Assembly (NCBI GenBank): GCA_003133325.1
Contig: PKXA01000022.1
Coordinates: 1-64,000 of the forward strand
Source: Acidimicrobiaceae bacterium
Lineage (GTDB): Bacteria; Actinomycetota; Acidimicrobiia; Acidimicrobiales; RAAP-2
Direction: 5' to 3'
DNA length: 64,000 nt
Part shown: positions 1-64,000 of the stretch, one piece after another
How the letters are laid out: every line of letters begins with the position of its first letter
How positions within the stretch are numbered: the first letter of the stretch is position 1
Translations under genes and position numbers: made by a program
Notes under the pieces: model-generated
The model's database searches: none
What the model was told of the DNA's origin: nothing
Seen by the model: only the letters and a program-made list of their open reading frames with translations

Positions 1-683
1 GATGCCATCCGGAAATTCGATCAACAATGGGAACGCAAGCCTGGCCGTCCTCCCAATCGCACGCGGAGCGCTGCCTGAGACAACTGCACTCATAGGAGTC
101 TCGCCAAACGTAGGTGGCCACATCACCGATGGCGACAGCGCTTTGACCTCAAACTTCCCTTTCCGAAGCCATTGCGGACTGATCATTGGCACGGTCATGC
201 GACGTTCCGCAGCTCTGACCAGCCACTTTCCATCACAACAAGGCGTGGACCTGAAGTGCGTCGGAGGACCGACTGGCAACTTAGGTCCACGCCCTGTAAT
301 CCGGCTCTTCGCGTTGAACTGGGGAATATGACGTAACGAGGTATCCGCGAACGCGGCCAGGGGCCGTCCCGTCATCGTTGTGGTTGCTTGAGGACTCCAA
401 CGAGGAGGACGATGCCGCGTGCCTAACCGACGTCACCCGAGCGAGCAGTTCGTGCAACACAGGGTTCATCGGCGCCATAACGGGCAACACGGGGTAGCCA
501 ACAAGTCTTCGGGGGTACCGGCTGTGGGCGTTCTCGGTTCAGCGAGTCCAGGGCGTTGGAAATGGGGTGCGGTATGCTTCGACTCCCCTCCGATTGGGCC
601 AGCTAGGTCGTGAACTTACTATTTGAACTTACTGACCAAATCGGATCGCAGTAGACAGGGCAGAAAGTGGCTCTGAACAGGAA
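1..683. other. Gene-poor stretch before the tRNA
   Basis: I see no reading frame here with recognisable family features. The listed ORFs (109 aa on +, 69 aa on -, 64 aa on +) are low-complexity and lack a convincing ribosome binding site. The only clear structure is the stem-loop at 242-293. The stretch could be decayed mobile DNA next to the tRNA gene, but I recognise no transposase or integrase motif, so its nature is unknown. Confidence 0.5.
242..293. repeat. Extended stem-loop in non-coding DNA
   Basis: GGCGTGGACCT at 242-252 is the exact reverse complement of AGGTCCACGCC at 283-293. Inside it AAGT (254-257) pairs with ACTT (279-282) after a one-base bulge, and GTCGG (260-264) pairs with CCGAC (269-273) around an AGGA loop. 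The result is about 20 paired positions in 52 nt. There is no T-tract on either side. It may be a terminator of an upstream gene outside the window, a structured RNA, or the end of a small element. Confidence 0.6.
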
Positions 684-761
684 CGGGCTGTGGCGCAGCT
701 TGGTTAGCGCGCTTGACTGGGGGTCAAGAGGTCCCGGGTTCAAATCCCGGCAGCCCGACCA
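684..761 (+). tRNA. tRNA-Pro (anticodon GGG)
   Basis: A complete cloverleaf can be drawn: acceptor CGGGCTG pairs with CAGCCCG. The D arm contains GGCGCAGCTTGGTTAGCGC. The anticodon stem CTTGA/TCAAG holds loop CTGGGGG, giving anticodon GGG. The T arm reads TCCCGGGTTCAAATCCCGG. Discriminator A and an encoded CCA end the gene. A strong hairpin follows within three bases. Confidence 0.96.
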
Positions 762-763
762 GA

Positions 764-794
764 GAAGGCCCCAGGTCGCTCACCTGGGGCCTTC
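764..794 (+). terminator. Hairpin terminator after tRNA-Pro
   Basis: GAAGGCCCCAGGT (764-776) is perfectly complementary to ACCTGGGGCCTTC (782-794) around a CGCTC loop, a 13-bp stem. No T-run follows, as is common for terminators in high-GC actinobacteria. Its position directly after the tRNA 3' end supports a role in tRNA transcription termination. Confidence 0.75.
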
Positions 795-929
795 ATCGGG
801 GGTCGTGCGACCCGCTCATTCGGCCCACAGACTGCGAGATGCAACCAGTGGGCACATCAGCGGCCATTTCCAACCATCCGCCGCACCTGCACTCGCGTTG
901 CCTACCGGCCATTCGCATAGGGTCACCCC

Positions 930-1448
930 ATGCCCATCTACCAATTAGGCGATCTCATCCCGACCATCGACCCTGAGGCGTATGTGCATCCCGACGCCGT
1001 CATTATCGGGGATGTCACCCTCGGCCCCGAGACGACAGTCTGGCCGTGTGCCGTACTCCGAGGGGACTTCGGGACAATTGCCGTGGGAGCCCGCACTTCC
1101 ATTCAGGACGGAACCGTGATCCATGCCGGACCCGAGTTCCCCACCATGGTGGGCAACGGCTGCGTTATCGGTCATCTGGCCCACCTCGAAGGCTGCACCC
1201 TCGAAGACGATTGCCTGGTTGGTTCAGGCTCGGTGGTACTCCACCATGCAGTCATCGAGTCCGGTGCCACCGTGGGAGCCAACGCCGTCGTTCCCAACCG
1301 GATGGTGGTTCCCGCCGAATCACTGGCGATAGGGGTCCCTGCTGTCATCAAACCCGGAAAATCGAGTCTGAGGCTGATTCAGCTCTCCTCCGCCGAGTAC
1401 GTGAAGAATGGCCAACACTACAAAAAGGAACTGACCCGCATCGACTGA
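930..1448 (+). CDS. Gamma-class carbonic anhydrase-like protein
   Basis: A 172-aa left-handed beta-helix (hexapeptide repeat) protein of the gamma-carbonic anhydrase/YrdA/PaaY family. The family signature RGDFGTIAVG...TSIQDG is present. The three expected zinc-ligand histidines sit in TVIHAG and IGHLAHLEGC. Family members are cytosolic trimers that bind a metal between subunits; some hydrate CO2 while others have acyl-transferase-like or unknown roles, so the activity cannot be fixed from sequence. The length is normal for the family. It stands alone on + between the tRNA and the CorA-like gene, 70 bp before the latter. No promoter was assigned. Confidence 0.85.
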   Translation: MPIYQLGDLIPTIDPEAYVHPDAVIIGDVTLGPETTVWPCAVLRGDFGTIAVGARTSIQDGTVIHAGPEFPTMVGNGCVIGHLAHLEGCTLEDDCLVGSGSVVLHHAVIESGATVGANAVVPNRMVVPAESLAIGVPAVIKPGKSSLRLIQLSSAEYVKNGQHYKKELTRID

Positions 1449-1518
1449 CTGACCATTTCGCTGAGGCTCCAAAAGAGCCATCCCCACCCAGGGTGGCAAG
1501 AGGCGACAGAATCGATCA

Positions 1519-2493
1519 ATGCAGGGAACCCTCACTCGTGACGGCACAACAGTCACAGCAACCCGGAACCTCATCGACCAGAGCCTCTCCTCGGGGACGT
1601 TCTTCTGGCTCGATCTCGACGGTGTCGACAGTGAGGCCCACGATGTCCTCCTCACTACGTTTCACGTCCACCATTTGGCGGTGGACGATGCTCAGAACTT
1701 CGGCCAGCGTCCGAAGATCGAGGACTACGACAACTTCACCTACCTGGTGGTCCACGGGGCAGGTCTCGATGGGAAAGGAACCCTTGAAGTTCATTTCATC
1801 ATCGCCGAACACTTTGTCATCACCGTTCACCGCGGCAGCTGCCCGGCCTTGGACAGCGTGCGTGCTCGGGCGGGGCGGCCCAGCGCCCCCAAACTCGTGG
1901 CGCCCCAGATCGCTTTGCTCTATCTGCTGATCGACCTCCTGGTGGATAGCTTCTTTCCATTCCTTGATGCGTTCGACAACCAGATCGATGAACTCGAGGA
2001 CGCTATTCTGGTGAATCCCACCAACCAGCAATTGGGGACGTTGTTCGACCTCAAACGCAACCTGATCTCGGTGCGGAAGGTGGTCACCCCCCAACGTGAC
2101 ATGTTCGCCGGCATCATCTCAGGAGTCACCCCTATTCCTGGTATGACTGACGAAGGTCAGCGGTACTTGCGCGACATCTACGACCACTTGATCCGGATCA
2201 GTGACCTGGTCGACAGTTACCGCGACCTGCTGAGCGGGGCTCTCGATACCCACCTGTCCACGGTGTCGAATCGCCTCAACGTGGTGATGAAGCAACTGAC
2301 GATCATTGCCACCATCTTCCTTCCCCTCACCTTCGTCACCGGATTCTTCGGCCAGAACTTCGCGTGGTTGGTTACCCGGATCAACACTGGATGGGCGTTC
2401 GTGATCTTTGCCATCGGTCTCGAAGTCGCCTGTGCCCTCGGACTGGCGGTCTATTTCCGCAAGAAGGGGTGGCTGGGCGCGGATTCTGGTTAG
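1519..2493 (+). CDS. CorA-like divalent cation transporter
   Basis: A 324-aa CorA-superfamily protein. It has an acidic alpha/beta cytoplasmic domain over roughly residues 1-180, a long coiled helix, and two C-terminal membrane helices ending in a basic tail. CorA proteins form pentameric Mg2+ or Co2+ channels in the inner membrane. The loop after the first membrane helix reads TGFFGQNFAW, so the usual GMN selectivity signature is GQN here; the substrate should therefore not be assumed to be Mg2+. The gene converges with the small S-x-x repeat protein gene, with only 18 bp between their stop codons. Confidence 0.85.
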   Translation: MQGTLTRDGTTVTATRNLIDQSLSSGTFFWLDLDGVDSEAHDVLLTTFHVHHLAVDDAQNFGQRPKIEDYDNFTYLVVHGAGLDGKGTLEVHFIIAEHFVITVHRGSCPALDSVRARAGRPSAPKLVAPQIALLYLLIDLLVDSFFPFLDAFDNQIDELEDAILVNPTNQQLGTLFDLKRNLISVRKVVTPQRDMFAGIISGVTPIPGMTDEGQRYLRDIYDHLIRISDLVDSYRDLLSGALDTHLSTVSNRLNVVMKQLTIIATIFLPLTFVTGFFGQNFAWLVTRINTGWAFVIFAIGLEVACALGLAVYFRKKGWLGADSG

Positions 2494-2511
2494 TCCGATT
2501 AGGTGGTTCTG

Positions 2512-2775
2512 CTACTTCGGACCATCTCTGAGCACGCCCCTCCATGATCGCCACGACATGACGGAGAGGACCGAGAACGCGGAGAGCAGTGAGGCCGCTC
2601 CCAGGAATGAACCCACCGACGCCACTGATACCGCCGACCCCACCGATCCGATGGAGAGGATCGACCCCACCGATCCGATGGAGAGGATCGACCCTTTCGA
2701 GTTGATGGAAAGGATCGAATCCGTTGAGTTCACCGACCAGAGAGCGTTGCCCACCGAGTGTTTCGAGCTCGACAT
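2512..2775 (-). CDS. Small nine-residue-repeat (S-x-x) protein
   Basis: An 87-aa protein of unknown function. I chose the start at 2775 because GGAG lies four bases before the ATG; the longer 143-aa ORF would read into an unrelated N-terminus. After a short polar head come nonapeptide repeats of the type SILSIGSVG, followed by degenerate copies (SAVSVASVG, SFLGAASLL, SAFSVLSVM), and a basic/aromatic tail SWRSWRG. Serine recurs every third residue. Similar short serine/glycine/isoleucine repeat proteins are, from memory, a recurrent hypothetical family in actinobacteria. It is the last gene of the minus-strand operon, 44 bp after the lipoprotein gene. The opposite strand also has an acidic ORF here, which I treat as a shadow. 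Confidence 0.6.
   Translation of the reverse strand: MSSSKHSVGNALWSVNSTDSILSINSKGSILSIGSVGSILSIGSVGSAVSVASVGSFLGAASLLSAFSVLSVMSWRSWRGVLRDGPK
2636..2716. repeat. 27-bp tandem repeat inside the S-x-x gene
   Basis: Two identical 27-bp units (2636-2662 and 2663-2689, beginning GACCCCACCGATCCG) are followed by a degenerate third unit (2690-2716). The unit equals nine codons, which explains the nonapeptide repeat of the encoded protein and suggests growth by in-frame duplication. Confidence 0.9.
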
Positions 2776-2819
2776 GGCTCCAGTATGCCCGTCGCGGTCC
2801 GGACTCACATGCGGAGCCG

Positions 2820-3347
2820 CTATGGGGTTCGAACGGCCGATCCGGCAGCATTGACGACATACCAACGCCCGCCGAGATTGGTAAGGGCCTGGCCGGTGGC
2901 CTGGCCCGGGGCAGTGTCTTGCGGCCAGGTGTAAAGAGGCCAACCGTTATAGGTGATCTGGGTCGTCCCATCGGCCCGAGGCGAAGTACCGAGCAGCGCT
3001 GGCTTGATGCCTGGTCCGGCGATGGGTGTTCCCGTACCCGGTTGCAGTACGAGAGGTGGCCACTGCACCGCGCAGAGACTCACGCACGTTGACGGGGCTC
3101 CCTGGTGATCAGCGGCGAACAGATAGACGGTCAACCCCCTCCCATCCACCAACACCCCACCGAGCCCCGACACCGTTCCGATCTTCACTTCGTCGGCCGG
3201 GCCATTCTCGAAATTCGGCGTCGAGCCGCCGTAGGGGGCGCGCACGGCAACCCCCGGGGCAGTACTGCAGCCACCGAGAAGGCATACGACCAACAGGAGA
3301 CCACTGGCAATGCCGCGCCGAGGCAACGAAACGGAGCGCACGTTCAT
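2820..3347 (-). CDS. Secreted-repeat (Lipoprotein_15-like) lipoprotein
   Basis: A 175-aa exported lipoprotein. The start at 3347 gives a basic N-terminus, a hydrophobic stretch and lipobox LGGC with the lipidated cysteine near residue 27. The mature part carries two copies of the 'secreted repeat of unknown function' (PF03640 type): LTVYLFAADHQG...CAVQWPPL and WPLYTWPQDTAPGQATGQ. The repeats hold a CVSLCAVQWPP cysteine pair. The function of this family is not established; members are cell-surface and often lie near redox genes. Its ATG overlaps the stop of the DUF2889 gene (ATGA), so it is probably translated with it. Confidence 0.85.
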   Translation of the reverse strand: MNVRSVSLPRRGIASGLLLVVCLLGGCSTAPGVAVRAPYGGSTPNFENGPADEVKIGTVSGLGGVLVDGRGLTVYLFAADHQGAPSTCVSLCAVQWPPLVLQPGTGTPIAGPGIKPALLGTSPRADGTTQITYNGWPLYTWPQDTAPGQATGQALTNLGGRWYVVNAAGSAVRTP

Positions 3348-3958
3348 CGGGTGGTCGGATCGTGGTGAGCCGCTTCGATTGCCTCGAGCGTAGGGCTCGG
3401 ATAGGCGCCGCGACCCGGCCGCCACCCGGCCGCCAGCTTCTGTTCGGCAACTCCACCTTCGGCCCAGATATGGCAGGTATTTCGGACCCAAGGGCTATGC
3501 GTTCCGGTAATCAGGTCTTCCGATTTCCCACGAGCGACCGCCAGTGCCCGCTTCGACGTCACCGCCTGGATGACAACCGGACCCAACGATCTGGCGAGGT
3601 GCTCAAGGTGAGAGCACCCTTGTGGCCCTCCGAACAGGTTCTGCACTTGGCGGGTGAAACCCCGTCCGACCTGCAATCCCGCCAAGCCTCTGAAGGCAAA
3701 GAGGATCCATGGGCATTCGGCGTGGGGAAACACGTGCATCAACGCGTCGGACTCGACGATGATCAGGTCGTCGACTCGAACGGTGACCCGAAGCTCCATG
3801 TCATGGACATGCTGGACAGCGGTGCCGTCGGCGGCCCACGGGCGGGTGTCACGCAGACGCCCGACGATGGTCAGGTCATCTTCGCCGTCAAACGCTTGAT
3901 ACTCGATGGTCCGCACGTGGAGTGGAACGGGAGGACTCTCCGAGGGACTGCCGTTCAT
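3344..3958 (-). CDS. DUF2889 family protein
   Basis: A 204-aa protein matching the DUF2889 pattern: an N-terminal RTIEYQAFDGED, a central HDMELRVTVRVDDL and C-terminal-half motifs PHAECPWI and FGGPQGCSHLEHLA. The family function is unknown; conserved cysteines and histidines in ECPW and GCSHL hint at metal or cofactor binding, which is inference. I prefer the start at 3958 rather than 3994, because its ATG overlaps the MhuD-like stop codon (ATGA), and the downstream junction has the same arrangement. No signal peptide or membrane segment is visible, so it is probably cytosolic. Confidence 0.8.
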   Translation of the reverse strand: MNGSPSESPPVPLHVRTIEYQAFDGEDDLTIVGRLRDTRPWAADGTAVQHVHDMELRVTVRVDDLIIVESDALMHVFPHAECPWILFAFRGLAGLQVGRGFTRQVQNLFGGPQGCSHLEHLARSLGPVVIQAVTSKRALAVARGKSEDLITGTHSPWVRNTCHIWAEGGVAEQKLAAGWRPGRGAYPSPTLEAIEAAHHDPTTR

Positions 3959-4332
3959 TTGGGTGAAGGGAGGTCGACGATGACGTACGACCACAGTTCG
4001 CTGTGGACACCGACCGGCGGGGGAGAGTCTGTCCTGGGAGCCTGGGGTCGATCGGTGTCAGCGTGTTCTTGTGGATTCGCATCTTCACGTTCAGATTGAC
4101 CGCGGTGCCCATGAGCAAATGCGGGGGACGAAACCCACGCGTTGAACGAATCCTCGTCCCTCCACCTGGTGACGACCAGCCACGTGCTTCGGTCGTCGTT
4201 CGGCTGCATGAGCTCAAACCCCTCGAAGCCATCCGCGTCGTCGACCGCGCCGGCCCGGCTGGCAAACCTCCGGCCCAGTTCGTCACCCGATCCCTCGCGT
4301 ACGGTAATGGCGTTGATCTTCACGACTGTCAT
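3955..4332 (-). CDS. mhuD: MhuD-like haem-degrading monooxygenase
   Basis: A 125-aa ABM-fold (ferredoxin-like) protein whose first 80 residues closely follow mycobacterial MhuD. It starts MTVVKINAI, with the catalytic Asn at position 7. Next come GFEGFELMQP, the DSFNAW tryptophan region and AHGHRG, with the haem-ligand histidine in the expected place. MhuD cleaves haem and releases iron without free CO. The protein departs from MhuD in a proline- and acid-rich insertion of about 35 residues before the final strand LWSYVIVDLP. It is the first gene of the four-gene minus operon and diverges from ftsR across a region with two inverted repeats. Haem use is inferred from family membership. Confidence 0.75.
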   Translation of the reverse strand: MTVVKINAITVREGSGDELGRRFASRAGAVDDADGFEGFELMQPNDDRSTWLVVTRWRDEDSFNAWVSSPAFAHGHRGQSEREDANPQEHADTDRPQAPRTDSPPPVGVHSELWSYVIVDLPSPK

Positions 4333-4433
4333 GACTTGATCATTGCTTCCCCGGCGGGCGGGTCCAAATCCACGGGCCAGGGTTCCGCGCGCCGCCGATG
4401 TGCGGAGATTGTCGATCCTGGTCCCTCTGTGGT

Positions 4434-4459
4434 CACACCGGCGTAATTACGCCGGTGTG
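4434..4459. promoter_or_regulatory. Perfect 26-bp palindrome (candidate operator)
   Basis: The half-site CACACCGGCGTAA is followed directly by its exact reverse complement, with no spacer. It lies between the divergent mhuD-like and ftsR genes, about 100 bp from the first and 73 bp from the second. A spacerless palindrome without a T-run looks more like a dimeric regulator site than a terminator. The regulator is unknown. Confidence 0.65.
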
Positions 4460-4472
4460 GTATCCTCACCCC

Positions 4473-4509
4473 GAGGTTGACGGTGATCCGTCGGAATGAT
4501 GTCAACCTC
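4473..4509 (+). promoter_or_regulatory. 9-bp inverted repeat with 19-bp spacer before ftsR
   Basis: GAGGTTGAC (4473-4481) and GTCAACCTC (4501-4509) are exact reverse complements separated by 19 bp. MerR-family regulators typically bind inverted repeats in stretched promoters, so this may be an ftsR autoregulatory site. The 3' arm (CCTC, 4506-4509) can alternatively pair with GAGG at 4515-4518, next to the GGAGGT Shine-Dalgarno (4520-4525), so a leader-RNA role is also possible. Confidence 0.5.
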
Positions 4510-4531
4510 TTGTCGAGGTGGAGGTAACTTG

Positions 4532-5047
4532 ATGGTCCCGAGCAGCCGAGATGCCGTCCAAGGGGAGGGCTTCCGGGGTCCCCAGGTGTGTTCCCTGGTG
4601 GGAATCACCTATCGCCAACTCGACTACTGGGCCCGCACCGGCTTGTTGCGACCTTCGATCACCGATGCCAACGGGAGCGGCACACAACGTCGATATTCGT
4701 ACGGCGATGTCCTCGAGCTCAAAGTCATCAAGCGTCTCCTCGATGCCGGACTCAAACTGCAACAGGCCCGCCAAGCAGTGGAGTGCCTTCGAGAGGACCT
4801 GGGAGCGGACCTCACCTCGGCCCAGCTGGTGCTGGCCGGCTCCCGTTCCGTTCTGGCCCATTCCAACGGAGAGGTTGTCGACCTGCTCGCCGGAGGCCAA
4901 GGTGTGTTCAACATTCTTCCGCTTTCCGGGGTTGTGAAGGAACTCGAAGCTGCCATCGTTGAGATACAGATTCCGATACCGGCCCTCCGGTCGCCTCGTC
5001 ATCCGGCCGCCGTCTACATGGCATCGGCTGAGGCAGCCCAACGTTGA
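4532..5047 (+). CDS. ftsR: MerR-family regulator FtsR (Rv1828-like)
   Basis: A 171-aa MerR-type DNA-binding protein. The N-terminal winged helix is very close to actinobacterial FtsR/Rv1828: RGPQVCSLVGITYRQLDYWA, then RRYSYGDVLELKVIKRLLDAGL. A C-terminal effector-like domain contains EEVVDLL-type text (EVVDLLAGGQGVFNILPLSG). FtsR activates ftsZ in Corynebacterium and is commonly autoregulated. The start at 4532 has GGAGGT six bases upstream and beats the ATG at 4496. The gene heads a plus-strand run into the glycine-cleavage genes; an FtsR homologue near gcv genes is familiar in actinobacteria. Inverted repeats upstream suggest regulation. Confidence 0.88.
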   Translation: MVPSSRDAVQGEGFRGPQVCSLVGITYRQLDYWARTGLLRPSITDANGSGTQRRYSYGDVLELKVIKRLLDAGLKLQQARQAVECLREDLGADLTSAQLVLAGSRSVLAHSNGEVVDLLAGGQGVFNILPLSGVVKELEAAIVEIQIPIPALRSPRHPAAVYMASAEAAQR

Positions 5048-5442
5048 CCGTGGTGGCGTCGGGGTTGGAGTATCGGTCACCGATCGATCTGACCCGGTTC
5101 GCTCACGAATCCGAACGGCGGTTTGCCCGGGTCCTCGACTTCTACGACGTCCCGTGGGAGTACGAGCCGGTCGAGTTTTCTCTCCGGTGGGACGCTAACG
5201 GACGCACGGTCGCAGGTTTCCGTCCGGATTTCTGGCTCCCGGAACAGCGGTTGTTCGTGGAGGTGACCACGCTCAATCAGCGCCTTGTCACCAAAAAGAA
5301 CCGAAAGGTTCGGCGCATGGGCGAGCTCTACCCCGAGGTGCGGATCAAGATCCTCTACCAGCGCGACACACTGGCGTTGCTGGCCAAATATGGGCTGGCG
5401 GCAACCGACCCGGGGGATTGGGGCTCGGTTCGCTCAGCGTGA
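5044..5442 (+). CDS. Small PD-(D/E)XK-like protein of unknown function
   Basis: A 132-aa basic protein with a TTG start overlapping the ftsR stop codon. The layout resembles a minimal restriction-endonuclease-like fold: helix with Glu24 (HESERRFARVLDFY), then VPWEYEP, then the strand pair RPDFWLP with Asp62 and LFVEVTT with Glu73. The third catalytic position, usually Lys in (D/E)xK, is Thr75; lysines follow at 84-85 and 88. It could be a divergent nuclease, a migrated-lysine variant or an inactive binding protein. Nothing in it links obviously to glycine cleavage, though gcvT follows after 34 bp. Function not recognised. Confidence 0.6.
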   Translation: MTVVASGLEYRSPIDLTRFAHESERRFARVLDFYDVPWEYEPVEFSLRWDANGRTVAGFRPDFWLPEQRLFVEVTTLNQRLVTKKNRKVRRMGELYPEVRIKILYQRDTLALLAKYGLAATDPGDWGSVRSA

Positions 5443-5476
5443 CCGTACCGGTCGAGCCTGCCAGTAGCCTTTCGGC

Positions 5477-6604
5477 GTGAACGAGGCCTCGCCTGACTCC
5501 GGCAATTCCATCGCTGCTGAACCTGGGCACTCCTTGCGGCGTACGCCCCTGCTCAATGCCCACCGGGGACTGGGCGCCAAACTGGTGGGCTTCGGGGGCT
5601 GGGAGATGCCGCTGGCCTATCCGAGCGGAACGTTGGCCGAACACCGCGCATGTCGTACCGATGCAGTGGCGTTCGACGTAAGCCACTTGGGAACTGTCCG
5701 GGTCTCCGGCACCGGCGGGTTCGACCGCCTTCAGGCCGCACTGTCCAACGATCTCCGCCGAGTGGGTCCGGGTCGGGCCCAGTACACCCACCTTCTCTCC
5801 GAGGACGACGGCTCGGTGGTCGACGACATCATCGTGTGGTGGGTATCCGACGATGTCTTCGACGTGATGCCCAACGCCTCCAATACCGCCCGGGTCGTCG
5901 ACGCCATCGGCGGAGAGGACACTACCGAATCCCGTGCCATCATCGCCGTCCAGGGGCCGATGGCCCGGTCCCGATTGGAGACCATCGTCCCGGGCGCCGC
6001 CGCGGTTCCCCGTTTTGGGGTTGCCGGATTCGAATGGGAGGGCGTTCCGTGCCTGGTGGCCGGCACTGGGTACACCGGTGAGGACGGCGTCGAGTGCGCA
6101 GTGCCAGCAGACACCGCCGAGTCACTCTGGTCAGCGATTCTGGGCACCGGCGTGCATCCGGCTGGTCTCGGTGCTCGGGACACACTTCGCCTCGAGGCCG
6201 CCCTTCCCCTGCACGGTCACGAGCTGGGACCAGGGATCACCCCGCTGCAGGCTGGGCTCGGTTGGGTCATCGGTTGGGACAAGCCGGCGTTCCGCGGCCG
6301 GGATGCCCTGCTGGCCGAAAAGAAGGCGGGACCACGTCGGAGGTTGGTCGGATTGGCCACCGAGGGTCGCCAGCCTCCGAGGGAGGGATCTCCGGTGACA
6401 AAGGGCAACAATACTGTCGGGACCGTCACCAGCGGCAATTTCTCTCCCATGTTGGGGCATGGGATCGCCCTGGCTCTGGTGGACACCACCACCGAGGTCA
6501 GCCCGCAAACGACACTTACCATCGAGCAGCGCGGACGAGCCATGACAGCCACCGTGGTGAAGACGCCATTTGTCCGAGCCGGGCAATGGGCCACCGGCAA
6601 CTGA
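5477..6604 (+). CDS. gcvT: Aminomethyltransferase, glycine cleavage T protein
   Basis: A 375-aa GcvT homologue. T protein takes the aminomethyl group from lipoylated H protein and gives methylene-tetrahydrofolate and ammonia. Characteristic segments are RTPLLNAHRGLGAKLVGFGGW at the N-terminus, the FDVSHLG folate-site region, DDGSVVDDIIVW, GYTGEDGVE and the C-terminal GTVTSGNFSPMLG. The start is GTG at 5477; an ATG is not available in frame nearby. It is followed by gcvPA and gcvPB, but no gcvH or lipoyl-attachment gene lies in this window. Confidence 0.95.
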   Translation: MNEASPDSGNSIAAEPGHSLRRTPLLNAHRGLGAKLVGFGGWEMPLAYPSGTLAEHRACRTDAVAFDVSHLGTVRVSGTGGFDRLQAALSNDLRRVGPGRAQYTHLLSEDDGSVVDDIIVWWVSDDVFDVMPNASNTARVVDAIGGEDTTESRAIIAVQGPMARSRLETIVPGAAAVPRFGVAGFEWEGVPCLVAGTGYTGEDGVECAVPADTAESLWSAILGTGVHPAGLGARDTLRLEAALPLHGHELGPGITPLQAGLGWVIGWDKPAFRGRDALLAEKKAGPRRRLVGLATEGRQPPREGSPVTKGNNTVGTVTSGNFSPMLGHGIALALVDTTTEVSPQTTLTIEQRGRAMTATVVKTPFVRAGQWATGN

Positions 6605-6652
6605 ACCCATGACCGGATATCGACACACACCACCCAAGGAGCAGTGAAGAGC

Positions 6653-8002
6653 GTGGGCACTTACATTCCCCATACCGAAGACGAAGTTGCGAGCATGCTC
6701 GCCTTCTTGGGACTTTCCACCATCGACGAGCTCTTCGATGCCGTGCCCGAGGCACTGAGGCTCCAGCGTGGCCTGGAACTGGCCGATGGAGCCGGAGAGC
6801 CGGACGTACTCGCCCATATGGACGCCTACGCCGATCGCAACCTGGCCCGAAACGACCGGCTCCTGTGTTTCGCCGGAGGGGGTGCGTACGACCACGAGAT
6901 CCCGGCGGTGACGAAGGCCCTGGCCGGGCGGTCCGAGTTCGTCACGTCCTATACGCCCTATCAACCCGAAGTCGCGCAGGGGGTGTTGCAGGCGATGTTC
7001 GAATTCCAGACCCTGATCGCCCGACTCTTCGGGTTGCCGGTGGCCAATGCGTCGCTCTACGACGGAGCCAGCGCCACCGTTGAGGCAGTCAATCTGGGGG
7101 TAGCTGCCTCGGGACGCAGCACGGTGTGGGTATCGGAGGGGATCCATCCCCATTGGCGTCAGATGCTCACCACCTGCGCAGCCGGGACCGGGCACCGGCT
7201 TCGCACCGTCAACCTGGTTGACGGTGTCACCGTGTGGCCACGTGTTGAGGTTCCATCTGACGATCAGCCCGGAGTTCTCCTGGTTGGCTACCCGAACTAT
7301 CTGGGGTGCTTGGAAGACATCCCCGCCGCCCGCGCTGTGTGCGATGACACCGGGGCTCTTTTGGTGGTCGCCACAGACCCCGTGTCGTTGGGGCTGTTGA
7401 AATCACCGGGGGAATCAGGTGCAGATGTGGTGGTGGGGGAGGGGCAGATGTTCGGTACGGCACTCGGGTTCGGTGGTCCGTATCTGGGCCTCTTTGCCTG
7501 TGCCCAGTCGCACGTGAGACGGCTTCCCGGACGCTTGGTCGGAGAAACCGTGGACGTCGAAGGTCGACGCGCCTATGTCACCACCCTTCGGGCCCGCGAA
7601 CAGGACATCCGAAGGGAGAAGGCCACCTCCAATGTCTGCACCAACCAGACGTTGATGGCGGTCACCGCCGCGATTCAGCTGGGATGGCTGGGTACGGCCG
7701 GTTTGGCCGAGCTCGCGCTGCGATGTGCCAGAGCCACCCGCTATGCCCGGGATGCGCTGGTGGCGATCGATGGGGTGACCGCGTATGCCGATGCACCGGT
7801 GGTCCGAGAATTCGCGGTCCGGACCCCGATACCCGCCGACACGGTCGTCGAACGAATGGCCGACGCCGGGTTCCTGGCCGGTATCCCACTTGGAGACCAG
7901 TTCGACCAGGGTGAGCACGGATTGCTGATTGCGGTGACCGAACGCCGGACCCGGGATGAAATCGACGCCTACGTGGCGGCCTTCGCCAAGGCGGTGGCCT
8001 GA
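6653..8002 (+). CDS. gcvPA: Glycine dehydrogenase (decarboxylating) subunit 1
   Basis: A 449-aa N-terminal half of the split P protein. It begins GTYIPHTEDEVASML, typical of GcvPA, and contains AGGGAYDHEIP, TPYQPEVAQGVLQ and NASLYDGASA. With GcvPB it forms the PLP enzyme that decarboxylates glycine onto the H-protein lipoyl arm. Two GTG starts are possible. The one at 6644 lies only two bases from AAGGAG, while 6653 lies eleven bases from it, so I chose 6653. Its stop overlaps the gcvPB start (TGATG), a sign of translational coupling and equal subunit supply. Confidence 0.94.
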   Translation: MGTYIPHTEDEVASMLAFLGLSTIDELFDAVPEALRLQRGLELADGAGEPDVLAHMDAYADRNLARNDRLLCFAGGGAYDHEIPAVTKALAGRSEFVTSYTPYQPEVAQGVLQAMFEFQTLIARLFGLPVANASLYDGASATVEAVNLGVAASGRSTVWVSEGIHPHWRQMLTTCAAGTGHRLRTVNLVDGVTVWPRVEVPSDDQPGVLLVGYPNYLGCLEDIPAARAVCDDTGALLVVATDPVSLGLLKSPGESGADVVVGEGQMFGTALGFGGPYLGLFACAQSHVRRLPGRLVGETVDVEGRRAYVTTLRAREQDIRREKATSNVCTNQTLMAVTAAIQLGWLGTAGLAELALRCARATRYARDALVAIDGVTAYADAPVVREFAVRTPIPADTVVERMADAGFLAGIPLGDQFDQGEHGLLIAVTERRTRDEIDAYVAAFAKAVA

Positions 8003-9570
8003 TGGCCGGATCCAACCTCCTGAACGGACCGGCAGCCCCGGGAGGCAAGGCGACCAGTGCTCCACTGCTGGGGCGGGATACGGAGCCGACGCTCTTCGAG
8101 CTCTCCCATCCCGGACGCCGGGCATGGTCGTTCCGGACCACGGGAATCCCCGAACTCGACATTGAGGACCTGCTTCCGCGCGAGCATGTCCGGTCGGAGC
8201 CAGTTCCATTGGCCGAAGTGTCCGAACGTGATCTGGTGGCGCACTTCACCCGGCTATCCCATCGGCAGTTCTCGGTCGATCTCGGTGCCTACCCGCTGGG
8301 CTCGTGCACGATGAAGTACAACCCCAAGGTCTGCGACGCGGTGGCGGCCCTTCCCGGATTGGCCGGGGTCCACCCGGCAGCCCCGGCTTCGTTGACCCAG
8401 GGTTGGTTGGCTCTGATGGTTGAGGTGGAAGAGACGCTGTGCGAAATCACCGGCATGGCCGCCGCCACACTGCAGCCGGCCGCCGGAGCATCGGGCGAAC
8501 TCACCGGCCTGCTGCTGATGCGCGCCTGGCACCAGGCCCAGGGGGCTCCCCGCCACAAGGTGATCATTCCCGACTCCGCCCACGGCACCAATCCCGCCTC
8601 GGTCACCCTGGGCGGCTACGAAGTCGTGACCGTGCCCAGCGATGCCCGGGGTTGCGTCGACATGGAAGCACTGGCCTCGGTATTGGACGAGGACGTGGCT
8701 GGCATCATGCTGACCAATCCGAACACCCTCGGCCTCTTCGAAGAAGACATCGCCGCGATCGCCGCCGCGGTCCACAAGGTCGGTGGATTGCTCTACTACG
8801 ACGGTGCCAACCTGAATGCCATTCTCGGCGTGGTCCGGCCTGGCGACATGGGTTTCGACATCGTGCACATGAATCTGCACAAGACGTTCGCCACGCCCCA
8901 CGGTGGGGGAGGGCCCGGTGCCGGCCCGGTGGCGGTATCCGAACGACTGGTGCCATATCTGCCCGGTCCCCGACCCGAACGGGTGGAGGACGGAGCCGAG
9001 GGCAAGCCGACCTATCGGTGGTTCACGCCCGAACGCTCGATCGGGAGGATGCACTCGTGGCACGGCAACACCCTGGTGTTGGCCAGGGCATTGGCCTACA
9101 TTCTGGCAAACGGGGGCGACGGGTTGCGGAAGGTGGCGGAGATTGCCGTCCTCAACGCCAACTGGATCCGACAACGACTGTCGGGCACCTTCGACGTGCC
9201 GTTCGACCGACAGTGCATGCACGAGGTCGTGCTGTCGTCCCGAAACCTCAAACAGGCCCACGGCGTGCGCGCTCTCGACATAGCCAAACGCCTTTTGGAA
9301 GAAGGGTTCCACTCACCCACTGTCTACTTCCCACTCATTGTGGAGGAAGCCCTGATGATCGAACCGACCGAGACGGAGAGTCCCCAGACCCTCGAGGCGT
9401 TGGCCCGGGCCCTCGAGCTGATCGCCTACGAGGCGAATGAGCTGCCGGCCGGCTCGATGACCGAGGCACCCCGCAATACTCCCGTCCGCCGGGTCGATGA
9501 GGCCCGGGCCGCCCGAACCCTGATCCCCACTTTCGACGCCTCGGCGAGAAGTAGGCCTGACCCGTCATGA
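8002..9570 (+). CDS. gcvPB: Glycine dehydrogenase (decarboxylating) subunit 2
   Basis: A 522-aa C-terminal half of the split P protein that carries the PLP cofactor. The PLP-lysine motif HMNLHKTFATPHGGGGPG is intact, as are YPLGSCTMKYNP and PDSAHGTNPAS. It pairs with GcvPA in glycine decarboxylation. The N-terminus carries about 25 extra, low-complexity residues before the conserved domain. Start and stop overlap the neighbouring genes (TGATG upstream, ATGA downstream). Confidence 0.95.
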   Translation: MAGSNLLNGPAAPGGKATSAPLLGRDTEPTLFELSHPGRRAWSFRTTGIPELDIEDLLPREHVRSEPVPLAEVSERDLVAHFTRLSHRQFSVDLGAYPLGSCTMKYNPKVCDAVAALPGLAGVHPAAPASLTQGWLALMVEVEETLCEITGMAAATLQPAAGASGELTGLLLMRAWHQAQGAPRHKVIIPDSAHGTNPASVTLGGYEVVTVPSDARGCVDMEALASVLDEDVAGIMLTNPNTLGLFEEDIAAIAAAVHKVGGLLYYDGANLNAILGVVRPGDMGFDIVHMNLHKTFATPHGGGGPGAGPVAVSERLVPYLPGPRPERVEDGAEGKPTYRWFTPERSIGRMHSWHGNTLVLARALAYILANGGDGLRKVAEIAVLNANWIRQRLSGTFDVPFDRQCMHEVVLSSRNLKQAHGVRALDIAKRLLEEGFHSPTVYFPLIVEEALMIEPTETESPQTLEALARALELIAYEANELPAGSMTEAPRNTPVRRVDEARAARTLIPTFDASARSRPDPS

Positions 9571-10052
9571 AGGGCGGCATCTTGACCACCCGATTCGTCG
9601 GGCCCTACCTCCGATTCCATGCCTACATCTACGAACGCAGTGACGGGCGAATCGGAAAGCATTCGAACCGGGTGCCGGCCTTGTTGCTCACCACGACCGG
9701 TCGCAAATCAGGTGAGGCGCGAACCCACGGGCTCACCTATTGTCGCGACCGCGGCGATGTCATCGTGGTGGCGTCCAACGGGGGAAGTGACCGGCCCCCG
9801 GCCTGGCTGCTGAATCTGCAGGCGGAACCGCGGGTGAAGGTCCGACTGGGGCGCCAGATAGGGGGCGCCGCCGCCCGGGTGGCAACCCCCCAGGAGCGTG
9901 CGCAGTTGTGGCCGCTGGTCAACCGGACCAACCGGGGAATGGCCCTCCTGTTCCATCCTGGCGTGACCGGCCGGTATGACGTCTACCAACGCCACACCGC
10001 TCGGGAGATCGCGGTGGTGATCATTGCCCCGGACCGCCCCCAGGCAACCTGA
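9567..10052 (+). CDS. Deazaflavin (F420)-dependent nitroreductase-family protein
   Basis: A 161-aa Ddn/DUF385-type split beta-barrel protein. The family signature LLLTTTGRKSGEARTHGLTY is followed by VVASNGGSDRPPAWLLNLQA. Relatives in mycobacteria use reduced F420 to reduce quinones or nitro compounds, usually at the membrane. F420 use is inferred; some family members bind other flavins. It overlaps the gcvPB stop by four bases and so is read as the last gene of the glycine-cleavage operon, without an evident metabolic link. It converges with the SCO1-like gene. Confidence 0.88.
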   Translation: MKGGILTTRFVGPYLRFHAYIYERSDGRIGKHSNRVPALLLTTTGRKSGEARTHGLTYCRDRGDVIVVASNGGSDRPPAWLLNLQAEPRVKVRLGRQIGGAAARVATPQERAQLWPLVNRTNRGMALLFHPGVTGRYDVYQRHTAREIAVVIIAPDRPQAT

Positions 10053-10073
10053 CCGCCGATCCGGTCGGTGGAC

Positions 10074-10853
10074 TCAGGTGACAGCGGGAATGTTCTGATG
10101 CATGACCCAGCCGAGCACTGATAGGGCCTGGCCCACCGTCCAGGTCTGTCCATTGGCCCCTGGGTCATTCAGATTCTGCTTGCCTTGATCGTCGAGCATC
10201 CCGTCGAGGGCAGATGGCAGGGAGTGGGAGATCACATCGGGGGTGGCCGACGTCGCGAACTTCTCGTGACCGCTGGAGTCGATGATGAAAAACCCGTCCG
10301 AGTGATTGATGTCATAGGTCAGTGGCTGGTGGGTCCACCAGTCCATCTGCGGAGGCGAGCCTTCGGCCACCTTCTGGGCCAACACATAGAAGAATGCGTT
10401 CATGGCCGTCACATTGGCCTGGCTCCCGGTGAGCAATGTCCACGAGGCTCCGGCGAGTTTGGCGTAGGCAGCCAACCGGGCGGGCGAATCGCGTTCGGGG
10501 TCGACCGAGTACTCCACGATGGCCACCTGCTTGGTGAGACCCGCCTTGTCGATGGCGTGATGCATCAACAGAAGGTTCTCCGTGGTGAGCGGGCATACCT
10601 CTTGGCACAGCGACAACATCGGAGCCAGCACGATCGTCTTTCCCCGAAACGAGGCCAACGTCGTCGGGGTGCCGTTCTGGTCAACCAGCGGAATGGCCGG
10701 TACTGCCCGGTTCTGGATGATGCCCTGCGACGCGGAGGGAGGCCCGGGGAGCGAACTCGATGAGCACGCCGCCAGCGTGACCGCGGCCAGAACGCTCATT
10801 GCCAATGCGCGGCACATCTTCCACACCGACGGACGGGTACGAAGCGGCAACAC
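10074..10853 (-). CDS. SCO1/SenC-family lipoprotein
   Basis: A 259-aa exported thioredoxin-fold protein. The signal peptide ends in lipobox LAAC (cysteine near residue 30). The copper-binding CxxxC is present as SLCQEVCPLTT, and the distal histidine is in TYDINHSDGFFIID. SCO proteins deliver copper to the CuA centre of cytochrome c oxidase or act as thiol-disulfide reductases on the outer face of the membrane. No cytochrome oxidase gene is nearby in this window. A shorter start (Met13, MCRALAMSVL) is possible. The C-terminal roughly 40 residues are family-atypical. Confidence 0.87.
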   Translation of the reverse strand: MLPLRTRPSVWKMCRALAMSVLAAVTLAACSSSSLPGPPSASQGIIQNRAVPAIPLVDQNGTPTTLASFRGKTIVLAPMLSLCQEVCPLTTENLLLMHHAIDKAGLTKQVAIVEYSVDPERDSPARLAAYAKLAGASWTLLTGSQANVTAMNAFFYVLAQKVAEGSPPQMDWWTHQPLTYDINHSDGFFIIDSSGHEKFATSATPDVISHSLPSALDGMLDDQGKQNLNDPGANGQTWTVGQALSVLGWVMHQNIPAVT

Positions 10854-10923
10854 GGACAGTGAGGCTAGACAAACCCAAATCGATTGTCAGATCACCTCAG
10901 CACTTGGTTCCACCGAACATCGG

Positions 10924-11688
10924 TCAATCGAGCAGGTCGGGCTGCTCCCGCACGATGCGGTCGAAGAGGGGCCTGAAGCTGAACCAACCAGCCATGTGAG
11001 AACCAACTTGGCCTTGAGTCAACCGGGCCATCTCCGGATCGATGAGGACCGGCTCACCGGCGGCGGACGCCAGCAGCTGGGCCTGGCACGAGCGCTCCAT
11101 GGTGATGAACCACCACACCGCCTCGTCCACCGATTGTCCGACGGTCAACAGTCCGTGATTGCGGAGAATGGTCGCCTTGTTCTCACCGAGCGCGTGGGCA
11201 ATCCGCTTGCCTTCCTCGATATCGAGCACCACACCGGTGTAGTCGTCGAAGACCGAGTGGTCCTCGAAGAAAGCACACACATCCTGGGTGATCGGATCAA
11301 GAGGTTTACCGAGGGTGGCCCACGACTTTCCGTAGATTGAGTGGGCATGGGCAGCCGCCACGACGTCGGGGCGGGCCGCGTGCACCTGGGAGTGAATGGC
11401 GAACGCCGCGCCGTTGACCGGCTTGTCACCTTCGACGACCTTGCCCTCATGGTTGACCAGAATGAGGTCGGACACCCTGATATGCCCGAAGTGCATCCCG
11501 AACGGGTTCACCCAGAAGTGATCGAGGCGCTCGGGGTCCCTGGCCGTGATGTGCCCGGCCACACCTTCATCGAAGCCACACTTGGAGAACAGCCGGAATC
11601 CGGCAGCCAAGCGCTGCTTGCGGTGAATCCGCTCTTGGTCAGGTGAATCAAACACCAGGGACGGCGGAAGTTCGACGATTTCAGGCAT
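10924..11688 (-). CDS. Class II aldolase/adducin-domain protein
   Basis: A 254-aa protein of the class II aldolase/adducin fold. Metal-binding histidines appear in AAAHAHSIYGKSW and LRNHGLLTVG, and the domain opens with SKCGFDEGVAGHITARDPE. Family members include fuculose/ribulose-phosphate aldolases and epimerases with a zinc site; this longer, adducin-like subgroup has no agreed substrate. The domain spans most of the protein. It stands alone on the minus strand, 70 bp before the SCO1-like gene, and may be co-transcribed with it. Confidence 0.85.
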   Translation of the reverse strand: MPEIVELPPSLVFDSPDQERIHRKQRLAAGFRLFSKCGFDEGVAGHITARDPERLDHFWVNPFGMHFGHIRVSDLILVNHEGKVVEGDKPVNGAAFAIHSQVHAARPDVVAAAHAHSIYGKSWATLGKPLDPITQDVCAFFEDHSVFDDYTGVVLDIEEGKRIAHALGENKATILRNHGLLTVGQSVDEAVWWFITMERSCQAQLLASAAGEPVLIDPEMARLTQGQVGSHMAGWFSFRPLFDRIVREQPDLLD

Positions 11689-11836
11689 AGTTCCCCCTCG
11701 AAGAGACCGACGGGAACTCCCGATTTGGTTCGGGAGAACCGCTCACCCAGTCTACGCCTCGAACTGCCGCTCTTGTCCGCCGGATGGTGCGCCCCGCTCA
11801 GCCGTCACACGCACCTTTTGTTGTGGATGCCGATCC

Positions 11837-12637
11837 CTACGTTGGTGGATGGAACAGGCGATGGGCGACCGTCATTACCGATTGATCGAATACCGTCTGG
11901 GTGTCGACCGGTAATGCGGTGGTTTCGCTCTGTTCTTCCACGAAAGACAGGGCCCGTCCCGACTGCATGACCACCTCCTGGGACACGCTGACCTGGGTCT
12001 GCGCATCCTTGCCCGGCGCGGTCTGGGTCGCCACCGAGAAGGCAATTCCCTTGATGCCGGCCGGCAATGCCGGAGTCGGGACCGAGACAATCTCCTCCTG
12101 ACGGACAGTCTCATTGAACATCGCCGGTAGTACCCGGCTGAGGAACCCTTGGAGGCAGCTGGGGAAGGTGGAGGCGGAGTAGAGCGCATACGTCGCCTGG
12201 GCCTTGCCCAGAGTCCCGAACACAGCCACGGTGGATGAAATGGTGGCATTCCCGTCGGCAGCAGACGAGTACTGCGCCACGTTCTGGGCCACGGTTCCCG
12301 GCGGGGGAGAGCTCTCGAGGGATGCGATGAAGGTCCCCTTCAAAATCTGGCACCCAGCGGGAAGCGACGACACGATTCCGTTCACGATCTTCAGTTGCGA
12401 ATCACTTAATGACGCAGCCGCGGGGGTGGCGGAACCGGAAGGTGTCGACTGCGCTGACCAACCGGCAGGAAGATCCAGCTGCTTCAGGTTCGCCTGTTGG
12501 ACATAGCTCTGGGCATTCTTGAGCGACTGGGGCTCAGGCGTGCTGCACGCGGCCAGAACCATCACCAGGCCCGCCGAAGCGACAGCCAGTACCCGCCGGT
12601 ACGACGTGGATGGGTGGGCGACCCGGGTGATTCGCAT
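11837..12637 (-). CDS. Putative lipoprotein of unknown function
   Basis: A 266-aa secreted protein with a basic N-terminus, a hydrophobic core (VLAVASAGLVMVLAAC) and a lipobox cysteine near residue 31. The mature part is rich in Ser, Thr, Ala and Gln and has no domain I recognise; a pair of cysteines (AGCQ and FPSCLQG) may form a disulfide. The overall look recalls PknH-sensor-like or LppX-like surface lipoproteins, but this is only an impression. The gene is alone between the aldolase and MBL genes. Confidence 0.7.
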   Translation of the reverse strand: MRITRVAHPSTSYRRVLAVASAGLVMVLAACSTPEPQSLKNAQSYVQQANLKQLDLPAGWSAQSTPSGSATPAAASLSDSQLKIVNGIVSSLPAGCQILKGTFIASLESSPPPGTVAQNVAQYSSAADGNATISSTVAVFGTLGKAQATYALYSASTFPSCLQGFLSRVLPAMFNETVRQEEIVSVPTPALPAGIKGIAFSVATQTAPGKDAQTQVSVSQEVVMQSGRALSFVEEQSETTALPVDTQTVFDQSVMTVAHRLFHPPT

Positions 12638-12823
12638 GCCCAGAAACTAGGCGCTTACCCGTGCCTTGTTGGCCCGGCGGTCAAACGCCACCTTGGAACG
12701 CATCCCCGACCCGCCAAGTTCTCAACTCAGCCATGCGGTCCAGGGTCCATCAGATAGCCAAACAGGACGCAACCCCGCCCTTTCGGCCAACAGACGCCCT
12801 CCCGTGCGAACCCCCGGGCAGCG

Positions 12824-13708
12824 TCAGTGGGTTCCCGAGGAATCCGTCGCAACCGGCACCCAGCCTGGCTGCGACGTCGCCAAGATGAGGTCGAGCACGC
12901 TCTGGTCGGGTGCAGGTGGACGCTCCACTGTGGGGAGTTCCCGCAGCGTTGCCAGGGCCTCTGCGACCTTGCTGCCGGTAATCAGCGGGCTGTGTGCCGA
13001 GATGATGGTCGAGATCTCGAGATCGGAAAGACGCTGCACCTCGACCCCGAAGCGGTCTTTGTCGACCAGTCGCAGCCACGGTGCGATTGCATAGAACGCG
13101 AACATCGTCATGCCATTGGTCCAGAACTCATCGTCAAGCTCGGCGACGTCGCGGACGAGATTCCCGGCACCCTCACCGCCCGGCACGGGCGTGGCAAAGC
13201 AGTCGGCGGCCCAGTAGATGCCGGTCTTCGTGTCAAGCAATCCCCGGGTTGTCGGGGAATCGTAGAGCGGCGGTCGCACCACGGACATCTGGCGGTCACC
13301 GGCGTCGAATGTGGCCCCGTCGTCCAACCAGCGACAGCGCTCCAGCGGAAAATCGAACGCGTTGGTGTGACGTTCGACAATGGCCCAGTTGCATAACAGG
13401 GTGGCGTTCGGGCAGGCCTCCATGACCGCGTCGAGGTTGCCGACATGGTCGGCATCCTCGTGCGAAATAAAGACCCATCGGACCTCCATGGGATCTACCA
13501 AAGCGAAGGTATCCTCGAGCCAGACCCGCTGGTTGTGCCGCGAACCGGTGTCGATGAGCACGGGTTCCTTGGCCAGAATCACGGCAGAGTTGATATAGAC
13601 GGACAAGGGCTGCCCAAGGGTGTGCTGTACCTCGTGGATGAGGTAGGTGTCTAGGGTGACCTGGGTCGGACTCTGCCGATAGGTCGGCTCAGACAGAATG
13701 GTCGGCAT
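12824..13708 (-). CDS. Metallo-beta-lactamase-fold protein, ODP-like
   Basis: A 294-aa MBL-fold protein resembling the oxygen-binding diiron domain of flavodiiron proteins but without a flavodoxin domain. The metal motif is SHEDADHVGN, giving HxDxDH, where classical MBLs have HxHxDH and flavodiiron proteins HxExDH. Further ligands are suggested by AADCFATP and SAHSPLITG. I placed the start at 13708 because AGAGGTG lies just upstream, whereas the 13732 ATG has none. Possible roles are O2/NO binding or sensing, or hydrolysis; the substrate is unknown. Cytosolic, no signal peptide. Confidence 0.8.
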   Translation of the reverse strand: MPTILSEPTYRQSPTQVTLDTYLIHEVQHTLGQPLSVYINSAVILAKEPVLIDTGSRHNQRVWLEDTFALVDPMEVRWVFISHEDADHVGNLDAVMEACPNATLLCNWAIVERHTNAFDFPLERCRWLDDGATFDAGDRQMSVVRPPLYDSPTTRGLLDTKTGIYWAADCFATPVPGGEGAGNLVRDVAELDDEFWTNGMTMFAFYAIAPWLRLVDKDRFGVEVQRLSDLEISTIISAHSPLITGSKVAEALATLRELPTVERPPAPDQSVLDLILATSQPGWVPVATDSSGTH

Positions 13709-13732
13709 CGACACCTCTTTCCCGCGTGACAA

Positions 13733-14183
13733 CGCTACGTGTCTGCACGCTGGCCCTTTCAGTGGAGCCCGACCACAGATAGTGACACTCTACCTACTGA
13801 CAGCGGTGGGTGTCAACGCCTTTTGAGACGGTTTCTTCATTGATTTAGTGAGTTGGCGGCCTCCTCTGGTTGGTTGATCCACGCGACGGCTGGAAGCGCC
13901 GGTGGCGAGGGGATCTTGCGGACGAATCGTTCGGGGTGTTTGGGGATCCCGTGTTGGCCCAAATCGCTCGTCACTCGCCGGGAATCAGGCAGTGTCACCC
14001 CGTACTCAGCGTCCAGCATGTCTCGGTCCGAACCGTGATTCTCGTAGCAGGACATTGTCCATGCAGATTGCAAGCACCCACCCCGCGGACCGGCACCTGG
14101 GTCAACACAATTATGACTTTACATAATATACATTATAGGCGATTTAGGCGAAGCATGAACAGAGGTCCGCCCATCTTCGTCCT
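13733..14183. other. Gene-poor, partly AT-rich stretch
   Basis: No intact gene is seen. It holds a probable transposase remnant (13837-14073, minus) and, at about 14105-14145, an AT-rich patch unlike the rest of the window. The patch contains ATTATG/CATAAT as an inverted repeat and a TATAAT-like hexamer read on the minus strand. The base composition suggests foreign DNA or a decayed insertion. Confidence 0.5.
13837..14073 (-). pseudogene. Fragment of transposase/integrase C-terminus
   Basis: The 78-aa frame ends in GIPKHPERFVRKIPSPPALP followed by AVAWINQPEE. This resembles, from memory, the C-terminal tail of DDE integrase-type transposases common in actinobacteria (HPERFVR-x-PPxPPxLPxxAWINxP). 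The catalytic DDE core is absent upstream, and the preceding residues do not fit the family, so this is a broken remnant at best. No terminal inverted repeats were found. Confidence 0.4.
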
Positions 14184-14516
14184 CTACTGCCTCACCGGCT
14201 CCACCACGAAGCCCGTAAGCTCCCTGGCTGCTTCGTAGAGGTGCTCGAATGCCTGCTGGTATGCCTTCGGGCCACGAGAGCCATCGAGATCGGCGTCGAC
14301 GTCCTCGATGGCTGACTCCAGGCGATATAGCCTGTCGTGCAACCGGTCCAGTTCCCGTTCTGCCACGATCACCTGGCCGGCCGGCACGTGCAATGCATTG
14401 GCCCGGCGGCGGGCCTCGTAAGCCCTTTGGCGATGGGAGGGGCTACAGAATCGCCGTGGGCGACCGGGACCGGCTTGATGAGCCATCGGACGCCGGCACC
14501 AGCCGCACCGATCCAT
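14184..14516 (-). CDS. Small cysteine/histidine-motif protein, unknown
   Basis: A 110-aa basic protein. The N-terminus has a zinc-ribbon-like pattern (MDRCGWCRRP, then RRFCSPSHRQRAYEARRRA), where the expected fourth cysteine is replaced by His, followed by a charged helical region (LDRLHDRLYRLESAIEDVDADL). Proteins of this shape are, from memory, frequent hypothetical proteins in actinobacteria. The ORF extends much further upstream (to 14834) but that part is low-complexity. I start at the ATG at 14516; an upstream GTG at 14534 is also possible. DNA or RNA binding is a guess. Confidence 0.6.
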   Translation of the reverse strand: MDRCGWCRRPMAHQAGPGRPRRFCSPSHRQRAYEARRRANALHVPAGQVIVAERELDRLHDRLYRLESAIEDVDADLDGSRGPKAYQQAFEHLYEAARELTGFVVEPVRQ

Positions 14517-14766
14517 CTCTGATGATTTCGTCACGGTGATGATATTATCGCCAATTGCGCCGCCGTCGGTGCGAGGTTGCTCAAGTCCAGTGGATGATCC
14601 CGAGGAGCCGGTGCGATCCGAATTGCCGCCATGGCTGCCGCTGGCCCCCGACATGCCGGCCCACCCCCGTTGCAGGGTGGATGACAAACTTCGGGACTGG
14701 AGTGCCGTCATTGGTGTCGGCATCGCCCGACCGCACGATCTCGATCGCATCTGACGGTAAAGTCGG

Positions 14767-15021
14767 GTGAGGAGTGTTGCGTTGGAAGCCAATTCGTACG
14801 ACCACCCATTTGATAGCGATGCGTACATCCGCACCTGCGGGAGATGTGGCCGACAGACTGCGCCCCGATGGTCCGAGTCATCGAGTCTCGAGGAGGCCCG
14901 TCGGTTGGGTTGGCGACGGGTGGCGGCCTCGGATCGGCCCGGCGCCCACCGGCTCGACCTCTGTGGTGACTGTGCTGGCGATGCGGGTTACGGCCCTCCC
15001 CTGGCCAGTTGGGGTTATTGA
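14767..15021 (+). CDS. Small double-CxxC protein, unknown
   Basis: An 84-aa frame with a GTG start. It has two cysteine pairs, RTCGRCGRQ near residue 24 and LDLCGDCAGD near residue 66, compatible with a single zinc ribbon. In between is a helix EEARRLGWRRVA. No family was recognised. It diverges from the previous cysteine-motif gene and its stop overlaps the end of the convergent nitroreductase gene by 7 bp. The paired CxxC motifs on an otherwise free strand are my main reason to call it. Confidence 0.45.
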   Translation: MRSVALEANSYDHPFDSDAYIRTCGRCGRQTAPRWSESSSLEEARRLGWRRVAASDRPGAHRLDLCGDCAGDAGYGPPLASWGY

Positions 15022-15647
15022 GCTAATGGGCGGGTCCCGCCACCGTCGATGACGGTGACCAGGGCGCTCAGTTCCGGGTCGGTCCGGTCCCTCGTGTACC
15101 GATCGCCGACGTCCTCGGGGGTACCGATATTCACCCATCCCAGCAATTGCTCCCGGTCGGTGGCACCGAAGAGGGACCGGACCGGAGGGGTATGGAGGAC
15201 CGAGGCACTCTTCCAGATAGCCCCGAACCCCAGGAAGGTGGCCGCCAGCACCATGGCATAGCCGGTACAGGACGCCGACACGAGTTGCTCCCATTCGGGC
15301 ACGTTCGAACCGGAGACCGGAGAGCCGATGACCATTACGCAACACGGTGCCGCGAACGCCTTCTCCCGCATCTTGTTCACGACAGAGTCGAGAAGATCGC
15401 TCCCCCGTTCTTGGTGCAACCCTGCCACCAGAGCATCCGCGAATCTTTCCCGACCCGCGTCTTTGACCACCGCGAATCTCCAGGGCTTCAGTCCACCGTG
15501 GTCAGGGACGGTGGTGGCCGCTTTCAGGATCTCCACCATCTCGCGCTCACCCGGTCCCACTCCGTTGCGGCTCGGAGTCGGGCGAAGTTCCGTCAACCGA
15601 TCGGTCACCCATGACGGAGAAGAAGCCTCGGGCCCGGAGTGCGTCAT
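15015..15647 (-). CDS. Nitroreductase-family protein (FMN)
   Basis: A 210-aa nitroreductase-fold protein of the YdjA-like small group. Recognisable parts are the flavin-site ATTVPDHGGLKPWRF, the central VSASCTGYAMVLAATFLGFGAIWKS helix region and the C-terminal LLGWVNIGTPED. Such enzymes bind FMN as dimers and reduce nitro or quinone compounds with NAD(P)H. The N-terminus includes about 20 extra residues (possible alternative start at the internal Met37). It is separate from its neighbours and its physiological substrate is unknown. Confidence 0.87.
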   Translation of the reverse strand: MTHSGPEASSPSWVTDRLTELRPTPSRNGVGPGEREMVEILKAATTVPDHGGLKPWRFAVVKDAGRERFADALVAGLHQERGSDLLDSVVNKMREKAFAAPCCVMVIGSPVSGSNVPEWEQLVSASCTGYAMVLAATFLGFGAIWKSASVLHTPPVRSLFGATDREQLLGWVNIGTPEDVGDRYTRDRTDPELSALVTVIDGGGTRPLAQ

Positions 15648-15749
15648 CGGCTGCTTGGATTCATCGATCTGACCTCGGATTTGGGCGGCTACTCCCCCAT
15701 CGTAGGTGGATCTTGCCTCCTCACCCGTGGCACGTCACCGACCCGCCGG

Positions 15750-17228
<1,479 letters not shown>

Positions 17229-17340
17229 TCGCCGGCTCCTCTTCGCTTGCGCCCATCATTGGACATTGCTTCGTCTCGGGTTGGTCTTTCGCCAACGCTG
17301 CGGTGTCATCGTACGGTGACAATCAGCCGACATACCCCCA

Positions 17341-17368
17341 TTTCAGAGGGTTCTTAGCCGCTTCTTAG
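17341..17368. promoter_or_regulatory. 11-bp-period direct repeats upstream of htrA
   Basis: TTCTTAG occurs at 17351-17357 and again at 17362-17368, exactly one helical turn apart, with a related TTTCAGA at 17341-17347. Tandem half-sites with about 11-bp periodicity are typical of OmpR-family response regulators such as PhoB and MprA. It sits between the divergent htrA and the unknown 436-aa gene and could serve either. Confidence 0.5.
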
Positions 17369-17428
17369 TCCACGCTTATCCTGTCCGTGCCCGTGGGGGT
17401 GCGCGTCGGCAGTAGCGTGTCGCCCGGT

Positions 17429-18739
17429 ATGGCTCATCGTATAGAAATCGAACTCACCAGCCGGACAGACGAGACCACCTGGACGTGGCGCGCCGCAGGG
17501 GCCAAGCAACCCCGCGGCACCGTGGATGCCTCGTTGGTTCCTGACGGGACCGCAGCCGGAGCTGTCCTGAGGGCCGAGGTCGAGTCCACGCTCGACGGCA
17601 CGACTGTGGTGGCCCTGCTCCCGCCCAAGGGAAAGGCGGCCCCCAGGAAGATCGAAACGATCGAAGTGGTCGGCGTTCCCACCTCCGGACCCGACGTCAA
17701 TGTCGTTCTGGCCTCCAAGTCAAAGGGCCGTCGCCGTGACGAACGGCCCGGCGGCGGTCGTGACGAACGGCCCGGTGGAGGTCGCGATGGCGGTCGTGGA
17801 CCCTCCGATCGCCGACCTCGCACCGATTCAGCCGAACGAGGGCCCCGCCGAGATGGCGGAGGTCGCACAGGGAGCGGGGACGGTCCCAGCTCCGATAAGC
17901 GTCGCGAACGCCCCGCTCGCCCCGGGGGTCATGAGGGTGGCCATCGCGAGGGACCACGCCGGCCGGCCCAGTCGACGACCTACCGCAACGCTGCGCTCGC
18001 CACCCTCAAACCGGAGCAACTCCCCGTGGCCGAGCAGTTGCTGCGGGGGGGCATCCCGGCCGTACGCCAAGCCATTGAAGAGCAGAACGCCCGGGCACGA
18101 GCCGAGTCCCGGACAGAAGTCACACCGGGCCCGCTTCTCACCCTGGCCGAGCAGTTGCTTCCGATCGTGAACCTGGCGGCGTGGAAGGACCGCGCTTCGA
18201 TGGCACGAACCGAAGGCAAAGATGTTCCCCTTCGGGAGTTGCGCTCCATCGTCGCCTCGGCGTCAACCGTCACCCTCGACGAGGAGGGCCGTGAGTTTTC
18301 GACTGCCCTCCGTGCTGCCCTGGATGTGCGGGTCACGGCACTTCGGGACGGCTGGGTTGAACGCATCACAATCGCCCTGGACGAGGGACGGGTGGCCGAT
18401 GCCCTCCGTGTCTCAAATCGTCCTCCCGAACCGGCCACCCGCCTGTCGGCCGAGCTCGCCGTTCGCTTGGCGGACTCGGCCAGTCGTGCGATGTCGTCGG
18501 ATTCCACCCCGGCCGACTGGTTGGCGGTTCTCGAGGTGGTCATCGATTCGCCGGTCCGGCGCAACGTGAAGCCGGCGGGAATCCCCACCGGTGCCGACGA
18601 AGCCCTCTTGGTGGCGGCCAACAAGGCATCGGGATACGTGCCTGAACTGGCCAAGCTCCTCGGCCTTCCCATTCCTCCCCCACCCGGGCCTCGTCGTCCG
18701 GTGCCGGCCCGAACCACCCCGGCCCGGCGTCGCCCCTAA
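17429..18739 (+). CDS. Unknown protein with RGG-rich linker
   Basis: A 436-aa protein of no recognised family. Residues 1-95 look like a compact beta-rich domain (RIEIELTSRTDETTWTW...TIEVVGVP). Residues 100-190 are a disordered Arg/Gly/Pro-rich linker with repeated RDERPGGG. The remaining 240 residues are mainly helical (LPVAEQLLRGGIPAVRQAIEEQ) and end in a Pro/Arg-rich tail. The basic RGG linker suggests nucleic-acid or RNP association; this is inference. I preferred the ATG at 17429, where the conserved-looking domain begins, over the GTG at 17387; neither has a clear Shine-Dalgarno. Confidence 0.7.
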   Translation: MAHRIEIELTSRTDETTWTWRAAGAKQPRGTVDASLVPDGTAAGAVLRAEVESTLDGTTVVALLPPKGKAAPRKIETIEVVGVPTSGPDVNVVLASKSKGRRRDERPGGGRDERPGGGRDGGRGPSDRRPRTDSAERGPRRDGGGRTGSGDGPSSDKRRERPARPGGHEGGHREGPRRPAQSTTYRNAALATLKPEQLPVAEQLLRGGIPAVRQAIEEQNARARAESRTEVTPGPLLTLAEQLLPIVNLAAWKDRASMARTEGKDVPLRELRSIVASASTVTLDEEGREFSTALRAALDVRVTALRDGWVERITIALDEGRVADALRVSNRPPEPATRLSAELAVRLADSASRAMSSDSTPADWLAVLEVVIDSPVRRNVKPAGIPTGADEALLVAANKASGYVPELAKLLGLPIPPPPGPRRPVPARTTPARRRP

Positions 18740-18751
18740 AAGGCAAAACCT

Positions 18752-19558
18752 TTATCCGGAAGACGCCCGCCGGTACGGCATCATCAGGTGGGTCGTCTCG
18801 TCGGAGAGGAAATCGAGAACAATCCGATTGAACAGCGATGGTCTCTCTATCGGCGCGGCATGAGAGAGTCCCGGCAACACAGCCAACTCACCCTTGGGGA
18901 GGGCCCGATACATGGCGGTGGCATGTTCCAACGTGACCAGATCGTCATCGGCCACCATCACCAGGGTGGGAGCTTTGATCGAAGCCAGTCGATCGGTGAA
19001 GTCGAACGGCGCCGACCACAGCGAACGGACCTTTTCCCAGACCACAGAGAAATGGTCGGGCCCGTCGGGACTCACCGGGTCATACATGGCCCGGAACTCA
19101 GCAATCTCGGGAGCGTCGGCCGGTTGGTCGAGTAGAGACTCCATCTCACCTGGTTGATAGCCCTCACTGCTCGAGTTCGATCCGAACGCCACCACCTTGG
19201 AGACCAGATCGGGATAGGTGATGGCCAAGAGGAGGGCGATGATGCCACCGTCGCTCCAGCCGACCACACACACCGGTGGCAGCCCCAGGCCGGTCAGGAA
19301 GGCCGCGGTGTCATCGGTCATCTGTTCGTAGTTGTACGGCCCGGCACTGTCGGCGGTGTGACCGTGCCCGGGTCGCTCGGGGGCGATTACCCGGTAATGG
19401 GCCGAGAAGTCGTCGATCTGGCCCATCCACCCCAGGTTGGATGCCATGCCACCGTGCAAGAGCAGCAGTGGATCGCCCTCCCCGACACTGTCGAAATACA
19501 TCTCGATGCCATTGGCATACACCGTTCCGTGCTCCACTGGATCGGTTGGCGGCGTCAT
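18752..19558 (-). CDS. Alpha/beta hydrolase
   Basis: A 268-aa alpha/beta-hydrolase-fold enzyme. The oxyanion HGGM motif is in LLLLHGGMAS. The nucleophile elbow is GWSDGG (Ser), the acid is in VADDDLV, and the histidine is in LPGLSHAAP. The substrate cannot be inferred; the family covers esterases, C-C hydrolases and peptidases. There is no signal peptide. Its ATG overlaps the stop of the preceding GNAT gene (ATGA), so the two are probably co-translated. Confidence 0.88.
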   Translation of the reverse strand: MTPPTDPVEHGTVYANGIEMYFDSVGEGDPLLLLHGGMASNLGWMGQIDDFSAHYRVIAPERPGHGHTADSAGPYNYEQMTDDTAAFLTGLGLPPVCVVGWSDGGIIALLLAITYPDLVSKVVAFGSNSSSEGYQPGEMESLLDQPADAPEIAEFRAMYDPVSPDGPDHFSVVWEKVRSLWSAPFDFTDRLASIKAPTLVMVADDDLVTLEHATAMYRALPKGELAVLPGLSHAAPIERPSLFNRIVLDFLSDETTHLMMPYRRASSG

Positions 19559-20061
19559 TCGAACGTGTGGTGCATGGTCAACAGCCGGGCCTTGAACCCG
19601 GAGGCTTCGAAGAAGTTCTTCGCTTCCCGATCACCGGGGAGAGCCGTCCCGTCGACTCCGACACAGTTCCGATCCGAAAGCCACCCTACGATGCCATCCA
19701 ACAACAAACGCCCGAGCCCGACGCCGCGGGCATCTGGTTCCACGTAGCAGGCGTCAAGAAACCCGAGGGGTCTCCCATCGGGCAGGGGTTCGACGTGGCC
19801 CATTGCCAGTCCCGTCACCATGCCGTCGAGAGTACCAATCATCAGCAATCGATCCGGATCATCGAGCAGCTGACCAAACCGGGCAATATCCGATACCCAC
19901 TCGGTTGATTCCTCCGACTGAGCCAGAAGGAGGGAACCACCCCGCCGCGAGGCCAACCCAGAGACAAATTCATCCGCCAGTTCGAGACATCTCTGAGCGT
20001 CGTCGGCTTCTGCAACCCTGACTCCCTCCATGCCATCCCCTCGGTCGAGCCGAACCTCCAC
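19555..20061 (-). CDS. GNAT-family N-acetyltransferase
   Basis: A 168-aa single-domain GNAT protein. The acetyl-CoA-binding motif A is seen as YVEPDARGVGLGRLLLDG, followed by a motif-B-like helix KNFFEASGFKA. The protein would transfer an acetyl group to an amine, the acceptor being unknown. It lies 14 bp downstream of the unknown 200-aa gene and overlaps the hydrolase gene, as part of a minus-strand run that begins with DUF4193. Confidence 0.85.
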   Translation of the reverse strand: MEVRLDRGDGMEGVRVAEADDAQRCLELADEFVSGLASRRGGSLLLAQSEESTEWVSDIARFGQLLDDPDRLLMIGTLDGMVTGLAMGHVEPLPDGRPLGFLDACYVEPDARGVGLGRLLLDGIVGWLSDRNCVGVDGTALPGDREAKNFFEASGFKARLLTMHHTFE

Positions 20062-20075
20062 TCGGAGAACAGCAG

Positions 20076-20678
20076 CTATGCCCGTTCGTCCAGCAGTTGG
20101 TCGATTCTGCTGAGAATAGTCCGGCGTCCGCGTGTACCTGCCTCATAGGCCCGGGCTGCCACCAACTCCCCGCGGCTCAAGCCGTCCAGGCGCTGGACGA
20201 CCTGCGATGCGGACAAGGTATCGAAACCGGGGATGGCAAGGGATGACACCGTGGGAACGTGCCCGTTGGTGGACGGACGGATGACCGCCGCCACCGGGTT
20301 CTCAGGGATGGACGATGCAGTGGGAGTCGGAAGAGGCGTCAACGGAGCGCTCGGCATCGGAGCCTCTACCGATTCGCCGGCCGCCGGCGAAGTCGGCACC
20401 GAGTGGAGACCCACTGGACTCTCGTCGGCCGGGTTGGCACGAGAGCCACGATGCAGGAGGTCGTCACCCCTCCGCTTGAGCTCGTCACGCCCGACCTTCA
20501 CCGCAAACTCACCGATCACCCGGGCCGTCGACACCTGGGCTCCCAACCGTTCGCGACCCAGCGCCGCCAATTTGGGGAAATCGTCCAGCGCGGAGAGAAC
20601 GAACCCTGCCGGTGCATACACGAATACATCGAGGAGATGGTCGTTCAGCGACACGTCATCATTGGCTTCATCGACCAT
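20076..20678 (-). CDS. Conserved protein of unknown function
   Basis: A 200-aa protein with two ordered ends and a Pro/Ser/Thr-rich linker (residues about 90-150). The N-terminus (HLLDVFVYAPAGFVLSALDD, then FPKLAALGRERLG) is helical. The C-terminus (LSASQVVQRLDGLSRGELVA followed by ARAYEAGTRGRRTILSRIDQL) is a small helical motif that I recall from several actinobacterial hypothetical proteins. No catalytic residues are evident. It follows the DUF4193 gene by 12 bp, so they are likely an operon. Confidence 0.65.
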   Translation of the reverse strand: MVDEANDDVSLNDHLLDVFVYAPAGFVLSALDDFPKLAALGRERLGAQVSTARVIGEFAVKVGRDELKRRGDDLLHRGSRANPADESPVGLHSVPTSPAAGESVEAPMPSAPLTPLPTPTASSIPENPVAAVIRPSTNGHVPTVSSLAIPGFDTLSASQVVQRLDGLSRGELVAARAYEAGTRGRRTILSRIDQLLDERA

Positions 20679-20690
20679 GGAGGCCTCCTC

Positions 20691-21194
20691 TCACACGCAA
20701 TCGCGGCACAACATCTTCTTCCGATCCGCGAGCTGGTTCGGGTGCTTCACCAAGAAACATGAACGGCAGACAAACTCGTCAGGCTGTTTGGGGAGCACCC
20801 GATCGACCCCGTCCGTGCGGTCTTCCGGCTCGGGAGCATCTTCGTCCTCTTCGGGCTCCTCGACCACGAGACGCTCTTTGAGGATGACATCGAGGCTGGC
20901 CTCGACGTCCTCGTCATGCTCCTCGTCCTCGTCCTCTTCCTCCTCCTCGGCGGCGGCAGGCTTGGCGACCACCGTCGCACCGGGAACAACCTCTTCCTCG
21001 ACGGCGTCGGGAGCCAGGTCGTCCTCGACGGCGTCGGGGGCCAGGTCTTCCTCGACGGTCAGGACGTCGACGGCCAGGACGTCGTCGTCGTCGTCGTCGT
21101 CGATCAGGTCATCATCGTCCTCGTTCGCCAGCGCATCGAGGTCATTCTCGGCGAGCTCTTCGGGTTCTTCCAGTTCATCGACTTCTTGCGGCAT
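20691..21194 (-). CDS. DUF4193-family acidic protein
   Basis: A 167-aa, extremely acidic protein with runs of Asp and Glu (about residues 8-125), including a duplicated EEDLAPDAVEDDLAPDAVEE segment and a seven-Asp tract from GTC repeats in the DNA. The C-terminus is the DUF4193 signature, a two-CxxC ribbon: EFVCRSCFLVKHPNQLADR and MLCRDC. The family is restricted to actinobacteria and has no known function; a zinc ribbon is inferred. The acidic arm is longer than in the usual family member of about 100 aa. Confidence 0.85.
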   Translation of the reverse strand: MPQEVDELEEPEELAENDLDALANEDDDDLIDDDDDDDVLAVDVLTVEEDLAPDAVEDDLAPDAVEEEVVPGATVVAKPAAAEEEEEDEDEEHDEDVEASLDVILKERLVVEEPEEDEDAPEPEDRTDGVDRVLPKQPDEFVCRSCFLVKHPNQLADRKKMLCRDCV

Positions 21195-21616
21195 ATCGGC
21201 CCTTCAATGGTGAGTTGGCCGGGAGCATAGACGGTCGCGGACCTATTCGGTACATGAATCAATGGCAGGTTGGGCTACGGAGGACAGCCGAAGGCGGGAC
21301 ACCGTCTGAGAGCCGGCCAACTACCCAGGTGCGGGGACACTGCCAGGTCTGGCGGACCAACCCGGGGGTTCTTTGGTACCACTCCCCCGCCACCCTCGGC
21401 TCTCGCCTTCGGTTTCGGGAAACCGTTCTCTACTCGAACCCCCGGGTCATCCCCGCCTCTGACACCATCCCCCCCCTCAATCCGGACCGGACAGCAACCG
21501 CCACCGAGAACGTCAATTGGAGCGCATGGGAATGAGCGCACGTTACGCCACTGGTCCCCGAGTTCGTCAAGTGACAAACTTAGGCTCTGACCAGGTACGA
21601 CTCCCAACTTCCCAGG
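21195..21616. other. 422-bp intergenic region with no gene
   Basis: The region lies between DUF4193 and the ThyX-like gene, both on minus. The ORFs listed here are low-complexity shadows. It contains a long-range 12-bp inverted repeat with two smaller hairpins inside (see 21360-21447), and an eight-C run on + near 21470. Part of it must serve as the DUF4193 leader or promoter region. Confidence 0.5.
21360..21447 (-). ncRNA. Candidate structured RNA or leader element
   Basis: On the minus strand ACCCGGGGGTTC and GAACCCCCGGGT (12 bp, exact) enclose about 64 nt. Within these are CGGTTT-CCCG-AAACCG (6-bp hairpin) and GGC-GAGA-GCC (GNRA-type tetraloop). Together they could form a closed multibranch fold. 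It matches no RNA family I can name. It may be a leader of DUF4193 or a terminator after the ThyX-like gene. This is a structural observation only. Confidence 0.35.
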
Positions 21617-23275
21617 TCAGGGACGTGAAGTAATTTTGTTGACATCCTGCCCGGCACGCTTCTCTTCGGCCCGTCTCTCTGATTCCAACCGCTCCAGGTC
21701 CTGTCCGCCGTAGTCGACGTAGGACATGGCTTCGGCCAAGAGCCGGTGGCCGGCCTGGTCAGCGATCAGCCGATGCATCTCCTGAGCCACCCAGCGGTAG
21801 GAGGGATGGCCCTGCGGGCCCGACCGCAGTTCGGTGAGGTGCATGGCCTCGCGGGCGTTCATCTGCATCGAATATCGGATCCGATAGGCCAACGCCACCG
21901 CGTAGGCGGATTCGTGGGGGAATGCCGGCGCCAACGCGGCGTAGAGGTCACGGGATCTCTCGAGGGACGCGGCGTAGCGGACTGCCACTCCCGCCTCTTC
22001 CACCGTCTCGGGAATGCCGTATCCGAGCGACGGACCCAACGGCTGCCACTCGATGGTCAACATGCGGTGGCGCTGCAGATCGCGGAAGGCCCCGTAGTCG
22101 CTCACCACATCGAAGCGGTAGTCGGTTCGCTCGAAGGCCCGCCCGGGCCGATGGCGCCGGTTGGTGCGATCCCCCACATACGAACGAAGCAATGACCGGC
22201 GGTCCTCGACCCCCATCAGTCCGACCCGGCGGACCACCTCTTCTTCCGGTCGACTGGTGAGTGGCGCACAGATGGCGGCGATCACCTTTTCCTCGCCATC
22301 GGGATCGAAATCGAGCAGGGTGACCGAAGGTGCGCCCGAGGGGCCTGCGATCGGATCTTCATCGGCCACGCACAGATCGGGAAAGAATGTTTGCACCAGG
22401 CGTCCGGTGTCGGTGTGGGTCTTCTCGAGATAGGCCGACCACGCCACTCCCCGCTCAGCCCGATCCACCCGTTGCAAGAATGACGGAATGACCTTTCGGA
22501 GTTCATCGAGCATCATGTCCGCATACCGGCGGGCTTCGGGGAGTGGGTGTGACCGCATCCGTAGCAGCAGCATCTCGTAGGACTGCCCGGTGCCGTACAC
22601 ACCCACATTGGACAGCGACCCGGCAGGGAGCAGGCCCCTCAGAGAATCGAGGGCCTTGGCCCTCACTGCCTGTCGGTGGACGAAATCCGAGTCGCCGGCC
22701 TGGCGCGGATGCCGCCGGGTCAGCCAGGCCTGGACCTCCACCAGGAGTTCGGCGTAGGTGTCGAACATACGGTCCATGTCACCCACGTAACGGGCGCCCA
22801 AGGAAGAGTCGAGCAGGCCCGGGTCCCGGTAGTACCGGTAGTGCCCGGTGGAGAGTCGGTTGTCGTAGCCGATATACCGGGTGGATTGCTCGAGGTAGGC
22901 CATCAGCCTTCCCCGCTCGAGGACCTTGGTGAGGACATTGGAGGCCTGCTCGCAGGCCAGGTGCACCCCGCCGAGCTGAGCCACCGAATCATCGCCGTAC
23001 TCGAAAAACACCTTTTCGTACAGTTGTTCAGCCCGTTCCACTCCTACCGTGGCATCCACCGAGGCATCCCCGGAGATGTCCAACTCGCCCACGAATTCGT
23101 CCAGAAACAGCCGGCGCAGGCTTTTCGGAGAGCGCGAATACCGGGCAAACAGTGCGCCTTTCACCACCTCGGGCAGATTGACCAGGGCGAACACCGGTAA
23201 GTCGAGGTTGGTGACATACCGGCGGAGAATGTCTTCTTCGTCGGCGCTAAAGGTTTCAACGGCGTAAGGGAACAT
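21617..23275 (-). CDS. Two-domain ThyX-like protein
   Basis: A 552-aa protein built of two ThyX-like halves, about twice the usual ThyX length. Flavin-dependent thymidylate synthase carries RHRxxSxxxxSxR. The N-half has RGRLMAYLEQSTRY (residues 121-134), keeping the SxR part but with His to Gly and Ser to Ala changes. The C-half has RHRMLTIEWQPLG (402-414), keeping RHR but losing the SxR part. The C-terminal MNAREAMHLTELRSGPQGHP also resembles the ThyX tail. Thymidylate synthesis is therefore doubtful; it may bind flavin and nucleotide for another role, or form a composite site. It sits 12 bp downstream of helY. Confidence 0.75.
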   Translation of the reverse strand: MFPYAVETFSADEEDILRRYVTNLDLPVFALVNLPEVVKGALFARYSRSPKSLRRLFLDEFVGELDISGDASVDATVGVERAEQLYEKVFFEYGDDSVAQLGGVHLACEQASNVLTKVLERGRLMAYLEQSTRYIGYDNRLSTGHYRYYRDPGLLDSSLGARYVGDMDRMFDTYAELLVEVQAWLTRRHPRQAGDSDFVHRQAVRAKALDSLRGLLPAGSLSNVGVYGTGQSYEMLLLRMRSHPLPEARRYADMMLDELRKVIPSFLQRVDRAERGVAWSAYLEKTHTDTGRLVQTFFPDLCVADEDPIAGPSGAPSVTLLDFDPDGEEKVIAAICAPLTSRPEEEVVRRVGLMGVEDRRSLLRSYVGDRTNRRHRPGRAFERTDYRFDVVSDYGAFRDLQRHRMLTIEWQPLGPSLGYGIPETVEEAGVAVRYAASLERSRDLYAALAPAFPHESAYAVALAYRIRYSMQMNAREAMHLTELRSGPQGHPSYRWVAQEMHRLIADQAGHRLLAEAMSYVDYGGQDLERLESERRAEEKRAGQDVNKITSRP

Positions 23276-23287
23276 GCCCGGATTACA

Positions 23288-25357
23288 CTAGGACGGCACC
23301 GACCCATCAGGCGCGGACCCTACTGGAACAGGATCATCGGCGGCCACCACTCCGCGGCGAAGGAGGGCCACCGCCAGGTTGGCGGCTTCGGCGGTGCTCG
23401 GATCCGGCGCCACCTGGGCCAACTGTCGGACCAGATCGATCAGTTGACGAATGTTCCTCACAAAGTCTCCCGGGGCCACATCGTTGTGGCGCAGGACCGA
23501 CGACAACAGCCCTCCCTGGGCCCAGGCCACCACCGAGCGAGCCAGGCCCGGATCAGGGCGCCTGGTCCTCCTGAGCCCGTGGCGGCGCTCCTCCGCTCTC
23601 AGGTCGTCGGCCATGGCCTCGAGGGCTCTCAGGCGCTCCGCCACCAGTCGCTGCCGCGGGCCATCCGGGTCCTCTTCGGCCCGCCGAGCCTCGAAGGTGA
23701 GCCCAGAGACCACGCCGGCCAGAAGTGCCGGTTCCAAACCATCGAAGATCCCGGCGCCCAGCGCTTCCGATACCAGCAGATCGGACTCGTGGTAGATACC
23801 GGCCAGAACACTTCCGGCGCCGGTGATCCGCCATCCGTCGATATAGCCCCGCGACCCCAGTACGGCCAGGCGGCGGTCGAGTTGGGCCGGGAGTGACACC
23901 GAGCCCGGAGGGGCCTGCCACTGCCCATAGGAGGCGGCCAGCAGGCTGTGCGCCTCCTCCCTGTCCCAGCGCCTGACCAAATTGACTGCCAGGTTGTAGG
24001 TGGGATGGAAGGACGAGATGAGGTCGGGCGGTGGCGCCGAGGCGGTGGCGGCCACCGTGGCGAACGTCGTGGCGTGGGACCAGAGGATGAACGCATGACC
24101 GACGGTGTCGATGCCCCGTCGTCCGGCCCGCCCGGTCAGTTGTTGGTACTCCCCCGCCGTCAATGCCGACGTGTCCCTGCCTCGGAACTTGGCGAACCGC
24201 TCCACCACCACCGTGCGGGCCGGCATATTGATTCCGAGGGCCAAGGTTTCGGTGGCGAACACCAGTTTGAGCAGGCCCTCCGAGAAGCAGTGTTCCACCG
24301 CCCGGCGGAAGGCCGGCACTAGGCCGGCGTGGTGAGGTGCGATCCCGGCTTCGAGGGCGGCCGACCATTGCTCATATCCGAGAGTCCGGAGATCATCATC
24401 GGACAACCGCTCCACCGCCTCCTCGGTGAGCTCACGTATGCGTTTTCGCTCTTGGGGGTTTGTCAGTCGGAGACCGTCCTGAAGGCACTGTCGGGTGGCA
24501 TCGTCACAGGCGGCCCGGGAAAAAATGAAAGTGATCGCCGGCAGCATGCCTGCGTCGGACAGATACTCGGCAACCTCGGTGCGCCGTGGCGTCCGAAAGC
24601 GGTGTCGAGCATTGCGTTGTCGCCGTTCGTCGAGACGGAGGCCGTCTGGATTGGGCTTTCCTTGTCGGAAGAGGGGGAACACGCTGATCCGGTCACTGCC
24701 CCGCTCGGCCACCGCGTAATGATGCTGGAGCGTGACCGGTCGATGGGTTTCGACCACCACGTGGGTGGTTCCTCGCACCGAGGTGAGCCAGGCCCCGAAG
24801 TCCTTCGAATTGTTGACAGTGGCCGACAGGCTGATGAAGGACACATCCGGCGGCGTCAGTATCAGAATTTCTTCCCACACCGACCCGCGATACGGATCTT
24901 GGAGGTAGTGCACCTCGTCGAGGACGATGACGGCCAGGTCATCGAGCATCGAAGAGCGGGCGAACAGCATGTTCCGCAGGACTTCCGTCGTCATGACCAC
25001 GATCGGAGCCTGTGACTGGTGGGACACGTCCCCGGTCAGAAGGCCCACCCGGCGGTCGCCGTACCGATCGGCCAATTCCGAGAATTTCTGGTTGGACAGG
25101 GCCTTCACGGGTGTGGTGTAGAACGCCTTGCCCCCGTAGTCCAGCGCCCTGGCCGAGGCGTAGTCGGCGATGATCGTCTTGCCCGATCCGGTGGGAGCGG
25201 AAACCAGCACCGATTCACCGCGGTCGATGGCATCCATGGCCTCGCGCTGAAACCCGTCAAGAGGAAATCCGAGACCGGATTCGAAGCGGGCCCGGAGCCC
25301 ATGCTCATCGGCTCCATCGACACCCTGACACCGACCTCCGGCCTGCCCGGAAGTCAC
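23288..25357 (-). CDS. helY: HelY/Ski2-type DEAD/DEAH-box helicase
   Basis: A 689-aa superfamily II RNA helicase of the Ski2/HelY type. Motifs in order: VSAPTGSGKT (Walker A), TTPVKALSNQK (Ia), LDEVHYL (DEVH box), LSATVNN (III), FATETLALGINMPA (V) and QLTGRAGRRG (VI). A C-terminal helical region (SSFHPTYNLAVNLVRRW onward) is family-typical, though the protein is shorter than the mycobacterial HelY of about 900 aa. It presumably unwinds RNA in the cytosol. Its start overlaps the tatC stop (ATGA), placing it in the tat operon. Confidence 0.92.
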   Translation of the reverse strand: MTSGQAGGRCQGVDGADEHGLRARFESGLGFPLDGFQREAMDAIDRGESVLVSAPTGSGKTIIADYASARALDYGGKAFYTTPVKALSNQKFSELADRYGDRRVGLLTGDVSHQSQAPIVVMTTEVLRNMLFARSSMLDDLAVIVLDEVHYLQDPYRGSVWEEILILTPPDVSFISLSATVNNSKDFGAWLTSVRGTTHVVVETHRPVTLQHHYAVAERGSDRISVFPLFRQGKPNPDGLRLDERRQRNARHRFRTPRRTEVAEYLSDAGMLPAITFIFSRAACDDATRQCLQDGLRLTNPQERKRIRELTEEAVERLSDDDLRTLGYEQWSAALEAGIAPHHAGLVPAFRRAVEHCFSEGLLKLVFATETLALGINMPARTVVVERFAKFRGRDTSALTAGEYQQLTGRAGRRGIDTVGHAFILWSHATTFATVAATASAPPPDLISSFHPTYNLAVNLVRRWDREEAHSLLAASYGQWQAPPGSVSLPAQLDRRLAVLGSRGYIDGWRITGAGSVLAGIYHESDLLVSEALGAGIFDGLEPALLAGVVSGLTFEARRAEEDPDGPRQRLVAERLRALEAMADDLRAEERRHGLRRTRRPDPGLARSVVAWAQGGLLSSVLRHNDVAPGDFVRNIRQLIDLVRQLAQVAPDPSTAEAANLAVALLRRGVVAADDPVPVGSAPDGSVPS

Positions 25358-26103
25358 CGACGGATGAACTTACCGATGATGATCGACGCCTCGTAGAAGA
25401 TATACAAGGGAACGGCCAGGGCGATCATCGAAAACGGGTCTGAGCTGGGGGTGATCACTCCCGCCACCACCACGATCAGCACAATGGCCCACCGACGCCA
25501 CGAAGACAGCTGTTTCGGCGTCAACACGCCCGCCACCTCCAACGACACCAGAAGGACCGGAAACTCGAAGGTGAGGCCGAAGACCGTCATCAACAAGACG
25601 ATCAGGCTCAAATACTTGGTCGGGTCGAGGATTTGGTTGAGGCTCGGGCCCCCGACCGAATCGAGGAACTTGAGGGCATGGGGAAACGTCTCGTAGGCGA
25701 CCAGGCATCCGAGTGAGAAGAGCACAATCGACGCGGCGATGAACGGCACCGCATACTTCTTCTCTTTCGGATTCAATCCCGGGGTGATGAAGCGCCACAG
25801 TTCCCACAACAGGACCGGTGATGCGGCAAAGAGTCCGCCATAGGCGGAGATCTTCACCCTCAACGACAAGCCATCGAGCGGCCCGGTGATGTAGAAGGTG
25901 CAGTGGTGTGGTGCAACCTGGCAGTACGGCTCCTTCAAGAAGGCGAGAATCGGGTTGTAGGCGATGAAGGCCACCGTTGCGGCCACGATGAACGCCACCG
26001 CGCACACCAACACCCGATGTCTAAGTTCCGTCAGGTGCTCCACAAGTGTCATGGATTCGGGCTTGGATGTTGTGTCGTTACGCCGCTTCAGGCTGATAGC
26101 CAT
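25354..26103 (-). CDS. tatC: Sec-independent translocase subunit TatC
   Basis: A 249-aa six-helix membrane protein, the twin-arginine signal receptor. The N-terminal MTLVEHLTELRHRVL, the FITPGLNPKEKK loop and the late FEFPVLLVSLEVAGVLTP are diagnostic. TatC binds Tat signal peptides and, with TatA/TatB proteins, exports folded proteins. The annotated start adds about 17 residues before the conserved MTLVEHL; the shorter start is possible. The gene lies 43 bp downstream of tatB-like. Confidence 0.95.
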   Translation of the reverse strand: MAISLKRRNDTTSKPESMTLVEHLTELRHRVLVCAVAFIVAATVAFIAYNPILAFLKEPYCQVAPHHCTFYITGPLDGLSLRVKISAYGGLFAASPVLLWELWRFITPGLNPKEKKYAVPFIAASIVLFSLGCLVAYETFPHALKFLDSVGGPSLNQILDPTKYLSLIVLLMTVFGLTFEFPVLLVSLEVAGVLTPKQLSSWRRWAIVLIVVVAGVITPSSDPFSMIALAVPLYIFYEASIIIGKFIRR

Positions 26104-26146
26104 CGTGTTCGTCCTCGAGCCGCCGCTGATCCGTGGTCTGACGTGA

Positions 26147-26617
26147 CTAGTTCATGCCGGGGTCATCGGGGACGACAACGCCGGATACGCGTACCCGGTG
26201 GACCACACCTCGGGGATTGGCCGAGGTGTCACCTGGGGTACCGGGTCTCTCCTCTTCCGGCCAGACGGTTCCCGAGGGCCGGTTGCTGCTGCCCGACGGA
26301 TCGACAGCGTCTCCGAATGTACCAAGTGACTCGGAACTGTCGCTCACCACGGATGTCGTGCCATTCTCCGACTGGTGGGTATCCGCCAGGGTGCCGAGGA
26401 AAGTCAGGGGGGACCGGACCGCCTGGGCGATCTTGTCGGTCGACGGCAGGTCGGGGAACGACCCTCGTACGTCGGTCTCCAAGCGTTCACGGAACTTACG
26501 GAGGTCCCCCCAGAGCCCGCCGATCTGCTTGGCCACCTTGGGCAACTTGTCAGGTCCGAGCACGACCAGAGCCACCACGAGAATGATCAACAACTTGGCG
26601 GGACTGATGAACGGCAC
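26147..26617 (-). CDS. TatA/TatB-family translocase subunit
   Basis: A 156-aa protein starting at GTG 26617 with PFISPAKLLIILVVALVVLGPDK: one short membrane helix followed by the invariant hinge LGPDKLP and an amphipathic helix (VAKQIGGLWGDLRKFRERLE). The rest is a long polar tail. The VVLGP turn looks more like TatB than TatA. I rejected the longer ORF because its first 103 residues are shadow of lepB and intergenic DNA. No strong Shine-Dalgarno precedes the GTG. Confidence 0.85.
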   Translation of the reverse strand: MPFISPAKLLIILVVALVVLGPDKLPKVAKQIGGLWGDLRKFRERLETDVRGSFPDLPSTDKIAQAVRSPLTFLGTLADTHQSENGTTSVVSDSSESLGTFGDAVDPSGSSNRPSGTVWPEEERPGTPGDTSANPRGVVHRVRVSGVVVPDDPGMN

Positions 26618-26697
26618 GTTGTCGAGTCTACCGGCGACCACCACGTGTGGGGCGGCGTTAACCCTTCCCGGCCCCGGGGAAGTGGCCGGATCAGGCG

Positions 26698-27318
26698 TCA
26701 GAGGCCCTTGAGCCGGCCTACCGGCCACACCACGGCAACGGCTCGGCCCACGATGAGCGACTCCGGAATCGGTCCGAAGAAACGGCTGTCCTCGGAGTCT
26801 GTCCGATTGTCCCCCATCACGTAATAAGAGTCCTTCGGTATCTTCACGGGTCCCGGCATATTGAACTGTTGATGAGCATCGGACGCCAGCGGCCCGGTAT
26901 AATTCTGAGGCCCTGTCGGAAGCCATGGTGCGGAGAGCATCTTTCCATTGATGTAGACGTTGCCGTTCACCGTCGAGATGGTTTCGCCCGGGAGCCCGAC
27001 GACCCGCTTCACCAGGTCGGCATAGTTCTGCGCCTCGAGCGGTGGCCGTTTGAAGACCACGATGTCTCCCCGGTGCACGCCGTGGAAGTCATAGCTCAAC
27101 TTATTGACGATGATGCGGTCACCGAGGTGCAGGGTGGGAAGCATCGATCCCGAGGGAATCGAGAAGGTCTGGATCACGAACATCCGCAGAATGAATGTCG
27201 ACCCGACCACCAGCACCAGGATGATCGCCCACTCGATCAACCAACGCCCCACCGAGCCCGATCCACGCGGTTGGGCACCAGACGTTGTCGTCGATGTGTC
27301 GGAAGATTCGGTGGTCAC
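26698..27318 (-). CDS. lepB: Signal peptidase I
   Basis: A 206-aa S26 membrane protease that cleaves signal peptides on the outer face. A Ser/Thr-rich N-terminus is followed by one membrane helix (WAIILVLVVGSTFILRMFVI). The nucleophile is in IPSGSMLPTL (Ser) and the general base in VKRVVGLPGE (Lys). Further boxes are GDRIIVNK and the C-terminal VMGDNRTDSEDSRFFG. It is placed between pafA (36 bp upstream) and tatB-like, directly before the Tat genes. Confidence 0.95.
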   Translation of the reverse strand: MTTESSDTSTTTSGAQPRGSGSVGRWLIEWAIILVLVVGSTFILRMFVIQTFSIPSGSMLPTLHLGDRIIVNKLSYDFHGVHRGDIVVFKRPPLEAQNYADLVKRVVGLPGETISTVNGNVYINGKMLSAPWLPTGPQNYTGPLASDAHQQFNMPGPVKIPKDSYYVMGDNRTDSEDSRFFGPIPESLIVGRAVAVVWPVGRLKGL

Positions 27319-27354
27319 AATCGGTGGACCCTAGTGCACGGTGACCCGTGTGCC

Positions 27355-28713
27355 TCACAAGCCGGCGATCAGCTTGTCCACCCGGTCATCTTTGGACTTG
27401 AACGGGTCTTTCAACAGTACCGTCCGCTGCGCCTGATCGTTGAGTTTCAGGTGAACCCAATCGACCGTGAAGTCGCGTCGGCGTTCCTTCGCCTTCCGCA
27501 CAAATTCGCCTCGAAGCCGCGCCCGGGTGGTCTGGGGTGGGGTGGACATGGCCACGGCGATATCGGCGTCCTCGCAGATCCGATCGAGTTGATCGTGGCG
27601 CTGCAGCCGATAGTAGAGCCCCCGGTTGCGATCCACATCGTGGTACTGCAGATCGAGCAATGACACCGCCGGGCTGTTGAGGGGCAATTGATGGCGATGG
27701 CGGTAGCTATCGATGAGCCGGTACTTGGCCACCCAGTCACACTCGCGGTGCAGTGACAGCGGGTCAGACCCTAGACCCTTCAGACAGTGCTCCCACATAT
27801 CCAGGGCCCTGTCCTCCTGGGGGGACAGACCTTGCCGGTCACGGAATTTCAACGCCCGTTCCAGATACTCGGCTTGCATGTCGAGTGCGCTCATCTCCCG
27901 ACCATTGGCCAAACGCACGGTGCGACGACAGGTGATGTCGTGGCTGATCTCACGGATGGCCCTGATCGGATTCTCCAGGGCGAGGTCGGGCAGTACCGTC
28001 GCCGGGTCCTCGAGCATCCTCAACATGATGCTGGTGGTGCCCACCTTCAGAAACGTGGCGTACTCACTCATATTCGAGTCGCCCACGATCACGTGGAGCC
28101 TCCGGTACTTCTCGGCATCGGCATGCGGTTCGTCCCGGGTATTGATGATCGGTCGGCTCCGGGTGGTGGCCGAGGAGACGCCTTCCCAGATGTGCTCGGC
28201 CCGCTGGCTCAGACAGAACACCGCGCCACGGGCAGTTTGGAGGACCTTGCCCGCGCCGGCGTAGATCTGCCGACTGACCAGAAACGGGATGAGCACCTCG
28301 GTGTAGTGCGCGAAGTCATCCTTCCGGCTGGTCAGATAGTTCTCGTGGCACCCATAGGAGTTTCCGGCCGAATCGGTGTTGTTCTTGAACAGGTAGATGT
28401 CGCCACGGATGCCCTCTTCTTGTAGACGGGTCTCCGCCCCGTCCACCAACGATGACAGGATCCACTCCCCCGCCTTGTCGTGGACGACCAGCTCGGCGAT
28501 GTCGTCGCACTCGGGAGTGGCGTACTCCGGATGGCTGCCCACGTCGAGATAGAGTCGCGCACCATTCTCGAGGAACACATTGGAGGAACGTCCCCAGCTG
28601 ACCACCCGTCGGAACAGATACCGGGCGACTTCATCCGGGCTGAGCCGGCGTTGCCCGCGTAGCGTGCAGGTGACCCCGTATTCGTTCTCCAAGCCGAAGA
28701 TACGCTTGTCCAT
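27355..28713 (-). CDS. pafA: Pup-protein ligase PafA
   Basis: A 452-aa carboxylate-amine ligase related to glutamine synthetase. It joins the C-terminal glutamate of Pup to substrate lysines with ATP, marking proteins for the proteasome. Signatures include the N-terminal [16 protein letters not shown] with the metal-binding Glu, [36 protein letters not shown] and [11 protein letters not shown]. The length matches mycobacterial PafA. It is 72 bp downstream of prcA and is the last gene of the proteasome block before lepB. Confidence 0.97.
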
Positions 28714-28785
28714 GCCCTCACGGTACCGTGCGCTCGCCGGATTCCAACGGACGGTGTCCGACCTGGTGGATACCCCGGCTCCGCA

Positions 28786-29463
28786 CTACGTCAGCAGAGC
28801 GTCAAGTTCGATGTCCATCAGGCGACGGAAGCAGCGCCGGCCATTTTCCTCGGTGAGGACCGCCACCTCGAGATCCTTGCCGACCAGCGTCCGTTCGGCT
28901 CCGGCCAAGGCTCCCACCGTGGCCTGGAGGGCGGCCGAAAGCGGCCAGTTCTCCTCCCACCCGGATTCGACTTGTTGGGCGATCGTCTCGGTCTCACCTC
29001 CGAGGACAGCGTACCGATCCTCGTCGGTGATGGTTCCCTCATAGGCGATGTGATAGAGCTGGTTCGGATGCAGATCGGTGCCCAACTCGGCCACCAGGAT
29101 CTCGACCTCCAGCGGCTTCATCTCGTGGGTGAAGACCTGCCCGAGGTACTGCGCATACAAGTTGGCCAACGAACGGGCGTCGACGTCCTCACGGCTGTAG
29201 GCGTAGCCCTTGGTGTCGGCGTGGCGAACACCGGAGACCCGCAGCTGATCGAACTCGTTGTACTTTCCCACTCCGGCAAAGGCTATGCGGTCGTAGATCT
29301 CGCTGATCTTGTGGAGCGACCGCGAGGGGTTCTCCGCCACGATGACGATTCCCTCCGCATAGGTGCTGGCAATGAGCGATCGTCCGCGGGCGATTCCCTT
29401 TTGGGCATACTCGGCACGGTCCTTCATGAGCTGTTCGGGGGCCACGTAGTACGGCATGGTCAT
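28786..29463 (-). CDS. prcA: Proteasome subunit alpha
   Basis: A 225-aa alpha-type subunit of the 20S proteasome. The N-terminal gate segment [20 protein letters not shown] is followed by [21 protein letters not shown]. It lacks the catalytic Thr of beta subunits and would form the outer heptameric rings. The protein is shorter than the mycobacterial PrcA of about 248 aa, mainly at the C-terminus (ending ELDALLT). Its ATG overlaps the prcB stop by four bases. Confidence 0.96.
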
Positions 29464-30290
29464 GGCTCGCGACCCTCCACCCGTCGACGTTCGATCAGGG
29501 TGGCGAACCGAAGTGCCACTTCCTCTTCGGTGACCGCTTCAAAACCGGCGGCGGTCACCGTGGCCACCAACGGATAAATGCCTCTCACCAGATCAGGACC
29601 TCCGGTGGCCGAATCCTCGTCGGCAGCCTCAAAGAGGGCCTGGACCGCCAGTTCGACCGCATCATCCCGAGCCATTCCCATCCGGTAGCCAAGTTTGATC
29701 GTCGTCCGGGCGTCGCGTCCTCCTGATCCGGTGGCATTGTGCTCTGTCTCCTCGTAATGGCCGCCGGTGACGTCGTAGGTGAAGATACGGCCGGTACCGC
29801 GGGCCAGGTCGTATCCGGCGAAGAGCGGCACCACTGCCAAACCCTGCATGGCCATGGGAAGGTGCTCACGCACCATCTGGCCCAGCTGGTTGGCCTTACC
29901 CTCCAAGCTGAGCACGGCACCTTCCACCTTCTCGTAGTGCTCGAGCTGGGTCTGGAACAGGCGGACCATCTCCACCGCGGGTCCGGCGGCCCCGGCGATA
30001 GCCACCGCCGAGAAGCGGTCGGCGGGAAAGACCTTCTCCATGGCACGGTGGGCGATGGCATGACCTTCCGTGGCCCGGCGGTCGCCGGCCATCACAATGC
30101 CGTCGGCGAACCGGAGTGCCACCACCGTGGTGCCGTGACGGTATTCGGCCCTTCCGGACCCTCCGGCACCCACGGGCGCCTGGGAACTGCCGATGCTGGC
30201 CGGGGCGCGCACCGGGACCTGAAGTCGGCGGATGAGTCCGGCGAAGTCGGGACCGGGATCGTCCAATGGGGTAAAGAACGGCAACGTCAC
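29460..30290 (-). CDS. prcB: Proteasome subunit beta
   Basis: A 276-aa beta subunit made as a precursor. The predicted cleavage after Gly53 ([13 protein letters not shown]) exposes Thr54 as the N-terminal nucleophile. Conserved features include GDRRATEG and the active-site Lys region, plus [15 protein letters not shown] near the C-terminal half. Propeptide residues 1-53 are Pro/Gly-rich. The gene starts six bases after the pup stop codon and overlaps prcA, in the usual order pup-prcB-prcA. Confidence 0.97.
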
Positions 30291-30295
30291 CGGAT

Positions 30296-30493
30296 CTACT
30301 CGCCGCCCTTCTGCACGTAGTTGCGCACGAACTCCTCGGCATTGTCTTCGAGTACCTCATCGATCTCGTCGAGGAGGTCATCCAGTTCGGCCTTCAGCTT
30401 CTCGCCCTTGGCCGACGTGGCGGGCACCTCCTCCACCGATTCTTTGGCGTGGTCGGTACCGGTGCTCTTCTTCTTCAATTCTCGTTCAGCCAT
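30296..30493 (-). CDS. pup: Prokaryotic ubiquitin-like protein Pup
   Basis: A 65-aa, disordered, charged protein. The C-terminus reads [13 protein letters not shown]. Mycobacterial Pup ends in GGQ and must be deamidated by Dop; here the terminal residue is already Glu, so Pup can be ligated directly by PafA. The middle [19 protein letters not shown] is the Mpa/Dop-binding helix region. Small size would hide the gene in a coarse ORF search, but its position between dop and prcB is diagnostic. Confidence 0.96.
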
Positions 30494-30505
30494 CTGCCAC
30501 TCTCC

Positions 30506-31999
30506 CTAGCTGCTCAGCCGGTCCAACAACTCCGACGGAGTTGCGCTCTGCCGCAATAGTTCGTCCACGTGATCGGCCGTGCCCCGTAGGGGGTCCATCA
30601 TAGGGACGCGCCGCAAGGGGTCGGTGCCGAGGTCGAAGACCAGCGAATCCCAGTTGGCCGTGACCACTTCCGCCGGCCACTTGGTCAGACACTGCCCCCT
30701 GAACCAGGCCCGGGTATTCCGTGGGGGCTCGGTGATGGCGCTGATCACCGATTGCTCATCGATCAACTTTTCCGTGTCGAGCCGGGCGAAGAGCGACCGC
30801 TCGGGCCGAAGGTCGTGATACTGCAGGTCCATGGCCGCCAGCCGATGATCGTCCCACCCACACCCGTGGCGCTCCCGATAGGCCTCGAGGAGACGCAGTT
30901 TGGCCACCCAATCGAGTTGACGGGCCAGGGACATCGGGTCGGTTTCAAGCCCGTGGAGCACCATCTCCCATCGGCGGAGGACCTCCTCGCCCACTCCCTC
31001 GTTGCCCATGCATTCGAGGCCTCGATCGTCAGCGTACTTTCGGGCCAACGAGAACAGCTCCCACTGGATCTCCAGTGCGGTTGCCGTGGTGCCGTCGGAC
31101 ATCTCCAAACCGTGGCCGAATGTCCGATCGAGCGATACCTGGTGCATGGCCCGCACCGGGTCAGCCAGGTCGAGATCGCGGTCCCCGCCGATGTCGTCCT
31201 CGATCATGGCCAGTACCAGCGACGTGGTACCCACCTTGAGGAGGGAGGCCACCTCGGCCAGGTTGGCGTCACCGACGATGACGTGGAGACGACGGTAGCG
31301 GTGGGGATCGGCGTGCGGTTCATCCCGGGTGTTGATGATGGGTCGTTTGAGGGTTGTCTCGAGCCCGACCCGTTCTTCGAAGAACTCGGCCCGCTGGGTG
31401 ATCTGGAAGTCGACCTGGCGACCATCGTGGGTCGGGGTCTCTGATCCCACTTTCCCCGCTCCGGTAAAGATCTGCCGGGTCACGAAGTGAGGGGTGATCC
31501 CATGGACGATCCGGTCAAAGGGTGTGGCCCGGTCCATCAGATAATTCTCGTGGGTCCCGTACGAATTGCCCTTCCCGTCGGAATTGTTCTTGTAGACGAT
31601 GAAGCGACGGCCGTCGGGGACTGCCGAGTTCGCAGCGGCCATTGACCTGATCAGGATCTGCTCGCCGGCCCGGTCGTATCGCACGCACTCCAGGGCATCG
31701 GCGCATTCGGGAGTGGAAAACTCCGGATGAGCATGGTCGACATAGAACCGCGCCCCATTGGTAAGCACGGTGTTCAACAGATGGGTCTCCACCTTGGGCG
31801 GCATCGATCCCTCTCGGGCGTACCCCCGGGCGTCATTCCCCGGGGACTCGTCTTCAAAATCCCAACCGGTCTGTTGGCGAACGATGTCCTGCGCATAGGC
31901 GTTGATGAGCACCGATGAGGCAGCAATCGGGTTGGGATCGCCGTTTTCCACATGGATGCCGTACTCGGTCTCGATGCCGCAGACCTTCGGGATGGCCAC
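30506..31999 (-). CDS. dop: Pup deamidase/depupylase Dop
   Basis: A 497-aa PafA paralogue. The N-terminus VCGIETEYGIHVENGD and the inserted loop region (residues about 40-80, DFEDESPGNDARGYAREG) distinguish Dop from PafA. The catalytic Asp lies in ARFYVDHAHPEFSTPEC. With a Pup ending in Glu, the deamidase step is not needed, so its main job here would be removing Pup from substrates. It lies 12 bp upstream of pup and 25 bp downstream of mpa. Confidence 0.96.
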   Translation of the reverse strand: MAIPKVCGIETEYGIHVENGDPNPIAASSVLINAYAQDIVRQQTGWDFEDESPGNDARGYAREGSMPPKVETHLLNTVLTNGARFYVDHAHPEFSTPECADALECVRYDRAGEQILIRSMAAANSAVPDGRRFIVYKNNSDGKGNSYGTHENYLMDRATPFDRIVHGITPHFVTRQIFTGAGKVGSETPTHDGRQVDFQITQRAEFFEERVGLETTLKRPIINTRDEPHADPHRYRRLHVIVGDANLAEVASLLKVGTTSLVLAMIEDDIGGDRDLDLADPVRAMHQVSLDRTFGHGLEMSDGTTATALEIQWELFSLARKYADDRGLECMGNEGVGEEVLRRWEMVLHGLETDPMSLARQLDWVAKLRLLEAYRERHGCGWDDHRLAAMDLQYHDLRPERSLFARLDTEKLIDEQSVISAITEPPRNTRAWFRGQCLTKWPAEVVTANWDSLVFDLGTDPLRRVPMMDPLRGTADHVDELLRQSATPSELLDRLSS

Positions 32000-32024
32000 G
32001 CGCCGACCCTATCCTCACTTCAGC

Positions 32025-33812
32025 CTAAAGATACTGACCGGTGCCGACCCGCTCGATCGACCGGCCACCCTTGGTTCCTCGATCCTCACTGATGAGCGTG
32101 CGGATGTAGACAATTCGCTCGCCCTTCTTTCCGGAGATCTTCGCCCAATCGTCGGGGTTGGTGGTGTTCGGGAGATCCTCGTTCTCTTTGTATTCCTGAC
32201 GGATCGACTCGAAGAGGTCGTCCAAGCGAATGCCCCGGCCGGTTCCGGCAATGGCCCGCTTGATGGCCAGCTTCTTGGCCCGGCGAACAATGTTCTCGAT
32301 CATGGCGCCGGAGGCGAAGTCTCGGTAATAGAGGACTTCTTTGTCGCCGTTCTGGTAGGTGACCTCGAGGAATCGGTTCTCCTCATCGTCCCGGTACATT
32401 TCGGCCACGGTCGCCTCGATCATGGCCTGGGTGGCCTTGGCCGGGTCACCCCCTCCCCGGGTGCGGACCTCCCCGGCGTCGAGCGGGAGATCCGGGGTCA
32501 GATACCTGGCGAAGATCTGTGCTGCTGCCACTTCGTTCGGTCGCTCAATGCGAATCTTTACGTCCAGGCGACCAGGGCGAAGTATGGCGGGGTCGATCAG
32601 ATCCTCACGGTTGGATGCTCCGATGACGATCACATCGCGCAAGGTCTCCACCCCGTCGATCTCCGCCAACAGCTGCGGCACGACGGTCGATTCCATGTCC
32701 GAGCTGATGCCGGTGCCCCGGGTTCGGAAGAGTGAGTCCATCTCGTCGAAAAAGACGATGACCGGAACTCCTTCTTCGGACTTCTCCCGGGCCCGTTGGA
32801 AGACCAGGCGAATCTGACGCTCGGTTTCCCCGACGTACTTGTTCAGGAGCTCGGGCCCTTTGATGTTCAGGAAATAGCTGCGCGTATTGGTATTGCCGGT
32901 CACCTGGGCGACCTTCTTGGCCAACGAATTGGCCACCGCCTTGGCAATCAGCGTCTTCCCGCAACCGGGCGGACCGTACAGCAGAATCCCCTTGGGTGCC
33001 GGCAGCTTGTGCTCGGCAAACAGCTCGCGGTGCAGATAGGGAAGCTCGACGGCATCGGTGATCGCCTCGATCTGGGAGTCGAGTCCGCCGACATCGGCGT
33101 AGGTGACATCGGGCACCTCCTCGAGGACGAGTTCCTCGACCTCAGGACGGGCGAGCTTCTCCACCAGCAGACCGGTACGGGACTCCATCAGGACGGTATC
33201 CCCGGAGCGGAGTTTCACCCCGATGAGTGCGTCGGAGAGCTCGACCACCCGCTCTTCGTCGGCGCGACTGTAGATGAGGGCGCGGCGTCCGTCCTCAAGC
33301 AATTCCTTGACCACCACCACTTCACCCGACCCTTCTCCTTGTCGGGCCAGGACCACATTGAGTGATTCGTTGAGGACGACCTCGTTCCCTCGCTGCAGGT
33401 CACCGAGCCCGATCTCGGGGTGCAGCGACACCCGCATCTTCCGACCTCCCGAAAACACGTCGACCGACCCGTCATCATTGGTTCCGAGGAACGTGCCATA
33501 GGCCGCCGGTGGCTGGGTGAGCTTCTCCACTTCCTCACGGAGGTTGGTGATGTGCTCCTTCGCCGTCTGCAGAGTGAACGTCAGCTTCTCGTTCTGAGAG
33601 ATGGCCTGGGCCAGCTGACCCTTCGTCTCGAGCAATTTCTCCTCGAGGGTCTGAACCCGAAGTGGGCTCTCCTGGAGGCGACGCCTGAGCAGGGTGACCT
33701 CTTCCTCGGCCTCCTGGGCGCGGAGGCGCAGGGTGGCGAGGTCGTCGCCCCCCATCACATCGCCAGGTCGATGCTGGCCCACTTCGTCGTCGGGTTCAGT
33801 CGTCGGAATCAC
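32025..33812 (-). CDS. mpa: Proteasome-associated ATPase Mpa/ARC
   Basis: A 595-aa AAA unfoldase. A coiled coil (about residues 25-85) that captures Pup comes first, then tandem OB-like domains, then the AAA module with Walker [16 protein letters not shown], Walker [13 protein letters not shown] and the SRH-like [20 protein letters not shown]. The C-terminus is GTGQYL, matching the GQYL tail with which Mpa docks onto and opens the proteasome gate. The start is the first ATG (33812); Met20 is an alternative. It heads the minus-strand proteasome run and diverges from the ferredoxin gene. Confidence 0.96.
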
Positions 33813-34067
33813 CTCGCATGTCTAGGCTCTTAAATGGCGACCATACACCGGCACCTGGGCGGATCAAGCACCACCCGGAAGCCTGGAGCCCGCCAGCCGA
33901 CCAAGTATCAACTTGGGCCAACCGCAGTTCGGGATAGCATGGTCTCCACGGGTTGCAGGCCTCTTGGGGACTGACGGCGGGCGGTTGGCGCTGTCAACCT
34001 GCAGGAACCGCCCCGTCGGCCGTCCGCATACATGTGGACCGAAACATACGTAGGAGAGTTGCAACTG

Positions 34068-34304
34068 ATGAAGGTCTGGATCGACCAGGATCTCTGCACC
34101 GGAGATGGCCTCTGCGAGGAGATCGCTCCGGCCGTCTTCACTCTGCTGGACGACGGCCTTGCCTATGTGAAGGACGGCGCCGACGTGAAGAACGAGCCGG
34201 GTGGATCGGCCGGTTTGGCCAGTGTGCCCGCTGATCTCGAGGATGCCGTCGTCGAGGCCTCCGAAGAGTGCCCAGGTGAGTGCATCTTCATCGAACAGAG
34301 CTGA
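34068..34304 (+). CDS. Small ferredoxin
   Basis: A 78-aa acidic ferredoxin starting at ATG 34068, with GGAG about 11 bases upstream. Cluster ligands are in DLCTGDGLCEE and EECPGECIFIE. The CxxDGxC...CP arrangement is that of the small [3Fe-4S]/[4Fe-4S] ferredoxins serving cytochromes P450 or other reductases. The exact cluster type cannot be set from sequence. It lies alone on + between mpa and trmI, a location I recall as common in actinobacteria. Confidence 0.88.
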   Translation: MKVWIDQDLCTGDGLCEEIAPAVFTLLDDGLAYVKDGADVKNEPGGSAGLASVPADLEDAVVEASEECPGECIFIEQS

Positions 34305-34329
34305 GTAGTCAGGGGTACCTCGCCTGCGC

Positions 34330-35214
34330 TCAAAACTCCGTGGAGACCAGTCCGGGCTCGCTGGGTGACTCGGCATCGCCGGCTGCCTCGTACTTCTTGG
34401 CGTTATATGGGGATCGGTCAGGATCCGGCACCAAGAGTCTCGCGGTGGTGAGGAACCCGGTATGTCCCACCATGCGATGGTCAGGTCGCACCGACCGGGT
34501 TTCCACGTGCCACGTCCGATAGAGCACCTCGACGGTGGCCGCCATACCGAATGGGGTGTGGGCGAGTGCGTTGCGCAACTGTGAGGTCTGATTGATGGTG
34601 GGGAGATAGGAGCAGAGAATGCCACCTGGGCGCATCGCCACTTCCGCGTGGGGCAGCACCCTCCACGGTTCCGGAAGATCGAGGACTATCCGGTCGAGGC
34701 CCCGTTCGTCGATTCCCTCGTAGACATCGCGTATCTCGACCCGGTACGGGACCTGCTTCCCCACCAGGGCCTCCACGTTGGTCCGGGCCCGGTCGGCAAA
34801 GTCTTCGCGCAACTCGTAACCGACCACATCGGCGCCGGACCGCAACAGGGCCATTGATAACGCCCCGGACCCGACGCCCGCCTCGAGAACGCTGACACCC
34901 GGGGCAATATCCGCCAACACCATGATGGCGGCCAGGTCCTTCGGGTAGATCACCTGGGCGCCACGAGGCATTTTCAGTACGACATCGGCCAAGGTCGGCC
35001 GGACCACCAAGAAGCGCCGCCCGGTGCTACCCACAATGGTGGACCCCTCGGGTGCACCGATCAAGTGATCGTGGGCGATGATGCCCATGTGGGTATGGAA
35101 CGAGGTCCCCGCCCGCAGGGTGATCAGATACTGACGCTCTTTTGCATCGACCAAGAGGACCCGCTCGCCGTCAACGAGAATTGAGCGGCTGTCGTCGCTA
35201 CCCACCGTTGTCAA
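34330..35214 (-). CDS. trmI: tRNA (adenine-N1-)-methyltransferase TrmI
   Basis: A 294-aa class I SAM methyltransferase of the Rv2118c/TrmI type that methylates A58 in the T-loop of tRNA as a tetramer. An N-terminal domain is followed by the SAM-binding VLEAGVGSGALSMALLRSG and the catalytic-region DRIVLDLPEPWRVLP. The family-typical YPKDLAAIMVLADIAPG is present. The gene lies downstream of the three small membrane-protein genes, whose last stop overlaps its start. Confidence 0.93.
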   Translation of the reverse strand: MTTVGSDDSRSILVDGERVLLVDAKERQYLITLRAGTSFHTHMGIIAHDHLIGAPEGSTIVGSTGRRFLVVRPTLADVVLKMPRGAQVIYPKDLAAIMVLADIAPGVSVLEAGVGSGALSMALLRSGADVVGYELREDFADRARTNVEALVGKQVPYRVEIRDVYEGIDERGLDRIVLDLPEPWRVLPHAEVAMRPGGILCSYLPTINQTSQLRNALAHTPFGMAATVEVLYRTWHVETRSVRPDHRMVGHTGFLTTARLLVPDPDRSPYNAKKYEAAGDAESPSEPGLVSTEF

Positions 35215-35426
35215 TCGCCGGACAGCTTGGCGTCACCAGGGTTGCTGGTCTCCACCACCAGCCGTTCACCGGGAAGCAGAACCGTCCGGTAGATGACGTC
35301 ATCGTCCCTTCGGCGGGCTCGGATGAGCAACCAGGCTGATGCCCCGATCACGAACCAAACCGGATGCTCACCGCGAAAGCCGCGGCGGAATCCGTTCTTC
35401 AGGAAATAGCGAAGGAGGCGCTCCAC
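35211..35426 (-). CDS. Small basic membrane protein, unknown
   Basis: A 71-aa protein starting at GTG 35426, four bases after the stop of the previous gene. The N-terminus is basic (VERLLRYFLKNGFRRGFRG), followed by a probable membrane segment (PVWFVIGASAWLLIRA) and an RARRRDDDVIY linker; a longer start (GTG at 35474) exists but would overlap the neighbouring gene. No family recognised. The stop overlaps the trmI start. Confidence 0.55.
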   Translation of the reverse strand: MERLLRYFLKNGFRRGFRGEHPVWFVIGASAWLLIRARRRDDDVIYRTVLLPGERLVVETSNPGDAKLSGD

Positions 35427-35430
35427 GTCT

Positions 35431-35643
35431 TCAGATCCGCCGGACCTCGACCACTGCCGAACGACTGCGGCCACGTCGCCGACCGGCCATATAAGCGATG
35501 GCGAGCAGCACCACTGCGGATGCAACTCCGACGGCCAACAGTTTGGACCGGGCAGACTCAACCTCGGTGGCGACCTCGCCGTTGAGTTCGCGGAAACGTG
35601 CTTCTATGTCGGCGCGGGTGATGGTTGAGCTTTCGGGGCTCAT
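35431..35643 (-). CDS. Small single-helix membrane protein, unknown
   Basis: A 70-aa protein with an N-terminal charged helix (ITRADIEARFRELNGEVATE), one membrane segment (LLAVGVASAVVLLAIAYMAG) and a very basic tail (RRRGRSRSAVVEVRRI). The layout, an amphipathic N-helix plus anchor, resembles small envelope proteins accompanying holin-like or DUF3618-type genes. Its start overlaps the stop of the holin-like gene (ATGA). Confidence 0.65.
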   Translation of the reverse strand: MSPESSTITRADIEARFRELNGEVATEVESARSKLLAVGVASAVVLLAIAYMAGRRRGRSRSAVVEVRRI

Positions 35644-36005
35644 GCAGTCTCCTTGTGTCGTTCAACCTGTCGCTTGCCCTGTCCCCGGCTGATGGCAGCC
35701 ACCGCCACCGTGGCGATCGCCAACACGGCCACTGTGCAGATCAGGTAAGGGGCCCACGACCAGTTGCCGGTGAACGTGCTTCCCGTCTCACCCTGCAACA
35801 GGCGGAGGAATCCCACGGCCAGGATCACCAGGCCGATACCCAACGCCACTGATCCGGCCACACCGAATACGATGAACCGTCCCAGACCCTTCAACGGCTG
35901 GAGGGTCTCCTGCTTGATGTAGTCGACGACCAACTGGAGGGTGTCGCCTCCCATCGCCTGGATTCGTCCGGTTCCCTCGTCTTTCCCCTTACGGCCTCCG
36001 GTCAC
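35640..36005 (-). CDS. Phage-holin-superfamily-like membrane protein
   Basis: A 121-aa, GTG-started membrane protein. A polar N-terminus with VVDYIKQETLQPLKGLGRFI is followed by two membrane segments (GVAGSVALGIGLVILAVGFL and YLICTVAVLAIATVAVAAI). It matches the pattern of the actinobacterial 'putative holin-X/phage holin family' proteins, which are chromosomal and not evidence of a prophage. Together with the two genes after it, it forms a small membrane-protein operon leading into trmI. Confidence 0.7.
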   Translation of the reverse strand: MTGGRKGKDEGTGRIQAMGGDTLQLVVDYIKQETLQPLKGLGRFIVFGVAGSVALGIGLVILAVGFLRLLQGETGSTFTGNWSWAPYLICTVAVLAIATVAVAAISRGQGKRQVERHKETA

Positions 36006-36023
36006 GGTCCTCCTTCAGTGGTG

Positions 36024-36053
36024 TCGCCGTCCCAAAGGCCATCGCCGTCCCAA
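36024..36053. repeat. Direct repeat upstream of the holin-like gene
   Basis: TCGCCGTCCCAA occurs at 36024-36035 and at 36042-36053, with an 18-bp period, 19 bp before the GTG start of the holin-like gene. It may be a duplicated regulatory site or a simple slippage product. Confidence 0.4.
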
Positions 36054-36280
36054 GGGTGTCGCTCTACGCAACTATACGCAAGGCGACACGCCGCCCTGAG
36101 ATTCGGCAACGTACCACGGCATGTGCCAAGCCGCGACGGCCCGGATACACCGGGTGAGGACCCGCCCGGCTCAAGGCCGGCCGTTGGCCTCGTCGAGGCT
36201 CGTACGGGTGAGGATCGAGTGCAACTCCACACCGAGACCCGCAAGGTTGTCGTGTCGGCGTTGCCGGCACCCCACCGGAT

Positions 36281-37291
36281 CTACGAGGTCCCCTCCTCGA
36301 CGAGCGGCAGAGTGCGAGCCTCGGCGCCCAACTGATGGGTGCCGCCGCCGCTCTCCCACCGCACGGAAACCGTTTCGGGCGGCGTCACCCGCCGATGGAG
36401 GGTGGCCAGGGCCACCGGTGAACCGAAGAGGGGAGACCAGGCCACCGAGGTCAGATGGCCGACCTCGTGCTCGCCATCAGAGGTCCATACCGCCGCCCCG
36501 AGCGGAGGAAGGTCGCTGCGGCCACCCCCGCTGTCACCCGGCCCGGAAGCGATCACCAGACCGGCCAGCTTCCGGGCGACCTTCGAACCCCGGGAGTCAA
36601 GGCGGGCCACCAACTCCTGACCGGTGAAGCACCCCTTGGTGAACGACACCGCCCTGTCCACCAACCCGACTTCCGCGGCGATGGTCGAATCGTTGATTTC
36701 ACGCCCGTTGAGGGGAAGCCCGGCTTCGATGCGGGCCGCTTCCCAGGCGTTGTCACTACAGCGCACCACCCCTTCCCCCACCCAGGCGTCGGGTGCTCTT
36801 CCACCTGCGGTCGCCGGGCCCAGCAGGTCGAAGCCCGAGAACCCGGGCCAGGCGACAGGGAGGCGTAGCACCGACGGATCGCCGGCCGCGGCCGCGGTCA
36901 CCACCTTGGTGGGGTCGGCGCCGGGGCCCCGCACGGCCATGCACTCCCATGCCAGCAATTCCAACTCCACCTTTACCCGAAGGCGGAACCGCTCCAATCG
37001 GGTCTTCACGGCCTCGCCGAATCCGCCATCGGTGTCGATGACGAACTGGTCGTCCCCTGTGCGATTCACCCTCACGAACGCGTCCATCTTCCCCTGGGGG
37101 CTGAGAAGCAGCGCCTCGGCTGTTCCCCCCACGGTCAGGCCGGCCACGTCCTGGCTGCACTGTCCTTGCAGGTAGCTCACCGCATCCGGCCCCGTCACCC
37201 GCACGATGTCGCGGTCGATCCGGTGGGCAGCCACCAAGGTGCGCAAGGCGTCATACCCGTTTGTCAACGCCTCATCCGGAGCCACACTCAT
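36281..37291 (-). CDS. ygfZ: YgfZ/GcvT-like folate-binding protein
   Basis: A 336-aa GcvT-fold protein of the YgfZ/IBA57 group, which supports iron-sulfur cluster proteins in a folate-dependent way. The signature KGCFTGQE is present near residue 217, and GPDAVSYLQGQCSQDV in the N-terminal domain fits the family. It overlaps the trpE stop (ATGA) and is the last gene of the his-trpE run. The combination with trpE is known in actinobacteria but has no clear mechanistic reason. Confidence 0.88.
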   Translation of the reverse strand: MSVAPDEALTNGYDALRTLVAAHRIDRDIVRVTGPDAVSYLQGQCSQDVAGLTVGGTAEALLLSPQGKMDAFVRVNRTGDDQFVIDTDGGFGEAVKTRLERFRLRVKVELELLAWECMAVRGPGADPTKVVTAAAAGDPSVLRLPVAWPGFSGFDLLGPATAGGRAPDAWVGEGVVRCSDNAWEAARIEAGLPLNGREINDSTIAAEVGLVDRAVSFTKGCFTGQELVARLDSRGSKVARKLAGLVIASGPGDSGGGRSDLPPLGAAVWTSDGEHEVGHLTSVAWSPLFGSPVALATLHRRVTPPETVSVRWESGGGTHQLGAEARTLPLVEEGTS

Positions 37292-38874
37292 CGATCAGCC
37301 CCCATTCCACCCACAGCCCCGGTCGACGGCGTGTCCCCGGTCGATGCCGAAGCCCTGGTCATGGCCACCGCCGAGAGCATGGCTGCCGCCTTGTGCGCGC
37401 ACTCGGCATTCTCCGAAGCCGGATCGCTGTCCGCCACGATCCCCGCGCCGGCCTGGACCGAGGCACGACCATCGGGATCCACGGTCATGGTGCGAATGGC
37501 TATGGCGGTGTCGAGATTCCCCGAGAAGTCGAGATACCCGACCACTCCCCCATAGATCCCCCGCTTGGTCGGCTCGAGGTCGTCGATGATCTGCATGGCC
37601 CTCACCTTGGGTGCCCCGGAGAGGGTGCCGGCCGGCAATGTCGCCCGCAGGACGTCGATGGGCCCTTTGCCCGGAGCCAGACTCCCCGAAACCTGAGACG
37701 TGAGGTGCATGATGTGGCTGTAGCACTCCACCACCATCATCTCGTCGAGCTGCTCGGTCCCGAACGACACCACCCTCCCCACGTCATTGCGGGCCAGATC
37801 CACCAGCATCACATGTTCGGCTACTTCCTTCGGATCTTCCGCCAGCTCACCCTGGAGGCGCAGGTCTTCCTCGGGATTCCGGCCCCGGGGTCGCGATCCG
37901 GCGATCGGCCGGGACGTCACCGTGCCGTCCCGGAGACGCACCATGGGCTCGGGGGAGGCACCCACCACCGTGACCTCGGGGAATCGAAGGAAATACAGAT
38001 AGGGACTCGGGTTGACCAGTCGGAGCACCCGGTAGACGTCGAAGGGGTCGACCCCCAGGCACGGGAGATCGAACCGTTGCGACAGCACCACCTGAAACAC
38101 GTCCCCAGCGGTGACGTGCTCCTTGGCCACCCGCACCGCATCTTCGTAAAGATTGTCCGACATGGTGCGCACCACGTCGGAAGGGGCACCGGTTTTCATC
38201 GGCAGCAGACGAGCCGGTTCGTCGAGCGGACGGAAACAATCGGCCGCCAGTTGGTCCAAACGCCCCTGGGCGGCGGCATGAGCCGCGTCCATCTCGTCAG
38301 CGCCCCACGAAGGGTCGATCACCACGTTGTCGATGAGGACCACCCGCTGGCGCCAGTGGTCGAATGCCGCCAGCTGGCCGATGACGGCCAGAATGGCATC
38401 GGGGTGACCCAGATCGTCCCTGGGGGTGTCCGGGAGGTGCTCGACCTCGCGCACCACGTCATAGCCCAGGTACCCGACCAACCCGGCGTGGAGCGGGGGT
38501 AGATCAGGGAGCTCGGGTGATTCGAAGGCGTTGAGGATCGCCTCCATGGCCACGAGCACACCCCTGTTCCCGGTGACCGCGTTGTCGGTTACCGCGTCGA
38601 GGTCGAGGGGGCCGGCGCTGGTGACCGCGTCGCCCACTGCGGTGACGGTGGCCAGAGGGTTACGGCCCACAAAGGAGTAGCGACCCCAGCGTTCTCCCCC
38701 CTCCACCGATTCGAGCAAGAACCCGACATTGTCACCGGTGCCCACGATCTGGAGGAATGCCCCCACCGGGGTGATGGTGTCGGCGATCAGTTCCCGCCAC
38801 ACCGGGACGATCCGGTGTTTGGCCGCCAATGAACGGAATCCGTCCTCACCCGGCCCGGAGCCAGAGTCGTTCAT
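37288..38874 (-). CDS. trpE: Anthranilate synthase component I
   Basis: A 528-aa chorismate-utilising enzyme that makes anthranilate in tryptophan synthesis. The N-terminal domain contains the feedback-site segment [18 protein letters not shown], where an LLES motif typically binds tryptophan. The catalytic part has [40 protein letters not shown] and [16 protein letters not shown]. The amidotransferase partner (trpG) is not in the window. The start overlaps hisI's stop; the C-terminal 20 residues are low-complexity. Confidence 0.95.
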
Positions 38875-39266
38875 ATGTTCGCTGATGGATCGCCGAAGGA
38901 GCGGTAGAAGCAGGTGCGGTTGCCGGTATGGCAGGCACCCTTTCCCTCCTGGTCGACCACGATGAGCAAGGTGTCACCGTCACAGTCGTAGCTGAGGCCA
39001 CGCACGTACTGTCGATCGCCGGAGGTCTCGCCCTTGCACCAATACTCCTTCCGGCTCCGGCTCCAGAACCAGGTACGCCCCGTCTCGAGCGTCCTCCTCA
39101 GCGAATCCTCGTTCATCCACGCCAGCATGAGCACGGCATGATCCGAGGCATCCTGGATGATGGCCGGCACCAAGCCGTCGGCGTTATAGGCCACCTCGGC
39201 CAGCTCGACGGAGGTGAACGGAATGGGGGTGGCAATGAATTCTGACTGTGGCTGGGTGGTACTCAC
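38871..39266 (-). CDS. hisI: Phosphoribosyl-AMP cyclohydrolase
   Basis: A 131-aa enzyme of the third step of histidine biosynthesis. Diagnostic motifs are [33 protein letters not shown], and the metal-binding DCDGDTLL and [12 protein letters not shown]. The HisE function is not fused here and no hisE lies in this window. A four-base overlap with trpE indicates coupling. Confidence 0.95.
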
Positions 39267-39308
39267 GAGACGTACTCCCTGTAACTGAGCATTGAGGTCA
39301 ACCGTCGT

Positions 39309-39680
39309 TCAGAGATAGAGGCCGGTGCCGCCGTCGATGCGGGTGGAGGCCACCGCGTGAATGTCCCGCTCTCGCAGAATGACGTACTCGTCCCCCTGCA
39401 CGTCGACTTCGAACCGGTCCTCCGGATTGAACAACACGTTGTCCCCCACCTTGATGGTTCGGACATGGGGGCCGACGGCCACCACTTCGGCCCACGCCAA
39501 TCGGCGGGATACCTGGGCGGTGGCGGGAATCAGGATCCCTGACCGGGACCGGCGCTCCCCCTCGGCTTGCCCGACCTGTACCAACACGCGGTCGGCGAGC
39601 ACGGTGATGGGTTGTTTGGGCCCGTCTCCCGCTCCATTGCGGCTGATGTCGGGTGTCGCTCGGGTCACGGTAGCCACCAC
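39309..39680 (-). CDS. GroES-family co-chaperone-like protein
   Basis: A 123-aa Cpn10-fold protein. The conserved GroES-like parts are VLADRVLVQVGQAEGERRSR, GILIPATAQ, WAEVVAVGP and KVGDNVLFNPEDRFEVDVQG. About 28 extra residues precede the fold. It lacks a neighbouring groEL and lies inside the histidine cluster between hisF and hisI, so it is not the classical groES-groEL partner; a specialised chaperone or scaffold is possible. Confidence 0.75.
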   Translation of the reverse strand: MVATVTRATPDISRNGAGDGPKQPITVLADRVLVQVGQAEGERRSRSGILIPATAQVSRRLAWAEVVAVGPHVRTIKVGDNVLFNPEDRFEVDVQGDEYVILRERDIHAVASTRIDGGTGLYL

Positions 39681-39732
39681 CCCAGGCTACCAACGTCGGC
39701 CGGGATGCCCTTCCCGGCCCCCCAGGCAGCCT

Positions 39733-40515
39733 TCACGCCGGGCGGACAGCCACGCCGGCAGCGGCCAGGTGGTCCTTGGCCTCCCCCACCGTGAACTCGC
39801 CGAGATGGAAGATCGACGCGGCCAGGACGGCATCGGCCGCACCTTCGACCGCTCCGGCCACCAGGTGATCGAGCTCCCCCACCCCTCCCGAGGCAATCAG
39901 GGGCACCGGACAACTATCGGAAACTCGGCGGGTGAGGGCGAGGTCGAATCCATCCCGGGTGCCGTCACGGTCCATCGAGGTGAGCAGGATCTCACCGGCG
40001 CCGATGGTTGCGCACCGTTCCGCCCAATGGACGGCGTCCATGCCGGTGGAAGTGCGCCCTCCATGGGTGAACACCTCCCAGGCCACACCTTCGCCATCGC
40101 CATCCGGGGCCGGGCGGCGCCGGGCATCGATGGCCACCACCACACACTGGGCGCCGAACTCCGTGGCGATCTCGCTGATCAGCTCCGGGCGCTCCACCGC
40201 CGCGGTGTTGATGCCCACCTTGTCGGCACCGGCCCGCAACAACCGGCGGGCATCTTCGACCGACCGGACGCCACCGCCCACCGTGAAGGGGATGAATACC
40301 TGCTCGGCGGTGCGGGAGACAACGTCGACCATGGTCCGGCGGTGATCCGAGGATGCGGTGATGTCGAGGAAGACCAGCTCGTCTGCCCCCTGGGCGTTGT
40401 AGCGGGCAGCCAGTTCCACCGGGTCCCCGGCGTCGAACAGATCGACGAATCGGATGCCTTTGACGACGCGGCCGGCGTCCACGTCGAGACAGGGAATGAC
40501 CCTCACTGTTCGCAC
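39733..40515 (-). CDS. hisF: Imidazole glycerol phosphate synthase subunit HisF
   Basis: A 260-aa TIM-barrel cyclase that, with HisH, makes imidazole glycerol phosphate and AICAR. The catalytic aspartates are in [15 protein letters not shown] and [20 protein letters not shown] binds phosphate. It overlaps hisA by 13 bp. The C-terminus ends at VRPA. The N-terminal phosphate motif is standard. Confidence 0.96.
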
Positions 40516-41258
40516 GCCGCCACCCCTTCTCCTACGGTCATGCGTCCGTCGACCAAGGCCTTGCCACAGATCGTGCCGGTAAGGCGCCGCTGCGAGCCTC
40601 CCACCCGTACCGACATGGTGGCCAGGGCCCGGATGTCCTCAACCGAGCCGACCCCGCCCGACGCGATCACCGGAAGCGCTGTCGCCCCCAGGACCGCGGC
40701 CAGGCCGGCCAGGTCAGGGCCTCCCAACATCCCGTCCCGATCGATGGCGGTCACGATCACCGCGGACAGATCCACCTGGGCGAGTTCCTCGAGCAGGTCG
40801 GCCAGGATGCGACCGCTCCTCTCTTCCCAACCTCGGATGGCAACCTCGGCCCGGCCTTCGCCATCGACCCGGTAGTCGAGACCCACCGCGATGCGCCCCG
40901 GGTGGCGGGCGGCGGAACGGAGGGCGAGCCCGGGGTCATCGAGCACGGCACTGCCGAGAATGACCCGGGCGACTCCGCCGGACAACAGCTCGTCGATGTC
41001 CTCGTCGGTTCGCACTCCCCCACCGGTCTCCACGGGAACCTCCACCGCCGCGACGATGGCCAGCACGGTCTTCCGATTCACCGGACTGCCGGTTCGGGCT
41101 GCGTCCAGATCGACCACGTGGAGCCAGGGGGCACCAGCATCGGCAAAGGAACGGGCCAGAACCAGCGGGTCCCCGTAGTCACTCTGTCGGCCGAAATCCC
41201 CCTGGACCAACCGCACCGCGGCGCCGTTCCGGATGTCGATGGCCGGATAAAGGTCCAC
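40503..41258 (-). CDS. hisA: ProFAR isomerase HisA (possibly PriA)
   Basis: A 251-aa TIM-barrel isomerase of the fourth histidine step. Characteristic segments are [43 protein letters not shown] and [15 protein letters not shown]. In many actinobacteria lacking trpF the same protein (PriA) also serves tryptophan synthesis; whether that applies here cannot be decided from this window. It overlaps hisH by one base (stop/start) and hisF by 13 bp. Confidence 0.94.
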
Positions 41259-41929
41259 TATGAACCCGTGCCCGGCGGAGCCGGCCGACCGGTCACCGGA
41301 CGGGCCGAGACCCCGGGCCTGGTGCCGGCAACTTCGCGCGCGAAGTTCCCCAGAATGCCGAGCCCGACCGAACCGGACTTCTCAGGGTGGAACTGGGTAC
41401 CCCAGAGTGGACCCCGCTCCGCCGACGCAGTGATCGGGCCGCCATAGTCACAGGTGGAGGTGGTGTCGGAGGTCATCTCCGGGGCAAAGGAATGCACGAA
41501 GTAGACCCAGGCCGGGTCGGGTGTCCCGGCCAAGAGGCCGGATTCGTGCCCGGCTACCCGGTCGAGCACGTTCCACTGCATCTGGGGGTGTTTGACCCCT
41601 CGGGGCAGGGCACGAACCATCCCGGGGAGCACCCCGAGACCCGGCTGGTCGGGATCTTCCTCCGAGCCCTCGTAGAGCAACTGGAACCCTATGCAGATCC
41701 CCAAGAAGGGTGTGCCCCGGGCAATGGCATCGAGGGCGGCGGATGCGAGTCCGCTGTCACGTAGGGCTCGCGCACACGGCCCGAAGGACCCGACTCCGGG
41801 CAGCACCACGCCTTCGGCGTCGGCCACCCGGGCGGGGTCACTGACCAGACGAGCGTCGGACCCCACGTGCTGGAGTGCCTTTTCGGCGGAACGCAGGTTG
41901 CCGATGCCATAGTCGAGGACGGCGATCAC
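41258..41929 (-). CDS. hisH: Imidazole glycerol phosphate synthase subunit HisH
   Basis: A 223-aa class I glutamine amidotransferase feeding ammonia to HisF. The start is GTG at 41929, giving VIAVLDYGIGNLRSAEKAL; the longer ORF adds shadow sequence. The catalytic Cys is in FLGICIGFQLLYEGS, and the His-Glu pair is in GTQFHPEKSG. The C-terminus is Pro/Arg-rich and longer than usual. Confidence 0.95.
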   Translation of the reverse strand: MIAVLDYGIGNLRSAEKALQHVGSDARLVSDPARVADAEGVVLPGVGSFGPCARALRDSGLASAALDAIARGTPFLGICIGFQLLYEGSEEDPDQPGLGVLPGMVRALPRGVKHPQMQWNVLDRVAGHESGLLAGTPDPAWVYFVHSFAPEMTSDTTSTCDYGGPITASAERGPLWGTQFHPEKSGSVGLGILGNFAREVAGTRPGVSARPVTGRPAPPGTGS

Positions 41930-41972
41930 GAGTCGGTCGGGCCACCACAACCCAGGGCACACGGCCCGGGGG

Positions 41973-42620
41973 TCACAGGGTCCCCTTGGTGGAAGGAATC
42001 CCTTCACCTTCTTGGCGAACGGCGTCACGCAGGGCGCGTGCCACCCCTTTGAAGGAGGCCTCGATGATGTGATGGGCATTCTTCCCGGTGCGAAGGCGGA
42101 TGTGGAGGGTGATCCCGGCGGCGGTGGCGAAGGCCCGCCAGAACTCCTCGGCCAACTGCGGGTCGAAGGGTGGGTTGCCCAGGGCGATCACGTCAGGGGC
42201 GAAGTCGACGTCGTACGTGAGGAACGGACGCCCCGACAGGTCGAGAGCGACCTCGACCAACGCCTCGTCCAGGGGCAGGTTGATCGATCCGAACCGTCGG
42301 ATGCCGGCCTTGTCGCCCAGGGCCTTGGCCAGTACATCCCCGAGGACGATGCCCACATCTTCCACGGTGTGGTGGGCGTCGACCTCAAGGTCCCCCCGGG
42401 CCGCCACCGTGAGGTCGAAACCGCCGTGCTTGCCGAGTTGGCTGACCATGTGGTCGAAGAAGGGCAGGCCGGTGGTGACCGCCGTGGTCCCGGTGCCATC
42501 GATGTCCAAGGCGACCTCGATGGATGTCTCTTTGGTGGCGCGGTTGAAGGACGCGCTCCGATGGGTAGACAACACAGTGGAGGGAGTGGCGCTGGTGTCA
42601 GTCGGTCTGGTGTCGGTCAT
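41973..42620 (-). CDS. hisB: Imidazoleglycerol-phosphate dehydratase
   Basis: A 215-aa Mn-dependent dehydratase of the sixth histidine step. The two metal-site repeats are seen as DAHHTVEDVGI and KNAHHIIEASFKG. FDHMVSQLGKHGGFDL is conserved. The N-terminus has about 20 extra residues (TDTRPTDTSATPS). The phosphatase domain of bifunctional HisB is absent. It overlaps hisC by four bases. Confidence 0.96.
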   Translation of the reverse strand: MTDTRPTDTSATPSTVLSTHRSASFNRATKETSIEVALDIDGTGTTAVTTGLPFFDHMVSQLGKHGGFDLTVAARGDLEVDAHHTVEDVGIVLGDVLAKALGDKAGIRRFGSINLPLDEALVEVALDLSGRPFLTYDVDFAPDVIALGNPPFDPQLAEEFWRAFATAAGITLHIRLRTGKNAHHIIEASFKGVARALRDAVRQEGEGIPSTKGTL

Positions 42621-43738
42621 TCCAAGCTCTCATTCAAGGCCTCCAGGAATCGGTCATTCTCGCCGGGCAGGCCGACTGTCACCCGAAGGCACCCGGTGAC
42701 GCCCGGCCACTCCGAACAGTCTCGCACGAGCACTGACCTGCCGAGAAGGTGGGTCCATACCTGGTGAGCGGATCGCTTCGTGGGCCGGAACAGGATGAAA
42801 TTGGCTTCGGACGGCCATGTCTCCACCGGCAGTCCGGCCAGTGCGGCGGCGATGCGTCCGCGTTCCTCGGTCAACATGGCAACCCGGGTCTCCATCTCGC
42901 TGACATAGCGCAGGGCCAGACGCCCGGCCAGTTGCTTGGCGGCGTCGAGATGGTAGGGAAGCGCCACCAGTTCACACGCCTCCACCACTTCGGGCGTGGC
43001 AACCAGGTAGCCGAGTCGGGCACCGGCCATGGACCAGGTTTTCGAGAACGTTCGCACCACCACCGTGCGGGCCGCTCCCGCCGAGTTGCCCCGCAAGATG
43101 TCGAGCGCGCTCGATGGCGCGAACTGGCCGTAGGCCTCATCCACCACCACCAGGCCGGGTGCCCGGGCGACCACCGATTCGATCACCTCCGGCGGGTCGG
43201 CCCGGCCGGTCGGGTTGTTCGGTGAGCACAGGAAGGTGATCACCGGTTGGTGGGCATCGAGAACTCTGACCACTTCGTCGAGATCGAGACGGAAATCATC
43301 GGTCCGACGGCCGGCCGCCACCGTGGTCCCGGTGGTACGGGCGATTTGGCCATGCATGGTGTAAGTGGGCTCGAAGAACGCCACCGTTCGCCCGGGACCT
43401 CCGTAGGCCAGCATCAACGATTGGAGTACCTCGTTGGAGCCGTTGGCACAGAAGATCTGGGAAAGGTCGACCCGGTGGCTTTCGGCCAGCGCCTCACGCA
43501 GTGCCACTGCTTCGCGATCCGGATACCGGTTGAAGTTGAGGTGCGCCAGTTCGCTCTGGAACGCTCGGAGCCAGGCATCGGGCGGCGGCAGGGGTGACTC
43601 ATTGGTGTTGAGCCGTACCTCGACGTCGACCTGGGCCGAGTGGTAGCCGGTGAGCGCCACCAGATCGGGACGGACGACGGGCATGCCGACGGGTGCGCCG
43701 GTGGGCAGGCCGACTCCGTCGGCAGTCAGGTCGGCCAT
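42617..43738 (-). CDS. hisC: Histidinol-phosphate aminotransferase
   Basis: A 373-aa PLP-dependent class I/II aminotransferase. The PLP-binding Lys is in VVRTFSKTWSMAGARLGY. Further signatures are LNTNESPLPPP near the N-terminus, FCANGSNEVLQSLMLAYGGPG and VVDEAYGQFA. It transaminates imidazole acetol phosphate to histidinol phosphate. The gene overlaps hisD by 13 bp and hisB by four. Confidence 0.94.
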   Translation of the reverse strand: MADLTADGVGLPTGAPVGMPVVRPDLVALTGYHSAQVDVEVRLNTNESPLPPPDAWLRAFQSELAHLNFNRYPDREAVALREALAESHRVDLSQIFCANGSNEVLQSLMLAYGGPGRTVAFFEPTYTMHGQIARTTGTTVAAGRRTDDFRLDLDEVVRVLDAHQPVITFLCSPNNPTGRADPPEVIESVVARAPGLVVVDEAYGQFAPSSALDILRGNSAGAARTVVVRTFSKTWSMAGARLGYLVATPEVVEACELVALPYHLDAAKQLAGRLALRYVSEMETRVAMLTEERGRIAAALAGLPVETWPSEANFILFRPTKRSAHQVWTHLLGRSVLVRDCSEWPGVTGCLRVTVGLPGENDRFLEALNESLE

Positions 43739-45027
43739 CGCAGCCTCACCGAATCGGCGTGGGCGGGCAGGCCTTCGGTCTCGGCCAAGGTCACCACGTG
43801 TGGTCCCAACTCGGCCAACCCCTCGTCACTGACCGTCACCGCATGAATGTGCCGGCGGAAGTCATCGACCCTCAAAGCACTGGCGAATCGGGCCGTGCGG
43901 TTGGTGGGCAACACGTGGTTGGGCCCGGCCAGGTAGTCCCCGACACTGGCCGGTGAATTCGGCCCGAGGAATACCGCCCCGGCCGAACACACCAGGGGCA
44001 GCAGCGACGCAGCGTCCTGGGTGAGGATCTCCAGGTGCTCCGGGGCCACGATGTTGGAGATCTTGAATGCCTCTTTGGGCCCGTCCACCAGGACTGCATA
44101 CCCGCCCGTGCCCAGGGTCGCTTCCAGATCCCCCCGCCGCGGCGACGCCCGGACGATGCGATCGACGTGGGCGGTGACGGCATCGGCCACCTCTTCGGAC
44201 CAGGTGATGAGCCAGGCCAGGCCGTCAGGCCCATGTTCGGCCTGCACCACCAGGTCAATGGCGGCGAGCTCGGGAGGTGTATCGGGGCCGGCAATCACCA
44301 CTACCTCTGACGGACCGGCAAAGGCCGAAGCCACCCCCACCGCGCCGGATACCTGCCGCTTGGCCTCGGCCACGTAGCGGTTCCCGGGCCCGACGATCAC
44401 GTCGACCGGAGCAATCGATTCGGTCCCGTACGCCATGGCCGCGATGGCCTGGGCCCCACCTACCCGATAGACCTCATCGACACCGGCCACCGCCGCGGCC
44501 GCCAGGGTGGCGTCGTCGACGGAGCCGTCGGGACCGGGGGGCACGCACAGCACCACCTCTTCGACTCCGGCCACCCGGGCCGGAATGGCACACATCAGGA
44601 CGGTGGAGGGGTATCGGGCCCTCCCTCCCGGGGCGTAACAGCCGGCCCGGGTCACCGGGCGTGTGAGGTGGGTGACGGTGATCCCGGCCGATTCGAAATC
44701 GTCGGTCTCCGCCGATGCGGCCTCGTGGGCGTGGTAGGCGAGAATCCGGTCGTGAGCGACATCGAGGGCCTCCTGCAGGGCGGCCGGGATGCGGTCCAAC
44801 GCCGTTTTGACCTCCGACATCGGCACCCTCAACTCGTCGAGCACGACTCCGTCGAACTTTCGGGTGAAGTCCCGGAGCGCGCTGTCTCCATGGGCCCGGA
44901 CCTCGGCGATGATGGCGGCCACCGTCTCGGCAGAACGTTCCTGTTCGTCAAGCGGACGCGGGAGCGCCTCGCGCAGTTCACTGCGGTTTCCGGTAAACCC
45001 GCGAAAGTCGAGACGACTGAGCAACAT
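43726..45027 (-). CDS. hisD: Histidinol dehydrogenase
   Basis: A 433-aa zinc-dependent enzyme doing the last two oxidations of histidine synthesis. Signatures are AGCYAPGGRARYPSTVLMCA, VDVIVGPGNRYVAEAKRQV and LVVQAEHGPDGLAW, and the NHVLPTNRTARFASAL segment near the C-terminus. It is the first gene of the minus-strand histidine cluster. Confidence 0.96.
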   Translation of the reverse strand: MLLSRLDFRGFTGNRSELREALPRPLDEQERSAETVAAIIAEVRAHGDSALRDFTRKFDGVVLDELRVPMSEVKTALDRIPAALQEALDVAHDRILAYHAHEAASAETDDFESAGITVTHLTRPVTRAGCYAPGGRARYPSTVLMCAIPARVAGVEEVVLCVPPGPDGSVDDATLAAAAVAGVDEVYRVGGAQAIAAMAYGTESIAPVDVIVGPGNRYVAEAKRQVSGAVGVASAFAGPSEVVVIAGPDTPPELAAIDLVVQAEHGPDGLAWLITWSEEVADAVTAHVDRIVRASPRRGDLEATLGTGGYAVLVDGPKEAFKISNIVAPEHLEILTQDAASLLPLVCSAGAVFLGPNSPASVGDYLAGPNHVLPTNRTARFASALRVDDFRRHIHAVTVSDEGLAELGPHVVTLAETEGLPAHADSVRLRWPT

Positions 45028-45136
45028 GGTCTGTCGATGTTACCCGGGCCGGTTCGGAACCACTGTCGTGAGCAGGTGGCCCGCCGGAGAGGATGGTTCC
45101 CTGTGCGATCGACTCCGCAGATGCCATGATCGTCCT

Positions 45137-45334
45137 ATGGCCGCCAGCACCGCAGAACTCTCATCCCTCGCTACCGCCCTCGAGGATCTGACCCGTCGGG
45201 TGACGGCCCACGCCGATGCGGCCCACGGCGCCAAAGAGGATGACATGGCCAAAGAGCTATTCGCCATCGAACGCTCCCTGATGGGGGCCAGCCGCCGGCT
45301 CACACGGCTGACCTCGGCAATGCGTCGACCCTGA
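45137..45334 (+). CDS. Small helical protein, unknown
   Basis: A 65-aa protein starting at ATG 45137. It is a single charged helical hairpin (LSSLATALEDLTRRVTAHAD and DDMAKELFAIERSLMGASRR) and I recall similar short hypothetical proteins in actinobacteria. It diverges from hisD and is followed by a hairpin terminator. The 181-aa ORF that contains it is a shadow of hisD in its first two thirds. Function unknown. Confidence 0.6.
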   Translation: MAASTAELSSLATALEDLTRRVTAHADAAHGAKEDDMAKELFAIERSLMGASRRLTRLTSAMRRP

Positions 45335-45365
45335 GAGCCATTCCGGAGCCGATCCTCGGCTTGTC

Positions 45366-45385
45366 CGCTCGGGGATGTCCGAGCG
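45366..45385 (+). terminator. Hairpin after the small helical protein gene
   Basis: CGCTCGG (45366-45372) pairs with CCGAGCG (45379-45385) around a six-base loop. A weak TTT follows seven bases later. It lies between the 65-aa gene and icmF. Confidence 0.5.
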
Positions 45386-45392
45386 TGGCATT

Positions 45393-45410
45393 TAGTTGGT
45401 GTTCCAACTA
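45393..45410. promoter_or_regulatory. 18-bp palindrome before icmF (candidate operator)
   Basis: TAGTTGG (45393-45399) and CCAACTA (45404-45410) are exact inverted repeats around TGTT, 11 bp before the icmF ATG. The size and spacing suit a dimeric regulator (TetR/GntR-like). No regulator gene adjoins it. It is too close to the start codon to be an attenuator. Confidence 0.55.
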
Positions 45411-45421
45411 TCGTATGTCAA

Positions 45422-48400
45422 ATGAATAGATCGGCGAGAGCCCCCTCCGGGCCCGAAGGCACCTTCGAACTGCACCGGCCCACCCACCCGGTGAGATTCA
45501 TCAGTGCCGCCAGCCTGTTCGACGGTCACGATGCCGCCATCAACATCATGAGGCGCCTTCTCCAGGCCCAAGGGGCCGAAGTGGTCCACCTCGGGCACAA
45601 CCGCTCGGTCGACGAGGTGGTGGCGGCGGCGGTGGCCGAAGATGTTCAGGGTGTCGCCATCAGCTCCTATCAGGGAGGGCATCTCGAGTACTTCCGCTAT
45701 TTGGTGGACAGGCTCCGCCAAGAAGGACGTGGCGATATACAGATCTACGGCGGTGGCGGTGGCGTCATCATTCCTTCGGAAATCGCCGAACTCGAGGAGT
45801 ACGGCGTGCGCCGCATCTTCTCGCCGGTGGATGGCCAACGACTCGGCCTCGAGAGGATGATCAATGTCCTCATCGAGGAGTGCGATATCGACCTGGCCTC
45901 CCACCTGCCATCCACCCTCGACGAGTTGCTGCTGGGCAACATCGCCGACCTGGCCCGGGTGATCACCGGGATCGAAGCCGGCACGTTGACGCCGGAGATG
46001 AGCGACGGACTGGACCGAGCGGCACGGAAGCGGTCGGTCCCAGTGCTCGGGATCACCGGGACGGGCGGATCGGGCAAGTCCTCGTTGACTGATGAACTGA
46101 TCCGTCGATTCCGACTCGACCAAGGCGACAAGCTGCGCATCGCCGTGTTGGCCGTGGACCCCACCAGGCGGAGAAGCGGGGGTGCACTTCTCGGTGATCG
46201 CATCCGGATGAACGCCATCGACACGCCACAGGTGTTCTTCCGCTCCCTGGCCACCCGAGGGAGCGCCTCAGAAATCCCCTCACCCGTCCCTTCGGCCATC
46301 GATGCCTGTCGGGCCGCCGGATTCGACCTCATCATCGTGGAAACCCCGGGCATCGGACAGGGAGACGCCGCGGTGGTGGACATCTCGGATGTATCCCTCT
46401 ACGTCATGACGCCCGAATACGGGGCCCCCTCCCAGTTGGAGAAGATCGACATGTTGGACCTCGCCGACGTGGTGGCGATCAACAAGTTCGATCGACGGGG
46501 AGCCGACGATGCACTGAGGGCGGTGCGTCGCCAGTGGACACGCAACCACTCCGGAAGGTTGTCTTCGGGCGGTCCCGGCTCCGCGGAACCTCCTGTGTTC
46601 GGCACCATCGCCTCACGTTTCAACGACCAGGGGACCACCGCGCTCTACCAACACCTGCGCGACGCGTTGGCCGGGCACGGCCTCCCGGTGTTCGGAGGCC
46701 AGCTGCCATCCGTGGACGTCCGCGCGTCCCTGGCGGGTTCCGCCATCGTTCCGGCCGAGCGGACCCGTTACCTCTCCGACATCTCCGAGACGGTACGCGA
46801 CTATCACGCCGCTACCGAGCAACAAGCCGGCATTGCCCGCCGGATACAACAACTGGAAGACGTCGCCGGCTTGGTGGCATCCCGCGGTCGAACATCCGAC
46901 GCCCCGGGCCAGGATGGGATTCCCGAGGTGCTCGACGCGTTGATGGTCGAGAGCACCGACTCCCTCGAACCGGCCAACCGGGATCTGTTGGACGAGTTGT
47001 CCAGCCTTCGGGAACAGTTCGATGGGGACGAGATGACCGTCCCGGCTGCTGATGGCACTCGGACCGTTCCAATCGCGACCACCTCCCTGTCCGGAACCCG
47101 CGTCCCCAGGGTGGCTGTCCCCCGCGGCACCGATCAGGGGGATCTCCTCCGGTGGCTGCGGGCAGAGCACCTTCCCGGCCATTTCCCGTTCACCGCCGGC
47201 GTCTTCCCGCTCAAGCGCGAGAACGAGGACCCGGCCCGCATGTTCGCGGGCGAAGGCGATGCATTCCGCACCAATCGCCGGTTCCACCTTCTGGCCGCCG
47301 ACCAACCGGCGACTCGGTTGTCCACCGCCTTCGACTCGGTGACCCTGTACGGGCGCGACCCGAATACCCAACCCGACGTCTATGGAAAGGTCGGGACCTC
47401 AGGAGTCTCCATCGCCACGCTCGACGACATGAAGGTCCTCTACTCGGGCTTCGATCTGTGCAACCCGGCCACCTCGGTGTCCATGACCATCAATGGGCCG
47501 GCCCCGACGATCTTGGCCATGTATCTCAACACTGCCATCGACCAACGGCTCGAACGGTTCGAAGAAGACCACGGGTGCCCCCCGACCGACTCTGAGGCCG
47601 AGGACTTGCGCCAGTGGGTCCTTCGTACGGTTCGTGGCACTGTGCAGGCCGACATCCTCAAAGAGGACCAGGGCCAGAACACCTGCATCTTCTCCACTGA
47701 GTTCTCGCTGGGCGTCATGGCCGACATCCAGGAGTTCTTCGTCGACAACGCAGTTCGGAACTTCTACTCCGTGTCGATCTCCGGCTATCACATCGCCGAA
47801 GCCGGGGCCAACCCCATCACCCAGTTGGCGTTTACCCTGGCCAATGGTTTCACCTACGTGGAGTCGTATCTGGCCCGTGGTCTGGCCATTGACGACTTTG
47901 CTCCCAACTTGTCGTTCTTCTTCTCGAACGGGATGGATCCCGAGTACACGGTGATAGGCCGGGTGGCCCGCCGCATCTGGGCGGTGGCCATGCGCGATCA
48001 CTATGGGGCCAACGAGCGATCCCAGAAGCTCAAGTACCACGTCCAGACTTCGGGGCGTTCCCTCCACGCCCAGGAAATGGCCTTCAACGACATCCGGACC
48101 ACCCTGCAGGCACTGTGCGCCATCTATGACAACGCCAACAGCCTCCACACCAACGCTTACGACGAGGCGGTCACCACGCCCTCGACGGAATCGGTACGCC
48201 GGGCCCTCGCCATCCAGCTCATCATCACCCGAGAGTGGGGTTTGGCCGCCAACGAGAATCCACTCCAGGGCAGCTTCATCGTGGAGGAGCTCACCGACCT
48301 GCTGGAGGCCGCGGTGCTCGCCGAACTCGACAACATCTCCGAGCGAGGGGGCGTTCTCGGTGCCATGGAGACCGGGTACCAGCGAGGCCGGATCCAAGAT

Positions 48401-48733
48401 GACTCGATGGTCTACGAACATCGCAAGCACGACGGCACGCTCCCGATCGTCGGCGTCAACACCTTCATCGCCGATTCCGGTTCAGAGACTCCTGCATCCC
48501 TCGAGCTTGCCCGGGCCACTTCAGAGGAGAAAGAGAGTCAGATCAAGCGGCTGGCCGATTTCCATCGACGGCACACCGCCGACGCACCCACCGCTCTGGC
48601 CGATCTGCGCGATGCGGCGTTGCGGGGAGACAACATCTTCGAGACCCTCATCCGCACGGTACGCAGCGCCTCGTTGGGTCAGATCAGCCAGACCCTCTTT
48701 GAGGTCGGCGGTACCTACCGAAGGAACGTATAG
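45422..48733 (+). CDS. icmF: Fused isobutyryl-CoA mutase IcmF
   Basis: A 1103-aa protein combining three modules. The cobalamin-binding domain (about 25-150) carries FDGHDAAINIMRRLL with the B12 His36. A MeaB-like G-protein chaperone (about 205-420) has GITGTGGSGKSSL (213-220) and AINKFDRRG. The acyl-CoA mutase domain (about 570-1100) has FTAGVFPLKRENEDPARMFA and SISGYHIAEAGANPITQ. IcmF rearranges isobutyryl-CoA and n-butyryl-CoA with adenosylcobalamin and repairs its own cofactor through the G domain. Related fusions act on pivalyl-CoA, so the exact substrate needs the active-site residues. Length is normal. A palindrome precedes it. Confidence 0.94.
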   Translation: MNRSARAPSGPEGTFELHRPTHPVRFISAASLFDGHDAAINIMRRLLQAQGAEVVHLGHNRSVDEVVAAAVAEDVQGVAISSYQGGHLEYFRYLVDRLRQEGRGDIQIYGGGGGVIIPSEIAELEEYGVRRIFSPVDGQRLGLERMINVLIEECDIDLASHLPSTLDELLLGNIADLARVITGIEAGTLTPEMSDGLDRAARKRSVPVLGITGTGGSGKSSLTDELIRRFRLDQGDKLRIAVLAVDPTRRRSGGALLGDRIRMNAIDTPQVFFRSLATRGSASEIPSPVPSAIDACRAAGFDLIIVETPGIGQGDAAVVDISDVSLYVMTPEYGAPSQLEKIDMLDLADVVAINKFDRRGADDALRAVRRQWTRNHSGRLSSGGPGSAEPPVFGTIASRFNDQGTTALYQHLRDALAGHGLPVFGGQLPSVDVRASLAGSAIVPAERTRYLSDISETVRDYHAATEQQAGIARRIQQLEDVAGLVASRGRTSDAPGQDGIPEVLDALMVESTDSLEPANRDLLDELSSLREQFDGDEMTVPAADGTRTVPIATTSLSGTRVPRVAVPRGTDQGDLLRWLRAEHLPGHFPFTAGVFPLKRENEDPARMFAGEGDAFRTNRRFHLLAADQPATRLSTAFDSVTLYGRDPNTQPDVYGKVGTSGVSIATLDDMKVLYSGFDLCNPATSVSMTINGPAPTILAMYLNTAIDQRLERFEEDHGCPPTDSEAEDLRQWVLRTVRGTVQADILKEDQGQNTCIFSTEFSLGVMADIQEFFVDNAVRNFYSVSISGYHIAEAGANPITQLAFTLANGFTYVESYLARGLAIDDFAPNLSFFFSNGMDPEYTVIGRVARRIWAVAMRDHYGANERSQKLKYHVQTSGRSLHAQEMAFNDIRTTLQALCAIYDNANSLHTNAYDEAVTTPSTESVRRALAIQLIITREWGLAANENPLQGSFIVEELTDLLEAAVLAELDNISERGGVLGAMETGYQRGRIQDDSMVYEHRKHDGTLPIVGVNTFIADSGSETPASLELARATSEEKESQIKRLADFHRRHTADAPTALADLRDAALRGDNIFETLIRTVRSASLGQISQTLFEVGGTYRRNV

Positions 48734-48734
48734 C

Positions 48735-48762
48735 GGCCGATCCCGCTCAGCGGGGAGCGGCC
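48735..48762 (+). terminator. Imperfect hairpin right after icmF
   Basis: GGCCG (48735-48739) pairs with CGGCC (48758-48762), continuing through TCCC/GGGA with a mismatch and a bulge. It starts two bases after the icmF stop. No T-run follows. Probably the icmF terminator. Confidence 0.5.
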
Positions 48763-49112
48763 ACGGACACCTGAGCGATCTTGTCGGCTCTCTTCATCTA
48801 CCGCCGGTGAAGAGGCTCCTCTCTCCAGGTCTCCATAACACCAAGACGACGGATGAAGGCGGCGTCGGACATCACCTGAAAAAGCAGCAAAGGCGCCCCG
48901 GAGGGCGCCTTTGCGCGAGCGGGCCGAGCGGCGGGGCCCGGACACCGCTCCCCGGAACCAGGTGGCGGGAACCGGTTCCGAGTGTCTAATGATACAACAT
49001 CACGTGGTGACCTTTCTTCCGGTCAGCGCTCCAATTCCTCGGAACTTCCCCTCTTGGTCAGAATTGTCTTTGTAGTCTCGACGGTAGTCTCGACCATCCG
49101 GTCATCTGCGGG
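48763..49112. other. Intergenic region between icmF and nth
   Basis: No gene recognised between the convergent icmF and nth genes. It holds a second perfect hairpin (48888-48913) and GGAACC/GGTTCC arms near 48954-48979. The ORFs listed here are shadows. Confidence 0.5.
48888..48913. terminator. 11-bp perfect hairpin between icmF and nth
   Basis: CAAAGGCGCCC (48888-48898) is exactly complementary to GGGCGCCTTTG (48903-48913) around CGGA. A-rich flank on the left gives a U-tract-like context when read on minus, where it would be after nth. It could act in both directions. Confidence 0.65.
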
Positions 49113-49787
49113 TCATCGTGCCCGGGTCGAGGTGGAGCCTCCGGTCACGCTGGGGCAGAAATCAGCCAGCCCGCATTCGCCACACCGTGGCGACCGGGCC
49201 ACGCAGGTGCGGCGGCCGTGCAAGATCAACCGAAGGCTGAAAGCTCCGTGTTCGCGCCTCGGAATCAGCCGATTCAGCTCCAATTCCACTTTCACCGGAT
49301 CCGTCTCGGTGGTCAGCCCCAACCGAAGGGCAAGCCGGCCCACGTGGGTGTCGACGGGTAGGCCGGGAAGTTCGAATGCCACGGTTCGCACCACATTGGC
49401 GGTTTTGCGGCCGACTCCGGGCAGTGTGACCAGGTCCTCCCGACGAGTGGGGACTTCTCCGCCGAAGGGGCCCATCACCGCTTGCGCCATTCCGATCAGA
49501 TTTCGGGCTTTGGACCTGAAGAACCCGGTGGAGTGGATGATCTCCTCCAAACCATCGGGATCCGCCGCCGCCAGAGATGGGGCATCGGGATACCGTGCGA
49601 AGAGAATCGGGGTCACCATGTTGACCCGCTTGTCCGTGCACTGGGCGGAGAGGATGGTGGCGACGAGAAGCTGAAACGGTCCGGCATGGTCAAGGGCACA
49701 CAGTTCGTCGGCGGATCCGGGGAACTCAGCACCAAGACGAAGATTGACCTCTCGGGCACGCCCAGCAGGAGTTCGAGGTCGAGCCAC
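49113..49787 (-). CDS. nth: Endonuclease III
   Basis: A 224-aa base-excision repair glycosylase/AP lyase that removes oxidised pyrimidines. The helix-hairpin-helix is VTLPGVGRKTANVV with the catalytic Lys, and the catalytic Asp is in LPVDTHVGRLALRLG. Four cysteines for the [4Fe-4S] cluster lie at CVARSPRCGECGLADFC in the correct CX6CX2CX5C spacing. I started at the GTG 49787 because the ATG at 49850 would overlap the divergent mshD start by 33 bp; the longer form is possible. Confidence 0.93.
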   Translation of the reverse strand: MARPRTPAGRAREVNLRLGAEFPGSADELCALDHAGPFQLLVATILSAQCTDKRVNMVTPILFARYPDAPSLAAADPDGLEEIIHSTGFFRSKARNLIGMAQAVMGPFGGEVPTRREDLVTLPGVGRKTANVVRTVAFELPGLPVDTHVGRLALRLGLTTETDPVKVELELNRLIPRREHGAFSLRLILHGRRTCVARSPRCGECGLADFCPSVTGGSTSTRAR

Positions 49788-49817
49788 CTCGAGCAGACTA
49801 CCGGTAGCGTCACGACC

Positions 49818-50903
49818 ATGGATGAGGTGCTCCTGACCGTGGTTCACCAACTCGACGCCGGCTCACGTGCCCGCATTGCTCATCTCGCCGAGTCGGCTGC
49901 CGCCGCGGATGGTTACGACGCTCTCAGCGAGCACAAGCGGTTGGAACTCACCTTGGCGATGCATCGCTCGACGGATGCAGCTGTTCCAAGAGGGACGGCG
50001 GCCGGGTTGGCCTTGTCGGAGGGTGATGATGAACATGGTGACGCCGGTGATGACAGGCACCACCAGTTCGCCGCGGTATTCGCTTGTTTGGCCGATGTGG
50101 CCGAACCGGTGGGATACGCCCAGGTGAGTTCCGCCGGCACCAAGGGAGGGTTCGGCGTGGAGCTGGTGTTGCACCCGCACTATCGAGATCCGGCCCTCGG
50201 GATCGCCGACGCACTGCTGGCGACGGCACTCAGCGAAGCCGACCGTCTCCGCGGCAGTGCCGCGGGTGTCGGCGCGGACGCGGTGAGGTACTGGGCACCC
50301 CACGCCGGCCGGAGTTCTGACGCATTGGCCGCATCCCACGGCCTGCACCCGGAACGGGACCTCATCCAGATGCGCCGGCCCCTCCCCGCCGAGGATGAGC
50401 CGACGGACATTGCGACTCGAACGTTCGTACCCGGGGTTGACGAGGATGCCTGGTTGTACGTGAACAATCGAGCCTTTGCCACCCATCCCGAGCAGGGGAA
50501 CTGGACCCTCGCCACCTTGCTCGAACGGGAAGCCGAACCGTGGTTCGATCCGACCGGCCTTCTGCTCCACGAAGAACAGGGGCGAGTGGTGGCCTCATGC
50601 TGGACAAAGGTCCACCCCCACACATCTCCACCCATGGGCGAGATCTACGTGATCTCTGTCGACCCGGATTTTCGGGGGCGCGGATTGGGCAGGGCAATGA
50701 CGCTCGCCGGCCTCGACAGCCTGGCTGGCGCCGGTCTGCGGGTCGGGATGCTCTACGTCGATGGTGGCAATTCTGCCCTGTCCCTGTATCGGTCGATAGG
50801 CTTTACCGAGGACCACGCTGACAGGGCATACGTGCATTCGGTCGGTTCAGTCGGTTCGGTTGGCTCATCGGGCTCGATCGACCTGGAAAGGCCGATCGGT
50901 TGA
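49818..50903 (+). CDS. mshD: Mycothiol synthase
   Basis: A 361-aa protein with two GNAT domains. The N-half is degenerate (HPHYRDPALGIADALLATAL); the C-half holds the acetyl-CoA site IYVISVDPDFRGRGLGRAMTLA. MshD acetylates Cys-GlcN-Ins to mycothiol, the actinobacterial thiol. The start at 49818 (MDEVLLTVVHQ) is where family similarity begins. The C-terminus ends in a Ser/Gly/Val repeat (VGSVGSVGSSGSIDL) from short DNA repeats; it is unrelated to the S-x-x protein at 2.5 kb apart from composition. Confidence 0.88.
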   Translation: MDEVLLTVVHQLDAGSRARIAHLAESAAAADGYDALSEHKRLELTLAMHRSTDAAVPRGTAAGLALSEGDDEHGDAGDDRHHQFAAVFACLADVAEPVGYAQVSSAGTKGGFGVELVLHPHYRDPALGIADALLATALSEADRLRGSAAGVGADAVRYWAPHAGRSSDALAASHGLHPERDLIQMRRPLPAEDEPTDIATRTFVPGVDEDAWLYVNNRAFATHPEQGNWTLATLLEREAEPWFDPTGLLLHEEQGRVVASCWTKVHPHTSPPMGEIYVISVDPDFRGRGLGRAMTLAGLDSLAGAGLRVGMLYVDGGNSALSLYRSIGFTEDHADRAYVHSVGSVGSVGSSGSIDLERPIG

Positions 50904-50936
50904 CGTGAATGGAATGGAGCGCGGCCGCGGCCTGAT

Positions 50937-51632
50937 TCAGTGACCGCCGCCGATGAAGTGGCCGATCGTGAAGGTCACCGCGGCAGCTACGCCCGAGATC
51001 AACAACTGCCTGGAGGCCGACCACAGCCAGAATCGCCCGGTGAAATGGGCGAGTGCCGAACCCACCCCAAAGGCACTCACTGCTCCCAGAATGACCGACC
51101 ACCACATCGCCAATGCTCCATGCGTGATCAGCCAAGGAAGGAGCGGGATGAACGCCCCGATGGCGAACATCACGAATGACGATCCGGCTGCCTGAAATGG
51201 ATTCCCCGTCTCCGCGGGATTGATGCCGAGTTCCTCGCGGGCGTGCGTTTCCAAGGCAAGTTCGGGATCGCGCATCATCTTCTCGGACAGTTCTTCTGCC
51301 ATGCCCGGATCGAGGCCACGGTGCTGATAGATGGCTGCGAGTTCGCGGCGTTCGTCCTCGGGCTCGTGCCGGATGGCCTCCCGTTCGACGTCGAGCTCTC
51401 TCTCCACCAGCTCGGACTGCGCCCGCATCGACACATACTCGCCCGCTGACATCGAGAAAGCCCCTCCGACCAGGCCGGCCAATCCCGCCAGCCTCACGGC
51501 CCCGCCAGAGGAATTGGCTCCGGCCATCCCCAGGATGAGAGCGACATTGGAGACAATGCCGTCGCTGATGCCAAATACAGCTGCCCTGGCACCTCCGCCC
51601 TGCAAGTTACGATGATTGTGTCCTTGGTTCAC
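50937..51632 (-). CDS. VIT1/CCC1-family iron/manganese transporter-like
   Basis: A 231-aa membrane protein. The N-terminal helices have FGISDGIVSNVALILGMAGA and SMSAGEYVSMRAQSELVERE, the signature of the vacuolar iron transporter family. A cytoplasmic acidic loop with REAIRHEPEDERRELAAIYQ lies between. Three C-terminal membrane segments follow. Family members move Fe2+ or Mn2+ out of the cytosol. It is convergent with mshD, 33 bp apart. Confidence 0.9.
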   Translation of the reverse strand: MNQGHNHRNLQGGGARAAVFGISDGIVSNVALILGMAGANSSGGAVRLAGLAGLVGGAFSMSAGEYVSMRAQSELVERELDVEREAIRHEPEDERRELAAIYQHRGLDPGMAEELSEKMMRDPELALETHAREELGINPAETGNPFQAAGSSFVMFAIGAFIPLLPWLITHGALAMWWSVILGAVSAFGVGSALAHFTGRFWLWSASRQLLISGVAAAVTFTIGHFIGGGH

Positions 51633-51776
51633 TCGATGAAGCGTAGCGACGGCAGGCGGTGAGGATGAACTGAACTTTCCGCGTAGGACAGCCTGCTTGG
51701 ATCAGGGCCTGTGTGAATCGGTCACCCTGCCTCGATGAGGTGGTGATGCCCATGTCGGATCCCATACACTCCGTTC

Positions 51777-52232
51777 ATGGCAACCACCGTGCATGGCATT
51801 GACACATTTCACGAACTGATCGGGCAGCATCTGGGCTACAGCGAGTGGCACCGGATCGATCAAGAGCAGGTGAATCTCTTCGCCGACGCTACCGGTGACC
51901 ACCAGTGGATCCATGTCGACCCCGAACGGGCCAAAGCCGGTCCGTTCGGCAGTGCCATCGCTCACGGGTACCTGACCCTGTCGCTCGCCCCTGTGTTGTT
52001 GGGCGAGGTCCTCGTTGTCGAGGGAATGTCGTTCGGGGTCAACTACGGCTGCAACAAGGTTCGATTTCCATCGCCCGTCCCGGTTGGGAGCAATCTCCGG
52101 ATGGGGGTCGGGGTGGAATCGGTCGAGGATGTCAAGGGTGGCGTCCAGGTCGCACTCGGCATGACATTCGAGACGGAGGGCTCAACCAAGCCCAGTTGCG
52201 TGGCCGAGGTGGTCTACCGCTACTTCCACTGA
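51777..52232 (+). CDS. MaoC-like dehydratase
   Basis: A 151-aa hot-dog-fold hydratase. The catalytic Asp/His pair is in FADATGDHQWIHVDPERA, matching (R)-specific enoyl-CoA hydratases, and the following GPFGSAIAHGYLTLSLAP is typical. Substrate may be an enoyl-CoA or a related thioester. It stands 75 bp before the tandem-MerR gene and could be part of the same transcript. Confidence 0.9.
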   Translation: MATTVHGIDTFHELIGQHLGYSEWHRIDQEQVNLFADATGDHQWIHVDPERAKAGPFGSAIAHGYLTLSLAPVLLGEVLVVEGMSFGVNYGCNKVRFPSPVPVGSNLRMGVGVESVEDVKGGVQVALGMTFETEGSTKPSCVAEVVYRYFH

Positions 52233-52280
52233 CCGGGACGAACCCGTTCAGGCGCTCTTTAGGAGCGTGCTCGCACAATT

Positions 52281-52294
52281 GGAGCGATTACTCC
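52281..52294 (+). promoter_or_regulatory. Short inverted repeats before the tandem-MerR gene
   Basis: GGAG (52281-52284) and CTCC (52291-52294) around CGATTA, and TAGGAG (52260-52265) with CTCCTA (52291-52296), are nested inverted repeats just upstream of the start codon (52308). They may form an operator for the MerR-type product; the arms are short, so this is weak. Confidence 0.3.
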
Positions 52295-52307
52295 TAGAAT
52301 CGCACTC

Positions 52308-53156
52308 ATGGAGATTCGCGTCGAAGAACTGTCGGCTGACGCAGGGGTGTCAGTCGACACAATTCGGTATTACCAGAGCAAGGGTCTGCTCGATCCGCCC
52401 CGGCGAGAGGGTCGGGTGGCGTGGTACAACCCGGACCACCTTGCCCGCATCGCCCGGGTCCGTTCGCTTCAACAACGTGGCTTCACGCTGGCCACCATCG
52501 CCAGGTTGGTCAACGGTGACCTCGACGCCGCCGATGAGGCCCTCGTTGAAACGTTGACGGGAGAAATGAATGGAGAAACAGGAACGAGCATCGCCCCCCT
52601 TTCCCCTTCGCTGACATCCGAACCGGAACTGTTCACCCTGTCCGAATTGGCAGAGCAGACCGGGGTGCCGCTCGCACTTCTCAAGGCACTCGAAGCCGAG
52701 GAACTGCTCATCCCTCGTCGAGTGGGATCGGTCGAACGGTATACCCATCAAGATGTCGAATCGACAGGAGCAGCCCTGCTTCTGTTGGAATGGGGCCTCC
52801 CCCTTCCAGAGCTCCTCGACCTCTCACGACGCCACCATTCCGCCACCGTCGAGGTGGCCCGCTCCGCTGTCGACATGTTTTCCACCCACGTCAGGGGGAA
52901 GTTGCGGGAACACCGGGTCGCCGGTGTCGATGGGGTCGGTCTCGACGGGTCTGACGACGAGAACGCCACCCAACTGGTGGAGGCCTTCAGGGTGCTGTTG
53001 CCGGCGGTTACGACGCTTGTCGAGCATCACTTCACCCGAACGCTCCTGAAGGCGGCATTCGACCACATCGAACAGGTCGGATCGGATATTGAGCGCCAGG
53101 CAGTGTGGGAACAGGTGAACCAGACAGTGTCGCCGGCAGAGACAGTGTCTTCCTGA
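52308..53156 (+). CDS. MerR-family regulator with two winged helices
   Basis: A 282-aa regulator. The N-terminal MerR domain has LSADAGVSVDTIRYYQSKGL and RIARVRSLQQRGFTLATIARL. After a Ser/Thr-rich linker a second winged-helix-like domain follows (FTLSELAEQTGVPLALLKAL and RYTHQDVESTGAALLLLEWG). A C-terminal helical region spans residues about 170-260. Tandem wHTH domains in one chain are unusual for MerR proteins. The stop overlaps the menG start (TGATG), suggesting that it is co-translated with the menaquinone genes and may control them. Confidence 0.85.
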   Translation: MEIRVEELSADAGVSVDTIRYYQSKGLLDPPRREGRVAWYNPDHLARIARVRSLQQRGFTLATIARLVNGDLDAADEALVETLTGEMNGETGTSIAPLSPSLTSEPELFTLSELAEQTGVPLALLKALEAEELLIPRRVGSVERYTHQDVESTGAALLLLEWGLPLPELLDLSRRHHSATVEVARSAVDMFSTHVRGKLREHRVAGVDGVGLDGSDDENATQLVEAFRVLLPAVTTLVEHHFTRTLLKAAFDHIEQVGSDIERQAVWEQVNQTVSPAETVSS

Positions 53157-53917
53157 TGGCACAGGACCAGAGTCTCGAGCCGGCCGAGACCAGGACCGTC
53201 TTCGACGCGGCAGCCCGCGCTGCGGAAGCCGATCTCCCTTCCGGCGATGAGAAAACCGCGCTGGTCCGCACCATGTTCGACACCATCGCCCCTCGTTATG
53301 ACCTGGTCAACCGTCTGATGACCTTCGGCTTGGACGTCGGCTGGCGCAAGCAGTCCGCCCGCGCCCTTGGACTTCCCGCCGGATCATCAGTGCTCGACCT
53401 CGCCTGTGGAACGGGAGACTTCCTGAAGATCCTCGGCCGAACCGGACTTCGACCATTTGGGATGGACCTTTCATGGGGGATGCTGGCCGCCAACCGAACC
53501 GGCGCCCCATTGGCGCAAGCCGATGCCGCCGCCCTCCCCGTGGCCACCGGTGCCGTAGACGGTATTACCTGCGGATACGCACTCCGGAACTTCACCGAAC
53601 TCGTTCCGGTCTTCGAGGAGTTCAGCCGGGTCATACGGCCGGGGGGCCGACTCTGCATCCTCGAAGTGGCTGAACCTGAACATGGGCTGCTACGGATCGG
53701 AGACCGCATCTGGTTTCGCCGAGTGGTTCCGCTGATAGGCGGCATCCTGTCCGATGGCGCCGCCTACCGGTACCTTCCCCGGTCCACCGCCTACCTCCCA
53801 CCCACCGACGAGTTGCGGTCGATGCTCAACCACGCCGGCTTCTCATCGGTCAACCGGCGTGCCCTCTCCGGTGGCCTCAGCCAGTTGTTGACCGCCACTC
53901 GACGGGGTCAACCATGA
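53156..53917 (+). CDS. menG: Demethylmenaquinone methyltransferase (MenG/UbiE)
   Basis: A 253-aa SAM-dependent methyltransferase. The start at 53156 overlaps the preceding stop. Signatures are MFDTIAPRYDLVNRLMTFGLD, VLDLACGTGDFLKIL (SAM site) and DGITCGYALRNFTELVPVF, plus PGGRLCILEVAEPE. It performs the final C-methylation of menaquinone at the membrane. The stop overlaps menF by four bases. The N-terminus is longer than usual by about 25 residues. Confidence 0.93.
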   Translation: MAQDQSLEPAETRTVFDAAARAAEADLPSGDEKTALVRTMFDTIAPRYDLVNRLMTFGLDVGWRKQSARALGLPAGSSVLDLACGTGDFLKILGRTGLRPFGMDLSWGMLAANRTGAPLAQADAAALPVATGAVDGITCGYALRNFTELVPVFEEFSRVIRPGGRLCILEVAEPEHGLLRIGDRIWFRRVVPLIGGILSDGAAYRYLPRSTAYLPPTDELRSMLNHAGFSSVNRRALSGGLSQLLTATRRGQP

Positions 53918-55281
53918 CCGATCCGATGGCGCTCACTGCCGTGCGCCGTCGTCTTCCCGCGGGGCCGCCACTCGACCCCTACGCCCTGGCCGGACCCACC
54001 GGGATCGTATTCGACACCGGCGATCGACTCCTGGTGGGCATCGGCTCGGCTCTCACCATTCCCCTGGGTGCCGGACTCGAGTCGACGCCGGATCTCGACC
54101 GGGCCCGCCGGACCCTGGCTGCCATCCGCTGCGACGATCAGGCGGTCGGGGCCGGATCCGCGGTCATGGCGTTCGGGGCGCTCCCCTTCGACCGGTCCGA
54201 GCCAACTTCGCTGGTCATCCCCGAAGTCATCTACGACCGTCGTTCGAATGGGGACGAGTGGGTCACCGCTATTGGTGGGGCAATCACCGACCATCCTGGA
54301 GACACCTTGCTGGCTTGCCGACACGAGGCTCCGGCTCCGTCCTCTGACACCGAGCATTCCATCGAGGGCGGCGCGGAGGGCGGTGCGGAGGGCGGGGTGC
54401 TCGTCGATCCTTTGTCCTCCGATGCCGATTTCCTCAATATCGTCGGCCAAGCCGTCGCCTCGATCGATCGCGGAGAGTTGACCAAGGTGGTGCTCTCGCG
54501 GCAGGTCGACGTCCACCTCGGACGACCGATCGTCCTCCCAGCCCTCCTCCGGCGTTGGCGGGCCATGGAACCCAACTGCACGGTCTTCGCGATGCCGACC
54601 GCCGCAGGACAGTACGTCGGGGCCAGCCCGGAACTGTTGATCGAACGCCGGGATGACCGGGTCCACAGCCGGCCGCTGGCCGGGAGTACCGGTCAGATGT
54701 CCGATCACGACGTGGCCGCATTTCGTTCGTCGGACAAGGAGACCCTCGAGCATCGTCTGGTCGTCGAGGCGATCGGCGAAGCGCTCTCCCCTCTCTGTGC
54801 AGTCATGGATCTCCCCCCGGGACCGGATCTGGTCCGTCTGCACAACATCATCCATCTGGGAACAGTCATCCGCGGGAAGCTCCGCCGGCGTCCAACCGAT
54901 GACAATCCGGATGGCGATCTCCCCACCGCTCTCGACCTGGTAGCCGCACTCCACCCCACACCGGCGGTCGGAGGCGTTCCGACAAACCGAGCCATCGACA
55001 CCATCGGGAGGCTCGAATCCGAGGTTCGTGGGTCGTACGCTGGGCCGGTCGGATACGTCGACGGTAACGGCGACGGGCAGTGGGTCGTGGGAATCCGAGC
55101 TGTCACCCTGAACGGCTCGACGGCCAGATTGGCGGCAGGCGTGGGGATCGTCGATGGCTCCGATCCCCAGGCCGAGCTCGCCGAGACCTTGCTCAAGTTC
55201 ACCGCGGTGTTCGATGCGTTGGTGCCGGGAGTGTCATTCTCGACCGTGCCTCAACGACAGAAGGCGCCTGCCGTCCCCTAA
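53914..55281 (+). CDS. menF: Isochorismate synthase
   Basis: A 455-aa chorismate-binding enzyme feeding menaquinone (or siderophore) synthesis. Diagnostic parts are KVVLSRQVDVHLG, YVGASPELLIERRDDRVHSR, LAGSTGQM, HLGTVIRGKL and LHPTPAVGGVP. Adjacency to menG supports the menaquinone role. An EGGAEGGAEGG repeat (residues about 151-161) marks a DNA slippage stretch in the poorly conserved N-terminal half. Confidence 0.9.
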   Translation: MTDPMALTAVRRRLPAGPPLDPYALAGPTGIVFDTGDRLLVGIGSALTIPLGAGLESTPDLDRARRTLAAIRCDDQAVGAGSAVMAFGALPFDRSEPTSLVIPEVIYDRRSNGDEWVTAIGGAITDHPGDTLLACRHEAPAPSSDTEHSIEGGAEGGAEGGVLVDPLSSDADFLNIVGQAVASIDRGELTKVVLSRQVDVHLGRPIVLPALLRRWRAMEPNCTVFAMPTAAGQYVGASPELLIERRDDRVHSRPLAGSTGQMSDHDVAAFRSSDKETLEHRLVVEAIGEALSPLCAVMDLPPGPDLVRLHNIIHLGTVIRGKLRRRPTDDNPDGDLPTALDLVAALHPTPAVGGVPTNRAIDTIGRLESEVRGSYAGPVGYVDGNGDGQWVVGIRAVTLNGSTARLAAGVGIVDGSDPQAELAETLLKFTAVFDALVPGVSFSTVPQRQKAPAVP

Positions 55282-55343
55282 CGATCGCCCGCTTCCCCCC
55301 TGTCGTCCGCACACCGCAGGTTCTGGAACCGGCAACCCTTGGC

Positions 55344-56240
55344 CTACTCCGTCGACAGGGATTCCGCCCTTCGAGCGGTCAGAGCGATGATCTCCGCCAG
55401 GCGGACCGAAGCGTCCCGGGCCACGAAATGCCCGACGCCCGGGATCTCGAACAGTTCTGCGCCGGGGATGGCGGCGGCGAGGCTGCGGGCGACATGGGGT
55501 GGCACCACGACGTCCCATGTCCCGACAACCACCGACGTGGGAACGTCGATCTTCGCCAACGAAGAGGTGACCGCGGAGAGTTCTTCGAGCAGGGCCCGTT
55601 GCTCACGCATGAAGGTACGCCTGTCTCTCCCCCATGCTCCTCTCCAACCTCCAGGCATCATTTCGTTGGGAAGGGAGACCGCCACAGAGGAACGTAGCCT
55701 CGTTGTCAGCATCTCCCGGGCCAGTCTCCGACCGGGCTCGGGCTCCACATGCATGCTCGACGCCGCAGCCCGGTGTCGCTGGTCCATATCCCTCGCCAGT
55801 CCCCTGACCTGCGGGAGCACCACCCCAATGCCGGTCAGCGCCGCCACGGTGAGGACGTCGCCGATCCCCGGCACCACCAGGAGCCGATCCAACCCATTCA
55901 CGCTGTCAGGCGTCCCCACCGCTCCAACCAGTACGAGACTCCGGACCATCTCCGGGTGGCGTAGAGCCAGAAGGACCGCCACCCCACCCGACCAGCTGTG
56001 ACCCACCACGGTTGCCGGCGCCGCGCCGTGAAAACGGAGATACTCGGCCACCACGTCGCTGTTCTCCGCCATGCCCACGGCATCACCCCCCGTGTCGCCA
56101 TATCCGGGCCGGTCGGGAGCCAACACCCGAAACTGGGGAGTCAGGTGGTCGATCAGAGGAGCCCACGACGCCTTGCTCCCGGGTTGCCCGTGCAGCAGCA
56201 CCACCGGGGCGCCGGATCCCGCGTCAATGGTCGCCAGCAT
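55344..56240 (-). CDS. Alpha/beta hydrolase
   Basis: A 298-aa alpha/beta-hydrolase. The oxyanion motif is VVLLHGQPGSKASW, the nucleophile elbow is VVGHSWSGG, the acid is in VVVGTWDVVVPP and the His is in IPGVGHFVA. I chose the ATG at 56240 because GGAGG lies five bases before it; upstream frames belong to the kinase gene. The substrate is unknown. The gene follows the kinase with a 17-bp overlap, as the last gene of the minus operon. Confidence 0.88.
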   Translation of the reverse strand: MLATIDAGSGAPVVLLHGQPGSKASWAPLIDHLTPQFRVLAPDRPGYGDTGGDAVGMAENSDVVAEYLRFHGAAPATVVGHSWSGGVAVLLALRHPEMVRSLVLVGAVGTPDSVNGLDRLLVVPGIGDVLTVAALTGIGVVLPQVRGLARDMDQRHRAAASSMHVEPEPGRRLAREMLTTRLRSSVAVSLPNEMMPGGWRGAWGRDRRTFMREQRALLEELSAVTSSLAKIDVPTSVVVGTWDVVVPPHVARSLAAAIPGAELFEIPGVGHFVARDASVRLAEIIALTARRAESLSTE

Positions 56241-57798
56241 CGGATCCTCCACTCGGCGAATCATTCCGAGAACGTCCGGTTGGTACCGAGCGCGGGTCGG
56301 GCAGTCCCCCGACCGTACCCTCGCCCATGTCCGCACCATCTCCACGCGGAGCGATCGGTCCCAAACCGTACGAGGGAAGAACCACTTCGAAGACGGCACC
56401 TCTCCCCAACGCAGTATCCACGGTGACCTGTCCCCCGAGTGCCCGGGCCACCGCAGCCACAATGAACAGGCCGAGTCCCGATCCTCCGTCCGAACGAGCG
56501 GCATTGCCCCGGTAGAAGCGGTCGAAGATCCGGCTGGCTTGCTCTGCGTCCATGCCCGGGCCCCGATCTTTGACCTGCAGCACCGCCCGCCCGCCTCGGT
56601 TCGCCACCGTCACCTCCACGGGAGTGCCGGCCGGGGTATGCACCAGGGCATTGGCGAGGAGATTGTGAATCAACTGCCCCAGGCGCTGCTCGTCGCCGGC
56701 CACCGGAACCGGTGCAGGGGCAACCACGGTGATGGATCGGCTCCCATCCATGGTCAGAGCATCGGTGACGGCGTCGATGACCAGAGGCACCATGTCGATC
56801 CGGACGCGTTGGGGTTCGGGGCCCTCACCCACCCGAGCCAAGGTAAGGAGATCCTCCACGAGCACACCCATCCGCGCCGCTTCACTCTCAATCCGGGCCA
56901 GCGCCCGTTCGCGGTCTTCTTCCCCGGGCAACGCATCCTTCGCCAGAAGCTCGGCATACCCCCGGATCGAGGTCAGGGGAGTCCGCAGCTCATGGGACGC
57001 ATCGGCCAGAAACCGTCGCAACCGGTCCTCGGACTCGGTCCGTTGGCCGAACGCCGCTTCAATCTGCGAAAGCATGCCATTCAAGGCACGACCCAATCTG
57101 CCGATTTCTGTCTCAGGGTCAGAGGGCTCCACCCGCCGGGTGAGGTCTCCGGCGGCAATTGCATCGGCCTCCTTCGCCATGTCCTCGAGCGGACGCAGGC
57201 CACGGCGGACCAGGAGCGTCATCAGCACCAACAGAGCGGTGACCACGCTGAGGGACACGGCCAGTTCGATGTTCCTCAGCGAGGCGAGGGTGGCGTTGAC
57301 CGAGTCGAGCCTGGTCGCCACCACCAGCGTGCCACCCGGCAGGGCCGACGCCTGCAGCCGGTACTCAGGACCATGGGCGGGATCGGAGGTCACATTGACT
57401 GAATTGACGTCGGGGTGATAGCTCCCGTGGGACTTCGACTGCTGTTGCACCGACAGGGTTGGTTGCACCGGCAGGTGGGCCGGGAGCCGAGGCACCGGGT
57501 CGGACGAAGTGACGGTGCCCGATGGTCGGGAGACGGTGACCTTGCCGTCGGCATTGAGGATCTCCACATAGATTTCGGGGCTCACCCGTGACTGGATCTC
57601 CGCACGATTGACCTCGATCCCCCGCATGTCGGCGCGCAGCACGTAGCTCTCGACCAACTCGTGGGCCACATTCAACTGATCATCGACCCGTCCGTAGAGG
57701 TAGGAGTGCAGCGAGTCGAGAGTGATGATGTCCACGGCAGCGAGCCCCAGTACCACCAGAATGATCATGGAGGCAACCAGTCGGCGCCTGAGGGTCAT
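56224..57798 (-). CDS. Sensor histidine kinase
   Basis: A 524-aa membrane kinase. The start at 57798 (MTLRRRLVASMIILVVLGLAA) gives one membrane helix, then an extracytoplasmic domain of about 150 residues, a second helix (ELAVSLSVVTALLVLMTLLV), HAMP (RGLRPLEDMAKEADAIAAGD), the phospho-accepting FLADASHELRTPLTSIRGYA, and the ATPase with NLLANALVHTP and DGGSGLGLFIV. It pairs with the adjacent OmpR-type regulator. The 680-aa ORF in the track fuses a shadow of the regulator gene. The signal sensed is unknown. Confidence 0.94.
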   Translation of the reverse strand: MTLRRRLVASMIILVVLGLAAVDIITLDSLHSYLYGRVDDQLNVAHELVESYVLRADMRGIEVNRAEIQSRVSPEIYVEILNADGKVTVSRPSGTVTSSDPVPRLPAHLPVQPTLSVQQQSKSHGSYHPDVNSVNVTSDPAHGPEYRLQASALPGGTLVVATRLDSVNATLASLRNIELAVSLSVVTALLVLMTLLVRRGLRPLEDMAKEADAIAAGDLTRRVEPSDPETEIGRLGRALNGMLSQIEAAFGQRTESEDRLRRFLADASHELRTPLTSIRGYAELLAKDALPGEEDRERALARIESEAARMGVLVEDLLTLARVGEGPEPQRVRIDMVPLVIDAVTDALTMDGSRSITVVAPAPVPVAGDEQRLGQLIHNLLANALVHTPAGTPVEVTVANRGGRAVLQVKDRGPGMDAEQASRIFDRFYRGNAARSDGGSGLGLFIVAAVARALGGQVTVDTALGRGAVFEVVLPSYGLGPIAPRGDGADMGEGTVGGLPDPRSVPTGRSRNDSPSGGSDAGDH

Positions 57799-57838
57799 GG
57801 TGTATCCGCGCGGACAACCTTGCCCCCTGCGTGCTGAT

Positions 57839-58549
57839 TCATCCTCGCGGCTCCCGCAGGCTGTAGCCCACCCGCCGGATGGTGTGCACCAACGGCGGAT
57901 CGTAACAATCGACCTTCTTGCGTAGGTAGGAGATGTACGTCTCGACGATATTCGGGTCGCCTTGGAAGTCGTAGTCCCACACCGCGTCGAGAATCTCCGA
58001 CTTCGACAACACGCGGCGGGAATTGACCAGTAGGTACCAGAGGAGGCTGAACTCGGTGGCGGTGAGTTCAATGAGCTCCCCGGCCCGCCACACTTCGTGG
58101 GTCTGGTCGTCCATGACCAGGTCCGCCAAGCGCCGACGGTGGTCGATCTCGGTCGACTCCGACCGAGATCGGCGCAGGACCGCACGGATGCGCGCCACCA
58201 ACTCGTCAAGGCTGAACGGCTTGGTGACGTAGTCGTCACCAAGTTCCAATCCGGCCACCTTGTCACCCACGGTGTCGCGGGCGGTGAGGAACAGGACGGG
58301 GGTGACCACGCCGGCCGATCGAAGCAGGCGGCATACTTCGGTCCCGTCGATATCGGGAAGCATGACGTCGAGCACGATCAGATCGTGCCCCCCCGATCCC
58401 GCCATGGTCATGGCCTGGGCACCGGTGCAGGCGACCTCGGTGGCAAACCCCTCGAAATCCAGGGCGGCGGCGAGGACATCGGTGATGAAGGGCTCATCGT
58501 CGACGATGAGGATGCGACCGGAGCCGGGGACCGGCCCCTTTTCACCCAC
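57839..58549 (-). CDS. OmpR-family response regulator
   Basis: A 236-aa two-domain regulator. The receiver has ILIVDDEPFITDVL, the phospho-Asp in LIVLDVMLPDIDG, and the switch/Lys VTKPFSLDELVARI. The DNA-binding winged helix ends IVETYISYLRKKVD and VHTIRRVGYSLRE. It belongs to the mycobacterial MprA/TcrX-like group in appearance. It overlaps the preceding mannosyltransferase-like gene by 8 bp and precedes its kinase by 40 bp. Confidence 0.95.
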   Translation of the reverse strand: MGEKGPVPGSGRILIVDDEPFITDVLAAALDFEGFATEVACTGAQAMTMAGSGGHDLIVLDVMLPDIDGTEVCRLLRSAGVVTPVLFLTARDTVGDKVAGLELGDDYVTKPFSLDELVARIRAVLRRSRSESTEIDHRRRLADLVMDDQTHEVWRAGELIELTATEFSLLWYLLVNSRRVLSKSEILDAVWDYDFQGDPNIVETYISYLRKKVDCYDPPLVHTIRRVGYSLREPRG

Positions 58550-59285
58550 CGGTCGTCCGTGATTTCCGGCGGAAGACGTGCAGGAAGCGTTGAATCCCCC
58601 ACCAGGTCACCAGGCCGAGCGCCTCCACCACGATGAACGTCGACATCTTCGATTCGCCTTCTGTCCGGTCGACGAACCGTATGGGGACCTCCACAATCGG
58701 AGCACCGGCCCTTTTGGCCTGATAGGTCATCTCGATCTGGAACCCGTACCCTTCGGCCCGAATGTCATCGAGGGCGATCCGGTTGAGCACGGAAGCGGAA
58801 TAGGCGCGGAATCCGGCGGTGGAGTCGGTGACTCCCAACCCGAGAAGAGTGGAGGCGTACACATTCCCTCCCCGGGACAGGAGGCGCCGGTGCCACGCCC
58901 AATTGGGGATCGACCCCCCGGGTACGTATCTCGAACCGATGACCAGCTCGAAACCCTTGTCGAGGGGAGCCACCAGGTCGGGAAGGGCATCAGGGTCATG
59001 GGAAAGATCGGCGTCCATCTCAACGCAGACATCGAACCCGCGGTCCAGGCCCCACCGGAAACCGGCACGATACGCACTCCCGAGACCGGACTTCTCGGCT
59101 CTCCGCAGGATTTCGATGTTGCCGATCTCCGCTCCCACCTTCTCGGCTATATCCCCCGTCCCGTCAGGACTGCCGTCATCAACCACCAGCACGGTGGCGT
59201 CGGGAAGCGCCCCACGGACTCTCCGGAGCACCCGGTCGATGTTCTCGGATTCGTTATAGGTGGGGATGACAACCAAGACTTGCAC
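58542..59285 (-). CDS. Polyprenol-phosphate mannosyltransferase-like (GT2)
   Basis: A 247-aa GT-A-fold glycosyltransferase of the DPM1/Ppm1 type. Signatures are VVIPTYNESENIDRVLRRV, VLVVDDGSPDGTGDIAE, VCVEMDADLSHDPDALPDLV and SRYVPGGSIPNW, with the C-terminal VEVPIRFVDRTEGESKM. It would transfer mannose from GDP-Man to polyprenyl phosphate at the membrane, feeding lipoglycan or protein mannosylation. No membrane helix is fused. It lies 9 bp downstream of the AI-2E-family gene. Confidence 0.9.
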   Translation of the reverse strand: MQVLVVIPTYNESENIDRVLRRVRGALPDATVLVVDDGSPDGTGDIAEKVGAEIGNIEILRRAEKSGLGSAYRAGFRWGLDRGFDVCVEMDADLSHDPDALPDLVAPLDKGFELVIGSRYVPGGSIPNWAWHRRLLSRGGNVYASTLLGLGVTDSTAGFRAYSASVLNRIALDDIRAEGYGFQIEMTYQAKRAGAPIVEVPIRFVDRTEGESKMSTFIVVEALGLVTWWGIQRFLHVFRRKSRTTGG

Positions 59286-59294
59286 GGGCGCAGT

Positions 59295-60572
59295 TTACGG
59301 GATCGGCCTGTGATCACCGTGCTCACGGTCTTCCGAACGCTCGTTCCCACTGACGCCCGAGCTCGTGAGGGGTCCGGTTACGGTCGAAACATCAGAGGCG
59401 ACCGCCTCGGCATCATCACTTCCTCCCTGGGTCGGTCGGGTCTGGGCCCATACCTCCGTGCTGATCACCTGAATGGCTCCGCCCACCGGAATTGCCACCA
59501 GAGCACCTGCCAACGCACCGAGGGCAGAGCCGAATGCGCCTCCGAGGTTGGCTCCCACCAACACAGAGAGCAGCACCAGGAGGGGGTTCATGCGGACCGT
59601 CTTGCTCATGACGACCGGGTAGAGGAAGTGATTCTCGATCAGTTGGAACGCGACAAATACCACCACCATCACCGCGGCCGCGGTCGGAGAGTGCAAGAGG
59701 GAGATGACCACGGTGGGCACGCCGGCGATCAAACCCCCTACCAGGGGGATCATCGCCACCAGGGCAACCCACAACCCGATGAGTAGGGCAAAGGGCACCC
59801 CGAGGATGGCCAGGGTGACGAAGACCACGGCCCCGAAGAGCAGCGACAACGCCATGGTGCCCAGCACATAGGACGTTACCGAGCGGGACACCCGGGTGGC
59901 TACCTCTTCGACTGTACGGCGCCTCTTGGCCGGAAGTGCACCGAGGAGCGCCTTCCGCATCAACGGCGCCTCGATGAGCATGAAGAGTGACAAGAAGGCG
60001 ATGGTGGTGAGGGCGAGCATGGTGGAAAAGACGGCTTTGCCCAGATTGGCTCCCACGTTGAGTGCGGGCTTGCCCAATTTCTGGGCGGCGGTCTGCAGTT
60101 TGGGGGCGTTCTTTTGAACCCAGGTGAGCAGGTGGAAGTGCTGCAGGTTATGAGCCAGCCGGCCGTGCCCCTTCTCGAGCTGATCGACCATCGAGGGCAG
60201 CCGGGTGGCGAAGTGGGACAAGGAGTTCACCAGCGGGTATCCGAACAAGCCCAACAGACCGATGAACACGAGGAGGGCGGCGAAAAAGACGATGCCGACC
60301 GCTGGGGCCCGGCTCAACCGGTGGCGCTGGAGGAATCCGACCGCCGGGTCGAGCACCAGGGCGATGAACGCCGCGATCAACACCCAGAGGATGATCTCCC
60401 GAAGACGACCCAGCAGGCGGTAGACCGTCCAGGTGACGATGACCACAGCGTCGATGGTGAGGATGGTCCGAAGAGGAACACCCTTGGCCGAAGCCGCGGC
60501 GAACAGACGATCCAGGCGCGGTCCCTTGCCACCCCCCGACTCGTCTTCGCCTCCGGCCACCGGGTCGGTCAT
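59295..60572 (-). CDS. AI-2E-family transporter-like membrane protein
   Basis: A 425-aa polytopic protein of the AI-2E transporter (YdiK/TqsA) superfamily. About eight membrane segments are apparent, with the family-typical LSLFMLIEAPLMRKALLGAL and IGLWVALVAMIPLVGGLIAG and the VVFVAFQLIENHFLYPVVM. Despite the family name, many members export small molecules or ions, so AI-2 transport is not implied. The C-terminal 40 residues are polar. It is the first gene of the minus operon and diverges from the LPG-type gene by 40 bp. Confidence 0.9.
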   Translation of the reverse strand: MTDPVAGGEDESGGGKGPRLDRLFAAASAKGVPLRTILTIDAVVIVTWTVYRLLGRLREIILWVLIAAFIALVLDPAVGFLQRHRLSRAPAVGIVFFAALLVFIGLLGLFGYPLVNSLSHFATRLPSMVDQLEKGHGRLAHNLQHFHLLTWVQKNAPKLQTAAQKLGKPALNVGANLGKAVFSTMLALTTIAFLSLFMLIEAPLMRKALLGALPAKRRRTVEEVATRVSRSVTSYVLGTMALSLLFGAVVFVTLAILGVPFALLIGLWVALVAMIPLVGGLIAGVPTVVISLLHSPTAAAVMVVVFVAFQLIENHFLYPVVMSKTVRMNPLLVLLSVLVGANLGGAFGSALGALAGALVAIPVGGAIQVISTEVWAQTRPTQGGSDDAEAVASDVSTVTGPLTSSGVSGNERSEDREHGDHRPIP

Positions 60573-60612
60573 GGCCCCAGCATGTCAGGTGGCATGCCCT
60601 TGGCGTGTCAAC

Positions 60613-62082
60613 ATGAGGGCAATGGTCGCTGATACGGGTCAGGAGCCAGACCCTCAATCCGGGTCCGACACGATGCCGACGGCACCGGTGACGGAATCGC
60701 CGACAGAACTGCCGACGGCATCGGCGACGGGCCGGCCGAAGGGGCACCGACGCTGGTGGCACCGGGGTCCCTTCGTCCACCGGAACGTGCGCATCAGTGT
60801 CGGTGTCGTGGTCATCTTCCTCTTCTTCTTCTATGTGGCGTTGCCACTTTTGGCCAGCCACCGTGCGGAGGTCGAGTCGCTCGGGCACATTCACATCCAG
60901 TACGTCGCCCTCGGACTCATCCTTGAAATCGCTGCGTTGGCTGCGTATACCGAGCTCACCCACGCGGTTTTGCCACCGAACGGGCCCCGTCGATTCCGGC
61001 TGTTCCGGATCAACCTGTCAACCTTGGCCCTCAACCACGTGTCGCCGGGCGGGGGCGCTCCAGGCGCCGCGCTCTGGTACCGACTAGCCACCCAGTCGGG
61101 AGTGAGCAGCGGGGATTCGGGATTCGCCCTCGCCACGCAGGGGATCGGCTCCGCCGTCGTGCTCAACGTGCTGTTCTGGTTGGGCCTGGTGGCATTTCTG
61201 GTCGTCCATGGTTTCCACCCCCCCACCGGTCAGCATGGTGGTCAGTACATCTCGGGATCGACCCTGGTCACCGTGGCCGCCGCACTGGGGGTCATTCTGA
61301 TGGCCGCGTTCGGTGGCCTCTTCTATCTGCTCACCCGGGGTCAGGATCGGGCAAACAAGTTGGTCGTACAGGTTGCCACCCGGCTCCGTTTTCGGCATCC
61401 GGATCGCATCGCCGCGTCGGTCGAACGGGTGGCCGAGCGGTTCGCCCTTCTCTTGGACGACCGACCGCTCCTCTACCGTGCCATGGGGTGGGCCACTGCC
61501 AATTGGTTGCTCGACGCTGCGTCCCTTTGGGTCTTTGTCGGTGCCTTCGGACACTTCATCTCTCCGGTGGATCTGTTGGTGGCCTACGGGCTGGCCAACA
61601 TCCTGTCCGCCATTCCGATCACGCCGGGTGGCCTCGGCATCGTCGAGTTCGTGCTGGTATCGATGATTACCGGATTCGGCCCCTCCGCCGCCCAGGCTCT
61701 TTCGGCGGTACTGGCCTATCGGGCTGTCAACTTCTGGCTGCCCATCCCGTTCGGTGGTCTTGCCTACGCATCGCTTGAGTTCGAGTGGGGCACCTTGTAC
61801 CGACGGCTTCATCTGTTCTTCTTCCATCGCCACAGACCCCGTCGAGGCATGGACGGGACCGAAGGGGTGGACCCCGCCTTGCCGGCCGGTCAGGGCTCCC
61901 CTCCCCCACCTGATGGGAAGGTGGCCTCCCCGGTGGGGACACCTTCCGATACCACCGGCGCCACCAATTGTCTCGCCGGTGGCGATGATGACCGGGTCGA
62001 GGGAACAGTGGCAGCCCAAGTGGCCCACCGCGCCGGCCGGAGGGCAGCACACCGGGCAGGCACCGATCAAGATCCGACCTGA
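60613..62082 (+). CDS. LPG-synthase-type (UPF0104) membrane protein
   Basis: A 489-aa polytopic membrane protein. After a Pro/Thr-rich N-terminus of about 60 residues come roughly eight helices. The signatures LNHVSPGGGAPGAALWYRL and SAIPITPGGLGIVEFVLVS identify the lysylphosphatidylglycerol synthase TM/AglD superfamily. No C-terminal acyltransferase domain is fused, so it is likely a lipid flippase- or glycan-export-like protein. The start at 60613 is the first ATG clear of the divergent gene; the N-terminus is uncertain. C-terminal 90 residues are disordered. Confidence 0.85.
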   Translation: MRAMVADTGQEPDPQSGSDTMPTAPVTESPTELPTASATGRPKGHRRWWHRGPFVHRNVRISVGVVVIFLFFFYVALPLLASHRAEVESLGHIHIQYVALGLILEIAALAAYTELTHAVLPPNGPRRFRLFRINLSTLALNHVSPGGGAPGAALWYRLATQSGVSSGDSGFALATQGIGSAVVLNVLFWLGLVAFLVVHGFHPPTGQHGGQYISGSTLVTVAAALGVILMAAFGGLFYLLTRGQDRANKLVVQVATRLRFRHPDRIAASVERVAERFALLLDDRPLLYRAMGWATANWLLDAASLWVFVGAFGHFISPVDLLVAYGLANILSAIPITPGGLGIVEFVLVSMITGFGPSAAQALSAVLAYRAVNFWLPIPFGGLAYASLEFEWGTLYRRLHLFFFHRHRPRRGMDGTEGVDPALPAGQGSPPPPDGKVASPVGTPSDTTGATNCLAGGDDDRVEGTVAAQVAHRAGRRAAHRAGTDQDPT

Positions 62083-62127
62083 GGCGGAGTCCACGACCGT
62101 GGCGCGTGCGCCATTAGGATCCCCCCC

Positions 62128-63540
62128 GTGCCGGTGATGACCTTGCGAACTCCTCAGTCGATGCGGCGCGCCCGAGGGGTGAAAGCACGCCGCCGCACCG
62201 AGCTGGGTCTCCTGGTCCTCGCCTCACTCATCATTGTGGGCGCCTACACCCTGATGGTCCTGGGTAATACGTCCCGGCTCCCGTCCGATTCGATACCCCT
62301 GCTGGTGAGCTTGTTTCTGGTGGCTGCGGTGGCCCATGTGGCCAATCGGGTCTTGGCACCCAATGCCCACGCGGTGATTCTCCCCATTGTCTTTCTGCTG
62401 AACGGCATCGGCTACATGATGATCGTCCGCATCGACCTTGGAACGGGGAAGCACTACGCCCCGCTGCAGGCGGTATGGACGGCGGTCGGGGTCGCCGCCT
62501 ACGTCATCACCCTGTTCGTGGTCCGCCGTTCCCGAGACCTCGACCGGTACCGTTACCTACTCCTGGTCGGTGGTGTCGCTCTCTTACTCGTCCCCCTGGT
62601 GCCTCACCTCGGCGCCAATATCAACGGTGCCCGACTTTGGATTCAGATCGGCTCCCTCGAGTTCCAACCGGTGGAGTTGGCCAAGATCGTCCTCTGCATC
62701 TTCTTCGCCTCCTACTTCGCCGAGAAGCGTGAGTTGCTCACCATCCCCACCGCCCGATTCGGGAACCGGTTGGTGCTCGACCCCCGGCCCCTGGTGCCGA
62801 TCGCCCTGGCCTGGGTATTCGCCATCGGAGTCATGAGCCTCGAGCACGACATCGGTTTTTCGGCCCTGCTGTTCACCCTGTTCATCGCGATGTTGTGGGT
62901 GACAACCGGACGGACCGGTTACCTTGTCCTGGGCGTCGTGCTGTTTGCCATCGGGGCATACATCTCAGCCCACTACTTCGCCCAAACCCACATCCGGATT
63001 GAAACATGGCTCGACCCGTGGAAGGTGATCTCGCCGTCTGATCCGGGGGGCCAACTCCGCCAAGCATGGTATGCAATGGGCAGTGGCGGGATCGGCGGAA
63101 CCGGCCTCGGACTCGGATCGCCATGGCTCATCCCCAACGTGAGGACCGACTTCATCTTCGCAGGCATTGGAGAGGAGATGGGTCTCCTCGGCTCGACCAT
63201 GGTGGTAGCGGCCTTTCTCCTCATCGTTGGTGCCGGACTCCGGATAGCCCAGGCGGCCAAGTCCGAGTTCTCCAAGTTGGCGGCCACCGGATTGACCATC
63301 ATCATCGGCTTTCAGGCGTTCTTCATCATCGGCGGCGTGGTCAGGCTGCTACCCCTCACCGGGATCACCCTCCCGTTCGTCTCCTACGGAGGGTCGGCTC
63401 TCATCGCCAACTACGTATTGATCGCGCTCCTCATGCGCATCTCCGACGAAGGCGGGACCATCGCGGACGCGGCCGAGAAGGAGCAGTTCGAAAAGAACGA
63501 GGAGAGTCGAAGAGCGTTGTTGGCGGGTCCGAGGCGCTGA
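62128..63540 (+). CDS. RodA/FtsW-family SEDS glycosyltransferase
   Basis: A 470-aa ten-helix SEDS protein. It resembles actinobacterial RodA (Rv0017c type): LVLASLIIVGAYTLMVLG, NGARLWIQIGSLEFQPVELAK, TWLDPWKVISPSDPGGQ, GIGGTGLGLGSP, DFIFAGIGEEMGLLG and PFVSYGGSALIANY. It polymerises glycan strands with a class B PBP, which is not in this window. The start is GTG 62128; the ATG at 62137 is possible. Confidence 0.92.
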   Translation: MPVMTLRTPQSMRRARGVKARRRTELGLLVLASLIIVGAYTLMVLGNTSRLPSDSIPLLVSLFLVAAVAHVANRVLAPNAHAVILPIVFLLNGIGYMMIVRIDLGTGKHYAPLQAVWTAVGVAAYVITLFVVRRSRDLDRYRYLLLVGGVALLLVPLVPHLGANINGARLWIQIGSLEFQPVELAKIVLCIFFASYFAEKRELLTIPTARFGNRLVLDPRPLVPIALAWVFAIGVMSLEHDIGFSALLFTLFIAMLWVTTGRTGYLVLGVVLFAIGAYISAHYFAQTHIRIETWLDPWKVISPSDPGGQLRQAWYAMGSGGIGGTGLGLGSPWLIPNVRTDFIFAGIGEEMGLLGSTMVVAAFLLIVGAGLRIAQAAKSEFSKLAATGLTIIIGFQAFFIIGGVVRLLPLTGITLPFVSYGGSALIANYVLIALLMRISDEGGTIADAAEKEQFEKNEESRRALLAGPRR

Positions 63541-63557
63541 ACCCTCGGAGGGGCCCA

Positions 63558-63593
63558 ACCACCCTTTCACCACTTGACTGGCGGAAGGGTGGT
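63558..63593 (+). terminator. Hairpin after the RodA-like gene
   Basis: ACCACCCTT (63558-63566) pairs with AAGGGTGGT (63585-63593) across an 18-base loop, between the convergent RodA-like and amidohydrolase genes. No T-run follows. Likely terminator. Confidence 0.5.
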
Positions 63594-63727
63594 CCGATTG
63601 ACGGTGGCGGAAACTGCGGCCCCGGTCGATCGAGGCCCGCACATCGGCCCTCATGTCACTGCTGAGGGGTGCATGTCCTCGGGAGCGACGTCGCGGACGT
63701 GCTGACTGAAGGACCCACTGGTGGCCT

Positions 63728-64000
63728 TCAGGATCCTCGGCCCCGTCCGGACAGAGCCGGGTCCCGCAGTGCGCTCATTGCCGCGGCAAGAAGGACCCTG
63801 ATGCCGCAGTCGATTGCCGTCTCGTCCACATCGAAGTCCCCGCGGTGAAGGTCCGGAGCCTCAAGGGTCCCGGGCCGACGTACCCCCAGCCGAGCCAACA
63901 CGCCGGGCACCCGGTCGAGGAACCAGGCGAAGTCCTCAGCGCCCATGCTCTGCGGCGCCTCTTGCACCGCGGCCGGGCCGAGCACGGCCGCGGCAGCCGA
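63728..64000 (-). CDS. M20-family amidohydrolase, C-terminal part (partial)
   Basis: The open frame runs off the window edge at 64000; only about 90 C-terminal residues are visible. They include SMGAEDFAWFLDRVPGVLAR, the characteristic metal-ligand GAEDF segment of M20 peptidases/hippurate hydrolases, and LHRGDFDVDETAIDCGIRVL near the end. These enzymes hydrolyse N-acyl amino acids or indole-3-acetyl conjugates with a dinuclear metal site. The rest lies outside the window. Confidence 0.85.
   Translation of the reverse strand, partial: SAAAAVLGPAAVQEAPQSMGAEDFAWFLDRVPGVLARLGVRRPGTLEAPDLHRGDFDVDETAIDCGIRVLLAAAMSALRDPALSGRGRGS

Follow-up and report, generated by a model that had tools for sequence, protein, structure and literature searches.

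The gene described here lies within a 64,000-nucleotide stretch of contig PKXA01000022.1 from an Acidimicrobiaceae bacterium (assembly GCA_003133325.1), which as a whole is called the window below, and it encodes a ThyX-like protein of double length. The gene, its parts (with the equivalent residues of the T. maritima or M. tuberculosis (Mtb) enzymes) and its upstream neighbour are as follows:

21617..23275, minus strand: double-length ThyX-like gene (ATG start, 552 codons, stop included)
22481..23038, minus strand: N-half Thy1 domain, residues 80–265 (PF02511, 60.7 bits, above the cut-off; hhalign against canonical ThyX, E 8.5e-10)
21758..22318, minus strand: C-half Thy1 domain, residues 320–506 (PF02511, 51.6 bits, above the cut-off; hhalign against canonical ThyX, E 5.9e-13)
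22874..22915, minus strand: N-half motif RGRLMAYLEQSTRY, residues 121–134 (E129, S131, R133 and Y134 kept; R78 and H79 positions degenerate)
22034..22072, minus strand: C-half motif RHRMLTIEWQPLG, residues 402–414 (RHR kept; ExSxRY part replaced or deleted)
22637..22639, minus strand: R213 (T. maritima R147 position), N-half only (kept without exception in the 111 bacterial and 5 phage proteins; the C-half has Y458 there)
21851..21853, minus strand: R475 (T. maritima R165, Mtb R190, FAD phosphate contact), in the C-half (conserved without exception across the bacterial family but not in phages)
21824..21826, minus strand: R484 (T. maritima R174, Mtb R199, dUMP activation), in the C-half (no exception among the 111 bacterial and 5 phage proteins)
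23288..25357, minus strand: upstream neighbour, HelY-like helicase (DEAD and DSHCT), 12 bp from the double ThyX gene on the same strand

The double-length protein belongs to the ThyX superfamily (Pfam Thy1, PF02511): the whole protein scores 113.6 bits against a cut-off of 24.8 (E 1.2e-32), and each half passes singly. It is not a canonical ThyX, because it reaches 45.1 bits with TIGR02170, the NCBI curated ThyX equivalog, whose cut-off is 87.9, and because the motif is not found in a single domain. Canonical ThyX (T. maritima TM0449, M. tuberculosis ThyX; PF02511, TIGR02170) is a one-domain protein of about 220–250 aa, whereas the double ThyX is about 550 aa long and consists of two fused domains, neither with the whole motif; the fold of each half and the position of the motif are alike in the two. 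We infer a duplication because both halves match ThyX, rather than each other, and their weak mutual likeness in a profile comparison (E 0.018) indicates that the duplication is old. A phmmer search of the PDB with the double-length protein alone gave zero matches up to E 1, and a profile built from the alignment of its family matched ThyX weakly there. The AlphaFold model of the protein (mean pLDDT 85.5, pTM 0.85) has as its best PDB matches T. maritima ThyX chains, with TM-scores to target of 0.65–0.75 and 18–21% identity (top match E 2.4e-6, TM-score to target 0.73), and the protein is predicted on this model to have the ThyX fold. The best viral structure matches found with Foldseek are double proteins of 461 and 491 aa, matched over their full length with an rmsd of 12–15. 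An artefactual fusion or a pseudogene was considered and ruled out: the reading frame is unbroken in those relatives that were examined, and relatives are encoded by 504 stretches of public genomes.

A first reading made from the sequence alone (the sequence-only reading) had set the gene beside helY and a tat/proteasome run, and the neighbourhood is as it described, with TatC, TatA-like and Pup ligase genes lying further upstream of the HelY-like helicase gene. Of 80 related loci, 70 have a helY homologue on the same strand as the gene, and the surroundings are those of a conserved housekeeping region, not of a mobile element. Elsewhere in the window, a 450-aa ORF at 17387–18739 (plus strand) has no Pfam match at 1e-5, and the stretch that surrounds it is otherwise well annotated.

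That same reading held that the N-half keeps SxR(Y) and has a degenerate RHR, and that the C-half keeps RHR without the SxR part. Residue equivalences were assigned by profile-profile alignment against T. maritima ThyX (whose reference sequence aligns end to end with PDB 1kq4 with one mismatch near the C-terminus) and 30 canonical ThyX proteins; RGRLMAYLEQSTRY and RHRMLTIEWQPLG both fall at the motif position, and both statements stand. A full RHRxxSxxxxSxR motif was looked for and is absent anywhere in the 552-aa protein, and no homologue was found to be a proven ordinary ThyX enzyme. A second RHR at residues 374–376 (RRHRPGR) has no motif after it. The stretch around it, RRHRPGRAFE (residues 373–382; 22130–22159), is invariant or near-invariant in bacterial C-halves and is not kept in phages; it is possibly a FAD or folate contact that replaces the HxTxxE segment.

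Conservation was read from an alignment of 111 bacterial relatives and 5 phage proteins (Tunturi_5, Ma-LMM01, Yong XC32, My-WqHQDG and BONAISHI), the phage proteins being about 25% identical to the bacterial ones. Throughout this alignment the T. maritima R78, H79, R80 and R174 positions are kept in every C-half as R402, H403, R404 and R484, and the E86, S88 and R90 positions in every N-half as E129, S131 and R133; the Y91 position is Y134 in the N-halves, with Phe in one phage as the single exception. At the R147 position all N-halves have Arg (R213), and almost every C-half has Tyr. In the N-half the reciprocal positions have drifted: the R78 position holds W, R, D, N or Y and the H79 position mostly G. 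The C-half shows nothing in the profile alignment that corresponds to S88, R90 and Y91. The complementary split of the motif is not chance, because the retained residues are invariant in all of these bacterial and distant phage proteins, bar the one Y-to-F change; and since the complementary residues are kept in bacteria and phages and the reciprocal positions vary, the split is a property of an old family and not of this gene alone. Residue 95 of the N-half (22991–22993; T. maritima His53 position) is Asp in 111/111 bacterial proteins and His in 5/5 phage proteins; crystal structures exist for an H53D mutant of the T. maritima enzyme (4kar, 4kas). Where the Mtb enzyme has Arg87, a further dUMP contact, the N-half by position has Asn113, and T. 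maritima likewise has no Arg there.

The sequence-only reading had also suggested looking for another ThyA or ThyX in the genome. The genome was searched (96.6% complete in 133 contigs, so that absence is not absolute), and no ThyA, no other Thy1/ThyX, no DHFR and no thymidine kinase (TK) was found in it; a dCTP-deaminase-like gene, a candidate source of dUMP, is present. Across 297 genomes of the phylum, whose counts are not phylogenetically independent, so that Fisher p-values carry no weight here, the double ThyX occurs in 88, and canonical ThyX in none of those 88. A ThyA match is present in three of them (G130, G200 and G231), each partial, split or weak, and 58 of the 88 have neither a ThyA match nor TK. 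A recognised ThyA or ThyX match is present in 190 of the 209 genomes that do not have the double ThyX. DHFR accompanies a strong ThyA match in 31/31 genomes versus 3/88 double-ThyX genomes (G200 is counted in both groups); the three are G259, with a match below the cut-off, and G130 and G200, in which the ThyA pieces are present too. This rarity of DHFR beside the double ThyX is the pattern expected if dTMP comes by ThyX chemistry, which yields THF and not DHF. The nearest relatives of the protein, up to 97% identical, are in Acidimicrobiales soil assemblies.

Several individual genomes in this survey deserve mention. The split or partial ThyA genes of G200 (C39:1968-5141) and G130 (C181:2540-3746) adjoin a DHFR gene, and they may have been acquired recently, be decaying, belong to a phage or come from contamination. 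G040 and G293 have additional copies or pieces of the double gene; in G040, a bin that is 5% contaminated, contigs C71 and C5 carry two full-length double ThyX genes whose products are 58% and 55% identical to the query. Five loci (L151–L155, in G052, G039, G009, G076 and G163) have one weak Thy1 match each in genomes with neither the double protein nor canonical ThyX. In L153 and L155 this reads as a divergent ThyX of one domain, whose motif is THRxFSRNSASSRAIP, in an ORF of about 300–376 aa; like the double ThyX it is a ThyX relative with an altered motif, but the motif (THRxFSRNSASSR) is changed and not divided over two domains. It seems that at least three types of ThyX are in use in the phylum.

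The phage homologues have the same two-domain architecture and complementary motif split, and PHROGs already classes them as a ‘thymidylate synthase’ family (PHROG 36506, 491 positions, with Ma-LMM01 gp020, Tunturi_5 and Vibrio phages). Apart from the low identity (above), they differ from the bacterial proteins in the His that stands in place of Asp95 and in having the R475 position unconserved. The Tunturi_5 gene adjoins a dCMP deaminase gene, with a dUTPase close by, and Ma-LMM01 gp020 has been called a ThyX homologue and is transcribed together with the genes for ribonucleotide reductase and dUTPase (PMC5780444). With the double-length protein alone as query, IMG/VR gave zero matches.

How can two domains with half a motif each be related to the ThyX active site? 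That site is built from residues of three subunits: in the Mtb enzyme RHR 95–97 and R199 belong to subunit A, R87, S105, R107 and Y108 belong to subunit C, and S71 and R190 of subunit B touch FAD (review, PMC6514825). Similarly, Ser88 has been assigned to monomer B and Arg182, the R174-type Arg, to monomer A (PMC3498832). R174 functions in dUMP activation, and S88, R90 and Y91 assist methylene transfer, mutants of these three being slow (PMC8316439). In the double-length protein both sets are present, RHR with R174 in the C-half and S88/R90/Y91 in the N-half, so that the main dUMP and FAD contact residues of canonical ThyX are recovered when the two halves are pooled. The published partition between subunits is the same as that between C-half and N-half, which supports a single composite site for each pair of N- and C-half. 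The third subunit's FAD contacts are oddly divided, with the Ser in the N-half (S97, the Mtb S71 position) and the Arg in the bacterial C-half (R475, the Mtb R190 position), a position that is unconserved in phages.

We propose the following scheme. In homotetrameric ThyX a site draws the FAD-binding RHR and the R174-type residues from one subunit and Ser88/Arg90/Tyr91, in the dUMP loop, from its neighbour; after duplication and fusion, the C-half would have taken the RHR/R174 role (R402, H403, R404 and R484) and the N-half the dUMP-loop role (E129, S131, R133 and Y134), the former acting as subunit A and the latter as subunit C. The N/C interface would then form one complete site and the reciprocal site would be dead, and two chains would make a pseudo-tetramer for which two active sites are expected, in contrast to the four sites per four domains of canonical ThyX. 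The chemistry would be as in ThyX, with dUMP, methylene-THF and NADPH giving dTMP and THF via FAD, and DHFR would be dispensable because this reaction releases THF; the host, like hosts of canonical ThyX, is without ThyA and DHFR.

We put at roughly three in four (0.76) the probability that this gene is the organism's only recognised thymidylate synthase, working by flavin-dependent ThyX chemistry with two fused and diverged ThyX domains. We infer the activity, the domain interface and the number of sites from sequence and distribution, on which a thymidylate synthase is the most likely identity. It could instead be a thymidylate synthase whose composite site is put together otherwise, between chains, from three domains in another pattern, or with the second site partly used (for FAD or NADPH binding), and the bacterial N-half does retain R123 and usually R239, with S97 invariant. 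However, one complementary set alone is conserved across the phage and bacterial homologues and the reciprocal set varies, and we consider such an arrangement unlikely. Less probable again is a protein that has lost synthase activity and gained a new role, with dTMP supplied by an unrecognised enzyme or by salvage. Neither half has a complete motif, the score lies below the curated ThyX cut-off, and 28 of the 88 carrier genomes have a TK match, all of which would fit such a loss; on the other hand, 60 of the 88, the organism's own genome among them, have no TK match, the main ThyX catalytic residues survive divided between the halves, the carriers have no DHFR (with the three exceptions above), as expected of ThyX users, and the phage copy adjoins dCMP deaminase.

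A role as a flavin-dependent methylase with another pyrimidine substrate, comparable to the UMP/dUMP methylase PolB of Streptomyces cacaoi, seems very improbable to us: PolB (4p5b) is among the structural matches of the model, but such a role would leave the genome without a thymidylate synthase and does not suit the conserved helY and tat neighbourhood. The sequence-only reading had offered two explanations for its observation, one active site divided between the halves or neofunctionalisation after duplication. Division of the site is favoured, since the subunit partition of solved structures matches it and nearly all carriers are without another recognised synthase, and neofunctionalisation is disfavoured against it by the same residue partition and genome distribution. 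For the class as a whole we think it likely, with slightly less confidence than for the identity of this gene, that the double ThyX is an obligate fused heterodimer whose ThyX domains have each lost the half-site provided by the other, and that it is the sole synthase found in most Acidimicrobiia, as well as in several further lineages of actinobacteria, and occurs also in large phages.

The filing of the phage version as a thymidylate synthase was known already; no description of a bacterial double ThyX with a split site, nor of any tandem, fused or duplicated ThyX or of ThyX in Acidimicrobiia, was found in the open-licence literature searched. Thymidylate synthase is an essential enzyme, and the absence of ThyX from animals makes it a drug target. 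With a fused ThyX and a divided site, each half of a multi-subunit site could be mutated separately, something that the homotetramer rules out. Such an enzyme would further account for the dTMP supply of a large part of the Actinomycetota that has neither the standard ThyX motif nor a passing score with the curated ThyX model or the ThyA model and, if true, would be a natural case of subfunctionalisation inside one enzyme active site.
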